This document shows positions 1 through 64,000 of a stretch of DNA of 64,000 bases, piece by piece (within the stretch, counting starts at the first letter, position 1; the number at the start of each line of letters is the position of its first letter). A program made the position numbers and the translations under genes. Under the pieces are notes generated by a model. That model ran no database searches. It was given only the letters and a program-made list of their open reading frames with translations, and was not told the DNA's origin. This DNA is from Agelas oroides (taxonomy: Eukaryota; Porifera; Demospongiae; Agelasida; Agelasidae): positions 3,233,720 through 3,297,719 of the forward strand of contig OX422189.1 in the NCBI GenBank assembly GCA_949130485.1, read 5' to 3'.

Positions 1-62
1 TCACTTTCAGGACACTACCCAGTGCAGTAGCTCCCTCGTCTCCAATTCCATTGTTGTTGAGA
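1..62 (-). CDS. NLR-1 LRR exon cut by the window edge
   Basis: The start of an A-type LRR exon: acceptor CCCTAAAG|, then LNNNGIGDEGATALGSVLKV, running off base 1. The partner is 53214-53297. More LRR exons of NLR-1 are expected beyond the left edge, because NLR-2 has 20 more LRR exons after the equivalent one. Confidence 0.8.
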
Positions 63-183
63 CTTTAGGGTAGAGGACTTTAGAATTAGTGCAAGTAAGT
101 AGTAACAATACAATCACATAAACCAGATAGGATAGCCCATCTAATAAGAACACATTTCTCAGGTAGCCCGAACAGTCACTTAC

Positions 184-282
184 TTTAGTATTTTAAAGTC
201 TTTGGTCACTCTCAAAACATCAGTCAGTGCAATAGCTCCATCTTTTCCAATTCTTTCCCACTCAATTTTATCCCATTCAACC
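184..282 (-). CDS. NLR-1 LRR exon, C-like type (99 bp)
   Basis: A longer LRR unit (33 codons) with tryptophans in the variable part, then IGKDGAIALTDVLRV and DFKILK. Acceptor TTTCAG|GG, donor AAAGTAAGTG. The partner in NLR-2 is 53420-53518, also 99 bp. The extra codons lie between the LxxN-like start and the GA-x-AL helix. Confidence 0.8.
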
Positions 283-685
283 CTGAAACAGAAAACATTT
301 CAGAAATAGTAGATAGTTAACACTCCTTTCCAGATGCACATACTCCCACACCCCATGATTATTGAAAATGCATGTACTCTGACTGGATGCAAAAAACCTA
401 CACCAAAATGTGTTGGCCATATTGATTACTGGACACATTGATGGAATTGATGATAGATTATAAACTTACAGCAGAGATACATCAGGGTACATTAATTCAA
501 TGTCAAAGTTCAGAGTTTTCCTTTGGAGGGAAGGTAAAGCCACTGGTCTTGGAAATTTCTTCACACTAGCCTTAACTGTTGTAACTGTAACATGCTTGGG
601 TGCTACAACTGGTAATTTCGTCGTGACACAACATATTAATCACATGTTGTGTGCTCTTCTGAATATCAGATAGTTTGCAACTCAC

Positions 686-769
686 TTCAGCTCATCCAGT
701 GACTTGTTTTGTTGGAGTGCTTTGACCAGGGCTATGGCTCCAGTGGAGGTCACATCACTCTTACTGAGG
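686..769 (-). CDS. NLR-1 LRR exon, B type (84 bp)
   Basis: One 28-residue LRR: LS-x7-STGAIALVKALQQNKSLDELK, with acceptor CTCTGCAG and donor GTGAGT. It corresponds to 53940-54023 in NLR-2. B-type units end in N-K-S-L-x-E/D-L-K and are the second of three LRR exon types in this locus. Confidence 0.85.
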
Positions 770-1001
770 CTGCAGAGGGAAGGTTTTTATATCACACACT
801 TATGAATGTATGTCCAGAGCAGTCACACATCCTAAAAAGGTGAATCACACAAAAACTATTGAGATGCTACACATATAGACAATGCAGCTACTTGTCTTAC
901 CCAGGCAACTATTTGGTTGAGTGCTCTGCACATGAGCTAAGCTTCACACTCCAAATTAGCTGTCTAGGCTAGTGGTTGTGATACATACTGAAACACAGCT
1001 A

Positions 1002-1733
1002 CCGTATTTATTCTAAGTTATCGGACAGCAAAAAATAATTATTTTAAAGATTGTCCGGAAATAATTAGAAAAGGAAATTATTGTGGACGTGGGATGTCCG
1101 GAATAATTAGAAAATTGAATTGGAAAGTGTGATTTCTATTGTCGCTTGTTAGCTGATCGAAAAATGTCTCTCTACGATTTTTTCTCTGCGTCTCGCTCAT
1201 CTCCAGTGCCTACTACACAATCGTCCATACTCAGCTTCTGTCAGAAACGTTTGAAACCGGCTTTCCATCCTCGTTCTCGCAGTTCCCCACAAACGAAACA
1301 GCCAGCAGAGAAACGACCCGTTGGAAGACCAAGAAAGAGACAATACGTGGAACAGGAGACACTCCAGAGTTTTCTGGCATTTCATTAAGAGAGGTGGAAC
1401 GGTGAAGTGCCAAGTAACTGGAAGTCGAGAGTTCACAAGAGACTTAGCTACCGCAAGGAGGCCTCGAAGTACTTTGTCTGTTGATTTGCAGTGGAAGTAG
1501 ACACAAGAAAACTACAAAAACTAACAGAACAATAGCTGTAGATTTTACTTACTGGTAGTGACTGAACCTATCTAGCTCATAATCTGTATCGTTCTGTATC
1601 GTTCTGTTCTGTTACTGTGTCCGAAAAATTAGAATATTCCTGCGTGTGGTGTCTGCTAAATTAGAATGTAAAAAAATATTTGCAAAAGTGTCCGGTATAA
1701 TTAGACGTGTCCGATAAATTAGAATAAATACAG
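1002..1733. mobile_element. Non-autonomous TA-target DNA transposon in an NLR-1 intron
   Basis: 732 bp flanked by TA on both sides, with inverted ends CCGTATTTATTC... and ...GAATAAATACAG. The paralogous site at 54277-54278 is a single uninterrupted TA, so this is a post-duplication insertion or an excision from the other copy. Several subterminal copies of a GTCCG-n-ATTAGAA motif sit near both ends. A plus-strand ORF at 1164-1388 starts MSLYDFF and ends with a basic KRPVGRPRK AT-hook-like stretch. It reads as the surviving N-terminus of a transposase. TA duplication points to the Tc1/mariner/pogo group. Confidence 0.85.
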
Positions 1734-2164
1734 TATTTAATCTGACTAGCACAAGCTAGCTAGCACAGTGAATCATTTCTTTTGCTGTAGCCTGTCCTGT
1801 GACACTTCAGGAGCTCTTCTGGAAGTACTTAAAGTATCCATGTAGCACAAAGAGCAAGAGAACTTTCAACAAGTGAACAAATAGCAGGCTTATAATTAGC
1901 TTTTAAGAATATGACACCGTTTGACAACACACACAGAAAAGAAAATGCAAAATCAATAAGTATGTGAGTGTCAACACTTACAGAATAAAGTGCAATATAC
2001 ATATGTACCACATAGCCACCATTCAACTCACTGTAGTGTGTGGCTCACTCAGGTTTGCCACTGTAATTCAAAGGCTACAACGTAGTTGTACTGCACATAC
2101 ATGACATAATAGCTAATTACTAATCAAGATCATCATGAATCAGTGATTTAAATGGGAGACTATA

Positions 2165-2222
2165 AACACTGGACCCAGGACCGAGGACCGGGGACCCAAA
2201 GATTGGGGAACCGAGGATGTAC
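2165..2222. repeat. GGACC-rich short tandem repeat
   Basis: Imperfect repeats of GGACC / GAGGACC within an NLR-1 intron, conserved at 54712-54770 in the other copy. No coding role seen. Confidence 0.6.
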
Positions 2223-2580
2223 CTGTGTTGCACTTAGCTTTTATAACAGAAATGCAACTTGTGCCAATGTTCTAAGCTCAAATGTATGGCTGTATCATTG
2301 AATCCGCATTGTTACACACACAAAAGACGCTCTTCGCACCAATTGTGCTATTTCACATTATCTGCTAGCTTTGTCGATCCTTTCTTCACTCTGCAAAACC
2401 CAAGAATAGTCTCCATTATTGCATGCAAGACTACTAGAGTGACTGGCTATACACACAGAGGTCCCAGGTCACATGTGAATAGTCTCCAGCCATATGTAGT
2501 CTAATTATTGCACAGAAATTAAACTTAGCCATCCAAGTGTTGCACATAGGGTGTTTGTAAAGGCATCATATATCACTTAC

Positions 2581-2667
2581 TCCAAACATTTCAGGCCCTT
2601 CACCCATCTGCATTTTTTCAGCCCCATGGCTAGAGCACAAATGTTTACCGTAGAGAGTCCATCAAAT
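2581..2667 (-). CDS. NLR-1 first LRR-type exon (87 bp)
   Basis: Flanked by TTACTACAG| and |GTAAGTGAT. It encodes a 29-residue unit ending in ICALAMGLKKCRWVKGLKCL, which fits the ALA-x-AL-x-L spacing of ribonuclease-inhibitor-type LRRs but is atypical. Its counterpart in NLR-2 is 55723-55809. Phase 2 at both ends lets it join exon 3 and the next LRR exon without changing frame. Confidence 0.75.
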
Positions 2668-3838
2668 CTGTAGTAAGTTATGATTGCTGATTTAGCTTAT
2701 TCCTAGTTCACTAATGCATGACTATGTATGTGCAGTGTGGCAGTGTGGGGGACAAATCAACTTTAGTGTACCTACCATAATTATTCGAATACTATGTATG
2801 ATCCAATTTAATGTAAGAAATTCAATTTCAGGAATTTATCATGAATCTAATGCTATGTAAGCCAGAGTCTTAATATATTTATACTAATCCAATTTATTAT
2901 AAGATAATGACTGAACCCAACCTCCAACCTTTGTGGCCTTCCTACCAATCTCACACAGGTGTACTGTCTTCATAGTTCGGCGAAGTCTGTGCACAATTCC
3001 AGGAAAAAAACAGCTACACACTTATCTAGCTATGCTTGGTGTAACCTTCATTGGTCGCAGAGTTTGACAAGGTATGTACACGGAAAAGCCAGCTGTACAC
3101 TTACCTAGGTAGCGCAGGACACTTGGTACTGCCTTCATCGGTTACTGAGTTCATTGAGGTCTGTACACAATTCTAGGAAAAACCAGCTATACACCTACTT
3201 AGCTCATGAAAAGGTGTGTCCACAGACTATTGTTATTGTCAGGTGGCAATTCAGTTTCTATTCCTTACGGCCGAAAATCTGCTAAAATGCCAGATATCAC
3301 TCTCAAACAGGCATATCAGTCTGGCTAACTCATTCTTCCATGTTTGCTGTACATTGACAATGGTAAGGTGTTCTACTGTCAATAGCTTGCTAGTATATTC
3401 TCCAATGAGACTACATCATGATATTGTATTACCTACTAAGGACATGTGTGGACTTGACTTTCATTCACTTCCTTGTGTGTACAGTGCACATATACACCTA
3501 AGACATACCTCAGCCTCTGAAAGGGTGCTGCTGCAAGTGACACAAGTCCTTCAGATGAGAAGATACAATCTTTGAAACTGCAGAATGAAGAACATTATAG
3601 GTACACACAGTTGCTATAAATGTGAAGTATCATTCAGCTGCTGAAGTTTAATTCTTCTTGAATAGCTGTGATCAACCATAGCCAATTTATGACTCTGCAG
3701 GTGTGTAAGTCATGTGCTTTCAACATACTATCGTGTGTTACATTAAAAGATGAAAAAAATTGAAAGCAATATTCAGGAACTCATAATAAGTATACCACCA
3801 TCGTCATGCCCAATGAATAAATTTACTAACACTCTTAC
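2668..3838 (-). other. NLR-1 intron 3 (no gene seen)
   Basis: Intron between the NACHT exon and the first LRR exon. A 119-codon plus-strand ORF lies at 3216-3575 and a shorter version in the duplicate, but it has no recognisable domain. The sequences are so alike that an open frame can persist by chance. Short degenerate repeats (ACTTACCTAGGTAG / CACTTATCTAGC) occur near 3010-3200. Confidence 0.6.
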
Positions 3839-5378
3839 CTCACTCTGAAGTAATACCGTCCACTTTGAGCCAATGTGTGCACCTGCCTCGTCAACTGAAA
3901 TGCAGCTGCTCTCCCCAAAAAACACCGTTCAAAACTCAAATCTGGTGGTAACTTGTAACCTGTTACGACAATATGATGCATATCAGCTGCTGATAGAATA
4001 TTGTCTCTAAAAACATAGGGCATGTCACATGCCCAGTCAGCTTCGTATGCACAACTAGCCAGCATTTTCATTGCATCCTTGCAAGAATTTATCAGAATTT
4101 GGAACCTATCATATGACTCAGGCGCAAGTCCAGTATAGAATTGCCAAAGGAAATTTAAACCTGATTTCTGTACCATAAGCTCCGTTTGTTTTGTTAATGG
4201 CTGGCTATGAACATGTAGTGCAGCAAAGAATTGCTGAAGCAGTGGAGAAGAAAACCGAAAACATTGTTTTTCACTGTTGTACAATGGTTTGCTGTAAGTG
4301 TGTAGCAGTGCAAACCCACTCCCATAACCAAGAGACGTTGCTTCTGGCAAGGTCAAGTGGAAAGATTCACAGCTGAGATTCTCAAAAGCCACAGTTGATA
4401 CTTTAGAAAGAAATGACTGCACAGTGCTGGGAAGCAGACATAAGGAGCCTGGTGATGTTTCAATTTGTAGTAGTTTCGGAAATTTTGATTCTAAAAGAAG
4501 CAACATCATGTTCGTAAAAAGTTTGGTCCATGTAACTGGAAGTTCACAAGAGGGAATGTCGAAAACTTTGTCGCAGACAAACAGAAGAGTGTACAAGTAT
4601 ACTGGGATGGATGCTAACAGCCTCATATCAGGGTTGCCAGTAAGATGCAGACAGAAATCTTCCACTTTTGATGATCTACAACTGAAGAATTTGACAACTT
4701 GCTTGCAGATTTGATTGTCAGAAAGCTTGAGGAGTTCAAGTTGCTTGATACTTATTTCACTTGGTGTGCAGGTAGATGTTATCAACACAACAGACTTTGG
4801 AAGAAACTTTCGAGAAGCCAAGTTGCTGAAAACACCACCACTCTGTTGCTGGTTATACCCATCCAAGAGAAAGACAACACCTTTCCCTCGCTTCTTCATA
4901 ATCCAACTGGAAATGTTCTCAGTTTCAACAGGAAGTAATTGTGATAACAACTGATTAAGTGTCATTTTTTGGTTCTGGAATTGAGAACAGTCTACCCAAA
5001 GCATGAGGGTGGTGCTTCTCATTCCATAACCTTTAGCCCAGTACTGACAGAGTTTAGATAACAGAAATGACTTACCCTGGCCTGGTGCTCCTTTAATTAG
5101 AATACATGACCCTGAAGACCATGAGTGGTCACTAGTTGTGCATGCATTTACCAGGGCTTTCATTGAAACTGGGGTAACACTGGAAGGGAACTCTTCTTCT
5201 ATATCATAATAGCAGTTGGAGTAGTCTTTGTTCTTTAGTTGCTTGCTGGCTTGTGTGGTAAGTTCTCCCAGTCTCTGGTCAAACTGTAGTAAATTGGGTA
5301 CTTCTCTCCACTGCTGCCAACCGTTGTGAGCCAGGTACTGCTGCTTCAGCCATCTGCTGGCATGGAGCACCACAGGCC
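3839..5378 (-). CDS. NLR-1 exon 3: NACHT ATPase and winged-helix region
   Basis: 1540 nt encoding the nucleotide-binding core of NLR-1. The Walker A segment reads CILIKGAPGQGKSFLLSKL, a typical NACHT P-loop that binds ATP-Mg and drives oligomerisation in NLR sensors. The Walker B region reads KGVVFLLDGYNQ: the first acidic residue (D) is present, but the usual second D/E pair of the family is N and Q. Downstream segments such as SVVLITSTC (sensor 1-like) and FRFSSPLLQQFFAALHV (a helical motif common at the end of NLR ATPase modules) follow in the expected order. The exon ends GTGAG|GTAAGAG in phase 2, matching the LRR exons. No frameshift or stop was seen. Confidence 0.9.
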
Positions 5379-5447
5379 CTGCAAGAAGCAATAAATCACA
5401 TCTATTACTACACAAAATTATACGAAGATTTAATGGTGAGCAGTTAC
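5379..5447 (-). other. 69-bp intron 2 of NLR-1, open in frame
   Basis: GTAACT...TTCTTGCAG on the minus strand. At 69 bp and with no in-frame stop, it lets exons 2 and 3 read through as one apparent 926-codon ORF from an internal ATG. The intron is supported by NLR-2, where the same place is 68 bp with the same donor and acceptor and would shift the frame if kept. Splicing gives the matching junction GEG-PVV in both copies. Retention would add 23 residues in NLR-1 only. Confidence 0.85.
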
Positions 5448-6602
5448 CTTCTCCCAGCCTCTGCAGCAATGCCTCCACCTCATCAACCTTCCCATGGAGT
5501 ACCAGAATCTCTAGCAGGTTGTAGTAGGTGGCAGTGGATCCTTCTGCTCTCTTCCAATACAGCAGGGCTTGGTATTTCTGATCATCCTCATCTGGATAGT
5601 TACATAACAGCTCTTCGATGTTCCATTCGTAGATGCCAAAATAAGAGGCAAGTTTCTTCAAGTCATGAAGGTTTTTGGCAAACCTTTTGAGAAATTCTTC
5701 AGAACAGTCATCATTGAGCATTTTACACTCAACACTTCCCAACATCTTCACCAGGTGTGAGTAACGCTCTGGTGTCATATCTGTAGCCCTTTGCTGCAGG
5801 TAGTACTCCAGTCCAGTTGGTTTGGTGGGCTCACTACCATCAGCAGCTACTTCTAGTTTACCTGAATGGCTTTTCACAGTAGTGTACTGTTGCATCTTAT
5901 CAATTACCACTTCATCAACTTCCAACTTCATTACACCACTTTTTGCCAAGATGGTCAGGTCCTCAGTATTTAGCTTATAGAAGATGTGGAGAATGCTCTC
6001 AGGAATGAGGAAGGTGAGGAGAATAGAACTAGGGTCATTACAGGAATATACCATGACTGCTCGCTTCACCCCAGTAGCCTTTTCCAATGATTTCTGTATT
6101 TCACCAATGACTTCCACAGTTGCATCCCTTGTATCCCCTTCTACTTCTACCTTTAACCTAATTGTACTATGGAACTGTTCAATTTCTCCATTGGTAATGG
6201 GTTCTGGCAGATCTTTGAGTTTCCTCTTACGAATGTTCTGTGCAGTGTATCGTTGTAGGACTTTCTTTGCTCTGTCACAACCAAAACTTTCAACTATATC
6301 TTCAAGCAGGTAGTAGTGTATGAAGTTAATGAACTGAGGACAGAGAGACTTGATCAGTTGCTTGGTAGTATTAGCATCTTTATAGATCTTAGGATGAACA
6401 TAAGTTTGCTCAGGATACAGAGGGTGAGAGTAGCAGTCCAGAAAGTCTTTGAGCTTTGCCATATTCACACTTGTGTCCAGAAGGTCAGTCACATCTGAAA
6501 ACATGATAGCAAATTCTCGGCAGAGGTGGTGTGTCTCCCTTGGATCTGGATGAGGTTTACTGGAAGAATCTTTTTGGGTCAGTTCTACTGCTCTGTTATT
6601 CA
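5448..6602 (-). CDS. NLR-1 exon 2: middle region with second Death-like domain
   Basis: 1155 nt, in frame with exons 1 and 3. The first 200 residues contain a helical stretch (YYLLEDIVESFG), a charged linker (RKRKLKDLPEPITNGEIEQF) and a strand-rich part (SSILLTFLIPESIL, then VMKLEVDEVVID). This order resembles a region often seen beside Death domains in animal immune-type proteins, but I cannot name it. The last 100 residues look like a second Death-type domain, with EEFLKRFAKNLHDLKKL, then YEWNIEELL, QKYQALLYWKRAEG and YYNLLEILVLHGK. The donor is GGAGAAG|GTAACT. This is the fastest-diverging coding part between the two copies, especially its first half. Confidence 0.8.
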
Positions 6603-6672
6603 CTGTAAAGTGCAAGAGATGTCATATCAATAAAATTCAGCAATGCCACTAAAGGTTGATTTCAATACATAC

Positions 6673-7000
6673 CTAGATGTTTTTTAGCTATGATCTCTGC
6701 TAAAGTGACATTATTTCCTCCAGCAGGATCACCCACAGCCTCCACCAACATCCTCCAGGTGGGAGAGCCACATTTCTGGTAGTTATAACCTTTCTGCAGC
6801 CACTTTACCAGAACTGCTTGGAGACACTTGTGAGGGTTTCCAGGATGAGCAGCACCAATTGCACTCTGATCAGAGGGAAGCAGTCCCAAAACCAGGCACA
6901 TGTCTGACCAGCTCCCAGCTAGACCAACCACTTCACGGTACACAGCAAGAGTATCCTCCTCAGCTGAGTACACAACAAACATTGGAGTGTATACTTTCAT
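6673..7000 (-). CDS. NLR-1 exon 1: Death domain
   Basis: First coding exon of NLR-1, 109 codons plus one base, starting at the ATG at 7000. Residues from about 28 on look like a Death-fold adaptor domain: a helix around WSDMCLVLGL, then LVKWLQKG, then SPTWRMLVEAV, ending in LAEIIAKKH. In NLR proteins such a domain recruits partners by homotypic contact. The donor is CTAG|GTATGT, so the exon ends in phase 1. A 70-bp intron (6603-6672) follows, and its acceptor TTTACAG|TG restores the frame. NLR-2 has the same exon length and start. A hand alignment gives 17 differences in 109 residues. An upstream non-coding exon cannot be excluded. Confidence 0.85.
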
Positions 7001-7408
7001 GTAACAATTGTGAAATAAAAGAAGATAGAGTTTTACTGAGACATTTTTATCAATGTCTTAGGAGGTCATGCCTAAAATGGTTACATATACTAATAATGAT
7101 GTTGAAGTGTGTTACGTGTGTCAGGTTCGCCACATGACCATCAATTGCTGATTGTTGAGATAAGGAAAAGACCAAGTGCTTTACAAAGTGCTTTTGCAGT
7201 TTACGCTACTTTTGAAATAGACTTACTATAGCCCACTCATGGTGCTTCTTAGCTGTAGTTGTACGACAACTGTCAGGGTTTCCTCCAAGGCTTGCCTAGT
7301 GTTCTCTACAACTATGTTTAATTGTATGATGTGTCAGTAATTTACAATGTACCTCCCATTTTTTTAAGCATTATTATGCTATTCATTTTACAGTGTTTAG
7401 TGGCATTT
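7001..7408. other. Upstream flank of NLR-1
   Basis: The likely NLR-1 promoter interval, well conserved with 60817-61212. I see no strong TATA box and no upstream coding exon. The sequence just 5' of the ATG is A-rich. Confidence 0.4.
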
Positions 7409-7811
7409 CAGAGGAGGAAGGACGCGATCACGTGATAGCTACAATTAACTGACATTCCAAGATCAAGAAGTGCGGACACAAGCTAAACAAACGGTTCTAT
7501 GGACAAAGTGGCGATGGGCGCAATGGGCGTGCAAGGTTTTCGACAAAACTGAACATGTCTGGCAGTTAAAATTGCCTCCTGTGACTCGCCTAGCGTTAAA
7601 CTGGCAACTTACAAGCTTAGCCTTCGAGGTGAGCCATAATAACCACTTTTGACTAGCCAGATGGCTTCACCTTAGTCGAAAACACTGAGCACCCGCCGTG
7701 ACTTAGTCCATAGAGCAAACTTTGTAACTTACATCCACGATTCTTGCCCTTGGAATGTCCTCAGAGCGCGCTATTGTCGCTACGACGTGACGTCATGTCC
7801 TCCCTCCTCTG
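7409..7811. mobile_element. MULE-like MITE with 9-bp target duplication
   Basis: 403 bp with inverted ends CAGAGGAGGAAGGAC... and ...GTCCTCCCTCCTCTG, plus a longer imperfect inverted zone (ACATTCCAAG near both ends). It is flanked by the perfect 9-bp repeat GTGGCATTT at 7400-7408 and 7812-7820. The duplicate locus has one uninterrupted site (GTTGCATTT, 61213-61221). A 9-bp duplication is typical of Mutator-like elements. No transposase is present. Confidence 0.88.
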
Positions 7812-8542
7812 GTGGCATTTATAGGCCAAAAGTCACCTTAAATCCATCGATATGAAAATATGTCTGTCGTATAAATATCTATTTTACCAAACGTATGTAA
7901 ATTTAGGTTTTTCTGGGAATGGTTACACACTTGTAAGCAATCGACACCAGGCCACTTTGCTCCTCCATGTGGCCTGCGGATGAGGTTAGCGGCATGTCCC
8001 CATACCCGCCCGCAGCTGCTGTGTGCTTATGTTTATACTGTGTGATTATGAATGCAGCTTGGATCAATACCAACTTACTCAGTTCAGAATCATCAACCTG
8101 AAGAAGAAGCTTATCTGCAGATGAAAGAATAAAGTTGAGTGCTAATAAGCACTTTGTCACACAAAAAACAAAGCTACCCAACACTTTTTAGAGCAACCAC
8201 TCCTGGGCAATATACTCCAGAGTGATTGTTCCCAATAGAAATCACTTACATATAAGCTATAGAGCAACTGCCTCCTTGAAGGAGATGTTTTCCCCCACTT
8301 CCAACCCCTCAACTGGGAAAACTCTTCAGAGAAAACATGGCCTACATAGAATAGTACAACTTAAATGTTCTCTACAGCCTGTCCTAAACTGGACCTATAT
8401 ATGAGACCAGCTAAAGGTACCAAAACCACTAGGCAAAAATGGGACAGATGCCAGAGCATCTTTTGAGACCTTGCCAAATGCAGGACGTGTGTAGGGAAGG
8501 ACTCCAAGCTACACTGACTGACTGGCTGGAACGATTTTACTA

Positions 8543-9120
8543 CCATATAGTAGGAAATTTTGCTGAGGGTTTAAATTTAGCAACTCAGGGATTTGGGACA
8601 AACTCACTAAATTAAAATCTCTGCCAATTCTTTACTCATGTTATCAGCCGGCTGTTTGGCTATACTTTATGTGCACGCACATGATTCACTACCCAAATGT
8701 GTCGCTGTTTGGTACTTGTCAAGAGAAGATGGACCTGTCTCATAGACACTTGTGGCTTCCTTGCTTTCCAAATACAAACAGCACATGAAGTGATAAAAGC
8801 CTACTCTTGAGGACTGAGCACAACTCATGTTACTGCCACCACATACCGATCTTCGGAGTTATATTTTTTTCCTGCAGTCTAGTTGTTCAAGTGCAGTGGT
8901 CCTACCAAATACGATGGGCTTGAATGCAGCTTTCCACTTCGTACACTTCCATTGTACTACTCGAGCTAATTTTGATAATACGGGACAATACACATTATCA
9001 TTACATGGGATGCTTATGTCAGGTAACTGCCTGGAAGAAAATGGTCTAATTAAAAGTTCACCAAACCCTTTTTGGTAATTTTGCCAAATTTAATGCCTGC
9101 CAAATTTTCCCGCTATACGG
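8543..9120. mobile_element. TA-flanked MITE shared by both duplicates
   Basis: 578 bp between TA dinucleotides, with left end CCATATAGTAGGAAATTTT and right end AAATTTTCCCGCTATACGG. The second copy carries the same element at about 62228-62775 with an eroded left end, so it was inserted before the duplication. The terminal motif CCGTATAGCGGGAAATTT recurs at 22951 and, diverged, at 26922. Confidence 0.75.
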
Positions 9121-10100
9121 TATAACCCAATTGTTGAGGCTTTTTGGCTGCAGAAAATTTTGACGTTTTCTGTAGGCACAGTGAATTAGGTAATGCATTC
9201 ATGACTGGTCAAAAGAACACAAGTGTGGGCCTTTCCAGCAGTGTATACTTCATTGACTGATTATTGTTTGGGCTTGCTAAAGTCTGCGTATATCCACAAT
9301 AATTTTCTTGCAGCTGAAAGCTACAAGTAAGGACAGACTAGTATGTGGAAGCAGAATCAGCATCATAATGTTCAGACCTTTTTGAGAAAGCTTGATTCTA
9401 TTCACAAGGCCTTGAGGTGCATGTAACACTAGTATGTCCCAGAAGAACTATTGCCTCTACTTTAAACAATTCCGCAGCAATGTGAGAGCAGAGTGCATGA
9501 CTACACATTTTGGGATGTTCTCTCAGGGATAACACTCAAAGACAGTATGTCCAACAAAGAGGACAGCAGGCCATTCTGCTACTTCCCATTCCAAGATAAT
9601 GTGTTTAGCCTCTTCTTCTCCAGCACGTGTTATGGTATGTTTATTTGCATAATTAAAGTTAAATTGCAATGTATCCAGTATTGTCTTATTTTATCTCATT
9701 TCAGGTTCAAGCTTACCCTTCAAGATATAAGAGCTTTGTCTTAACACCATCAAGGTGATCACCGAGGAAGGCACTTGGGACGGCGATCTCGACAAACCCT
9801 TGGCGAAATAAGCCATCCATGTTAATTATGTAAGTTGGTTCTGATTGTGCCATCCCGGTGTACACAAGACTCCAAACGCTGGGGTTATGCCTTTCCCACC
9901 AAGGTACATTGAACACAGTGGATGAGATGGGAAAGGATCATGACTGTGAATTATTGGAGTAGGTTGAAGAGCGGAAATCTACCATAGACATTGAGCAGGT
10001 AATGTTTTACTGTGACACAATTTACGATTTAAATGTAATTGATTGCTTTTGGTGTTCATTATACAAAATGATTCCACAAAATGGCTTTCAAGTCGCATTT
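9121..10100. other. No gene seen
   Basis: The first 260 bases still belong to the segmental duplication. The rest is AT-rich sequence with short ORFs that show no domain or codon pattern I can support. Confidence 0.4.
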
Positions 10101-10109
10101 GGTTACAAA

Positions 10110-12050
10110 TTCACATCCAATTTCATGCAGGGTACTGCATCATTGGTTGCCACAACTCAACAAACTACTTCACGTGATGAATCTCTTGACACATCTACCA
10201 TGAGCTGTAACGAGACATTAGCACTACTTGACAGTCCATCATCAGACCAGCTTGTACCGCCATCAACTCCCTCACATAGTTATGTTGAAACAGTGGATCG
10301 CGATATGTACGACATGCAAGTTTCTTCACCAAGTAGTCCTCTATTTCTGACATCAGTTCAATTTCTCCTTTTTCCTTGCCTTCTACACCTGATGACAGTG
10401 TGCATTGTTTGCAACATGCTAATGTTTTGGCAGACACCTCAGCTAGTCATAGCAGCTCTGTGTTCTTCAAGCTTGTAGGTGACAACCTAGATCAAGCCTC
10501 ACGATATGTGGTCAGACCATCAGACCGAGTCCTTTCATTTCTTCAACACACTACCTGTGAAGGATCAAATCATCACTCAAGCAGCACCACAGTAGTGAAT
10601 CCAGATACTGTGGACCTCAATCAATATCTTCCCTCATCAGAAGACTATCATATTATTACATCCAACATGGTCATGTTGATGTCGCGAGTGCTCGTCAAAC
10701 ACATACCATCTCTCTTACCATACGCATCAGTGGTTGAAACATCCTTACTCAAAGGAGATCACACAGAAGTCCACAGTGGTAAACATCATAGCATACATCA
10801 CTTTTCATCTAATAAAGAAATGTATTCCACATCTTTAGGTCTCACTTGGAGTTACCTTGAGAACGAAAACAAGACTGATAAGATGGTAGACATACTTGAC
10901 AATCATGTGTCCAGTGAGGAAAGTACACAAGAGTTCCTGATTGCTCTGGGTAAGGTATTCTCCCTAAATGTTTACTGAAAGCAACCAGTATGTATAATAT
11001 AGTTATGCCATGTCTCGATTAGTCAACTTGTGATTAATTGTTATAATCAACTGCCAGGTAGATTGTGTGGACGTGACTGTTCAAGACAAGTTCGAGTATG
11101 GCACGCTGTACCAGTTATGGAACTTGAGAAACCAGAGAAATGCTGTGTCTGACCCGTCAAATGATGTGAAGATTTCTTCCTGCTAGCTATCACTGCAAAC
11201 ATATTGACTGAGTGACACACCTGATGAAACACTTATGCCCCCCAGCGCTACATCAAAAGGAAAAAACAGCAGCAATCGTGTCAGTAGGAAAAATCATTAT
11301 AGAGGAGTTTGTGGATCTTGAATTCCATAAAGAGAGGCCAAAAGCAATGAAGGTGGGAAGCAGCCCCAAAAAGCAGTATGAAAAAAGCAACCCAATCTGG
11401 ACAACATTCAAGAGTATGGCAAAGAACTGCTCACTTTAGGTCTGTTTTACTTCGAGTTACAGGATGGAATTCATGAAGGCGATGGACTGAGAGTTCTCAG
11501 GTGCTGGAAGTACTTGCTTCTATTCTTTCGAGCAACTGGTCATGTCAACTATACCATTGAGGCTTTCACACTCTTGTCACAGTAGTACTACTTGCTTCCT
11601 CCTCGGCTTTCCAAACAACTTATCTGGAGTAGATTTGTCGACACCCATGGCTTACATGGACGAAACATACCTGCTGATCTTTACATGGAGCATCTTAATC
11701 GTTTGTGTAAAGATGCAGTTAGCCACCTACATAGGTGCCAACAAAACGCCGAAAGCCATTGTAAGAACGGGCAAAGCTGTTCAATCAATATCAGATGCAT
11801 TACACCACTTTGACAATGAGAATGGCATTGATCATAGGTCTGGTGCACATACCCAAAGATCTGAAGCCAGTGAAATTGTCCATGAGATCTACAAAAAAAG
11901 TGTGTTTTCACAAACATTCCCGGTCATAAGCACACTTCATTCCTTCAATAACATGCAACGTGTTTGAGAGCATCAACCAACCAAAATTTCAAGAGTGGAT
12001 GGATATACCAAGTTTGCTAAACTGTTAGCCAGAGCTAATCACATTTGGTA
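10110..12050 (+). pseudogene. DUF6589-like protein, broken
   Basis: Several plus-strand frames read together like the DUF6589 proteins that are numerous in sponge, cnidarian and fungal genomes. The best part is 10376-10978, with VFFKLVGDNLDQASRYVVRP, then LPSSEDYHIITSNMVMLMSRVLVK, then NENKTDKMVDIL. Further pieces follow: FEYGTLYQLWNLRNQRN near 11090, ELLTLGLFYFELQDGIHEGDGLR near 11417-11490 and NRLCKDAVSHLHRCQQNAESH near 11690-11750. The reading frame changes near 10360, with stops near 11180 and shifts after 11810, so the copy is not functional. The family name is from memory of its motifs. It lies tail-to-tail with the RecQ-like fragment. Confidence 0.55.
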
Positions 12051-12259
12051 CAAGAATTAACACCTTAATTTGCATAAGAAAAGTAGAACATGCACGCACA
12101 TTTACAGCAAATTGCACATACATCACAACATTTACATCCCTCACAGTCTCAACTTTCATTGTAGTGTTAGAGTAAGAGTTTTCTTCTACAGGTTTTTGTG
12201 TTCTCACAATACTGTATGAGTCGATGGTCTTTTATTCTACTAAAATCAGATGGTTGAAC

Positions 12260-13860
12260 AAATAGTAGTGCTCAGGCCAATTTTCCATCTCGTCCTGCGT
12301 GCCCTTGTTTGTTGCACGTACTCTTCTATATCTGAGGGTGGCCCCCAGTGTATCACCTGCCTTACGTCAGGAGAATTGACGCCCAAGCCAAACGCAACTG
12401 TGCATATGACTACACAAAGTTGGCTGTCTGCCGTGCAAAAGAAGATACTATGGCATCGTTAAATTAATACTTTTGTGTGTTGGGCTGGTATACATGTCAA
12501 CTAGTTGAAATGGCGTCACATTTGGGGCCCCAACAGGCTCAGTAAATTCTTTGCCTAGTGCAATCAAAAATGTTTTGTAAAGTGCTGCACAGTTGTCGTA
12601 TCTTTGACAAAAGATGATAACTCGATGCATGAGACATCGTTTCCTGGGTAATTCATCAATCAATGGGGCAAAAGAAATTTCCAGTGGTTCTTTTCGGCAA
12701 CCCAGTATGCAATGTTTGGTTTGTGCGGTGATATTGCCAGAATATATGGGTCTACCATTCTTCAAGTAGTGATGACCTTGTTCCGGGTTGAGATAGTAGC
12801 TGTCGCAGTCAGTACAATCATGTGGACATGCGGTGGGATCAAGCTGCGCACTTCCCCTAATCTTGAAAATTCTTTCCTGAAGAATGCACCCCTAATGATA
12901 AAGAATACAAAAACAAGTTATATAAGTACGTATACTGTAATTCACAAAACAAGCCTGAATTACACAATTGTGGCAGTCCCAGGTAGAAATCGAACATTAT
13001 TCCGTTGCGTATCTCGACCACGTTACCGCATTCGAAGCGCTGTAGCACAGAACTTCCGTTAAGGGCGGGGCTCATATGTGCCACATAGACTTATCTGGTA
13101 TTCATATATCTACGTTTTGTGTATGAGCCCCACCCTTAATGGAAGTTCTGTGCTACAGCGCTTCGAATGCGGTAACGTGGTCGAAATACGCAACAGAATA
13201 ATGTTCGATTTCTACCCGGGACTGCCACACATTTCTCATGTATTGATATTAGATATGTACCAACTAACCATTAAGACACGCAGTGTGCCTCATCAACGGC
13301 AAGATTTTGCTGGTACACCTGTGTTCGTAGCATCTCTCTCCAATACAGGTTGCTGCCCATGATGATCGAATCTGGACTAACCAGCACAATTTGATACTCT
13401 CCCTCATGGATGCCTGTGACTACTTCCCTATCACAACTCACAAACGCTGCCTTAAAACCCCTCGCAGTGAAGGAACTGACCTGCACACATAAAATAACCC
13501 ATGTATAAAACTGTGATGCCTAGACAAATTCAGGCATGTTGTGCTATTAATATTCACTCCACAATGAATAAGCAAGGTATATTGACATCAAATTTACCTG
13601 GTCTTTCATGAGAGCAATAATAGCGGAGATATAACAATGACGATACTGTCTCCCTTTCGCTGATGTAGCTCATTGAAAATCCACAGTAACACAGCAAAGC
13701 ATATGGACTTTCCACTGCCAGTTGGCAAACTGAGAAATACATCTCGACCGCTAACGAAGCTCCTTACAGCCTTCTCTTGTTCTGGTATCAGTCCAGCATA
13801 CCCCAACTTTGTGCACGCTGCTTCAATAGCTTGATCAAGTCCGCTTTGTTCAGACACCAT
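12260..13860 (-). pseudogene. RecQ-like DNA helicase, broken
   Basis: Minus-strand exons in RecQ order. 13860-13606 gives FVSGRDVFLSLPTGSGKS (motif I) and IVIVISPL, then a one-base shift before IALMKDQ|GTAAAT. 13490-13271 gives VSSFTARGFKAAFVSC and the DEAH box LAVDEAHCVS. 12765-12448 gives RVIIFCQRYDNCAALYK and VDMYTSPTHKS, then a stop. 12440-12280 in another frame gives VVICTVAFGLGVNSPDVRQV and IHWGPPSDIEEYV (motifs V-VI), breaking again where QxTGRAGRDG is expected. A foldback element sits between the helicase halves. These breaks mark it as a decayed gene or the helicase part of a dead mobile element. Confidence 0.75.
12969..13229. mobile_element. Foldback element inside the RecQ pseudogene
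   Basis: About 261 bp that is almost entirely an inverted repeat: ends TGTGGCAGTCCC... and ...GGGACTGCCACA, arms of about 110 bp and a short central spacer near 13085-13115. No clear target duplication. It separates the DEAH-box exon from the C-terminal helicase exon. Confidence 0.85.
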
Positions 13861-14047
13861 AACCTTCTCTAATATTCATGCCTCTGTACAACGTGACATA
13901 TAGAATGCAATTTAAACGTCACTCACAAAGAGCAATCTGATTGGAGTGCCACCAATGTGGCACTTGGAACAACAATTGAATAGGCTGTTGCTATTTCTCC
14001 CCTCCACGTGTGAAAAATAGCCTAGGCACGAGACTAGCGCCTGGTAT

Positions 14048-14345
14048 GCAGGTGCACTTCCAATTGGCTTTTGATTAGCATTCTGATATGCGTTTATTAG
14101 AAATGCTAACCACACGAGAGCCATCTTCACGTTTTGCTTCGTTTTAGAAAACTGTAAACACCAAGTGGGAAAGATTAGAACGCTTTTGCGAGTGCATGGT
14201 TCAGCAGAAAGCTCTAACTGGCTACGGAAGGTTCAGAAATTAATACAATTCCTAACATTCCGCAGTGTTACACTTCCATCACGCCCCGTTTACCAGACCC
14301 TCCTTTTTCAAATTTTCGAGGCTCTGGGTCCGAGACTACTGTGGG
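14048..14345. repeat. Direct repeat A (uninterrupted copy)
   Basis: About 300 bp that recurs at 14935-15530, where it is split by an inserted element. It carries the intact target site AAACACCAAGT at 14156-14166. No coding sequence seen. Confidence 0.85.
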
Positions 14346-14934
14346 GTCCCTTCATGAAAACTCCAATGGCTCCAATGAGTGGGCATGATTAAATTAAAAT
14401 TGGCAGAAGTTGCACGCTGGCAAAACGGCTGTTTAAACACTCAGTTGAGGCACAGTATACAAACAACTTCTTGAGCTTTTCCCTTTTCCTTGCAAGCTCA
14501 ATTTCAGCAGCAGAGAAAAAACATGCACACATACTTTGGGGGGTCAAAGGTTAATCAAGGCATGCACTAAATAAAGTTCCAAACGATGCAGGCAGAAATG
14601 AAAGGGTAATGAGAAACAATGAATTGATTTGGCCGAGGGGCCCAATGCTACCGCAGGAAGGCCACAATCTTTCTTCTTCAATGATGTGTTCACCATCGGC
14701 ACATAGATAATATATCCCCTGAGGGTATATCATCTATGGTCGTCTTCAAACCCCACATGATAGACCTGATCTCACAAGGGAGGTAATGCAGTACTTCAGG
14801 AGGTAAATGCCCGGATCATCCCCAGGGACCACCTACTTTGAGGATAGTTTCGAAACCAGACCCTCAAAAAAGTATTGAAAACAAGGGTCTGGTAAATGGG
14901 CTGGGATGGAAGTGTACACTGCTCCCTGTACACA
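14346..14934. other. No gene seen
   Basis: Spacer between direct repeats A and B. Contains short ORFs only, none with recognisable domains. Confidence 0.4.
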
Positions 14935-15530
14935 GGCACACTTCCGATTGGCTATTGATTAGCATTCTGATGTGCGTTTATTAGAAATGCTAACCGCACA
15001 AGAGCCGTCTTCGCGTTTGCTTCGCTGTAAACACCAAGTAGTCTCGCAGGCCAGACTCTCACGGGGAGGAGAGAGTCTGGTCAAATTCCCATAAGGCTTT
15101 TGTGTTGCATACTCAGCAGCAGGGCGCCTAATGAAGTAGGTGTGAACATAAATTGGACGTGTTCTGAAAGGCAGGACTTCCGTTGAAGCACCACATTCAT
15201 AAGCAACATGCCAAAAAAGACAACCGCGCGCCCCATTCGTCACTAAGTCGATTAACATGCCAAGAAATTCTTGGCGTGTTAGACACAAGTCGATGAAGGG
15301 AATTTGACCAGACTCTCTCCGCACGTAAGAGTCTGGCCCGCGAGACTAAACACCAAGTGGGAAAAGATTAGAACGCTTTTGCAAGTGTCTGGTTCAGCAG
15401 AAAGCTCTAACTGGCTACAGAAGGCTCAGCAATTCATACAATTCCTAAAATTCCGCACTGTACACTTCCACCACGCCCCGTTTACCAGACCCTCCTTTTC
15501 GATTTTTCGAAGGTCTGGTTCCCATACTAC
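14935..15530. repeat. Direct repeat B, split by a MITE
   Basis: Second copy of direct repeat A: 14935-15039 and 15348-15530 match 14048-14345, with the element 15040-15347 inserted between. Its right end runs into the 2A-containing reading frame, so that frame is chimeric at its 3' end. Confidence 0.8.
15040..15347. mobile_element. MULE-like MITE with 11-bp target duplication
   Basis: 308 bp with inverted ends AGTCTCGCAGGCCAGACTCT and AGTCTCGCGGGCCAGACTCT (read inward). It is flanked by the perfect direct repeat AAACACCAAGT at 15029-15039 and 15348-15358. The empty version of the same site is at 14156-14166 in direct repeat A. No transposase. Confidence 0.9.
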
Positions 15531-16050
15531 TTTGGGCGTCCCTTCGTCCCAGTCTCCTGACCACGCACGAACCATAGATATGGTGTTTTGCCTTACCGCT
15601 GATTGGTCCCGGGTTGGTCTCCACGTCACCGTCTACCACCAGCAAGAGGCACAGCGCCAGACACAGAGAGTAGAGGAGCGTGGCATGCGTGGACCAAACC
15701 CTTCCACGTCCACTCCGACGAACACACGTACAGCACCGTGCTTTGCCGACTAGCTTGCGCAAAGAAGAGAACGCACCACTTCCTGCCTCGCAAACGCCAG
15801 TGGCCACCATTCCCGCCAGTGAGAACAGCAGCAGGACGCACAACATAGGTCGCGCCTCCGAGATCACCCGCTCCAGATGTAGATGTAGCGGGACTCGCGG
15901 GCGGGATCCACAGTGGGCCTGGTACCACCGCAGCTTTCTGTTCTCCCAGTGACCTATTCTAGCGCGCCACTCTTCGGGACCATTGGGAGGCATCTTCTCT
16001 TCAACACGAACTCCTGAGTTGTCAATTGGGTGTGGCTTGCGTGAGACCAC
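15445..16050 (-). pseudogene. Truncated retroelement leader with a 2A ribosome-skipping motif
   Basis: A 201-codon minus-strand ORF. Residues about 69-87 form a hydrophobic stretch (MLCVLLLFSLAGMVATGV). A second one, LLYSLCLALCLLLVVD, leads directly into DVETNPGP (15627-15604), which fits the 2A consensus D-x-E-x-N-P-G-P where the ribosome skips the G-P bond. Cellular 2A motifs of this kind are known at the N-terminus of L2/CR1-type non-LTR retrotransposons in sponges, molluscs and urchins, and in some urchin NLR proteins as signal-like leaders. Here the expected downstream endonuclease and reverse transcriptase are absent; after about 20 residues the frame enters direct repeat B. Probably a 5' fragment. 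Confidence 0.6.
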
Positions 16051-16867
16051 GCCTATACTATCTCAGCCCACATCATCTGGTAGGTATGACCAAATATGGT
16101 CCGATGTTGACACTATCACTATCTCTCCATCTGCAACACTACTCCAACTGGTTAGCAAATTATAGTGGAGTTGGGTATGTAAGCTCATGTCTGAGTATGT
16201 GTACTGAGTATTGTACACTGTTGCTTTTTCTTGTGGATGAAGGGGCTCGGTAAGTTGGCAACATTGGGGCATAAATCTATTTGCTTCTGCTATGTCATTA
16301 TTCATGAGATTTGCATGGAGTGGATCCTACTTTTGAACAGTTGTCATGCCTTGATTTCTGCAACTCCATGTATTCACATTTTTCAAAATGGTAGGGTAGC
16401 TGGAAAACAGCAGAGACTGCCAAAAGCATTAAACACATCCTTACGATCTTTAATTTCAAGATTTCAAATATTGGCAAACACACGTCCCAGTCAATTTGGT
16501 CTTCATTGATGATCTTGTGAATGGTAGCTAGCTTCTTCTGATTGAATCTCTCACTCTGTCCATTTTTCTGGAGATGGTAGAGGCTATAGGCCAGTGTGAT
16601 AACCCCTATGAGCTTTAGTTCAGTGTATTGACACTCTCGACCCTGATCTGAAATGCGAAGGGTGTGGCTAATAGGAAAATGAGCAGAGTCAAAGTCAGAG
16701 GGTCAAGACAAGTCATGCTTAAATGGGGGACCAGGTGAAGGAACCATCATCAAAGAGGCAGAGAATGATGGGTTGTTAGGCTATTAATACCACTTATAAC
16801 TGTAGCCACTTTCATGACTGTGGCCCAGATTAATTAACTACCAGTAGTTTTGATCTCAGACCGTATG
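16051..16867. other. No gene seen
   Basis: Intergenic sequence with short ORFs in both strands and no recognisable domain. Confidence 0.4.
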
Positions 16868-16973
16868 TAATAGTTAAATCCCTCCCTGGGGGGTGGTCGT
16901 TTTACACATTGGTGTCGGGCGTAGCCCGACACCAATATGCAAGACCACACCCCAGGGAGGGATTTAACTATTA
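16868..16973. repeat. 106-bp near-perfect hairpin
   Basis: Starts TAATAGTTAAATCCCTCCC and ends with its reverse complement. The centre GGTGTCGGGC-GTA-GCCCGACACC is perfectly paired. A second inverted repeat (TAACCTGTTACCTAGGCAAC / GTTGCCTAGGTAATGGGTTA) lies just beside it at 16976-17055, and diverged pieces of both recur at 21480-21590, which suggests a small foldback transposon. Confidence 0.85.
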
Positions 16974-17055
16974 TATAACCTGTTACCTAGGCAACATCAC
17001 TGTACAAGAGAGATATGAGCAACATTCTTATATGTTGCCTAGGTAATGGGTTATA

Positions 17056-18262
17056 TTGAATGGTAGATGGTGATCACATCACAGTACCTCAGTGTCAAGT
17101 GGTTTGTAGCTCAGTATATGTATTTGAAAATTGAGATATATAGCTAGCTGCATGCAGACTTTGTGCAAGGCCCTCTCCTAGAGTAGCACTGAACTGTTTG
17201 CTTGGCTTGGGATAGTAACTTTTATGTAGCACACTGGCTCTAGATGCACTATGACACCACCTGACTGCTTTAAGAAGCTTAAGTGAAGCAGAGGGTCTCA
17301 CATGTAGTACTGACAGTAGGAGTACTAAGCTTTTAAGATTGAATATTGATGTCCTCAGATCAACTAACTAATTAAAGTTACAGCCTGAACCATGGTTAGT
17401 GCCAGTGTTTAGTATCGTACCCATGTTTGGGGAGGAGCCTGGGTACGAGGCTACCAGTGTTAGGGTTTAGTATAAGGTGCATGCAGGGATGGAGATACAA
17501 CATGCAGCAATGTCCAGAACTCTTGCACGAAATGCTACAAATGATTTCAAAAGTTGGCTGTTCTAGTTTGAATGTATAAACACTTTCTAAATACCTTTTT
17601 TAGGTTCAAGAGTTCAAATCCACCAGCATAATCATGCATGAAACCTTGGGTAGAGTTTGGACCATTAAATGTATCAATCATGTTGAACTTTTGACAAGCA
17701 AAGGTGATGTTTTGCTACAGTGTCAGTTGATCCGCCAGCCTATGATTTGAGGTTAAAGTTATAAACACTGTAATAGCAGTGCACTGGCATTGACATATCA
17801 TATTGCCGCTATTTTCAAGTGACATCTGATCCCACTCTTCACACAAACAGTACATGCATGTAAGTCTGGTAAACACAGTCCTTTTTTGGTTTTGCTAAGT
17901 TGCCAGAAATTTTTGACTTGACCATGTGGCTAGCACAGAGAGGTTCACTCCGCTAACCATGAAGAGTTTCAAGATGTACTTGACCGTTATCATGACATAC
18001 ATTATATGTATCATACATGTTAGCAGTATTGACTCATACAAGTACTGAGCATGCCCAACACTCCTTACCATCTGTGATCAGTCAAGAGAACTGGTGTATT
18101 AGATGTGGTACACAAATGACTTGGAAGCAGGAAATGTAAGGACAACTTTTGAGTTGGATTCAACTAGGTCTTAATCAGGTGCCTGCATGATGAGGATGCA
18201 TTTTCTGTTATCCTGACTCCTGGGTGGATACTGCTTAAATTCAGAAAGTAAATCACCAGTCT
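17056..18262. other. No gene seen
   Basis: 3' flank of the 18.3-19.4 kb gene. A short inverted repeat (CGTACCCATGTT...GGGTACGAGGCTA) at 17416-17452 resembles ends of the TAGCCTCGTTCCC element family. Otherwise no signal. Confidence 0.4.
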
Positions 18263-19380
18263 CTACACAATCTTCTCACAATTTGACAACTCTGCTAGCA
18301 GTTCATCGGTATCAATATTGTTTCCATCCGAGTTTGAAAATGTTCTAGATTGCTCTTGGGACACATGAATAGGTTCTAGTGAATCCCACAAAAGACTGAA
18401 ACTTCCACACTTCTGCGCGACAAAATAGGATCCTCTGCTGCAACATTTGCCATTGCGTTGTCCACACATGTTGTACAACTAAGAAGAGAATTTGTGGGTA
18501 GTGTAGTTGTATTTACGTGTGTAACCTCAGCACATTGCAATGTATTATCAACACTAGTGGGCATGATTTGTACATCTTGACTGCTTCCACATGATTTGGA
18601 TTGTTTGCAGCCTTGTCTGATAGGCTTAACTCGACTGTCAATATCAAAACTGTTCACACAAATGTCCTTTCCATGAGAATACACAGCCTTCACGTAATTC
18701 CCACAGCCATGTTTGTGGGAAGGCAACTTCCTTGAGGAGCAATACTGCCCAGTCCTCAATCGCTTGTTAGGAGGACTAGCAGTTGACATTAGTTCTGAGA
18801 CTCCCAGAGTGTGGGGTAATTGTTTAGAGTTGGTTTTGTAGGGAGATAGCTCACCATTGTCAATGTCAACATAATATTTTGCTGTGGAAGTGTTCGTTGA
18901 TATTCTTGGTTGCAACAGTCTTTTGTGACCATTCATTCTGTGGCACAAAGGAGGGCTAGTTTGTGACAGTATTTGATCTGAAAAGTTCTCCTTGTCTTCC
19001 AGCATCCCACGGCCTGTGACTGCCTCCTCCTTCTCACTGTTTGTGCTCCCAGTTGAAGCAACCTTCCGCCTAATTCCAGTGCTGAATGAAGAAGCTGGCA
19101 CCTTCGGACGTCTACCCTCAGGTAAAGCAGTAGCCTTCTTGTTTAACTGAACCAGTGAGAGCTGCTTCGCTCCTGAGGTAGCCCAGGCAGCCACCACGTG
19201 AGTCCCTAGAGTTTCACTGCTCACTGGATCAGCGTCAGGGCTAGATTCGCTGCTCAACGAGGTGAATTCGGGTTTCAGTATCTTTCCGTGAACTGGAATG
19301 AAGCTTCTGATGTCACGGATCTTCTTCTTCCGCGAAGAACTCAACCACTTGGCCATCCCGCTCTGAGGACTACTCTGCAC
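18263..19380 (-). CDS. Two-exon uncharacterised Ser-rich nuclear-type protein
   Basis: A minus-strand ORF from the ATG at 19380, with a second in-frame ATG eight codons on (MAKWLSSSRKKKIRDIRSF). I propose exon 1 19380-18517 and exon 2 18478-18263, joined across a 38-bp intron (CAC|GTAAATAC...CTTCTTAG|TTG), giving about 360 residues. Without the intron the frame ends 25 codons later and the acidic tail is lost. The protein is Ser/Thr- and Lys/Arg-rich and apparently disordered, with a basic N-terminus, and ends FSLLWDSLEP...DTDELLAELSN before the stop. The W-D-S plus acidic-hydrophobic tail is vaguely like DNA-damage adaptors such as ETAA1, but I do not assign it. Confidence 0.55.
18479..18516 (-). 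other. Proposed 38-bp intron
   Basis: GTAAATAC to CTTCTTAG on the minus strand. Removing it joins two open frames in phase 0 and extends the protein by 72 codons to a new stop. It is at the very short end of intron sizes, so an alternative is a frameshift in a decaying gene. Confidence 0.45.
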
Positions 19381-19557
19381 TTACGGTTTGCCTTTTACCG
19401 CCACTTTTGCATCAGTCAACCTGATTGGTCAATTTGGTGGCAACCGTTCTGGAATTAATTTTGATGATAGGGTCGTACCTCTGCAATGCAGTTCTGCACG
19501 AGATTTCGTCTTTCTCCTGGTGTTTGGTATAGAAAGAGATTCTGCTTGGTTTGCTTG

Positions 19558-20212
19558 TCATGTGGTAGAGAAGTTGGCAGAACAATCTCTAGTTGGAGTC
19601 ATGAAACCTCCCAACGTATAGAGAAGACCTCGTGGGAGGTCCAACCTCGGGTGAAGTTTCAGAGGACCTATAGCTCTATCCCAGCTGACAGTGTTCCCTA
19701 TGCTGTTATCCATGCTGCTAAAATATTCTTTCAAACAGTACACTACTACACGCACCTTCCAGGGTGTGGTGTGATCATACTGACTCCCGTTGTACTGCGC
19801 TCTTTGGTCACTCTTCCACTTGCCGTCCATCAGAACATCAAACAGAAGTGATTGCCTGATTAACCCCACTTCATGCATACAATCACATAATATTATAAAT
19901 GTGTTCCAATCATGGTCTAAGGTGTCCCATTCTACACGATATTATAATCTGCATAGTTGTATACTCTTATTATCCAGGGTGGATTTCTACTTTTCTCTGC
20001 AGTGTCGCAAGGTAGCAGAAGAGCTCTATCACTAACAGGGCTGCCATCCCTACAAGATTGCCTTTCTCCCATGGGTACAGCTGCCTCTTTGGTTTGTTCT
20101 CTCCTTTGCTCTCAGGAACATGATGGGAGTATTTCCAGGGCTGTCCCTGCCTGAAGATGTCCTCACACGTAGCCAGCAGCATGCAGTAGGAATGAGATAC
20201 CTCTGTGGCCAT
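19558..20212 (-). CDS. Possible coding fragments, unknown product
   Basis: Two minus-strand open stretches. 20212-19970 includes PWEKGNLVGMAALLVIELFC, which has a hydrophobic run. 19940-19558 includes WDTLDHDWNTFIILCDCMHE and then SLLFDVLMDGKWKSDQRAQY. Residue composition looks protein-like over both, but the frames are separated by stops and I found no clean splice pair. They could be two exons of a gene upstream of the 18.3-19.4 kb gene, or a pseudogene fragment. No family recognised. Confidence 0.3.
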
Positions 20213-22950
20213 TCATTGAGGTACACTAACAGTAGAAACTTGTTGACACTGTTGCTATTATTGTTTTTTCCTCACTCATTTCCCGATCCCCCCCCCCCGC
20301 TCTCTCTCTCTGCATGCATGCATGTCTGGAGTCAGTGCAGCCTTGCTGTTAGTTCAACCTTCTCTGCATAGAAAGGCCTGAATTGCTATAGACTCATTGT
20401 ATACAAAGGCAAAACTTCCTAGTAGAATAATTCATGGCAGATATGGAATCAAATTTTATGTAGGAGTGATTTGAACTCTATTATTACTAACTTCATCATA
20501 ATCAGTTTAGTCTACCAAAATTCCAGCCAATTTCCATGCCTACATGATCCCTGCCAAGTGAGTATAAGACTTGTTATATGCTTTATTAACATCAAGTGTT
20601 TCAGAAGTAAGGCCATAGCAGGGAAATATCCTGTTTCTCATCCTGGAAATGGCTGAAAATCAGTGCGGGCGGGCGCAGAATTAACAAAACACAACTATAA
20701 AAATGGGCTATTGATACAAGGACACAGCTACATTCCTACTGTGTTTTCCAAAGGCTTCTATGCAACAGTATTCAGTGCGGAAACGGTATATATATAATTG
20801 TATTGTGTTTTGAGAGGTGGAACTATCAGGAAACATGCAGGCGGTAGATAAGAAACAGGATATTTCCCTGCTGTGGCCTAAGAGATATATGCTTTCATAC
20901 CTCAGTGTATGCTGTTGCATCTCTGTGAGGTTCCACTGAGCCCGTTAATTGCTGAGTGATTTCTTACTTAATTCAGGCAAAAAGAGCAGTCCTCATCACA
21001 CTGTCTCAGATATGATTGTAGTACTCACAGTCTGCCATCTTTCTCCAGTATATTTAGTACCCCTCAGACAGCATGTCTGTGCAAACATATGAAGAGCAAT
21101 CTTCATCACACTGCCTCAGATATGACAACACTACTGTAGTGTCCTGAACCATGTGGAATAGTCAGAGCGCCATTGGTAGCTATAACTAGTCTGTCAGCTT
21201 TGTGCAACAAGATTAGATGCTATAGCCTTGCTTTGCTCTGTACTTGCTGGAGTTGGAGAAGTAAAAGCACAACCTAGGCCCTCCTTGTATGTTTCTGAAG
21301 CAATTCCTCTGCCCAGCCTATACTCTGCCCTTAGGAGACAATTATCATGTTCAAGAATTACTTCACTCTTTCCATCACTTGGAAAAGTGGGGAGAGGATC
21401 AGGAAACGAGGGTATGTCCTAACCCATGCTAATGTCTACTGTGGGCTGGAACAAGATGGAGTGAATTAGTCATGTCCAGTTACTGTTACCTAGGCAAATG
21501 TCATATCTCTCTCTCGTACAGTGGTGCTTCCTAGGTAACAAGATATATCAGCCTGGTAGGTGGTTGTTTTACGCACTGGGGTATGTTTAACACACACATG
21601 CACACTCCACGCACTTTTCCCAAACTTAATGTGAATTCAAGGCTACACACTGTCGTATCCCAACAGACGGACTACAGTATGACTCAGATGTTCTAAAAAT
21701 AGTAACATTGACAACACCAGTGAGATATGTGCCGATGTGCTAAAAATAGTAACATTGACAAGACCAGTGATATATGCTCCGATGTGCTAAAAATAGTAAC
21801 AGGACAAGACCAGTGATATATGCTCCGATGTGCTAAAAATAGTAATGCTGATACATGTATGGCTGGAGAGGTATGACATTCCTCAGTGCCTTCTGGGGGG
21901 TGGTGTCATAGTGTTTGTTTTTACACCTTAGACTGCCCTGGCCTTCAACATGGTGATAACTCACTCCATAGCTGACATCCTACTGTATACATATTTGGAG
22001 CTATTTGTGCACACAAGCATAAATAATGAATTACTCTGCTGTATCTAACTAGCTGGCTATAATAGTTATATACTGCCTGAAGTATGGACTATCGGAGACG
22101 GACTGCTCACAGACAGCAAAGAGTAGCGTAGTGGCCTGAGTACATGAGACTGTATGGCCATGCTGCTCATAGGCAGCAGAAATGACTCATTTGTAAAGCA
22201 CTTTGTCCACAGCAGCTGCCTAAAGCAGTGCAAATGGCTGCATTGTCTGCATGTGTGGTCAACTACATTGGGCTATTAAAGGACTGCCTTTACCTACTGC
22301 TCTGCACACAAGCTGTGAAATTCTGCTTAACTGTTGAGCTTCCTATATAGAGCACACTAATTCTATGTTTAGTATCACCATATTGGCTACTGAATCCCTA
22401 CAGTTACAGTGTCTAAAAATAGCACAAGTTATAATAGGATTGTAGTAGGGTTTTGAAGTGTGTGGTAACACTGACTGTCCACATTGACAGTCACAACTTG
22501 GGTTTACTGCCAGATGCTTCAAACAAACTCAGGCTAGCAGTGGAACCTCTGCTGTCTATGAGCAACAAGGTCATGCATAACCCTTACTTAGACTAAGCTC
22601 TCCGAAACTCCTCTGTCTATGAACGATCTGAATTCAGATCGTCTGTCAGACAGGGCATAGATTGTAATTGAGGGAGCTTACAGAATACCTAGAGATAAGT
22701 TACCATGCATGGTTCAAATGCAGCTAAGTCACAATAAGTGCTAGCTACCCATCTCCATTGATACTCCCTCTTGTAAAGCCTCTCGTGGGACTCAATCCAT
22801 TGTTGCTGCTATCTGGTAGTACTCAGGGTTTTGATTGGCCGTTCTGGTACCCTTTATCCCTGCAGTCATTGAAGGGTAGATCCATTGGTAGCAGAGATAC
22901 TATTTCCATCTTTTTGGCAGCTGCTGGTACTGAGCAGTTTAGAACATGTA
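20213..22950. other. No gene seen; several small repeats
   Basis: Holds a C10 run followed by CT and GCAT microsatellites at 20289-20322, a tandem array at 21687-21846 and an 18-bp perfect palindrome (CGATCTGAATTCAGATCG) at 22624-22641. No coding frame convincing. Confidence 0.5.
21687..21846. repeat. 47-bp tandem repeat, about 3.4 copies
   Basis: Units start GATGTGCTAAAAATAGTAAC at 21687, 21734, 21781 and 21827. The third unit is one base shorter and the fourth breaks off after about 20 bases. Confidence 0.9.
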
Positions 22951-23300
22951 CCGTATAGCGGGAAATTTTTGCGATTTTCGCGACCCACGACCAAAACGCG
23001 AAAATAAGAACCGCGAAAATTTGAACACGTGAACTTTTGCGTGAACATTTGAATTCGTGGAGATTTGCACACGTGTTTTGTGAGCTAGTCTCACTCGATC
23101 TGACGATGGCACTGTATCGCTATTTCAAACCGGCAGACGACATCCTACCTCTCCCACGGGAGATCTGTTTGCTCGGTGACGATAAAGGGGCATGGTCAAT
23201 AGCTCGCGCTAAACGCGAAAATTAAAACCACCAAAAGTTCTTCTGGAGGCGAAACGGGATTTTGGCGAAAAGTTGGACCAGCGAAAATTTCCCACTACGG
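22951..23300. mobile_element. TA-flanked MITE with a residual start codon ORF
   Basis: 350 bp between TA dinucleotides (22949-22950 and 23301-23302). Ends CCGTATAGCGGGAAATTTTT... and ...AAATTTCCCACTACGG. A plus-strand reading frame at 23106 begins MALYRYFKP and runs to 23225, likely the remnant N-terminus of the parent transposase. The ends match the 8543-9120 element. Confidence 0.8.
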
Positions 23301-24466
23301 TATGTAGTGTTTATCTAAGGTTTTCACTATTTGGAGCATTACAGGTGAGAACAGTGAACCCCATATGTATTGCGTCATGGTCTGTGTTTGGCTTGCTAAG
23401 GCTCTCTCCAATCAGCGATGTTAAGATCCTTATACAAAGGTATGTTATGATAGCTCCAGGCAAGTTAGTGTACCAAAAAGAGCAGTCAAGAATTTACAAA
23501 GAAGGCAGGATGAAATCAGTTGTCCCTGGATACACACAGGATGTTCTCACAAAACTCACAGGATTATTAAGGATACATCAGAATGATATCATCCATGCAG
23601 TGACCAGCTATGAGTGATGTCATCAGTTGTCAATGGCAAACACATTGTACCTTGAGCAAGCCCCACACTAGCAAGACTGCATTGCGCACGTGTGTGTACG
23701 TATATATGCTTGTTTGCGGCCATATACCGTAAATTTTAAATGAGCATATTTAAATATTTTACTGAGATCAAGCTCGTGCACTCAGAAGGTGAAGGGCTTA
23801 TTTCCAGAGTGCAGCGTTGGCTACCCGGAGTGGAGATGACTGAAGTTGAAACACGCATGGCAACTTACTTCTGGTTTGTGCTGCTACGGATCATCAACAG
23901 CAGGCTGCTCACAGGCAGTACAAATTTAATATGGACGTGGTTGAGGATGCTTCAGGTAAGGGCCATGCATAAACGGTACTCATGAGCATCACAAATTCAG
24001 CTCATAATTTCAGTGTTAAGCTTAGTCCATGCATGTGTAGCCACGTTAGCTGCCCTGGCTGGAGAAATAGCTGCAATTTGTTGGCATATGGGATATACCT
24101 AGCTACCTCTGATGTGGACTTACCTACTACATGTATGTGTCATGTGTCATCAAGCTTGACTTACATGTATTACGCTCATGTAACAGTAGACAGTGACCAA
24201 TCCTGCTCACCCCACGATGATGAATCAACAAAAATATTTACACCTATGAGACTTGGTTACTAGGTGTTTGCTGCTGACATCCAATATCCTGTGTGTTCAT
24301 GAAGCCGTATGGTCAAAGGACACATTATATTGTTACTGTAGCTACATGATCAAAGGAGTTCTGGCCACAAACTCAAGGAAGTGCTTGTACTTCCTGAGTT
24401 AATGAATGCTCACAGGAAGCAGCTTACTCGGGATGACCTCAGCACTCATTGCACACACAGCTGTCA

Positions 24467-24505
<39 letters not shown>

Positions 24506-25190
24506 TGCGTGCGTGCACACATCTTCCACGTAGTAGCTCATGGCTCAGTCCTATTTCCCCATGGCTTGCTAGTTCCTTGCATATCCTAGATCTCCATGTG
24601 CACTGTGACTGCATGGAAGTGCAGTGAGTACATGCACCTCTCTCTTCTTATTCGTCTGATTGAAGTGCACTGTTACTGGTGTTGCTAGGCTGAATAGTAA
24701 GATCATCAAATGTGGTGCTAGCTAGGGGTATGGTACATAGTTAGTGCACCATGCCCACTCAGCACGTGTGCTTTTTTAATGTGTTGGTTGTTTGTCTTGC
24801 ATTACCTGTATATGTAACTGTGGGCAGGGAGCAATACCTTTGAAGATAACTACATACATGGAAACTGACTCAGTCAACTCACGACTGAGGACATGCAACA
24901 TATGTAGCACTGAGGAAAAGAAGCCTGCTTAGCAATGCCTCAGTCTGATAGCTGAGCTGTGTGAGTGTGTACCTATACCATAGGCTGGGAGTTATGTTAT
25001 TGACACATTCATTGTGCAAATGTATTCCAATTAAAGCCCATATCAGTTTAGGTACGTATTCATTGATATGTTACACATGTAAACATTGGAGGATGAATTT
25101 AGATCTGCAGCAGTTGACGAAACAAGAAAGTTACTCTTCATTTAATGTACTGATAGTTTAGCTACATGTATCTTCATTGGGCACAATTTT
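23301..25190. other. Upstream region of the Rac gene; no other gene seen
   Basis: Short ORFs only. A (GT)n microsatellite lies at 24470-24512. The real promoter and 5' UTR exon of the Rac gene must be somewhere here, because the coding start follows a splice acceptor. Confidence 0.4.
24470..24512. repeat. (GT)n microsatellite
   Basis: About 43 bases of GT/TG with slight GCGT interruptions at the right end. Confidence 0.9.
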
Positions 25191-25350
25191 GTTCCCCTTT
25201 GAGGTCAAAGTCTAGGTTGCAACGTAGGCACTATTTTGCTTACAACGTAGCCTGTCAAGCTAGATCTCTCTCTCACTCTTCAGGTGTGTTAGAGAGAATA
25301 TCTAGCTTGATAGACTACTTGCAACCTAGACTTTGACATCAAAGGGGAAC
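25191..25350. mobile_element. 160-bp foldback MITE upstream of the Rac start
   Basis: Ends GTTCCCCTTTGAGGTCAAAG and its near reverse complement CTTTGACATCAAAGGGGAAC. Inner arms include CTAGGTTGCAA / TTGCAACCTAG and TCAAGCTAGAT / ATCTAGCTTGA. It ends 55 bp before the Rac ATG, inside the proposed 5' UTR intron. Confidence 0.8.
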
Positions 25351-25404
25351 TGTTTGTATGACATCAAGCTATATGCTGTATGCTGTTCCTCTCTGTCCTA
25401 TAGG

Positions 25405-28013
25405 ATGGCGAAAACAGAACGGGATATAAAATGTGTGGTGGTGGGAGATGGATCCGTAGGAAAGACTTGTATGCTCATCTCATACACAACAAACTCCTTT
25501 CCTGGAGAATATGTACCTACTATGTGAGTTCAAGGGGAGAGGGGGAAGTGGTGTACAACTATTCACATGTATAGTGTAGCCTCATTCTACCTTAGCCTTG
25601 TTCCCAGGCCTTCCCACTGACAGTTTCGATCACTTACAGTGTGCAAAAACAGTGGTGGAAGGCCTGGTCCATTTTACCCCATGAATGATGCCAATATTTA
25701 CCTAGGTAGACAGGAAGAGTGCCTGACAGAAAGAATAAGCTTTAGGCTTGGTTCTGTTAGACCAATCCTTCACCCTCTGTTTTTGCACGCTGCAAGCAAT
25801 CAAAAATGGATGGTGGGAAGGCCTAGGAATGAGGCTACTTGTATCTATTAATCTGAGGCCCAGACAATGGTGTCCCACACACTGTTTCTGGTCGGGAAAC
25901 AACCCCTTACCCAACCTTGTACCCTACCAGAAACACAAAACCATATGAAACAGGTTGCACGTCCCAGATTTTCAGTACCTCCAGTATTTGATTGCTTCCA
26001 GTATGTAAACAGGGAGGGAGAAAGCCTGGAAATCTTGTCATGTGTGATGATGTCATGTAACGTAAGGTAGCAGGAGGTAGACAGACAGGGGGCAGTACCC
26101 AATGAAGAATGTTGAGGTCCTTCCTTGTGCAAGGTCTGGGAGCTAGAACATTTTGAAGTTAGTGTCAATACAGCTCATTGTTTAAGGTTACGATGAACAA
26201 CCTGTCCTATCTCAGAATTCAATAAATGCGCTTGAATATCAGCGTTATAACTCTAGAGTGCTTGGAGGTATTTTAGCGCTTCAAAAGCCTATGGAGATAC
26301 CGAAGACAAGGCTATACACAATGTTCTTTTGGTCATAACAGCTCTAGCAGCTTATAATCCACACCATCCAGAACAAAGCCTTCAAATAAACTCTCTTGCG
26401 TCAAATATCTGCTTACTGACGGCCCTCAAACTCACCGTTTTCGGTTACTAGTCTCCTAGCACAAGTATCTAGGTCAAGTCGATGGCAATTTTCAAGCAGC
26501 GCTCGAAATGTAGGCGCTACATAAAATTTTGAGTAGCATTCTTCGTAAACCACGACCGAAAAAGCCATTTTCTGACGGTTTGTCCAGAACTTTTTTGGCA
26601 AAACTTGACGAGTCGACCTCGAAAATTTAGTACGGAAGGCCGTTGAGCTGTTATCTTCCGCAGAAAATAAAAGTAGTTCGCTAAAATTGACACAAAGTTA
26701 GTAACGGTAGGAATGCATTCGGACTTGCGGGTATACGTCATGATTATAATTATAAAATAAGCGCGCGCACAGCTTGTTCATTGTAACCTTAATACACTTT
26801 TAGCTAGCCTCGTTCCCCCGGCCCAGAAGAGGAGGCGGGGTACCTGGCTTCAGCCGTTTGCACAGTAGAATAGGAAAAGAACAACCAGTGGGATTAGAGA
26901 ATGAGCAGTAGGATGGAAGTACTGTATAGAGGGAAATTTTCGAACTAGGGCCTGAACGAATGGGGGAAATCCCCATTCAAATATTCGGTAACTAACATTC
27001 GAACAACATTCGGTAGAATCAAGAATTATGTGACATGGGCGTGCTTGTGGTTTCTGCATGAATGCACAATGCGTGTTTACTTAAAAGTATATTTAAGCCA
27101 CTCGGCTGTCTACGGAAGGAAGTGTCTTTTGTGGGGTGGACCGACCGCTGGCAGCGACGATGGACACGCCAGCTACTTCGCAGAAGCGATCCGCTTCCTC
27201 GTCCCTCACCACTGAAGATCGCCAGTCTACCACTAGTGTCGGGAGCATGTATCCGCCTTGCGTTCTACGCTTGCCTACGCCACACTGAAGGCCTGAAGCG
27301 TTTATCCGCCATCTTGCAAGATTGCACGTGGGGTATGCGAGAAATAGGTCACTTGCGAATATAATTTTACCTTCAAATGTTTGGGAATTCGAACGAATGT
27401 TCGAATGTTAGTACATTCGTTCAGGCCCAATTTCAAACTTTTTGTGGTTTTTTTCGATCAAACACCAGCTTATGAAAATTTCTTTCTGCAAAAATTCCTT
27501 CCTCCAAACGTTTCCTGCTGAAAATGAGTTGAGGAAGCTGACCATATTGCTGTTGAGCCATGGATCCAGCAACTGAACAGAGAATTGACCCACCTCATGG
27601 TAGAAATGAGCAAATAGTGGAAATGTTTTCCTGGAACGTCATTTACAGTCAACTTGCCGCAACTGTGAATGGATCCTCGGAGTAGCTCGCTCCCTTTTGG
27701 CATAGCACTTCTTCTCAGAGCGACCAACACACTTCTGATGTGTGGCTCGTTTCGACATTGAAGTGCATGCTGAGTTCCCTAGCAGGGTCGTCATTTCCAT
27801 GTGTGAAGTTGTAGGGGGTGTGGTCATAGATCATGACCTTGTTGCAACATTGCAAATTGAAAAAAAAGATTTTTTCTGGCACATTTGTTTGTGGTTAGCA
27901 AAATTTCCCGCTATATGGAAGAATGCACAATTGTGGTACACTGTGATCAGTTACAGTATGTGGGACAGTAAGTATATATGCGAGTATAGAGGTGTGTATT
28001 GATTGGAAGTCTG

Positions 28014-28082
<69 letters not shown>

Positions 28083-28192
28083 TACACACACACACACACA
28101 CACGTACACACACACACACACACGTACACACACACACACACACGTACACACACACACACACACACACACGTACACACACACACACACACACA

Positions 28193-28231
<39 letters not shown>

Positions 28232-28703
28232 CTTTGATAACTACACAGCAAATGTATTCGTGGATGGTCGACCTGTTAGCTTAGGGCTATGGGACACAGT
28301 GGGACAGGACGACTATGACAGGCTGCGACCACTCTCCTACCCTGACACAGACATCTTCCTAATCTGCTTCTCCCTCGTCAATCCTAACTCTTTTGCCAAC
28401 GTCGCAGACAAGTGGTATCCAGAAATCAGCCACCATGCACCCGGGGTACCAAAGATCCTGGTAGGTACCAAGTTGGATTTGCGAGACAACACGGCAGAGG
28501 TGGAGAGATTGAGATCCCGCAAGCAGAGTCCGATCACACCACAGCAGGGGGATGCAATGCGGAAGAAGATAGGAGCAGTGTGTTTCAAAGAGTGCTCTGC
28601 ACTGACACATGCAGGACTTAAAGATATTTTTGATGAGGCAATTAAAGTGGTTTTGTTTCCTGAGACCAAGAAGAAGAAGAGGTCAAAGTGCACTATACTC
28701 TGA
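25405..28703 (+). CDS. Rac-family small GTPase (two coding exons)
   Basis: Join of 25405-25523 and 28232-28703, 591 nt, 196 residues, no frame error. Exon 1 has the P-loop GDGSVGKT and ends at VPT; exon 2 continues [38 protein letters not shown], the base-binding [13 protein letters not shown], a basic tail KKKKRSK and the CAAX box CTIL (geranylgeranyl type). LGLWDT and the insert region favour Rac over Cdc42 or Rho. It would act as a membrane-anchored switch for actin and oxidase control. Switch II carries V where nearly all Ras-superfamily members have A (DTAGQ). The ATG follows a splice acceptor (CTGTCCTATAG|G), so a 5' UTR exon exists upstream. A polyadenylation signal follows at 28740. 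Confidence 0.92.
25594..25836. mobile_element. TAGCCTCGTTCCC-family MITE in the Rac intron
   Basis: Inverted ends about AGCCTTGTTCCCAGGCCTTC and GAAGGCCTAGGAATGAGGCT. Related to 50381-50836 and 51187-51574 but older; the target duplication is no longer clear. Confidence 0.65.
26186..26788. mobile_element. piggyBac-like MITE in the Rac intron
   Basis: 603 bp flanked by TTAA at 26182-26185 and 26789-26792, with inverted ends GGTTACGATGAACAA and GGTTACAATGAACAA. The TTAA target is diagnostic of piggyBac-type transposition. No transposase ORF. Confidence 0.8.
26922..27918. mobile_element. TA-type transposon remnant in the Rac intron
   Basis: About 1 kb with left end CTGTATAGAGGGAAATTTT and right end AAATTTCCCGCTATATGG, matching the 22951 and 8543 families. 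An inner pair of CATTCGAAC / GTTCGAATG repeats suggests a nested second element. No intact ORF. Confidence 0.6.
28027..28230. repeat. (CA)n microsatellite forming the Rac splice acceptor
   Basis: About 204 bp of CA repeats with GTACACA interruptions at fairly regular spacing. It runs directly into CACAG|CTTTGAT, the acceptor of Rac exon 2, so the normal polypyrimidine tract is replaced by CA repeats. CT repeats (28013-28026) precede it. Confidence 0.95.
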
Positions 28704-28739
28704 AGAACGTAGCAAGAACACGGAATCACTGAATGAGAC

Positions 28740-28745
28740 AATAAA
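28740..28745 (+). terminator. Polyadenylation signal of the Rac gene
   Basis: AATAAA, 37 bases after the stop codon at 28701-28703, followed by a T-rich stretch with ATTGTATTG. Confidence 0.7.
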
Positions 28746-29354
28746 CTGGTACAGTTAACTTTCCTTATTGTATTGTATTGTTAATTTTTTAGAATGCTTA
28801 TTTTGTATGGCTGGTACTTACGTACATTGTTTCAACTGTCTCTATTAGTCTAAGATATTATGTATTATACATTATTGCATCTTCTTCCCAAAGTTCTATT
28901 TGTTTGTTCAAGGGATTATGTACCAGTGCTATAGGATTGTTCATTTTTCATAGTATTTGCCTGCATTTATGCTTTTTGCTTTCTCCACCTTTGTAATGTG
29001 CTGTGCAGGTGGTTGTATCACTGGAGCATTCAGTGATGACCTGGTGCATTAAGTATCGTGTTGAGTGTGTGCTTCTTTTCATCTACAGTTGTACTTCTGT
29101 TTGCAGTATCACCTGATTTGAAAGTAAAAGACATTGTTATACTACCATACCCAGACCTTCATCATCACCTACACTAATTAACGAGGAATATGTGAAGGCC
29201 TGGGTATAATTGAGGGGAATTTCATGACCAAACCGCACTGAACACTTCTTTATCCTGTTCAGGTTTTCCTTTTTTTACAACACAGATACCTCAGACTATG
29301 CCTACTCCTGATTGAATTTGTGTACACATAAGCCTGTTGTGGCAAAGTAAATAG

Positions 29355-29456
29355 TGTCTATGATCATACCACACTGACTAACACTAGTTCTTGTCTGATC
29401 ACCCGCTCAGTACTTGCATGAATGGGTGACCACTAGCTAGGTGTTGGTGGGCTTTC
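29355..29456 (+). rRNA. 5S rRNA-like unit 1 (degenerate)
   Basis: Begins GTCTATGATCATACCACACTG and keeps GTCTGATCAC, CAGTACTTGCATGAATGGGT and the closing CTTTCTTTC, but lacks the central GAAGTTAAGC block (internal deletion). It is a pseudogene or 5S-derived repeat. Confidence 0.75.
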
Positions 29457-29548
29457 TTTCTCTCTTTGTTCTTTTGTCTCCTCATTTTCAGCTTTTGCTT
29501 TGAATCTTCCGACTGTAATGTATTGTTGCAAAGTGGCTAGCACCTAAT

Positions 29549-29666
29549 AGATGACCATACCACACTGAATACACCAGTTCTCGTCTGATCACTGAAGTTA
29601 AGCAGTGTCGGGCCTGCTCAGTACTTGGATGGGTGACCGCCTGGGAACAGCAGGTGTTGTAGACTT
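29549..29666 (+). rRNA. 5S rRNA-like unit 2 (near full length)
   Basis: About 118 nt with all typical blocks of animal 5S rRNA: GACCATACCACACTGAATAC, CTCGTCTGATCACTGAAGTT, AAGCAGTGTCGGGCC (A box), TACTTGGATGGGTGACCGCC (C box) and GTTGTAGACTTTCTTTT (pol III termination). The 5' strand AATAGATGACC does not pair well with the 3' GTAGAC, so helix I is imperfect and function is doubtful. Confidence 0.8.
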
Positions 29667-29732
29667 TCTTTTATTCCTATACTCTCTCATTGACATTTTC
29701 TGATAAAAAAGGCTGTTAGTGCAAAATGACTT

Positions 29733-29820
29733 GCACCTATACCACACTGACTTCTTGTCTGATCAATGAACTAGTGTTGTGCCTGCTCAGTACTTGGATG
29801 GGTGACCACCTGGAAAGATG
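29733..29820 (+). rRNA. 5S rRNA-like unit 3 (degenerate)
   Basis: CACCTATACCACACTGACTTC, then TTGTCTGATCAATGAACTAG and TACTTGGATGGGTGACCACC. Two deletions relative to unit 2 and no proper 3' end. Confidence 0.7.
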
Positions 29821-29885
29821 TTATCTTTATCTTTATCTTGATGTCTTCTCTTTCTTTCTTTGACGTCTTCTTTCTTTCTAAAGCT

Positions 29886-29922
29886 GTTGATGGTTGCCTA
29901 TGACCATGCCCCACTGAGTCTG
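29886..29922 (+). rRNA. 5S rRNA-like unit 4 (5' fragment)
   Basis: Only TTGCCTATGACCATGCCCCA and a few more bases resemble a 5S 5' end. With units 1-3 it marks a decayed tandem array with about 160-190 bp spacing. Confidence 0.5.
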
Positions 29923-29954
29923 CTTGCATGGACGGTTGAAAGCCACAGCTACCA

Positions 29955-30195
29955 GACACACATGCAAGCATAGCTACACACATGCAAGCATAGCGACACA
30001 CATGCAAGCATAGCTACACACATGCAAGCATAGCGACACACATGCAAGCATAGCTACACACATGCAAGCATAGCTACACACATGCAAGCATAGCTACACA
30101 CATGCAAGCATAGCTACACACATGCAAGCATAGCTACACACATGCAAGCATAGCTACACACATGCAAGCATAGCTACACACATGCAAGCATACAA
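29955..30195. repeat. 20-bp minisatellite, about 12 copies
   Basis: Unit CATGCAAGCATAGCTACACA with a T/G variant (TAGCTACA or TAGCGACA). Very uniform, so recently amplified. An AT dinucleotide run follows at 30204-30216. Confidence 0.95.
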
Positions 30196-30216
30196 ACACA
30201 CGTATATATATATACA

Positions 30217-31157
30217 CAGAGCTGATGATGATGCATGGACAGGAGGGTTGTAGAAGATACTGTCTCAAAGTTCTGTCCGCTTCTCTTTTTTCATTTCTCA
30301 ACATCCATGGTGATGCTGTGTGGGACCTCCTTCATTGAGGGACCATCTTACTGCAGATATTGTTTGGTACTAGCATTAAAGGTATTCACCATTACAATAA
30401 TACCATAGTAGACTGGGGGCAACAAAGTGAACTTTGGGATAATATATAAATTCTTGTGGATGCCATCTCTGTTCCATGACACACATACTAATTACACGGA
30501 TGCTGAGTAGTTTTGCTTCCATCCTTTTACCAGTGGGAATTAGAGGTCATGATTTGACTCCCAACTAAAAAGCAAGTTACAGTGCTTATAGTTCGACCCC
30601 CACCGAGGCTTGAGTTACACATGCTGTAATTTGTTTGTCGCCGAGTTACACAGTGTTAAGTTTGCCCCAATCACTCCTCCCTCTATTTCTTGTTTGAGAT
30701 GCTGCTGTAGCTATGTAAGCATCCATGTCAATTACCCATTGCGTGGGCTCTATCTGACATGCAGGCCAGTATACTGCTATCTGTGCAGAAGTAGCTCAGT
30801 TACAGCCATGGCACTCGTGAGCACACAGTGTCTCAACTGACCCTAACCATGTGCTAGCTATCTGTATCCAGCTAGGGGCTATATAAGCCATTGTTGTACT
30901 GCAGCCAAAATACAAGTACACACATCTCCCTCTCCTCCCCTCTAATCCAGGATGCACAACAAACTTAACAATGCAAATGTCTTTTTCAAGAGTATATTAT
31001 GTGTTTACAGAGACCAGACATGTACAACAAAACAAACACTGTGTATGTGACTATGGGTGCATCTGTACTAGCACTGATCATAAGTTCATCAATACTACTG
31101 CATGGAACTACTGTATAGTGTGTAAAGATTCATGTGTGGCAATAAAAACATAACCAT
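30217..31157. other. No gene seen
   Basis: Between the minisatellite and the proposed NLR-2 last exon. Short ORFs only. A plus-strand AATAAA occurs at 31141, downstream of no recognisable plus-strand gene. Confidence 0.4.
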
Positions 31158-31242
31158 TCACATTCTAATTCTAATTCTTGCATCGTCTCTAAGTAATCTC
31201 TTTGCGCTCTCTGACATCATCATCACCCACAGGGGTCCAAGT
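31158..31242 (-). CDS. Proposed last exon of NLR-2
   Basis: Acceptor TTTCTTTAG| followed by 85 nt in the LRR-exon phase, coding LGPLWVMMMSESAKRLLRDD and a few basic residues to a TGA. Using it makes the total coding length (5136 nt) divisible by three. There is no homology to confirm it and no clear minus-strand polyadenylation signal nearby, so it is a proposal. Confidence 0.35.
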
Positions 31243-32309
31243 CTAAAGAAAATGCAGGATACAGATGTTCAACAATCAGTTCTGCTGCTACACAATAATT
31301 GAGTGCCACATCCTCTGATCAGGTCTCTAAGTGGTTTTCACTATCACCATAGTGGTAGCTAGCTACTTTGCCACCGTGGAGTAGTCTTGCAAGCCAGACC
31401 CTTTCTGTTCCTCAGCACCAATTGCTTTCAGTATAGGCACTGGGAAGAAGGCTCTGGAGACTTAGGATCACTTATGTGAATGTCTATAATGTACTTATAG
31501 AAATAAGATGCACACAATCATTCATTGGTCATACCTACTAGATGCTGCTGCCACTGCTGTTTGCCAAACTACTTGTACTGTTTGAGTGGTGATCACACTT
31601 GGTTTCCAGTGCATCTCAGGCAATCACAGGTCCATGGAAGTATTGATTAGCTTCTATCATGGTATTAAAGCTATCTAAACATGTGCTCAGTTGAGCTTCC
31701 GGCGCGTACCTGCTATGAATAATGTTATAATCTAACAAATGGCATATAGCAGCAAGGATAAGTGTGGGACTACCTGAGAATTGCCGACTAGTTCAAGTTC
31801 TTTCTTTGAGAACAATAAGTAGTGAGTGCAATACCCAGTAATTTATGCTGTTCATTTACGTTTGAATCGCTGTAATAGCTTCAGCCGTTATCGTGCTATC
31901 GTGGCGGAAGGTAGTCAGAAAGTCAGAAGATAGACAATTTGTCCGTTTTAGTGACTTGCCGGTCTGGTACTTTAGCGATGCTTTCCAGCAAAGTTAATGG
32001 TCCTGTTGCCCATGGAAGCACTCGATAATGCCTGATATGGCTCATGGAGGCCGTTGACTAATCTAATGCAGACATTTCGAGTGTGTCATTTGTGCACTTT
32101 TAATGTGGCTGCCATTTTTTTTCGGGGTCATCCCTACATATGGCGTACTACCGTATGCCATGATATTAGACCATTCCATGACTCAAGCCTTGTACATTCA
32201 AATATCCACAAAAACTGACTGAGTAAGGCATCAAGGAGAGCACACAGGGACCAATGTCACCATATACCTTGCTTTTCTAGGTGTGTATGGGGGCTGGATA
32301 GTTACTTAC

Positions 32310-35300
32310 TGTAGTGTTTCCAAGCTCTGGTTCACTCTCAGAGCATCAGCCAGTGCAGTAGCTCCAGAATCTCCAATTCTATTCTGCTCAAGACTGTGGA
32401 AGAGTGAGTAGATTATGCAGTGTGGCTTTGTGTTAATGTCAGTAATTGACTATGGTGATAAAATTCCAAAGCCAGAACAATAGCTCAAAATTCAACAGGC
32501 TTTATTCAAAAGCTCATATAATTAGTTTAAATCACAGGCAACTCAATTTTGTAGCGAGGCTCTGAGTTAGCAGTATGTAATGTGGAACTAGCTACCAACA
32601 TGGGCTTCAATTAGATACTAGACCATTCCATGACTGAAGCCTTGTATATTCAAATATCTGTCTGAGAAATTGGGTTACAGGCATTGTTGCTGTTGCCATA
32701 GCAACAATTTATAACTAAATTTGTTCCAATGGGCTCTACTGGCATTATTGTTGCCATAGGACCAGAACATGAGTTGACTCATTAGCTATTAGTGCATTTC
32801 TGCTGCTAGTGTACTGACAACCCAATGCATGAATGTAACTTCAGTTGATTGATTTTAAGGAGATCACACAGGGACCAATGTCACCTAGGCCAACCATATA
32901 CCTTGCTTTTTTAGGTTAGTATGGAGCTCAACTAGTTACTTACTTCAGTGTTTTCAAGCTCTGGTTCACTCTCAAAGCATCAGCCAGTGCAGTGGCTCCA
33001 GATTCTCCAATTCTATTCTGTTCAAGACTGTGGAAGAGTGAGTAGATAGTGCAATACATAACACATAGCAGTACTTTATGGAGTGTAAAATTTGGTGCAC
33101 AAGTAGTGCTTCTGACAATAGGGCATTATGTAAAATTTAGTATTAACACAATGCACTGGCATCGTTCATGCTGCTGTGACATGACCTTCAGCCAATCAGG
33201 TGGCAGGTTTACTGTGTTGCTGAGTCATTCAAACACTCAAGCAGTCGAGTATGGGGTGCCATATGTCAAAAGATAATGAGTATCAAGATATATGTTCCGC
33301 GCAATCTCAAGATTGCGTTGCGCATTCTCAGAATCCCAAGATTGCACACTACAGTTGTGCAATCTCGAGATTGTGCAATACATTTGCACTATCTCAAGAT
33401 TGTGCACTGTAGTATGCAATCTCTTTTACCCCGACGCGCACATGCAGAAACCATCTCGTGGTTGTGAGAGAAGTTACTAAAAAATGGCGACTTTGTGTAG
33501 TGTTGATTCTATATCTTGTAAAATAGCAGAGTTCAGGCAATGATGGTTTGGCTTAGCTTGGTTGAAAAAACAAACCTGCCTTACTCAGGATATAGTCAGT
33601 AGACCTGCTAGTAAAGTCTGAATAAGCTACAACAGTGGAAACACGGGTACCCGCTGCAGTGTACCTGAAAATGACCACTAATACACGCAAAAGTTGGCTG
33701 ACAGTTTCAGCGGAGGTATGTTTCAACTGTCGCTGACACAATTAGACACTTAATTGAACCAGTAGCGAGTGGCATATAAGCTCAGTCATTTGAAAGTAGA
33801 TTGGTTATTTTTTCATAGTATATGTGCTGCACATCGTTTCATGAGTAGGAAGTCATCCACCTTTAGTTTTCACGCACGTTGTTGTTTACACAATACTAAT
33901 TAGTGTGGCCATGGCTTTCAGTCATTAAGGATATTAAGTGTGGTGCATAAAACATTCTTGCCAAGTTTCATTCACAAAGCAGTATGTCTAAGGAATCAAT
34001 AAGCAACCTAGTATTTTGTACTGTCTTGGCAAGAGCTCCTATGCCTTATTATACTTGACTGATTGATTTCAAGGAGATTGCATGGAATCTCCAATTACAT
34101 TTCCCCTCAGACTATGAAAGATTGCATAGATAGTGCATTATGTGGGTGTGGCTTTGTATTAATGTCAAGTGACAATTATAATGGTGATAAAATTTCACAG
34201 ACAATACTGTAAAGTTTCTTATATAGGCGCCACCCCAATGTAAGCACCTCCTGGGGCATATCGTAATTTTTTCTGTTCCAATTGTAAGCACCCTTGGGCT
34301 TTGGAATGAATTTTCTAAACTGTTGGAACGGAAGTCACACGTCCACTTACACGTGTACGCTGAGCTCAAGCGAGATAGTGTCCATGACAGACTACTTCAG
34401 CGGTGCAAAGGACTTAGTCGCTGCTTCCTTCAGATCCACGGAACGAGAGAAGAAGACCGTCAAGTGACTTCTGTGGAGACCCACTGGGAAAGGACGTACC
34501 CGTTGGAAAGCGATGGCTGGGCGCAAGGATGAGGAGAACTTCCAGGTGGCACCTCAGGTCAAACTCTGTGGTGTCTGGTACATGTATTTGCTGATGGTGA
34601 GGAGCCTACTAGTGTCAAGTCCATTCGATGCCAGTACATCGTGAAGCAAAAGCAGCTTGTTGTCCTGCACACCAGACACTATACGTAGTTTGTCCCACTG
34701 ATGATATTCAACGAAAGAACGTCCAGTGGTGGTTGAAGAGAGCTTTTGTAACAGTTACTACGAACAGAGCAACTCCAATCAACAACTTCACACGTGCGGC
34801 CCGGCTGTCCTTTTACAGTCTAATACATGTGCTAGGTGCCACTTCAAGTAACCACGAATATATCCCTCCTGTTCTAATAGGTGCCACTCCAATTAAAGCA
34901 CTCTTTTACCATGTATACATCATTCCTGTTCTAATAAGAAGCGTCTTCTGGTGCTGGAATTATTTTTGAGAGGCGCTTCTATTAGAAACTTTATGGTACC
35001 TCAAAAATGAAGAAATGTTAAGCTCATATGTATCACAGTAACTCAACATGAGTTTATTTCCTCATTTTGTAGCTGAGCTCCAAGTTAGCAGTATGTAATG
35101 TGGAACTAGCTTTTTACTAGTTACTCACTTCAGTGTTTTCAAGCACTGGTTCACTCTCAAAGCATCAGCCAGTGCAGTAGCTCCAGAATCTCGAATTCCA
35201 TTCACTCCAAGACTGTGGAAGAGAGTACTCCAGAATCAGTACAAGTAGTGCTTGTTACAATAGGGCATTATGTAGAAGTGGCTTCCTGTTAATTGCTTAT

Positions 35301-35815
35301 ATGATTGTGATAATACCCAAAATTACTGTCGTGTTCAATTTATCTCAACACAATTATTGAGGAACATGTGGAGTAACAGCGTAGCGAACCACATTAGCAC
35401 TTGGCTTTGTTCCTCAGTCCAGGAATGACTGGGGAACGTGGTTCTTGCACCAACCGAGAGCATAATCTCTCTTGAATAAGAATAACCCCCTCTAAACAGG
35501 TTATAGTGCACACACACCCGTGACCAAGCGCTTCCAAGACCCCAACCACATACCAATTGTCGACCACCCGTACGTATTACCAACTGCACATACATTTTTG
35601 TATTATCGATTGTCGACCAGTGGCAAGATTCCAGACTGTAATAAATACAACTTGAGGGAAGGTTTCTTTCCTCATTCTGTAGCTTAATTGGTTCTCAGCT
35701 CCAAGTTAGCAGTACGTAATGTGGAACTTACTTCAGTGTTTTCAAGCTCTGGTTCACTCTCAGAGCATCAGCCAGTGCAGTAGCTCCAGATTCTCCAATT
35801 CTATTCCATTCAAGA
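32310..35815 (-). CDS. NLR-2 LRR exons 21-24 (four A-type units)
   Basis: Four 84-bp exons, each one LRR: 35732-35815, 35129-35212, 32944-33027 and 32310-32393. All are A type, reading L-E-x-N-x-IG-x-SGATALADALRVNQSLKTLK or close. Each has acceptor (G)TAG or CAG and donor GTAAGT or GTGAGT, phase 2 on both sides, so any exon can be skipped or duplicated without breaking the frame. Together they form the C-terminal blades of the predicted ligand-sensing solenoid. They are very similar to each other, which suggests recent local duplication. Confidence 0.85.
33286..33425. repeat. Cluster of CAATCTC-AGATTG palindromes
   Basis: Four short inverted repeats in about 140 bp: GCAATCTCAAGATTGC, a half site CCCAAGATTGCACAC, GTGCAATCTCGAGATTGTGC and GCACTATCTCAAGATTGTGC. 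It lies in the intron between LRR exons 22 and 23 and does not match the neighbouring duplicated blocks. Confidence 0.75.
34207..34996. mobile_element. TA-flanked DNA transposon remnant, copy 1
   Basis: 790 bp between TA dinucleotides, ends CTGTAAAGTTTCTTATATAG and (inward from the right) CCATAAAGTTTCTAATAGAA. It holds a broken plus-strand frame starting MTDYFSG at 34384. The same element lies at 38340-39049, at the equivalent place in a duplicated block, so it was carried along by block duplication. Confidence 0.8.
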
Positions 35816-35990
35816 CTGCGGAAGAGTGCATTATGTGGGTGTGTCTTCATGTTAATGCCAATTGACTATGTTGATAAAATTCCACAGCACAAGACCTCAA
35901 TGGAGAGCTGTTAAGCTCATACATTACCCAAAACCCCTTTGGTCAAATGTCGAAATCATTTGTGTAAAAAAGTTTGGATAAGTGAATTAT

Positions 35991-36564
35991 GAATCACCCC
36001 TGAACACCAACACATTGCTCCAACCATGCAGTTATGATCTATCCTCTACTAGTCGTGGCCATGCTAAGTTACTTTAAGGTGCTGATTTTGAGCTACCAAA
36101 GCAAGATGTCCACTGTCAGTAGTTTTACCTGTTGCAAGTATCGCCACCAGAAACCAGTGAATTAAGCGTATAGTTGATTTCTTTCATAGAAAACTTCCAC
36201 CAATTGCTAGAAAATCATTTTTTGTGGAAAAATTCTTTTGCAAATTGCATTAACCCAGTACACCACACCACTACTGGCATGTGAACATGACTCAAAACTG
36301 ACTAGTACATTGGCTATGTGACATCAGAGGCTACCGTGTACACGTACAGGAAGGTTCGGTAAACAGCGCAACATCCTCCGTCCCTAGTCTCATAAGACTG
36401 GTTTCTGGTGGCGATACTTGCAACAGGTAAAACCACTGACAGTGGACATCTTGCTTTGGTAGCTCAAAATCAGCACCTTAAAGTAACTTAGCATGGCCAC
36501 GACTAGTAGAGGATAGATCATAACTGCATGGTTGGAGCAATGTGTTGGTGTTCAGGGGTGATTC
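35991..36564. mobile_element. Long foldback structure (167-bp arms)
   Basis: 35991-36157 and 36398-36564 are nearly perfect reverse complements (GAATCACCCC...AAACCAG / CTGGTTT...GGGGTGATTC). The outer flanks read TTAT and TATA. The 240-bp loop resembles the host sequence at 41.6-41.8 kb, so the arms appear to have entered separately or by inverted duplication around host DNA. Confidence 0.85.
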
Positions 36565-37178
36565 TATAGCATAGCATCACTGGCCAGGTCCACAAGAGTA
36601 AAACAAGCAACTGAGGTACCAGTTACTTTAGTGCAGCTGTCATCACATCACATTCAACAAACTACATAGACTTGGTTAAGTAATTGTGCTTGTCTAAGAC
36701 TGTACTCTGAACCAGTTGCCATGTTCTGGACCAAGCTAGCAGGTTAGGCAGTTTGCGGCAGGCTTTTCTATTCGTTGCTTAGTAGGGAAACTTGTTTTTC
36801 ACTGTAAATTTGCAGTTCAGCTGTCATAGCTAGGACACAGACACTGAAGATTATGATGTCATTTGCTACATTCAGTATCCAGATAATTGAGGTCTGAATA
36901 CCCAAGGGTGCACTGAATTTTAGTTTGTATCATAGCCCAGTCAACAGGAGATTATATCACTCATTTTGTCGCCTGGCTACACGTTTGTGGAACTAGCTAT
37001 ATTTTATTGCAGTGTTTTCAACATGGGTCTACAATTACATGGAATATAAAGAAATTGCTATTCTACTGGTATCTCCACTACATCACAGTATGTCTCCCTA
37101 GTCCAAGGAGATCATAGCCAATGGCATATTGTTCAATGCTCACTTTCCTGATAGCAAGACACTCAATTTGCAACTCAC

Positions 37179-39501
37179 TTCAGTTCTTCCAGTGACTTGT
37201 TATGTTCCAGTGCTGTGGCCAGAGCTTTGGCTCCAGTGTCAGTCAGTTGATTGCCTGTGAGGCTGTAGTGGGATACAACCAGACACAAGCACATCACAAC
37301 AAACAAATAACCATGTTTCTGTTACCATGGTAATGATAACTCCTCATCACCAGAGCAGTCACTGATACTGGTATGGGCTTCAACTGACATTTCATGTGAT
37401 CAAAACTAAACCTCCCACAAATCATAGTTTATGCAATGTGGCTAGACAATTGGCATTGTTATTGCCATAGCAACAGAGCATGGCTTTGCCACATTATTAG
37501 TACATAGAAATCCCACATTTTCTGCTGCTACTGTACTGACAATTCAACGGTGCTGGTATACTCGGGTCTATTAAGGCATGTCTGCACAGTGCAATGCATG
37601 CATTAAATCACACCCAATACGTAGTTAATTGGAAGTGCAGAGTTGCCTAGATTCCAACTTTGCGGGAAAACTGGCCATTTGTGTTCATGACATGCAATTC
37701 TCATTCTGGTGCTACTTTGCAGTCTGAGAACGAGTCTGTGAGCTGAAAGCATTGGAAAATGACTTGTTGCGAGGCGGATGGTTTGAACACATGAAGTACG
37801 TAGGTTGAATCAACCATTGGCCCAGGTGGAATAATAGCAGTAGCTTGAATTAAAATTTATGCTCCAATTTATGTGCTCAAAAGGTCTATTTAGAGCACGA
37901 CTCGCCTTAAAATAGTTCTGGCAGCTGCTATATAACAGCAGCAACTTCACCTCAGTCATTTGAAAGTAGATTAGTTATTTTTTCATAGTATATGTGCTGC
38001 GCATCGTTGCATGAGTAGGAAGTCATCCACCTTTAGTTTTCACACATGTTGTTGTTTACACAATACTAATTAGTGTGGGCATGGCTATCAGTCATTAAGG
38101 ATATTAAAACATTCTCACCAAGTTTCATTCACAAAACAGTATGTCTAAGGAATCAATGAGCAATTTAGTATTTAGTACTTAATATACTTGACTGATTGCT
38201 TTCAAGGAGATTGCATGGAATCTCCAATTACATTTCCCCTCACACTACGAAAGATTGCATAGGTGGTGCATTATGTGGGTGTGGCTTTGTATTAATGTCA
38301 AGTGACAATCATAATGGTGATCAAATTTCACAGACAATACCATAAAGTTTCCAATATAGGTGCCACCCCAATGTAAGCACCCCCTGGGGCATATCGTAAT
38401 TTTTCTGTTCCAATTGTAAGCATGCACCCTTGGGCTTTGGAATGAATTTTCTAAACTGTTGGAACGGAAGTCGTACGTCCACTTACACGCGTGTGCTGAG
38501 CACAAGCAAGATGGTGTCCCTGACAGACTACTTCAGCGGTGTTAGTACAAAGGACTATGTCACTGCTTCCTTCAGATCCATGGAACAAGAGAAGAAGACT
38601 GTCAAGCGACCTGTGGGGAGACCCACTGGGAAAGTGCCTGCTGGAAAGTGATGGCCAGCCGACGATGAAGAGAACTACCTGGTGGCATCTGTACATCTAC
38701 CTGCTGATGGTGAGGAGCCCACTAGAGTCAAGGCCAGTACATCGTGAAGCAAAAGCAGCATGTTGTCCTGCACACCAGACACTACGGAGTTTGTCCCACT
38801 GATGATATTCCGGAAAGAATGTCCAGCGGTGGTTTAAGAGCTTTTGTAACAGTTACTATGAACAGAGCAACTCCAATCAACAACTTCACATGTGCGGCCT
38901 GACTGTCCTTTTACGGTCTAATACATGTGCTAGGTGCCACTCCAAGTAAAGCGCCCTTTTACCATGTGTATACCATTCCCGTTCTAATAAGAAGCGCCTT
39001 CTAGCGCTGGAAGTATTTTTGAGGGGTACCTATATTAGAAACTTTATGGTACCTCAAAAATGAAGAAATGTTAAGCTCATATGTATCAGAGTAACTCAAC
39101 ATAAGTTCATTTTGTAGCTTAATTGGCTCTGAGCTCCAAGTTAGTAGTATGCAATGTGGAACTAGCTTTTTACTAGTTACTATAACAGACCAGCCTCGAC
39201 ACACAATAGATCAGGAAGAATGAGTATCTAAGTGAACAATCGAGGGGACCTAGCCCAACATAACAATACGGCTTATATATAGTCCTGCACAACAACAATG
39301 CGGTCACATTGTCTATCATACATAAACCATTGTCTAGTAGCGCCAGGTATACACCTAAAGAGTCAGCTATTACATAAACATAAACACAAAACAGTCCAGT
39401 TCACCACAGTTACTTACTTCAGTGTTTCCAAGCTCTGGTTCACTCTGAGAGCATCAGCCAGTGCAGTAGCTCCAGAATCTTCAATTCTATTCCATTCAAG
39501 A
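37179..39501 (-). CDS. NLR-2 LRR exons 19-20
   Basis: 39418-39501 is an A-type LRR (ends VNQSLETLK) and 37179-37262 is a B-type LRR (TDTGAKALATALEHNKSLEELK-like). Both are 84 bp with intact splice sites. A truncated A-type fragment without an acceptor side lies near 37011-37030. Confidence 0.8.
38340..39049. mobile_element. TA-flanked DNA transposon remnant, copy 2
   Basis: 710 bp, ends CCATAAAGTTTCCAATATAG and CCATAAAGTTTCTAATATAG (inward). The plus-strand frame at 38512-38651 starts MVSLTDYFSG and contains KRPVGRPTGK, matching the basic AT-hook-like stretch of the 1002-1733 element. The frame stops after about 46 codons; WPADDEENYLVASVHL follows in frame after the stop. Confidence 0.8.
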
Positions 39502-40135
39502 CTGTGGAAGAGAATACTCCAGAATCAGTACAAGTAGTGCTTGTTACAATAGGGCATTATGTAGGAGTGGCTTCCTGTTAATTGCTTATATGATTGTGAT
39601 AATACTCAAAATTTCTACTGTTGTGTTCATATTATCTCAACACTTTACTGAGGAGCATGTTGAGTAGCAGTGTATGTAGTGAGTGCTGTTTTTGTCAGGT
39701 TTTCGCACAGTAAGAACAAAACTTGACTGTAATCAGAAGGTACTGCCCTTTTCAGCTCACTTAGAACACTCACAAATTCAAAAACCGTGGGAAACAGGAA
39801 GTCTAGTCTCAAACCCCTAATGGGGGGGGGGTCTGGGTTCGAGACTACAGGAAGTTACGAATAATTGCATTTTTGTTTTCATACTGTCTCTAGCCATGTA
39901 TGCCATCATGTGACAATGGTATTTTGAAACTGAGGCTATAGCATCATTCCCAGGTCTTAATTCAGCTTTGTTGCTCCCAGTAGAGTCTCGGTCATTACTC
40001 TTAAAAGTCAGCCTTGTACTGGGCTATAATCATTCATTCCCAAGCTCCCCTGCCACTGTAACAATCCTCTTTGCTTTGTATAGTGGGGAGCATGGGAATA
40101 AGGCCTGTATACTATAGGACAACACTAACAATGCA

Positions 40136-40155
40136 AAAAAAAAAAAAAAAAAAAA
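40136..40155. repeat. A20 homopolymer
   Basis: A run of about 20 A at the left edge of the coding fragment 40160-40560. It is on the wrong side to be that fragment's poly(A) tail. Confidence 0.85.
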
Positions 40156-40159
40156 GGAA

Positions 40160-40560
40160 TGCACGATGTACAATGGCCATGAGTGCCTCAACAGTTCACT
40201 AAGTTTTTTCAGAGTGTCTCCTTTCTGCTGGTCATACTCCTGCTTTGTTATTGCACCATCCCCAAAAAGGGAATGTAACTCCTTAAGTTGTCCAATGTAC
40301 TGACTACGCAGATGAACACATTTGCCTGGTGAGATTCCTTGGGGAATGTCAGGGGTCTCTGCGGCTTTTTTTTTTCAGGTGTGGGGTATGTTTGCAGTTA
40401 AATGCCTTCATAACACCTTCTGCAATTCCACTAAGTGCTTCAACTAACTTGGATTTCCTTTCTGGCTTTTTCTTCCCACCTCCACCGAACATCGGGCAAT
40501 TTGGAGGGTTTTCATAATCTCTGTGTGTCCCAAGTTGAAGCATCTCACTATCATTCATTC
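40160..40560 (-). pseudogene. Frameshifted gene fragment with a C-terminal SHOCT-like segment
   Basis: Minus strand. Starts NDSEMLQLGTHRDYENPPNC and FGGGGKKKPERKSKLVEALS, then shifts frame at a run of A, then reads ISPGKCVHLRSQYIGQLKEL and LFGDGAITKQEYDQQKGDTL. The last part resembles short SHOCT-type helical segments (L...L...G-x-I-T/S-x-x-E-Y/F-x-x-x-K). It lies inside an NLR-2 intron in the same orientation as the gene, where an LRR exon has lost its donor half. Origin unknown. Confidence 0.5.
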
Positions 40561-42446
40561 CATTTAAGACTCAGTTTGAAGCCAGGCCCTAAGTTAGCAC
40601 TATGTACTGTGGAACTTGCTACCGATATGGGCATCAATTGGATGTTAGACATTTCATAAGTGCATGACTCAAGCCTTCTACATTCATGTCTGATTATGGT
40701 GGCTGACCAATGGGTTGCAGGCATTGTTGTTGTTTCCATAACAACAAAACATGGTTTTATAAATACATTTGTGCCAATGGAATAAAGAAGTTGCTATTCT
40801 ACTGGTATCTCCATTACATCACTGTATGTCTCCCTAGTCCAAGGAGATCATAACCAATGATTCATGCATATTGTTCAACGCTCACTTTTCCTAGCAACAG
40901 AACATGGGTTTGCCAAATTATTAAGTATACAGAAACCCACATTCCTGCTGCTACTGTACTGACAAGTCAATGGTGCTGGTATAACTTGATTGAATTCAAG
41001 GAGATTGCACGGAATCTCCAATCATATTTCTTCCAAGACTACAGAAGACCACATAGATACTGCATTATGTGGGTGTGGCTTTGTGTTAATGTAAAATAGC
41101 TATCATAATGACACCAGTAATAACATTCCACAGCACAAACAAAGAAATGTTGATATGTATCACAGACTCAACATGAGTTTATTTCCTCATTTTGTAGCTT
41201 TATTGGTTCTGAGCTCCAAGTTAGCAGTATGTAATGTGGAACTAGCTTTTTACTAGTACCCGACTACAAGTACATATCTGAGAGCGAGTTTCTTAACAGT
41301 CAAGCGGAGCACTCGCAATCTTGTGTAACATCTGGGGTCTTGCCTAGAAATGGAGCGCTCGATGATGAAGTCTAGTGTGTTATTTGAATGCGGACCCCTC
41401 CCCCTATGTCCATCTCACGTCCACCTGACATCGTTCATGTGATAAGTGTTCCCAGGCCTTCCCTGTTTTTCACCACTCATGTATTATACTGAACGCAAAC
41501 TGAACAACAAAAGCATTGGAGGCCTGGGAACGAGGCTAATTCGAAACTCCTTTGGACAAATGTCAAAATCTTTCGGGAAAAGTTCAGATAAATGAAGTAT
41601 GGTACCGTATAGAGGGTTTCTTTCATGAGAGCAAATTGCTAAAAAAATATATGTGGAAAACTTATTTTGCAAATTGTGTGAACCCATTTCACCACACCAC
41701 TACTGGCTGTGAACATGACTTAAACTGACTAGTACAGCCTACATTGGCTACGTGGCATCAGGAAGGTTGGATAAACGGCTTTTACCAATTCTGTCCTGCC
41801 GGTGAGAGGGGGCAACATCCACCATCCCTAGTCAGGTTAGGCAGGTTCTGGCAGGCTTTATCATTCATCACTTAGTAGACAAACTTGTTTTTTCACTGTA
41901 AGTTCAGCTGTCATAGCTAGGACACGGACACTGAAGATTATGATGTCATTTGCTACATTTGGTATAATCAAGGTCTGAGTAACTGAGGACATGCACACTG
42001 TAAATATTAGCCAACATGAGATTATATCACTCATTTTGTAACCTGGCTACAAGTTTGTGAAAAGCTATATTTTACTGCAGTGTTTTCAAGCTTTGCTTCA
42101 CTCTCAGAGCATCAGCTTGTGCAGAGGCTCCAAATCAATTCCATACTGATACGGGCATCAATTGGATGTTAGACATTTCGTGAGGCCACGACACAAACCT
42201 TCTACATTCAAATAACCTCAAAAGTGTCTGATTACAGTGACTGACCAATGGGTTGCAGGCATTGTTGTCGGTGCCATAGCAACACCACATGGTTTTATAT
42301 TTGCATTTGTACCAATGGAATAAAGAAATTGCTATTCTACTGGTATCTCCATTACATCACTGTATGTCTCCCTAGTCCAAGGAGATCATAGCCAATGGCT
42401 CAACACTCACTTTTCCTGATAGCAAGACATTCAGTATGTAACTCAC

Positions 42447-45400
42447 TTCAGTTCTTCCAGTGACTTGTTATGTTCCAGTGCTCTGGCCAGAGCTATGGCT
42501 CCAGTGTCAGTCAGTTGACTGTAACTGAGGCTGTAGTGAGGTACAACCAGACACAAACATACCACAACAAACACATTACAATGTTTCTGCTGCCATTGCA
42601 ATGATAACTCATCACCAGAAAGTTACTGATACTTCAACTGATATTTCATGTGACCATAACTAAAACTTCCACACAAATCATCTTGAGCATGGTGAATAGA
42701 CAATTGGCATTGTTGTTGCCATAGCAACAGAACATGTCTTTGCCCCATTATTAGTACATAGAAATCCCATATTTCTGCTGCTACTGTACTGACAATTCAA
42801 TGGTGCTGGTATACTCAGGTCTATTAAGGCATGTCTGCACAGTGCAATGTGCATTGTTGTTGCCATAGCGATAGAACATGGCTTTAGAAATCCTACTTTT
42901 CTGCTGCTACTGTACTGACAATTCAATGGTGCTAGTATACTCAGGTCTATTAAGGCATGTCTGCACAGCACAATGTGCATTGTTGTTGCCATAGCGATAG
43001 AACATGGCTTTAGAAATCCTACTTTTCTGCTGCTACTGTACTGACAATTCAATGGTGCTAGTATACTCAGGTCTATTAAGGCATGTCTGCACAGTGCAAT
43101 GCGTGCATTAAACCACACCCAATACGTAGTTAATCAGAAGTGCAGAGTTGCCTAGATTACACTTCACGGGAAAACTGGCCAATTGTGCTGACGACATGCA
43201 ATTCTCATTCTGGTGCTACTACTTTGCAGTCTGAGAACGAGTCTGCAAGCTGAAAGCATTGGAAGTTGCAAGGTGGATGGTTTGGGCTTGGTCCTTAAGA
43301 GTATCTCCGCTTGAAAACATGAAGTAGGTAGGTTGAATCAACCATTGGCCCAGTTGGAATAATAGCAGTAGCTTGAATTAAAATTTATGCTGCAATTTAT
43401 GTGCTCAAAAGGTCTATTTAGAGCACGACTCACCTTAAAGTAGTTCTGGCAGCTGCTATAAAACAGCAGCAACTTCACCTCAGTCATTTGAAAGTAGATT
43501 AGTTATTTTTTATAGTATATGTGCTGTGCATTGTTTCATGAGTAGGAAGTCATCCGCCTATAGTTTTCACGCATGTTGTTGTTTTACAGCCACGCCCCTT
43601 TGGTGTTGCTTACTTGTGCCTGGTCTCCTGGCTATGCATGCCAATTGCATAAACCATCAACTTGCCACAGGTATATGTATTGATTTTGGGCGGCCTGAAC
43701 CTACAGCAATTACAGTGCATCAATCAGTCTTCCACCTACGTACTTCAGTTTTTCCAGTGACTTGTTTTGTTGCAGTGCTCTGGCCAGAGCTATGGCTCCA
43801 GTGTCAGTCAGTTGACTGTAACTGAGGCTGTAGTGAGATACAACCAGACACAAACATACAACAACAAACACACTACAATGTTTCTGTTGCCATGGCAATG
43901 GTAACTCCTCATCACCAGAAAGTTACTAATATTGTGCAAATGGGCACTGTTGTTGCCATAGCAGCAGAGCATGGCTTTGCCACATTATTAGTATAGATAA
44001 CCCCACATTTCTGCTGCTACTGTACTGACAATTCAATGGCATAACTTCAGCTGACTCATGTCATGGAGATTGCACGGAATCTGCAATTACATTGATAAAT
44101 ATCATTGTTTCTCCACATGCCAATTTCCACCCGCTTGACAAGTTTCTTGCTCATGCATGCACATTTATATTTGTAGCCTCATGTTGACTTTTCAATATGG
44201 CTGACAAAGAATTAAGATTCATCATAAATTCCTGGATTTGAATTTCTTAAAATAAGATTGAATCATACATTAGAGTAACAGCAATGTACATAGTAATTAT
44301 TGCATGGTCATGTGGAGCACAAGGTACTTACTTCAATGTTGTGAAGTTCTTGAACACTCTCGGATCAGCCAGTGCAATGGTTCCGCCATCACCGATAAGT
44401 ATCCACTGGATCTTATCCCATTCAAGACTATATATCCATCAGGAAGTAAAATGAAACACAGATACGTGTATGTGGTGTATAATTATTGTATTCCATTCAT
44501 AGCATCCAACACCCACATTCCTGCAGTAGTTGTAGCTGCTCCTAAAATGAGGCAGCCTAACCCTAGAGTACCTATACAGTTCTCTTCAGAGCATCAAGTT
44601 TACAACTTACATCAATTCTTTCAGTGTCTTGTTTTGTTGCAGTGCTCTGGCCAGAGCTATGGTTCCAGTTGAAGTCAAAGAATTGTGGCAGACACTGTAG
44701 TGGAGGTTATACATACATGCAGAGAGTGACTGACTTCTCAGGAATACTTTAGGAGCAGACATTTTCACTAGCTAGTGTGTAAAGGACTGGGTAAAGATCT
44801 CGCCATGACTCAAGCCTCAACGTTCAAACACACCTACATCTGAGTATGATGGCTGACCAATTGGGTTCAAGACATTGTTGTTGCCATGGCATACACTTGT
44901 GCCTATGGATTCGACTGGCATTGCTGTTACGTATCACCCAGCCCAAAACCTATATTTTACTACACGTATAGAGAACTAAATAGTTACTTCAGTATTTTCA
45001 AGCTCTGGTTCACTCTCAGAGTATTAGCCAGTGCAGTGGCTCCAGAATCTCAGAGTATTCCAGAGTTAGTGCATGGAGTAAAAACAAATTAATGGAAGAG
45101 TGAGTGAGTCTGACCTAACCTAGATTTATGCCATCACTAAGAGTCAGTGGAGAAGGAGGGAGTATGTATACTAGAAATAATAGAGCCATTAAACTTATAC
45201 AAGTACCATGTATTGTTCAACAGTCACATTTCCTGATACCAAGACACTCAGTGTGTAACTCACTTCAGTTCTTCCAGTGATTTGTTATGTTGCAGTGCTC
45301 TGGCCAGAGCAATGGCTCCAGTGTCAGTCAGACCACTGTGGTTTAGGCTGCAGTGGGGTAACACACTTGAGTTAGATCCACATTCCTTGTTTCTGTTGCT

Positions 45401-46172
45401 ATTGGCAAGGACAATTCCTCATCACCAGAGGAACCAATGATAATGGTAAATGGCTTCAAAATCAGAACTAAAACCTAGCTGATACAGTATTCAAATTCTC
45501 ACACAAAGCGTCTGAGTATGATGGCCAAAAGAGAACATCAACAAATTATATCTGTATGCATTCAGGCAAGATAACCTCTAACAAGATCTTATTGAGTGCC
45601 GAAGATAAAAGACACAGATTTTCTCTACACATCCAAAAAATGCTCATAACAATGTACACAACTGTACGCTCACCCCAATCACCATTACCACTATCACATG
45701 TATAAATACCCACAGTAATTATTGCATGGTCATGTGGAGCCCAAAAGTTACTTACTTCAATGTTTTGAAGTTCCTGAACACTCTTGGATCAGCCAGTGCA
45801 ATGGCTCCCTCATCCCCAATATCTCTCCACTGAATCTCATCCTGTTCAAGACTATATGTATATATTGGGAAGTAAAACGAAACACGGATACATGTATGTG
45901 GCGTATTATTACAGTATCCCATTTTGTAGAAATAAGTAGCATCCATCAGAATATCAATAAATTTACAACTTACTTAAATTCTTTCAGTAAAACGAAACAC
46001 GGATACATGTATGTGGTGTATTATTACAGTATCCCATTTTGTAGAAATAAGTAGCATCCATCAGAATATCAATAAATTTACAACTTACTTAAATTCTTTC
46101 AGTGACTTGTTGTGTTGCAGTGCTCTGGCCAGAGCTATAGCTCCAGTGGAAGTCAGAGAGTTGTAGCAGACA
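42447..46172 (-). CDS. NLR-2 LRR exons 12-18
   Basis: Seven intact exons: 46089-46172 (B), 45756-45851 (C, 96 bp), 45264-45347 (B), 44611-44694 (B), 44332-44427 (C, 96 bp), 43744-43827 (B) and 42447-42530 (B). B units read LSYSQLTDTGAIALARALEH then NKSLEELK. C units carry four extra residues in the variable loop (QW before the IG turn) and end in VFRNFKTLK. All keep phase 2. Degenerate A-type exons lie at about 44989-45060 and 42078-42150. The B-C-B alternation suggests that two- or three-exon blocks were duplicated together. Confidence 0.85.
42851..43102. repeat. 126-bp tandem duplication in an LRR intron
   Basis: Two almost identical units starting GCATTGTTGTTGCCATAGCG at 42851 and 42977, preceded by a longer diverged unit at about 42711-42850. 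The minus strand stays open through it and gives a repetitive ORF (42678-43118) that I regard as chance. Confidence 0.9.
43588..43717. repeat. Dispersed repeat, partner at 46737-46867
   Basis: CCACGCCCCTTTGGTGTT through GGTATATGTATTGATTTT is repeated nearly unchanged at 46737-46867. It sits in two different LRR introns of NLR-2. No end structure visible, so either a mobile element fragment or a product of block duplication. Confidence 0.75.
45873..46104. repeat. 115-bp tandem duplication that copied an exon end
   Basis: The unit from AAAACGAAACACGGATACAT through TTACTTAAATTCTTTCAGT occurs twice. It spans part of the intron plus the last 16 bases and donor of LRR exon 12, leaving a stray exon tail with a working donor (near 45974-45990) downstream of the real exon. 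Confidence 0.85.
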
Positions 46173-46972
46173 CTGTAGTGGAGGTTATGCATGCAGAGAG
46201 TGATTGACTTATCAGAGCTGCTTTCCATGAGCTAAAATGTAAAGGTTAGGTGAGAACTATGCTTCATACTTTAAGCAAGCAACACTATCATAGCTCCATT
46301 GTACTCACACCATCAAATGTATGATTATTTACAGCTGAGGCAGGCTGCTCTGAGCATAAGAGCAAGTATAACCACTCAGCATGCCACATGGATGTACAGG
46401 ATGAACTCAGCTTTGTTAAATACAGAAAAGGGTATTGCTACTTCATTTCAAGGGGCTTGGGGAGAGTAAGGTGTTTGGTGGTGCACTCATCAAACCAGTG
46501 GTGTAGCCAGACCCAGGCCTGGGCAGCTTAGCACTGTGCCTGGGCAATTCAACCTGGGTAATGTGCACGCATGCTACTCAGCTAGCTTAGTGTAGCCACT
46601 GTGCAGGGTTGTAATGACAGTATCGAGAAGTCAAGTGCTCCTGCCTAAACCGTTGTCAATAAAACCAACAGACTTACTGCACTCTGTGTTGAGCTGGTGT
46701 GTCAAACATGTTACCATGCCCCCACATTGATAGCCACGCCCCTTTGGTGTTCATTACTTGTGCCTGGTCTCCTGGCTATGCATGCCAATTGCATAAACCA
46801 TCAACTTGCCACATGCAGGTATATGTATTGATTTGGGCAGCCTGAACCTATAGCAATTACAGTGCTGCAGTTTTCTGGAAGAACAATTTGTTCAACATGT
46901 GCTATGGGAAATCAGCAGCGCTTGTGAGAGGTATCAAAGCAACTTGCATCGTCAGTGGTGACGGGGGACGAC

Positions 46973-47042
46973 CCTAGTCTCGCTCCTAGACTATTTTTCC
47001 ACCCTCTGTGTGTGGGAAAAATAGTCTAGGCAAGGGACTAGG
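46973..47042. repeat. 70-bp hairpin
   Basis: CCTAGTCTCGCTCCTAGACT and its imperfect reverse complement, with the inner stem TAGACTATTTTTCC / GGAAAAATAGTCTA. A solo MITE end, related to a fragment near 14005-14035. Confidence 0.75.
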
Positions 47043-47390
47043 ACAACCCCGCATAAACTTGCATTCCCAGTGCGAGCAAAGAAAACCTTGGCTGTGGCCA
47101 GCAAACAAGACTATAGTAATTTTGTGACAGAGCTAAATTAAAACTATGCCCAGAAGACGGTCGATATGGCCGGGGCATTCATGCGAGAGAAAAATACCTA
47201 TATATGTAAGAACTTTGGGGTTAAAGAAGGGGGAGGGTGTTTGCTTGAAGGGGGCGTATTTTTGGAAATTTACGGCTGTCTTACTAAACGCCTTGAAAAG
47301 TAGGTTCACTCATTGTCATGGTAAGCATTGTTAATTTAACAAGTATGGGAAGAGTATAAACATGCAGGTTTGTGGGAAGATAGCCGTTAC

Positions 47391-50300
47391 TTCAGTGTTT
47401 TCAAGCTCTGGTTCACTTTCAGGGCATCAGCCAGTGCAGAGGCTCCCTCAGATCCAATTTCATTGTTGTTGAGACTGTGGAAGAGAAGAGTATTACGATA
47501 CTTGTAAGCAGGCTTAACTATGATAATAAAATAGTGTTAATTATGTGATTTTCAGCCAATCAGGTGTTTAGAAATCAATCAGGCAACTGCATTCTAAAGT
47601 CTACCTAGTCCAAGGGTCACATAGGGACCAATATCATTGCCAAATTTACACTTTGTTATATTATAGTTCTACGTGGAGCCCAAATAGTTACTTACTTCAG
47701 TGTTTTCAAGCTCTGGTTCACTTTCAGAGTATCAGCCAGTGCAGTGGCTCCAGAAACACCAGTTTCATTAAACCCAAGACTGTGATGAAAGAGAGCAATT
47801 AGTGGAAGTAGTGATATAAATTAAAAATATACAAAGTTCATATGGCTATACGTAAATATTGGTGTCGTTTCACACTTTCTTTACTTTCGCTCTAAAACAT
47901 CCTGTCAAAATGTTGCCAAAAAGTTTTCCAATTTTCAAGTTAATAACAGAGAACTTTTTATGAAGGAGCCAGCTGAGAAATCACTGAAAGAAATACATAT
48001 CGTTCAATGCTCACTTTTCCTGACACTCAGTTTCAAACTTACTTCAGCTCTTCCAATGACTTGTTATGTTGGAGTGCTGTGGCCAGAACTATGGCTCCAG
48101 TGTCAGTCAGTCCATTGTCTTTGAGGCTGTAGTGGGGGTATTATCAGACATACGCACACCTGAGTTAGATTCACAATAAAAAAAACTCTACGTTTCTGTT
48201 GCTATGGGAATTGTATTCCTCATCACTAGACATATCCTTATGTTGTAACTAAGAATAAAAAGGAGTGTGTATGGGAGAGATAAATATTGTCTACCACAGC
48301 GTATAACATTTAACAGGAGCTTATCATTAGCAAAGCCTAAAGCACATAAATGACCGCTACAATAATATTTCAAAAGGAAACTCAGTCACAAGACACTGGG
48401 TTTGAGATAGAGGCGATAGCAGAAGCAAACAAGTATAGGTTACTGAGCAGTGACTAACACTGTCAAATGCACGATCCTACTGTGTAGCATTACAGTTATT
48501 CATATAACGGAATTTGAATGCTGATGGATTGGAACTTGATTACTAAGTCCAAGTGTAAAGCAACATTGCTGACTGAGCCTGCAAAGTTCTTTTTTCCTCA
48601 TGTCACATTATAGTTCTAGAGTGAATGTGCATCCACGTTTGGATTCCATATACTGTATCACTATGCACTACATGATGTTTAATGCTACTATAATATTATT
48701 GACAGTAGGGTAGCAAACTTCTTAAGCTGTATAAGCACTATTTCATTACTATAAAATACTTAACCCTTCATACTGCATCATGTATCACAAACCATTCTGA
48801 CACATGACCTATGTACTTTGAACAATACACACGTATTGATTGATACAAGATTCACTGTATCGACACATCACATGATCATCATGTGGGCACGTGCTGCACT
48901 TGAGGTAAATGACTGTGCATACAGTGGGAAAGAGAGAAGGCAAGGTTCGTAGTCAAATAAAAGCAAAATATGAAGTGCAGCACTACTTTGCATGGTTAAC
49001 CTAGTGGAGTAATAACTCTTGTTGTGTGTTACCTGTACACAGACAACAATGAGATTCTGTATGCAGTGGTGTCTGCTACACATTCGGAGTATTTGCGGGC
49101 CAGTGGGCAAGTGACAGGCAAGTCATTATCGAATGGTAAATTGGAAACCACATTATGTCGTACATACTCATATCATTAATTGCAGCTCTAACACCCAATA
49201 ATTATTGCATGGGCACGTGGAACCCAAAAGGTACTTACTGCAATGTTTGGAAGTTCTTGAACACTCTCGGATCAGCCAGTGCAGTGGCTCCCTCGTCCCC
49301 AATTTCAATCCACTGGAATTGATCTCCTTCAAGACTATATATCAGGGCGATGATATGTAGTGCATATTATTACTTGTAACTCCATTATCATTTAGCATCC
49401 GACCCTTTCTTGGTAAAATAAGGAAGCCTGACCCAAATATCTATAGTTTTCTTCATACCATCAATCAGGTTACAATCTACTTCAAGTCTCATTGTTTTGT
49501 TTGCAGTGTAATGTAAGCTGGATAGATGACTTAAGTACACATGTCACTTTCAGCCAATCGGGTGTTTGCATTTTACTGCACTTTTAATCAAAAACTTAAG
49601 TGTGCATTTACAGTTCAAAACTGTACCAGCAACTGACAGTACTAAAGCAAGCCCTTACATGCACGTAAACATGGGCACACATGCGCACATACACAGACAC
49701 ACACAGACACAGACACACAGATGGACGGACGTAAAGAGCTCCGCAATTGGATATGCCCCCCCAAACCAATTAAGGCTGGGACCCCTGTGTGCTACTTCAG
49801 GGAACTCTGGGCGTAGTGCTAGACAAACTCCTGAAGTCGGGCCAAGCACTTGCAGGAGCACTGACTATACCCTCCACTGTGGTGTGGGCACCCGAAGTCC
49901 CACATGTACCTCAGTGGAATTAGGCACAGCCAGTGGTCTTGTCCTTCCCAAGCCTAAGCCAGGTCCCCAATTTTTTACTTGGGCCTGGGTTGGGTGTCAA
50001 GTGGAGAAAGTATTCGGAGTATCCATATTCACTACAAGTAGCAAAACAACTCTAAAGACTAATAAAAAAAAAACAGAGAACTTCACAAGGTCTGAAGGAA
50101 TTGCAACTATAAAAGCATCTAGGTGCGCACATGTTGTTAGCATATTGTCCGCACGTGGCACGTGTACGAGTGCACTGGACGTACGATGTACAATACATAA
50201 TTATGTATACACATATATCAGAGAAATTCCGCCATTGAACTCACTAGTGTGGGGCTCGCTCACGCTCGCCCCAATTAACACAATTCCATAACCCCCTACC

Positions 50301-52130
50301 TAGAGTGATCTAAATGTTACTTAAAACATCCTGATACCAAAGTAATCCCACTGCGACATAAGTCACTTACATGATGTACCTAGCCTCGTTCCCAGGCCTC
50401 CCCCGTTTTTACCTTCCGTTTGCGTTCACAATAATACACGGGAGCGGAAGACCGGCGAAAAACGGGGAAGGCCTGGGAGCATTCATCACGTGAATGACGT
50501 CAGGTGGACGCGATGTGGACGTGATGTTGACGTAGGGGGGGAGGGGCCCAACTGCCAAAACAACGCACTGGACCATCCGTTCGAGCGCTCTACCGCTTTT
50601 ACGGACTCCAGACCTTAGCGTGAAGGAAACTACTCGTCTTGACCGGTCAGAAACTCGCTTTCAAGGTTAGTACGTATATATTTGAATATCGGCCCCTCCC
50701 CCCCTACGTCCACCCCGTGTCCACTCACGTGATGAATGCTCCCAGGCCTTCCCCGTTTTTCGCCGGTCTTCCGCTCCCGTGTATTATTGTGAACGCAAAC
50801 GGAAAGTAAAAACGGGGGAGGCCTGGGAACGAGGTTATGATGTACCTATAAGAAAAGAACCTCATGATTGTCCTATTTTACTGCTGTGTGAGGTGGCATA
50901 ATTATAGAGCGCAAAAGGTTCTTCTCAATCCAATTAAATGAGGCAATGTAGTAAGTACATCAGTTTGCACTCACTTCAGTTCTTCCAGTGACTTGTTTTG
51001 TTGCAGTGCTCTGGCCAGAACTATGGCTCCAGTGGAGGTCAGACCACTGTCTCTGAGGCTGCGAAAGGATTATACAGAGAGAAACACACTTTAGTTAGAT
51101 CTGAGTTGGATCCACATTAACCATGTTTCTGTTGCTATGACAATGATAACTAGAGGAGCCAGTGATGGGCTTCAGTTGGTACTTCATAGCCTCGTTCCCA
51201 GGCCTTCCCACCATCCAGTTTTTGATTGCTTGCAGTATACAAAAACGGAGGGGGAAGGTCTGGTAACATTTATCATATCAATGTCTACCTGGGTAGACAG
51301 AAGGAGGGACAGGCCCTCAAATGAAAGAGCACATTTCGTGCATGTGTTCTTTGTCCTGTACAATGAGCAACAACTTTTACACTTCGTGAATATTCTGAAC
51401 TCCAACACACAGATCGACACTGCAAGAAAAAGCCTCAAACGTGCTCTTTTGTTTGAGAACCCCTCCCCCCTCTGCATGTCTATCTAGGTACACATTGATG
51501 TCACACATAGGGTAAATGGTACCAGTCCTCCCCCCTTCGGAACTGGACGGTGGGAAGTCCTGGGAATGAGGCTAGGTACTTCATGCAACAATAATTCAAA
51601 CCTTGTACATTCAAACTTCCACACAAAGCATCTCAGTACGGTGTCTAGTAAATTGGTATTGTTACCACATACACAAAACAGATAAAAGTAATTTCATCTC
51701 TCTGTCAGTCACTTTGTGGAAAATCATACAAACAAGCAATTTAGACAGTTAAATGACCTACACAAGTGACATTTTCAATGTACCTGGTTGTATCTCAGTG
51801 CAAGTGTACAGAAGTGTTTCTGCTATTGAGATGGTTAGTCTTAACATGAGGTCTGTCTAAGTATGAAATCACAAGAGAATTGGTCACATCCAGATTACTG
51901 AAAGAATGGGCACAGGATAAGTACTCTGCTGGGCACCTCCAGTTTTGCCATGATAACAGATGGGTTCACCACTACACTTATTAGACCAGTATATCATGAG
52001 TCTACATTTGGTTTTATAGGTTTGTATGAGGTCAGGACAAACTTACTTCAGTTTCTTCAAACTCTGATTCACTCTCAGAGCATTAGCCAGTGCAGCAGCT
52101 CCCTGAATTCCAGTTTCATTCAATTCAAGA
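47391..52130 (-). CDS. NLR-2 LRR exons 6-11
   Basis: Six intact exons: 52047-52130 (A), 50975-51058 (B), 49239-49334 (C, 96 bp), 48043-48126 (B), 47696-47779 (A) and 47391-47474 (A). Each has acceptor AG and donor GTAAG/GTGAG in phase 2. Consensus L-x-x-N-x-IG-x-x-GA-x-ALA-x-AL-x-x-N-x-SL-x-x-LK, as in ribonuclease-inhibitor and NLRC3-type LRRs. A truncated B-like fragment without a good acceptor lies near 49483-49515. Two MULE-like elements (50381-50836 and 51187-51574) flank exon 7. Confidence 0.85.
49580..50300. other. Intron sequence with an open frame, probably not a gene
   Basis: A 241-codon plus-strand frame (49566-50291) covers an ACACAG microsatellite and a GC-richer block at 49730-50000. 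It lacks domain signals. I see nothing else in the interval. Confidence 0.4.
50381..50836. mobile_element. MULE-like foldback element with 10-bp target duplication
   Basis: 456 bp, ends TAGCCTCGTTCCCAGGCCTC and (inward from the right) AACCTCGTTCCCAGGCCTCC, with arms of about 150 bp. Flanked by ATGATGTACC at 50371-50380 and 50837-50846. Same end family as 51187-51574 and 25594-25836. Confidence 0.9.
51187..51574. mobile_element. MULE-like foldback element with 9-bp target duplication
   Basis: 388 bp, starts TAGCCTCGTTCCCAGGCCTT and ends CCTGGGAATGAGGCTA, with arms over 100 bp. Flanked by GGTACTTCA at 51178-51186 and 51575-51583. The centre contains overlapping ORFs on both strands that are by-products of the inverted repeat. 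Confidence 0.9.
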
Positions 52131-52895
52131 CTGTTGAAGAGATCATTCCAGAGGTAGTGCAGGTGATGAAAATAAATAGTGCATGATAAAACTAGCTGTT
52201 GTATGAGCAAGCTGCTTCACCAAAGTGGATGGGTTTAAGAATCAGGGAGTGGCACTATATGACTATTACTCATCTCATCATTATTGTTGTGTTTCTACAT
52301 CTCATTGTTGTGTTCCAGCTGCTACGTTCCAAAGTGACTACAAAGAATGGATAAGGCTGCAGCCATTGGTATGGACACTGTAAACTCAGAGTACTAAGCA
52401 GTAAGCACCAATGGTTATTTTCAAAATTAAGCAGTCAGAATGGGTGCTTAAAATCATGAGGTGCTTACATTCATGGGGTACTAAGAAACGCATGTAATAT
52501 TACGGTAGTGTATAGTTGTATATGAATGTATAGCTATGTAGCTGTGATTTTTTTAGGCCTGAAGGTTTTCTTTTGGCTAATTCCTCTCACATGCTATTGG
52601 AACTAATAAAGTTCCTGAGAGGTTCTTGCTAATTTCTGGGTATGTTTTATCTAGAGGCCTGGCTTAAATGTTGATTTTAATCCAGTGTCGATAGCTTGCT
52701 TACAATCGGAGACAGAAATATTAACCACTACATTCGAGAAGCTGAATCAGCAAATTCACTTCTGTAATGCAATCACGCTGTTGATCTTGCTTAGGCTTGC
52801 CCTATAATTGATTTCATATATGCATGTATTTAACACTCACATTCTCTGATAGCTGCTAGAAACTGGTGAAGTGAGACACTCAGTTTACAACTCAC

Positions 52896-55809
52896 TTCAG
52901 TTCTTCCAGTGACTTGTTATGTTGCAGAGCTCTGGCCAGAGCTATGACACCAATGGAAGTCAGACCATTTTGATTCAGGCTATTATAAGAAAATAAGTGA
53001 GCTTCTGATGACAACCATAAAGTTAAGAAATGTCCATTTGCTCTTCATGTAGTTACAAATCACGCAAGTCAACCACATCCAAGCCAGACATAAAGAAATA
53101 GGCACAAGTGGAGTCCACCAGTTTATATAATATCAACAGGTCAATGATCTTACTGGCTCAGGTTGTTCAAAATAGAACTGGTTTATGTTTGTGGAGTCCA
53201 GTAAGTTACTTACTTGAGTGTTCTCAAGCTCTGGTTCACTCTCAGGACATCAGCCAGTGCAGTGGCTCCTTTGTCTCCAATTCCATTGTCCCTGAGACTA
53301 TAGAGGAGAGGACTCAAGAATTAGTGCGCAAGTAGATCTAGGTACTTAACAATACAATCACATATAGACAGAACATCTAATAAATACACATTTTGCAGGT
53401 AGCCCAAACAGTTACTTACTTGAGTATTTTAAAGTCCTTGTTCACTCTCAAAACATCGGCCAGCGCAATGGCTCCATCTTCTTCAATTCCATCCCACTCA
53501 ATTTGATCCCATTCAAGCCTGAAACAGAAACATTTTAGAAATAGTCAACACTCCTTTACCTACTACTAAGCACCTACTCCCACATCATTATTGAAAATGC
53601 ATGTACTCTGACTAAACCATCATCAATCCCAGAGATGTGTCCAGTGATCGATATATGACCAACATATTTTGTTGTAGGTTTGCATTTCACTTGCAGCAGA
53701 GATACAGCAGGGTACATTATGTCAAAGTTCAGAGTTTTCCTTCAGAGGGAACGTAAAGCCACTGGTCTGGGAAATTTCTTCACACTGCTCAATATCCCAA
53801 CTAAATCTGGTTGGGAGCATTTGCTGAAACTGTATGCTATAACTGTAACATGCTCGGGTGCTACAACTGGTAATTTTGTTGTGACAACTGTGTTAATTAC
53901 ATGTGTGCTCTTCTGAATATCAGATACTTTGTAACTCACTTCAGTTCTTCCAGTGACTTGTTTTGTTGGAGTGCTTTGATCAGAGCTATGGCTCCAGTGG
54001 AGGTCACATCACTCTGACTGAGGCTGCAGAGGGAAGGTTTTATACCACACACTCATGAATGTATATGTCCAGAGCAGTCACACATCCTAAAAAGGTGAAT
54101 TACACAAAAACTATTGAGATGCTACACATACAATGCAGCTACTTGTCTTACCCAGGCAGCTATTTGGTTGAGTACTCTACACGAGCTAAGCTTCACACTC
54201 AAATATGCACATATAAATGTGCATAATATGCTGACCAATAGGGTCTACGCTACTGTGATACATACTGAGACATAGCTATTTAATCTGACTAGCACCAGCT
54301 AGCTAGCACAGTGAATCATTTGTTTTGCTGTAGCCTGTTCGGAGACACTTCAGGAACTCTGTATCCATGTAGCACAAACAGCAAGAGAACTTTCAACAAG
54401 TGAACAAACAGCAAGAGAACTTTCAACAAGTGAACAAACAGCATAATAATAGCATGACACTGTTCGACAACACACACACAGAAAAGAAAATGGAAAAATC
54501 AATAAGTATGTGAGTGTCAACACTTACAGAATAAAGTGCAATATACATAGCCATCATTCAATTCACCGTAGTGTGTGGCTCACTCAGGTTTGCCACTGTA
54601 ATTCAAAGGCTACAATGTAGTTCTACTGCACATGCATGACATAATACCAGATCATAGCTAATTACTAGTCAACATCATCACGAGTCAGTGATTTAAATGG
54701 GAGACTATAAACACTGGACCCAGGACCGAGGACCGGGGACCCAAAGATCAGGGAACCGAGGATGTACCTGTGTTGCACTTAGCTTTTATAACAGAAATAC
54801 AACTTGTGCCAATGTTCTAAGCTCAAATGTACGGCTGTATCATTGTGAGTCATAGAATCCACATTGTTACACACACAAAAGACGCTCTTCACACCAATTG
54901 TGCTATTTCACATTATCTATATACTAGCTTTGTTTATCCTTTCTTCACTCTGCAAAACCCAAGAATAGTCTCCTTTATTGCACGCAAGACTACTAGAGTG
55001 ACTGGCTTATACACACAGAGGTCCCAGGTCACATGCGAATAGTCTCCAGCCATATGTAATCTAATTAACCCTCGGCGCGCATGCGCAGCGGGGGTTACAG
55101 TACTTGGTCTGCATGTCTGTGTGTGTGTGTGTGTGTGTCTGTTACTCAACATCTCACTTTTCACGTGATTATTCGTGCCACAAACGATACTAACCTTCTC
55201 AGTGGCGGATGAAGGTCGAAAATTTCAAGCGATTTTCTCTAAAAATGCTTCGTTGCGAAGCTAGAGCGTTTCCTGCTGGTACGGCTACATAAGTCGGCCA
55301 TTTTTTACTCCGCGGAAAACGCGCATGCGTATGAATCTGGACCACGTGGCTACCGGCCATTTTGTTCTTGGGAGAGACGTTCTTTGCGAGTTCGATTATT
55401 GGCCATTGGCAGTGAGTATGCCTCCAACAAAGGTATGCCCGCAGTGTAAAGCTGTTGTAGATACCTGTAATTTATCGTTACAGTTTTGGATGCTACGAAT
55501 GAATTGATATCGAAAGGCATGCCATATCAACTCGAGAGCAAACGTGATGATACTATTGTTCACGAGACAGTGGTCGATTCTAGTTAACACACAAGTACAA
55601 TCACATGCACTCCTGTGCCGAGGGTTTGGCACTTCAGTGCCTTTCATTATTGCACAGAAATTAAACTTGGCCGTCCAAGTGTTGCACGTAGGGTGTTTGT
55701 AAAGGCATCATATATCACTTACTCCAAACATTTCAGGCCCTTCACCCATCTGCATTTTTTCAGCCCCATGGCTAGAGCACAAATGTTTTCCGTAAAGAGT
55801 CCATCAAAT
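52896..55809 (-). CDS. NLR-2 LRR exons 1-5
   Basis: 55723-55809 (87 bp, atypical LRR-like unit with ICALAMGLKKCRWVKGLKCL), 53940-54023 (B), 53420-53518 (99 bp, C-like), 53214-53297 (A) and 52896-52979 (B). The first four match NLR-1 exons at 2581, 686, 184 and 1. All junctions keep phase 2, continuing the frame from exon 3 at 56996. Confidence 0.85.
55068..55645. mobile_element. 578-bp insertion specific to the right copy
   Basis: Absent from the equivalent place in the left copy (near 2505), flanked by ATTA on both sides. It starts ACCCTCGGCGCGCATGCGCA, and near its right end has GTGCCGAGGGTT, a subterminal inverted match. Contains a (GT)n run at 55116-55138 and a CpG-rich segment with a short reading frame MPPTKVCPQCKAVV. 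Element class unknown. Confidence 0.65.
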
Positions 55810-56995
55810 CTGTAGTAAGTTATGAAGAAACCTATTGCTGATTTAGCCCTATACTTCAAAGTGTTATTGTACCAACATTTTGGCACATTGACTTCAATTA
55901 TTCCTCGTTCACTAATGACTATGTGCAGTGTGGGGGACAAATCAACTTTAGTGTACCTACCATAATTATTTGAATACTACGTATGATCCAATTTTAATGT
56001 AAGAAATTCAATTTCAGGAATTTATCATGGCTATGTAAGCCAGAGTCTTAATTTATGCTAATCCAATTTATTGTAAGATAATGACTGAACCCAACCTCCA
56101 ACCTTCATGGCCTTCCTACCAGTCTCACAAACAGGTGTACTGTCTTCATAGTTTGGCAAAGTCCATGCACAATTCCAGGATATACACTTATCTAGCTATG
56201 CTCAGTGTAACCTTCATTGGTCGCAGAGTTCGACAAGGTATGTACACAATTTGAGGAAAAGCCAGCTGTACACTTACCTAGGTAGCGCAAGACACTTGGT
56301 ACTGCCTTCATCCGTTACAGAGTTCATTGAGGTCTGTACACAATTCTAGGAAAAACCAGCTATACACCTACTTAGCTATATGAAAAGGTGTGTCCACAGA
56401 CTATTATTGTCAGGTGGCAATTCAGTTTCTATTCCTTACGGCCGAAAATCTGCTAAAATGCCAGATATCACTCGCATATCAGTCTGGCTAACTCATTCTT
56501 CCATGTTTGCTGTACATCGACAATGGTAAGGTGTTCTACTGTCAATAGCTTGCTAGTATATTCTCCAATGAGACTACATCATGATATTGTATTACCTACT
56601 AAGGGCATGTGTGGACTTGATTTTCACTCACTTCCTTGTGTGTACAGTGCACATATACAGCTAAGACATACCTCAGCCTCTGAAAGGGTGCTGCTGCAAG
56701 TGACGCAAGCCCTTCAGATGAGAAGATACAATCCTTGAAACTGCAGAATGAAGAACATTATAGGTACACACAGATGCTGTAAGTGTGAAGTATCATTCAG
56801 CTGCTGAATTCTTCTCGAATAGCTATGTGATCAACTATAGCCAATTTATGACTCTGCAGGTGTGTAAGTCATGTGCTTTCAACATACTATCGTGTGTTAC
56901 TTACATTAAAAGATGAAAGCAATATTCAGGAACTCATAATACGTAAGTATACCACCATCGTCGTGCCCAATGAATAAATTTACTAACACTCTTAC

Positions 56996-58535
56996 CTCAC
57001 TCTGAAGTAATACCGTCCACTTTGAGCCAATGTGTGCACCTGCCTCGTCAACTGAAATGCAGCTGCTCTCCCGAAAAAACACTGTTCAAAACTCAAATCT
57101 GGTGGTAACTTGTAACCTGTCACGACAATATGATGCATATCAGCTGCTGATAGAATATCGTCTCTAAAAACATGGGGCATGTCACATGCCCAGTCAGCTT
57201 CGTATGCACAACTAGCCAGCATTTTCATTGCATCCTTGCAAGAATTTATCGGAATTTGGAACCTATCATATGACTCAGGCGCAAGTCCAGTATAGAATTG
57301 CCAAAGGAAATTGAAACCTGATTTCTGTACCATACGCTCCATTTGTTTTGTTAATGGCTGGCTATGAACATGTAGTGCAGCAAAGAATTGCTGAAGCAGT
57401 GGAGAAGAAAACCGAAAACATTGTTTTTCACTGTTGTACAATGGTTTGCTGTAAGTATGTAGCAGTGCAAACCCACTCCCATAACCAAGAGACGTTGCTC
57501 CTGGTAAGGTCAAGTGGAAAGATTCACTGCTGAGATTCTCAAAAGCCGCAGTCGATACTTTAGAAAGAAATGACTGCACAGTGCTGGGAAGCTGACATAA
57601 GGAGCCTGGTGGTGTTTCAATATGTAGTGGTTTTGGAAATTTTGATTGTAAAAGCAGCAACGTCATGTTTGTGAAAAGCTCAGTCCATGTAACTGGAAGC
57701 TCACAAGAGGGAATGTCAAAAAGATTGTTGCACACAAACAGAAGAGTGTACAAGTACACTGGGATGGATGCTAACAGCCTCAAATCAGGGTTGCTAGTAA
57801 GATGCAGACAGAAATCTTCCACTTTTGATGGTCTAGAACTGAAGAATTTGACAACTTGCTTGCAGATTTGATTGTCAGAAAGATTGAGGAGTTCAAGTTG
57901 CTTGACACTTATTTCACTTGGTGTGCAGGTAGATGTTATCAACACAACAGACTTTGGAAGAAACTTTCGAGAAGCCAAGTTGCTGAAAACACCACCACTC
58001 TGTTGCTGGTTATATCCATCCAAGAGAAAGACAACACCTTTCCCTCGCTTCTTCATAATCCAACTGAAAATATTCTCGGTTTCAACAGGAAGTAATTGTG
58101 ATAACAACTGATTAAGTGTAATTTTTTGGTTCTGGAATTGAGAACAGTCTACCCAAAACATGAAGGTGGTGCTTCTCATTCCATACCCTTTAGCCCAGTA
58201 CTGGCAGAGTTTAGATAACAGAAATGACTTTCCCTGGCCTGGTGCTCCTTTAATTAGAATACATGATTGTGAAGACCATGAGTGGTCACTAGTTGTGCAT
58301 GCATTTACCAGGGCTTTCATTGAAACTAGGGTAACACTAGAAGGGAACTCATCTTCTATATCATAATAGCAGTTTGAGTAGTCCATGTTCTTTAGTTGTT
58401 TGCTGGCTTGTGTGGTAAGTTCTCCCAGTCTCTGGTCAAACTGTAGTAAATTGGGTACTTCTCTCCACTGCTGCCAACCGTTGTGTTCCCGGTACTGCTG
58501 CTTCAGCCATCTGCTGGCATGGAGCACAACAGGCC
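56996..58535 (-). CDS. NLR-2 exon 3: NACHT ATPase and winged-helix region
   Basis: 1540 nt, the same length as in NLR-1. Walker A CILIKGAPGQGKSFLLSKL and Walker B-like KGVVFLLDGYNQ are unchanged between copies, as is FRFSSPLLQQFFAALHV. My hand alignment gives 37 differences in 513 residues. Ends GTGAG|GTAAGAG. It binds ATP and should control oligomerisation of the receptor; the acidic pair after DG in Walker B is replaced by N-Q, as in NLR-1. Confidence 0.9.
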
Positions 58536-58603
58536 CTGCAAGAAGCATTAAATCATATCCATTACTACCAACATTATACAAAGATTTATTGGTGGGCAGT
58601 TAC
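58536..58603 (-). other. 68-bp intron 2 of NLR-2
   Basis: GTAACT...TTCTTGCAG. One base shorter than in NLR-1, so if retained it shifts the frame and stops within the intron region. It explains why exons 2 and 3 look like two separate ORFs. Confidence 0.88.
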
Positions 58604-59716
58604 CTTCCCCCAGCCTCTGTAGCAATGCCTCCACCTCTTCAACCTTCCCATGGAGTACCAGAATCTCTAGCAGGTTGTAGTAGGTGGCAGTGGATCCTTC
58701 TGCTCTCTTCCAACACAGCAGGGCTTGGTATTTCTGGTCCTCCTCATCTGGATAGTTACATACAAGCTCTTCAACGTTCCATTCATGGATGCTAAAATAA
58801 AAGCCAAGGTTCTTCAACTCATGAAGGTCTTTGGCAAATCTTTTGAGAAATTCTTCAGAACAGTCATCATTGAATATTTTAGGGTCGACACTACCCAGCA
58901 TCTTCAGTAGGTGTGAGTGTCTCTCTGAGGTCATATCTGTAGCTCTTTGCTGCAGGTAATACTTTAGTCCAGTTTGTTTGGTGTGCTCACCACTATCAGC
59001 AGCTACTTTCACAGTGGTGTACTGTTGAATGTTATTGATTATCATTTCATCAACTTCCAACTTCATTACACCACTGTTTGCCAGGATGGTCAGGTCCTCA
59101 GTATTTAGCTCATAGAAAATGTGGAGAATGCTCATAGGAATGAGGAAGGTGAGGAGAATAGAGCCAGGGTCATGAAAGGCATATACGATGACTGCTTGTT
59201 TCACCGCAGTAGTCTTTTCCAGTGCTTTCTGTATTTCACTAATAATTTCTGCAGTTACATTAGCATCGCTTGTGTCTTCTTTCACCTCTACCTTTAGCTT
59301 TTTTATACCATGGAACTGTTCAATTTCTCCATTAGTAATGGGACCTGGAAGATCTTTAAGCTTCCTCTTATGCCCGTACTTCAGTTCAGTGTATCGTTGT
59401 AGGACTTCCCTCGCTTTGTCACATTCAAACCTTATAACTATATCCTCAAGCAGATAATACTGCATATAATTGATGTACTGAGGAAATAGTGATTCAAGTA
59501 CTTCCATGGTTGTACTTGCATCTGTGTAGATCTTTGGGTGAACATAAAGGTTCTCAGGTTCTAGTGGATGGCAATAACTCTTCAAAAATTTTTTCAACTC
59601 TGAAACACATATGGAAGTGTTCAAAATATTAGTTACCTCTGGAAATGTGATGGCAAATTCCCTACACAGATGATGGGACTCCCTTGGATCTGGAGGTGGT
59701 TTGGTGGGAGCTTTGA
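58604..59716 (-). CDS. NLR-2 exon 2: middle region with second Death-like domain
   Basis: 1113 nt from acceptor ACTTCACAG|TC (59717) to donor GGGGAAG|GTAACT. The coding part starts at 59716, upstream of the first internal ATG, as shown by matching residues (PPDPRESHHLCREFAITFPE versus PHPDPRETHHLCREF in NLR-1). Domain order is the same as in NLR-1. A 12-13-residue segment around VKSHSGKLEVAADG of NLR-1 is shortened here. The first half is only about 60-65 percent identical to NLR-1 by eye, the last 100 residues are much closer. Confidence 0.82.
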
Positions 59717-60090
59717 CTGTGAAGTGTAGGGATTACAGATTGTAGTTAACATGTCCATGATTGGACAAACTATTATGTATACATAAAAGCTCTATCCAGT
59801 TCAATAACATTGCTTTGAGTTTAACCCTAAACCACACCCAAAGATGTGTCTGGTGACATCAAGTGCAATGTTCCTGTTTAGATTATATAGCTAAACATTG
59901 GAAGGTAAAGGAGATGATGACTCTTATGTTTAATGATAAAAATTGAGTTTTGCAAAGAAAAAAATCTAAGATTCAGCTCTACTTCAAATCCAAAACCCAC
60001 TGAATACTAGCAAGAAGTCAGAGTCCATTGGAATTCAGCTGAGGCCGCAAGGCAATGATGCCATATGTCTAGTCTTCCACTCCAATGCCT

Positions 60091-60175
60091 AGAGTCTTAG
60101 TAGTAAGAGTATCTGATCAATCAGTAGGTCTTGCAAGGGTGTGAATCCTAGCTGGATTCCAGGAAGTTTTTTTTT
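60091..60175 (+). repeat. tRNA-derived SINE-like segment
   Basis: A-box-like TCTTAGTAGTAAGAG followed about 40 bases later by a B-box-like GGTGTGAATCC, spaced as in a tRNA promoter, then a T10 run at 60167-60176 that would end pol III transcription. The cloverleaf itself is poor. Orientation is opposite to the ribozyme. Confidence 0.4.
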
Positions 60176-60370
60176 TGTTGATTCATTTCTCACTCTTTCA
60201 GCACCCATTCATTGTTAATGAGTACCTATCTTTGCCTATACTATCAAGCTTCGATCTACATGAAGATAAATGGGAACCCATCATGAAATTCCTTAATGTG
60301 TGCTGTGTGTGTACATGAACAATCAACGAACCACATCTCCCTTATAAAACAGGCCTAGATGTTATGCAAA

Positions 60371-60433
60371 GTCACCCGCTGCGCAGGACGCGTTTCGGCC
60401 AATACCAGGCCTCATCAGCTGCGCTGGGGTGAC
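60371..60433 (-). ncRNA. Hammerhead self-cleaving ribozyme (type I, short stem III)
   Basis: Reading the minus strand 5' to 3': outer stem I GUCACCC, internal loop, inner stem I GCGCAG, core CUGAUGA, stem II GGCC-UGGUAUU-GGCC, core GAAA, a palindromic stem III CGCG, cleavage triplet GUC, then CUGCGC and GGGUGAC closing stem I. All invariant core bases are present, and stem I is 6 plus 7 perfect pairs around a 2/3-base internal loop. Predicted cleavage is between 60387 and 60386. The tiny self-complementary stem III resembles hammerheads of newt satellite 2 and Penelope-like elements, which often act as dimers. It lies in the sense strand of NLR-2 intron 1, about 100 nt after the 5' splice site. 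Confidence 0.88.
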
Positions 60434-60488
60434 CGGGAGATGGGGACTGCTATCTCATGCACAGAATGCAGTCAGGTGGCATGCATAC

Positions 60489-60816
60489 CTGGATGTTTCT
60501 TTGCTATGGTCTCTGCTAAAGCAACATTATCTCCTCCAGCAGGATCACCCACAGCCTCCACCAACATCCTCCAGGTTGGAGAGCCAAACCTCTGGTAATT
60601 GTAACCTTTCAGCAGCCACTTAACAACAACTGCTTGAAGACACTTGTGAGGGTTTCCAGGATGAGCAGCTTCAATTGCGCTCTGATCAGAAGGACGCAGT
60701 CCCAAAACCAGGCACATATTTGACCAGCTCCCAGCTAGATCAACCACCTCACGGTACACAGAAAGAGTATCCTCGTCAGCTGAGTACACAACAAACATTG
60801 CAGTACATGCTTTCAT
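60489..60816 (-). CDS. NLR-2 exon 1: Death domain
   Basis: 328 nt from the ATG at 60816 to the donor CCAG|GTATGC, the same length and phase as NLR-1 exon 1. Death-fold landmarks WSNMCLVLGLRPSDQSAIEA, VVKWLLKG, SPTWRMLVEAV and LAETIAKKH. Starts MKACTAMFVVYS against MKVYTPMFVVYS in NLR-1. The gene extends about 30 kb to the left. Confidence 0.85.
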
Positions 60817-61639
60817 CTAACAATTGTGAAATAAAAGAGGATAGAGTTTTACTGAGACATCTGTACCAGAGATCATCAATGTCTTAGGAGGTCATGCCTA
60901 AAACGGTCACATATACTAATAATAAGATGTTGAAGTGTGTTATGTGTGTCAGGTTCACCACATGACCATCAATTGCTGATTAGGTTGAGATAGGGAAGAG
61001 CCCAAGTGCTTTACTTACAATTTTTTGCACTTTTTGAAATAGACTTATGTATCCCACTCATAGTGCTTCTTAGCTGTAGTTTTAGGACAACTGTCAAGGT
61101 CTCCTTCAAGTAGTGTTCTCATAGCTATGTTTATACTGTGTGATGTGTCCACAATTTACAATGCACCTCCCAGCATTATTATGCTATTCATATTATGCTT
61201 TTGCAGTGTTCAGTTGCATTTATAGGCCAAAAGTTATCTTAAGTCCATCGATATGAAAATATGTCTGTTGTATAAGTATCGATTATACTGATACTTTCCA
61301 AACGTATGCAAATCCAGGTTTTTCTGGGAATGGTTACACATGTGCAAGCAATCAATACCAGGCCACTTTGCTCCTTCATGTGGCCTGTGGACAAGGCTAG
61401 GGGCATGTCCCCATACCTGGTGTGTGCTTATGTTTATACTGTGTGATATGACTGCAGCTTAGATCAATACCAACTTACTCAATTCAGAATCATCAACCTG
61501 AACAAGAAGCTTATCTGCAGAGGAAATAATAAAGGTGAGTGCTAATAAGCACTTTGCCACATAAAGTTAGTCTTTGTTCAACACCTTGTAGAGCAACTAA
61601 TCTCCTGGGCAATATATTCCAGAGTGATTGTTCCCAATA

Positions 61640-61914
61640 GGGGCTTTCCAAAACCACGCCCCCTCCATTAAATTTTCTCCCAGCATCCTGATCTACCTGC
61701 CATAGTTAGTACTCTATGACTGCAGACTGACTTGCAAATTTCAGCTTTATACCATGTTTCATTCGTTGGATATGCAAGCTTCAAGTTTGAAACTTTCCTG
61801 TATATTAGATGGAGATTGGGGCCAGATTGGGTCTTCCTAATGAGTACTAAGTCATGTCTAAATTCAGGACAATCAGAGGTACTCCCCAAAAGTGGGTGGG
61901 TTTTGGAAAGCCCC
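61640..61914. mobile_element. 275-bp MITE specific to the right copy
   Basis: Inverted ends GGGGCTTTCCAAAACCACGC... and ...GGGTTTTGGAAAGCCCC. Flanked by ATA / TATA; the left copy has an uninterrupted site at about 8236 (CCCAATAGAAATCAC). The short TA-containing target could be a TA or a 3-bp duplication. Confidence 0.85.
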
Positions 61915-62227
61915 TATAGAGATCACCTACATAAGGCTATAGAGCAACTGATTCCTTCTTGAAGGAGATGTTTTCCCCCACTTCCAACCACTCAACTGGG
62001 AAAACTCATCAGAGAAAACTTAATTGGCCCAGATAGAACAGTACAACTTAAAATGTTCTCTACAGCGAGTCCCAAACTAGACCTATATATGAGACCAGCT
62101 AAAAGTACCAAAACCACTTGGCAAAAATGGGACAGATGCCAGAGCATCTTTTCAGACCTTGCCAAATGCAGGATGTGTGTAGGGAAGGACTCCAACCCAC
62201 ACTGACTGGAAAGTTTTCACTAGTAGG

Positions 62228-62775
62228 AAATTTTGCTGAGGGTTTAAATTTGGCAATTCGGTGATTTAGTACAAAATCGGCAAAATAAAATCTCCGCCAA
62301 TTTTTTATTCATGTTATCAGTCAGCTATTTGGTTATACTTTATGCGCACGCCACTGTCTGGTACTTGTGAAGAGAAGACAGACCTGTCTCATAGACACTT
62401 GTGGCTTCCTTGCTTTTCAAGAAAGGTATACACAGAGCACATGAAGTGATAAAGCCTAATATTGAGGACCGAGCACAACTCATGTTACTGCCATCACATA
62501 CCAATCCTCGGAGTTATATTTTTTCCTGCAGTCTAGTTGTTCAAGTGCAGCACTTCTATCAAATATGATGGGCTTGAATGCAGCATTCCACTTCGTACAC
62601 TTCCATCATACTGCTCGAGATGACTTTGATATTGCGGGACAATACACGTTATCGTTACATGGGATGCTTATGTCAGGTAACTGCCTGGAAGAAAATTGCC
62701 TAATTAAAATTTCACCAACCCCCCTTTTTGGTGATTTTGCCCAATTTAATGCCTGCCAAATTTCCTGCTATATGG
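62228..62775. mobile_element. Right-copy version of the TA-flanked MITE
   Basis: Partner of 8543-9120: keeps the inner AGTAGGAAATTTTGCTGAGG and the right end AAATTTCCTGCTATATGG. The left terminal bases are lost. Confidence 0.7.
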
Positions 62776-63255
62776 TATAACCCAGTGCATACAAGACCAA
62801 GACTTCTTCAAATCCCTACACAGAAAACTACATGCAGGCTGGTGGGCCCAGAAGTGAAGACCAATCACTATATGATGGGTTAAATTGTCACAGAAGCAAA
62901 TTCATTTATTGACATTCACCAAGCATGCACGTGTGAAGTAGCTAGCTATAGTTTATACCAGAGATTCTTGCAACGGAGATCTTTGTCATGTTGTGCAGTA
63001 TTATGGTTATGGACGCAGAACTGTCTGTAGAACTACGTGCATGTGGATTCGAGTCATAAATTTTGTGGGTTAATTTTTCAGCGGATCCTACTCAACCGCG
63101 AAAAACACGAAAATTGCACCCCCTCAAAAAATACCCACAGTACGGTAGACCTTATCCACGATCTGGATGGCAAAAGGAGGGAAGGGCTGGATGCTTTGCA
63201 GCCAGTTTGTTTTGTGCGATGATGATCTGGATGGCAAAAGCACATGATGTCTGTG

Positions 63256-63420
63256 AGCTGCTATGTGCAAGGGTGTAGCAAAAAGCAGTAGAAGGAAGTA
63301 GCATGCATTTTTATCGATTCCCCAAGGATACAATTGTGGAGGTTGTGGGAGAAGCTATTAGACATTGGAAATAGAAGGCTACAGCTTATAGTAGGATCTG
63401 CGAGCATCACTTCGTTACTG
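63256..63420 (+). pseudogene. Degenerate THAP zinc-finger exon
   Basis: Pieces of a THAP-type DNA-binding domain: SCYVQGCSKK in one frame, then HFYRFPKD, AIRHWK, a stop, and YSRICEHHFVTG in another, ending at a splice donor TG|GTAAG. The spacing C-x4-C ... C-x2-H and the F-P motif fit the C2CH THAP fold used by P-element-type transposases. It lies in about 1 kb (62.79-63.86 kb) that has no counterpart in the left copy, so it probably came with a transposon. Confidence 0.55.
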
Positions 63421-64000
63421 GTAAGTAGCTACAGCTGGGACGTTCACTCTCATTAACCATTTGAACTTCTTTCTGTAATACATAATTCTCTAACTTCTGC
63501 ATTTCTATATCCACTGTCAGTGATCTCACTTCCACAATTAGTGACACTAGTTCTGCTCTCAATAATGCCACCTGCACTTTCAGTCCCCTACTTTGATCTT
63601 CAACTTCTTGCGGTTGCTGCTATTGTTCATGACATCTTTTCTTCTTTCACTGCTGCTGTTACTCAAAGCAAGGATGTGGCAACGCTGGGCTCTTTGTAAC
63701 AAACAAGTTTCTGAGGTGTCATTTTCTTTACCATCAAACCTCAAGGAGGACAAACTTGCTGCAGAACTCAGATAGAGTGGTTAGTTCAACAAATTTGGAA
63801 TTAGTTTAGCAATAAACCCATATCATCTGATGATTGATTCACCCCAGTTACGGTTTCTACATCAGCAGTGTACACTCCATTGACTGATAATTGTTTGGGC
63901 TTGCTAAAGTCTATATCAATAATTCTTGCTGCTGAAAGCTACAGGTATAGGACAGACTAGTATGTGGAAGCAGAATCAGCATCATAATGTTCAGACCTTT

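Follow-up and report, generated by a model that had tools for sequence, protein, structure and literature searches.

An intronic hammerhead motif in an NLR gene of the sponge Agelas oroides probably lies in a 5′-truncated Penelope-like insertion

The hammerhead motif in intron 1 of the NLR-2 gene of Agelas oroides can be assigned with high confidence to a 5′-truncated Penelope-like insertion that carries a minimal, dimer-dependent type I hammerhead, and the lone intronic copy would cut poorly or not at all. The motif was studied in a 64,000-nucleotide stretch of DNA (the window), and related sequences were sought throughout the genome (259 Mb in 141 contigs).

Results

The hammerhead motif and its missing stem III

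The first-pass annotation had called the motif a complete hammerhead ribozyme, and our reading agreed with it on the coordinates, the core, the two-part stem I, stem II, the minus strand, and the predicted cut at 60387/60386 (Table 1). Completeness held for the core, stems I and II, and the GUC triplet, but not for stem III, in whose place there is only the palindrome ACGCGU. These 6 bases have to provide both strands of the stem as well as its loop; within a single molecule, an A-U and a C-G pair would close a loop of 2 nt, and a stem III of this kind cannot form in the window motif. A monomeric hammerhead needs stem III before its cleavage site. The window motif is not a complete monomeric hammerhead; its type I features are the CUGAUGA and GAAA core, stems I and II, and a cleavable NUH. 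Since ACGCGU is a perfect palindrome, two copies could pair through it and so form a dimer. The Penelope hammerheads described in excerpts of PMC7761336, PMC6155905, and PMC6466107 are likewise minimal and without helix III; they may act as dimers, for which palindromic loops and tandem copies are needed. The window motif belongs to a type that excerpts of PMC7761336 and PMC6466107, both citing Lunse et al. 2017, describe as working in the form of tandem dimers, and ACGCGU corresponds to the palindromic stem III loop that the excerpt of PMC6466107 gives as a mark of dimeric hammerheads.

Table 1. Features of the insertion and of NLR-2 in the window. The motif, its two core segments, the palindrome, and the CATG junctions were read from the sequence.
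Feature	Position	Strand	Remarks
Insertion, 5′-truncated element corresponding to the 3′ part of the pseudo-LTR	60314-60480	minus	167 bp, or 162 bp when the CATG extending into it at each end is assigned to the target
Minimal type I hammerhead motif	60371-60433	minus	core, stem II, and a two-part stem I; lacks a usable stem III
Stem I, distal part	GTCACCC 60433-60427 with GGGTGAC 60377-60371	minus	7 pairs
Stem I, proximal part	GCGCAG 60424-60419 with CTGCGC 60386-60381	minus	6 pairs
Core CUGAUGA	60418-60412	minus	
Stem II	GGCC 60411-60408 with GGCC 60400-60397	minus	4 pairs
Core GAAA	60396-60393	minus	
Predicted cleavage site GUC/CUG	60387/60386	minus	GUC ends at 60387; position from hammerhead rules
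Palindrome ACGCGU in the place of stem III	60393-60388	minus	
CATG at 5′ junction, possible target-site repeat (left copy)	60480-60483	minus	
CATG at 3′ junction, possible target-site repeat (right copy)	60314-60317	minus	
First visible NLR-2 exon, open frame	60489-60816	minus	ends at inferred 5′ splice site; no Pfam hit
NACHT-coding part of NLR-2	56995-58599	minus	Pfam NACHT, E 7.9e-17

The parent element

Two pairs of genomic places, the members of each pair similarly oriented and separated by 3.55 kb, yielded two longer stretches, L009 and L010, in which direct repeats (spaced 3553 and 3558 bp, respectively) flank a coding region. The window insertion is 100% identical to L009 at 1973-2139 and again at 5526-5692, and it represents the last 167 bp of these repeats, which we read as pseudo-LTRs. 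The repeats of L009 measure 416 bp and are 99.8% identical. Each repeat in both stretches holds one hammerhead, giving two cores per stretch about 3.55 kb apart, and the window itself has a single match to the element, the intron copy. L010 is a partial tandem in which 2280 bp are repeated at the 3558-bp spacing with 99.96% identity, as expected of Penelope-like elements.

The coding region between the repeats has a GIY-YIG domain near its start (residues 148-237; E 1.4e-5 and 2.9e-5 in L009 and L010, above the Pfam cut-off) and continues with a reverse transcriptase (residues 652-862), for which the RVT_1 matches (E 6.7e-6 and 2.6e-5) both fall under the Pfam gathering cut-off. It is interrupted by a stop in L009 and open for 1012 codons in L010. 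The same order, with an N-terminal GIY-YIG followed by reverse transcriptase, is reportedly a feature of the Naiad/Chlamys clade of Penelope-like elements described by Craig and colleagues in 2021. A search of the PDB gave no sequence match, which we counted against our reading. Together with GIY-YIG and the sub-cut-off RVT_1 match, the element displays partly tandem pseudo-LTRs, 5′ truncation, and a common 3′ end, and the host of the hammerhead looks like a Penelope-like element and not a retrozyme. The suggestion in the first-pass annotation that the motif is the scar of a retrozyme-like element was thus borne out as regards a retroelement scar but not as regards the retrozyme.

At 121-528 of L010, beside another copy of the element, there is a reading frame for a Death domain (Pfam Death, 29.3 bits, above the cut-off); a similar frame near L039 was noted by eye only.

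Copies in the genome

The 40-nt core occurs in 169 exact copies in the whole genome. A looser core, CTGATGA-N4-34-CGAAACGCGTC, was found 216 times in the genome and its reversed-pattern controls 0 times; these counts show the motif to be a real repeated unit. Identity reaches beyond the core: among the 40 scored matches, drawn from 2495 first-look candidates, 123 bp were identical in 26 and all 167 bp in 17, the window copy being included in both counts. A downstream 39-mer has 380 genomic copies with no more than 2 mismatches, and a 24-mer from the 3′ end has 647 exact copies.

Two loci (L122 and L123) hold diverged relatives of the hammerhead with a longer loop II and an unchanged ACGCGUC, so more than one subfamily exists. 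Beyond the window, the 24-mer of the pseudo-LTR recurs ten times on one strand in steps of ∼16-21 kb (G000:C1:1259455-1423688), which suggests a large tandem array.

Covariance score and folding

A covariance scan found no hammerhead family at the Rfam gathering score anywhere in the window. With permissive settings and 451 bases searched, the best sub-threshold match was Hammerhead_HH9, at 24.4 bits compared with a gathering score of 52 (E 7.9e-4). Such a score is, formally, what the first-pass annotation had said would refute the ribozyme. Low scores are to be expected when a motif lacking stem III is compared with a family that possesses it, and we do not take the sub-threshold value as proof against a ribozyme.

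In folding calculations, the 65-nt sequence was more stable than its shuffled versions by 3.4 s.d. (z −3.42). The minimum-energy fold contained stems I and II, but its core GAUG was paired with CGUC, an arrangement other than that of the hammerhead core, and a co-fold of two copies joined the strands by stem I and GAUG/CGUC and not via the ACGCGU palindrome; programs of this type do not model the hammerhead core. The genomic copies of the hammerhead are nearly alike (14 distinct 64-mers) and differ too little for covariation to be assessed.

We give almost no credence to the idea that the resemblance to a hammerhead arose by chance. Shuffling predicts 0.32 occurrences of a loose core per window, so the core by itself proves little, and the sub-threshold Rfam score and a minimum-energy fold lacking the hammerhead core would also suit a chance match; what such a match leaves unaccounted for is a perfect 13-pair stem I and a 4-pair stem II placed around the core, the fold z-score, and the position of the motif in a pseudo-LTR, where hammerheads of Penelope-like elements have been reported.

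Ends and junctions of the copies

We compared 51 copies chosen with a 39-mer that does not reach the end, so that the 3′ end played no part in their choice; copies selected through the 3′ end itself were left out of account for that end. The 3′ end GATTGTTCAT was common to 47 of the 51, and the 5′ ends on contig C1 ranged from the 39-mer itself to >1.5 kb upstream. CATG was present at 23 of 37 visible 5′ junctions on C1, compared with 1 of 37 in a control flank stretch. The window copy is flanked by CATG on both sides; a repeat of 4 nt that is also common is weak evidence for target duplication in the window copy alone. The combination of a common 3′ end, variable 5′ ends, and CATG is the pattern that target-primed reverse transcription with early stops would be expected to leave. 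In the Anolis Penelope-like element, according to excerpts of PMC11167929, reverse transcription starts inside the template and genomic copies end there, and hammerhead cleavage was not needed for insertion in vitro.

These ends also bear on the proposal that the insertion is a non-autonomous non-LTR retrozyme, a small circular-RNA element, instead of a Penelope-like fragment. Many hammerhead-bearing copies are indeed short, and metazoan retrozymes of ∼170-400 nt are known (excerpts of PMC7229834), but the 167 bp are identical in sequence to the pseudo-LTR of a coding element and form an unbroken part of it, and the graded 5′ ends are unlike those of a fixed unit. Among the loci fetched, most of which are short so that distant neighbors would be missed, two cores were seen only in L009 and L010, where they belong to the two pseudo-LTRs. 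We regard the proposal as highly improbable. A metazoan retrozyme in the form of non-coding tandem repeats of ∼150-450 bp was likewise rejected, the copies being graded truncations of a coding element.

Positions of the 5′ ends relative to the cut

Short copies are common in such elements. By gapped alignment, 21 of the 51 exact 39-mer copies on C1 have their 5′ end within −9 to +34 of the cut site, 4 end at +35 to +120, 13 at +121 to +350 (where the position of L147 is a lower bound), and 13 beyond; the tally includes copies with a duplicated flank, and L075 carries an insertion and is not truncated. Per base, this amounts on C1 to 0.0121 ends in −9 to +34, compared with 0.0017 in the next 86 nt upstream. 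For the 3′ side, a crude bound of 0.0065, uncorrected for mutation, came from 647 exact copies of the 3′-end 24-mer and 503 exact copies of a 24-mer located 39 nt upstream. The ribozyme region as a zone of reverse-transcriptase stops is a lead only; structure acting as a road-block, or simply an abundance of short copies, would explain the stops.

A footprint of cleavage before reverse transcription, with copies starting exactly at the CUG that follows GUC, was considered and rejected, as starts at the cut do not form a clear peak. Among the CATG-led matches, the 100 listed of 148 gave 88 places after overlapping starts were merged by hand. Twenty of these were set aside as cores that had seemingly decayed from CGCG to CATG, a change expected of CpG decay; when they were read upstream, 13 proved to contain the core, 2 the element with an internal deletion, and 1 (L136) was cut off in stem II. 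The remaining 4 (L126, L132, L133, and L135, with a flank common to L132 and L133) have no element upstream and are either true truncations or foreign flank. The other 68 listed places, most of them unread upstream and at least one (C1:9189468) not a truncation, include 7 that start exactly at the cut, compared with 10 at −1, 7 at −4, and 7 at +5. Three of the 7 starts at the cut share one flank (L073, L074, and L113), and where the target was CATGC, its final C could account for some such starts. Reverse transcription of pre-cut RNA is not supported as the main cause of the 5′ ends.

NLR-2, its paralog, and cleavage in the intron

The assignment of the gene to the NLR family holds, given the NACHT match downstream of the insertion; a further frame on the same strand has a borderline Death domain (22.0 bits compared with 22.6). 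The open frame at 60816-60475 runs into a likely splice site, and NLR-2 is probably spliced at 60489/60488. Measured from this putative 5′ splice site, the predicted cut lies 102 nt into the intron, close to the figure of about 100 nt given in the first-pass annotation.

The protein encoded by the NLR-2 exon is 87% identical to that of the paralogous NLR-1 exon at 6677-6832. Window positions 6665-8238 and 60481-61640 are paralogous NLR parts with ∼85% DNA identity, ∼53 kb apart. The NLR-1 intron had been put forward as a natural control lacking the ribozyme; the insertion is indeed absent from it. The alignment between the two introns breaks off at the insertion point, however, which leaves no clean empty site for comparison and makes NLR-1 a poor control. 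Elsewhere in the window, a 5S rRNA gene occupies 29547-29665 on the plus strand (103.6 bits).

The first-pass annotation had also proposed that the pre-mRNA cuts itself and that NLR expression is thereby coupled to the speed of splicing, an idea that found no support in view of the unusable stem III and the single copy in the window. We consider it very unlikely that a working ribozyme in the NLR-2 intron cleaves the pre-mRNA in cis and, in a race with splicing, determines expression. The sense orientation, the distance from the 5′ splice site, the intact core, and the perfect stems I and II would all be fitting, and intronic hammerheads are known in amniote genes (excerpts of PMC6155905); against these stand a palindrome suited to dimers in place of stem III, the identity of the one window copy to dispersed copies, and scores under the gathering level for all hammerhead models. 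Because a dimer-type hammerhead is present in the window as one copy only, little or no self-cleavage of the intron copy would be expected, with some weak activity of the monomeric form still conceivable. Nothing suggests that the window copy has been under selection for a function in NLR-2, since it is identical to many copies elsewhere, and control of NLR-2 by the motif is unlikely. An extremely improbable variant is cleavage in trans, in which hammerheads of a transcribed element would pair via ACGCGU with the NLR-2 copy and the mixed dimer would cut the pre-mRNA; if this were true, an innate-immune gene would sense retrotransposon activity.

Discussion

We propose that a recently active Penelope-like retrotransposon placed a 167-bp, 5′-truncated copy of its pseudo-LTR in sense orientation into intron 1 of NLR-2, 8 nt past the 5′ splice site. 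Starting from the common 3′ end (...GATTGTT) at a cleaved target site, in many cases CATG, reverse transcription would have ended prematurely, and the element's own hammerhead would have travelled with the inserted copy. In the parent element, the two pseudo-LTR hammerheads, ∼3.55 kb apart, may join via ACGCGU into a working dimer, and the lone intron copy, with no partner in the window, would cut poorly or not at all.

Elements and ribozymes of these kinds are already known. The window family resembles the minimal type I hammerheads known from Penelope-like elements (Cervera and de la Pena 2014; Lunse et al. 2017, as presented in excerpts of reviews) in its place in the pseudo-LTR, its type I topology, the reduction of stem III to a palindrome, and the expected action as a dimer, and no difference in kind from the hammerheads so presented was found. 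Poseidon of Anolis (PAc), as portrayed in excerpts of PMC11167929, is similar in having a hammerhead in the pseudo-LTR region, 5′ truncation, an internal start of reverse transcription, and copies with a common 3′ end that lies downstream of the hammerhead; it differs in that GIY-YIG follows the reverse transcriptase there and precedes it here, and in that its junctions favor AT-rich DNA whereas those of the sponge element favor CATG. The amniote intronic hammerheads of RECK and CTCL (excerpts of PMC6155905) are alike in their intron location and proposed retroelement origin; those are conserved across species, whereas the one in the window is a recent, repeated, minimal copy. Our literature search found no report joining a hammerhead ribozyme, an intron, an NLR gene, and a transposable element.

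The motif in NLR-2 is explained without a regulatory role. The genome contains hundreds of copies that include the ribozyme in whole or in part, and such motifs readily land near genes. The many young copies with graded 5′ ends provide a map of the stops made by the element's reverse transcriptase. The role of the hammerhead in Penelope-like elements is called a mystery in excerpts of PMC7761336, and while the present data do not settle that question, a map of this kind could help to address it.
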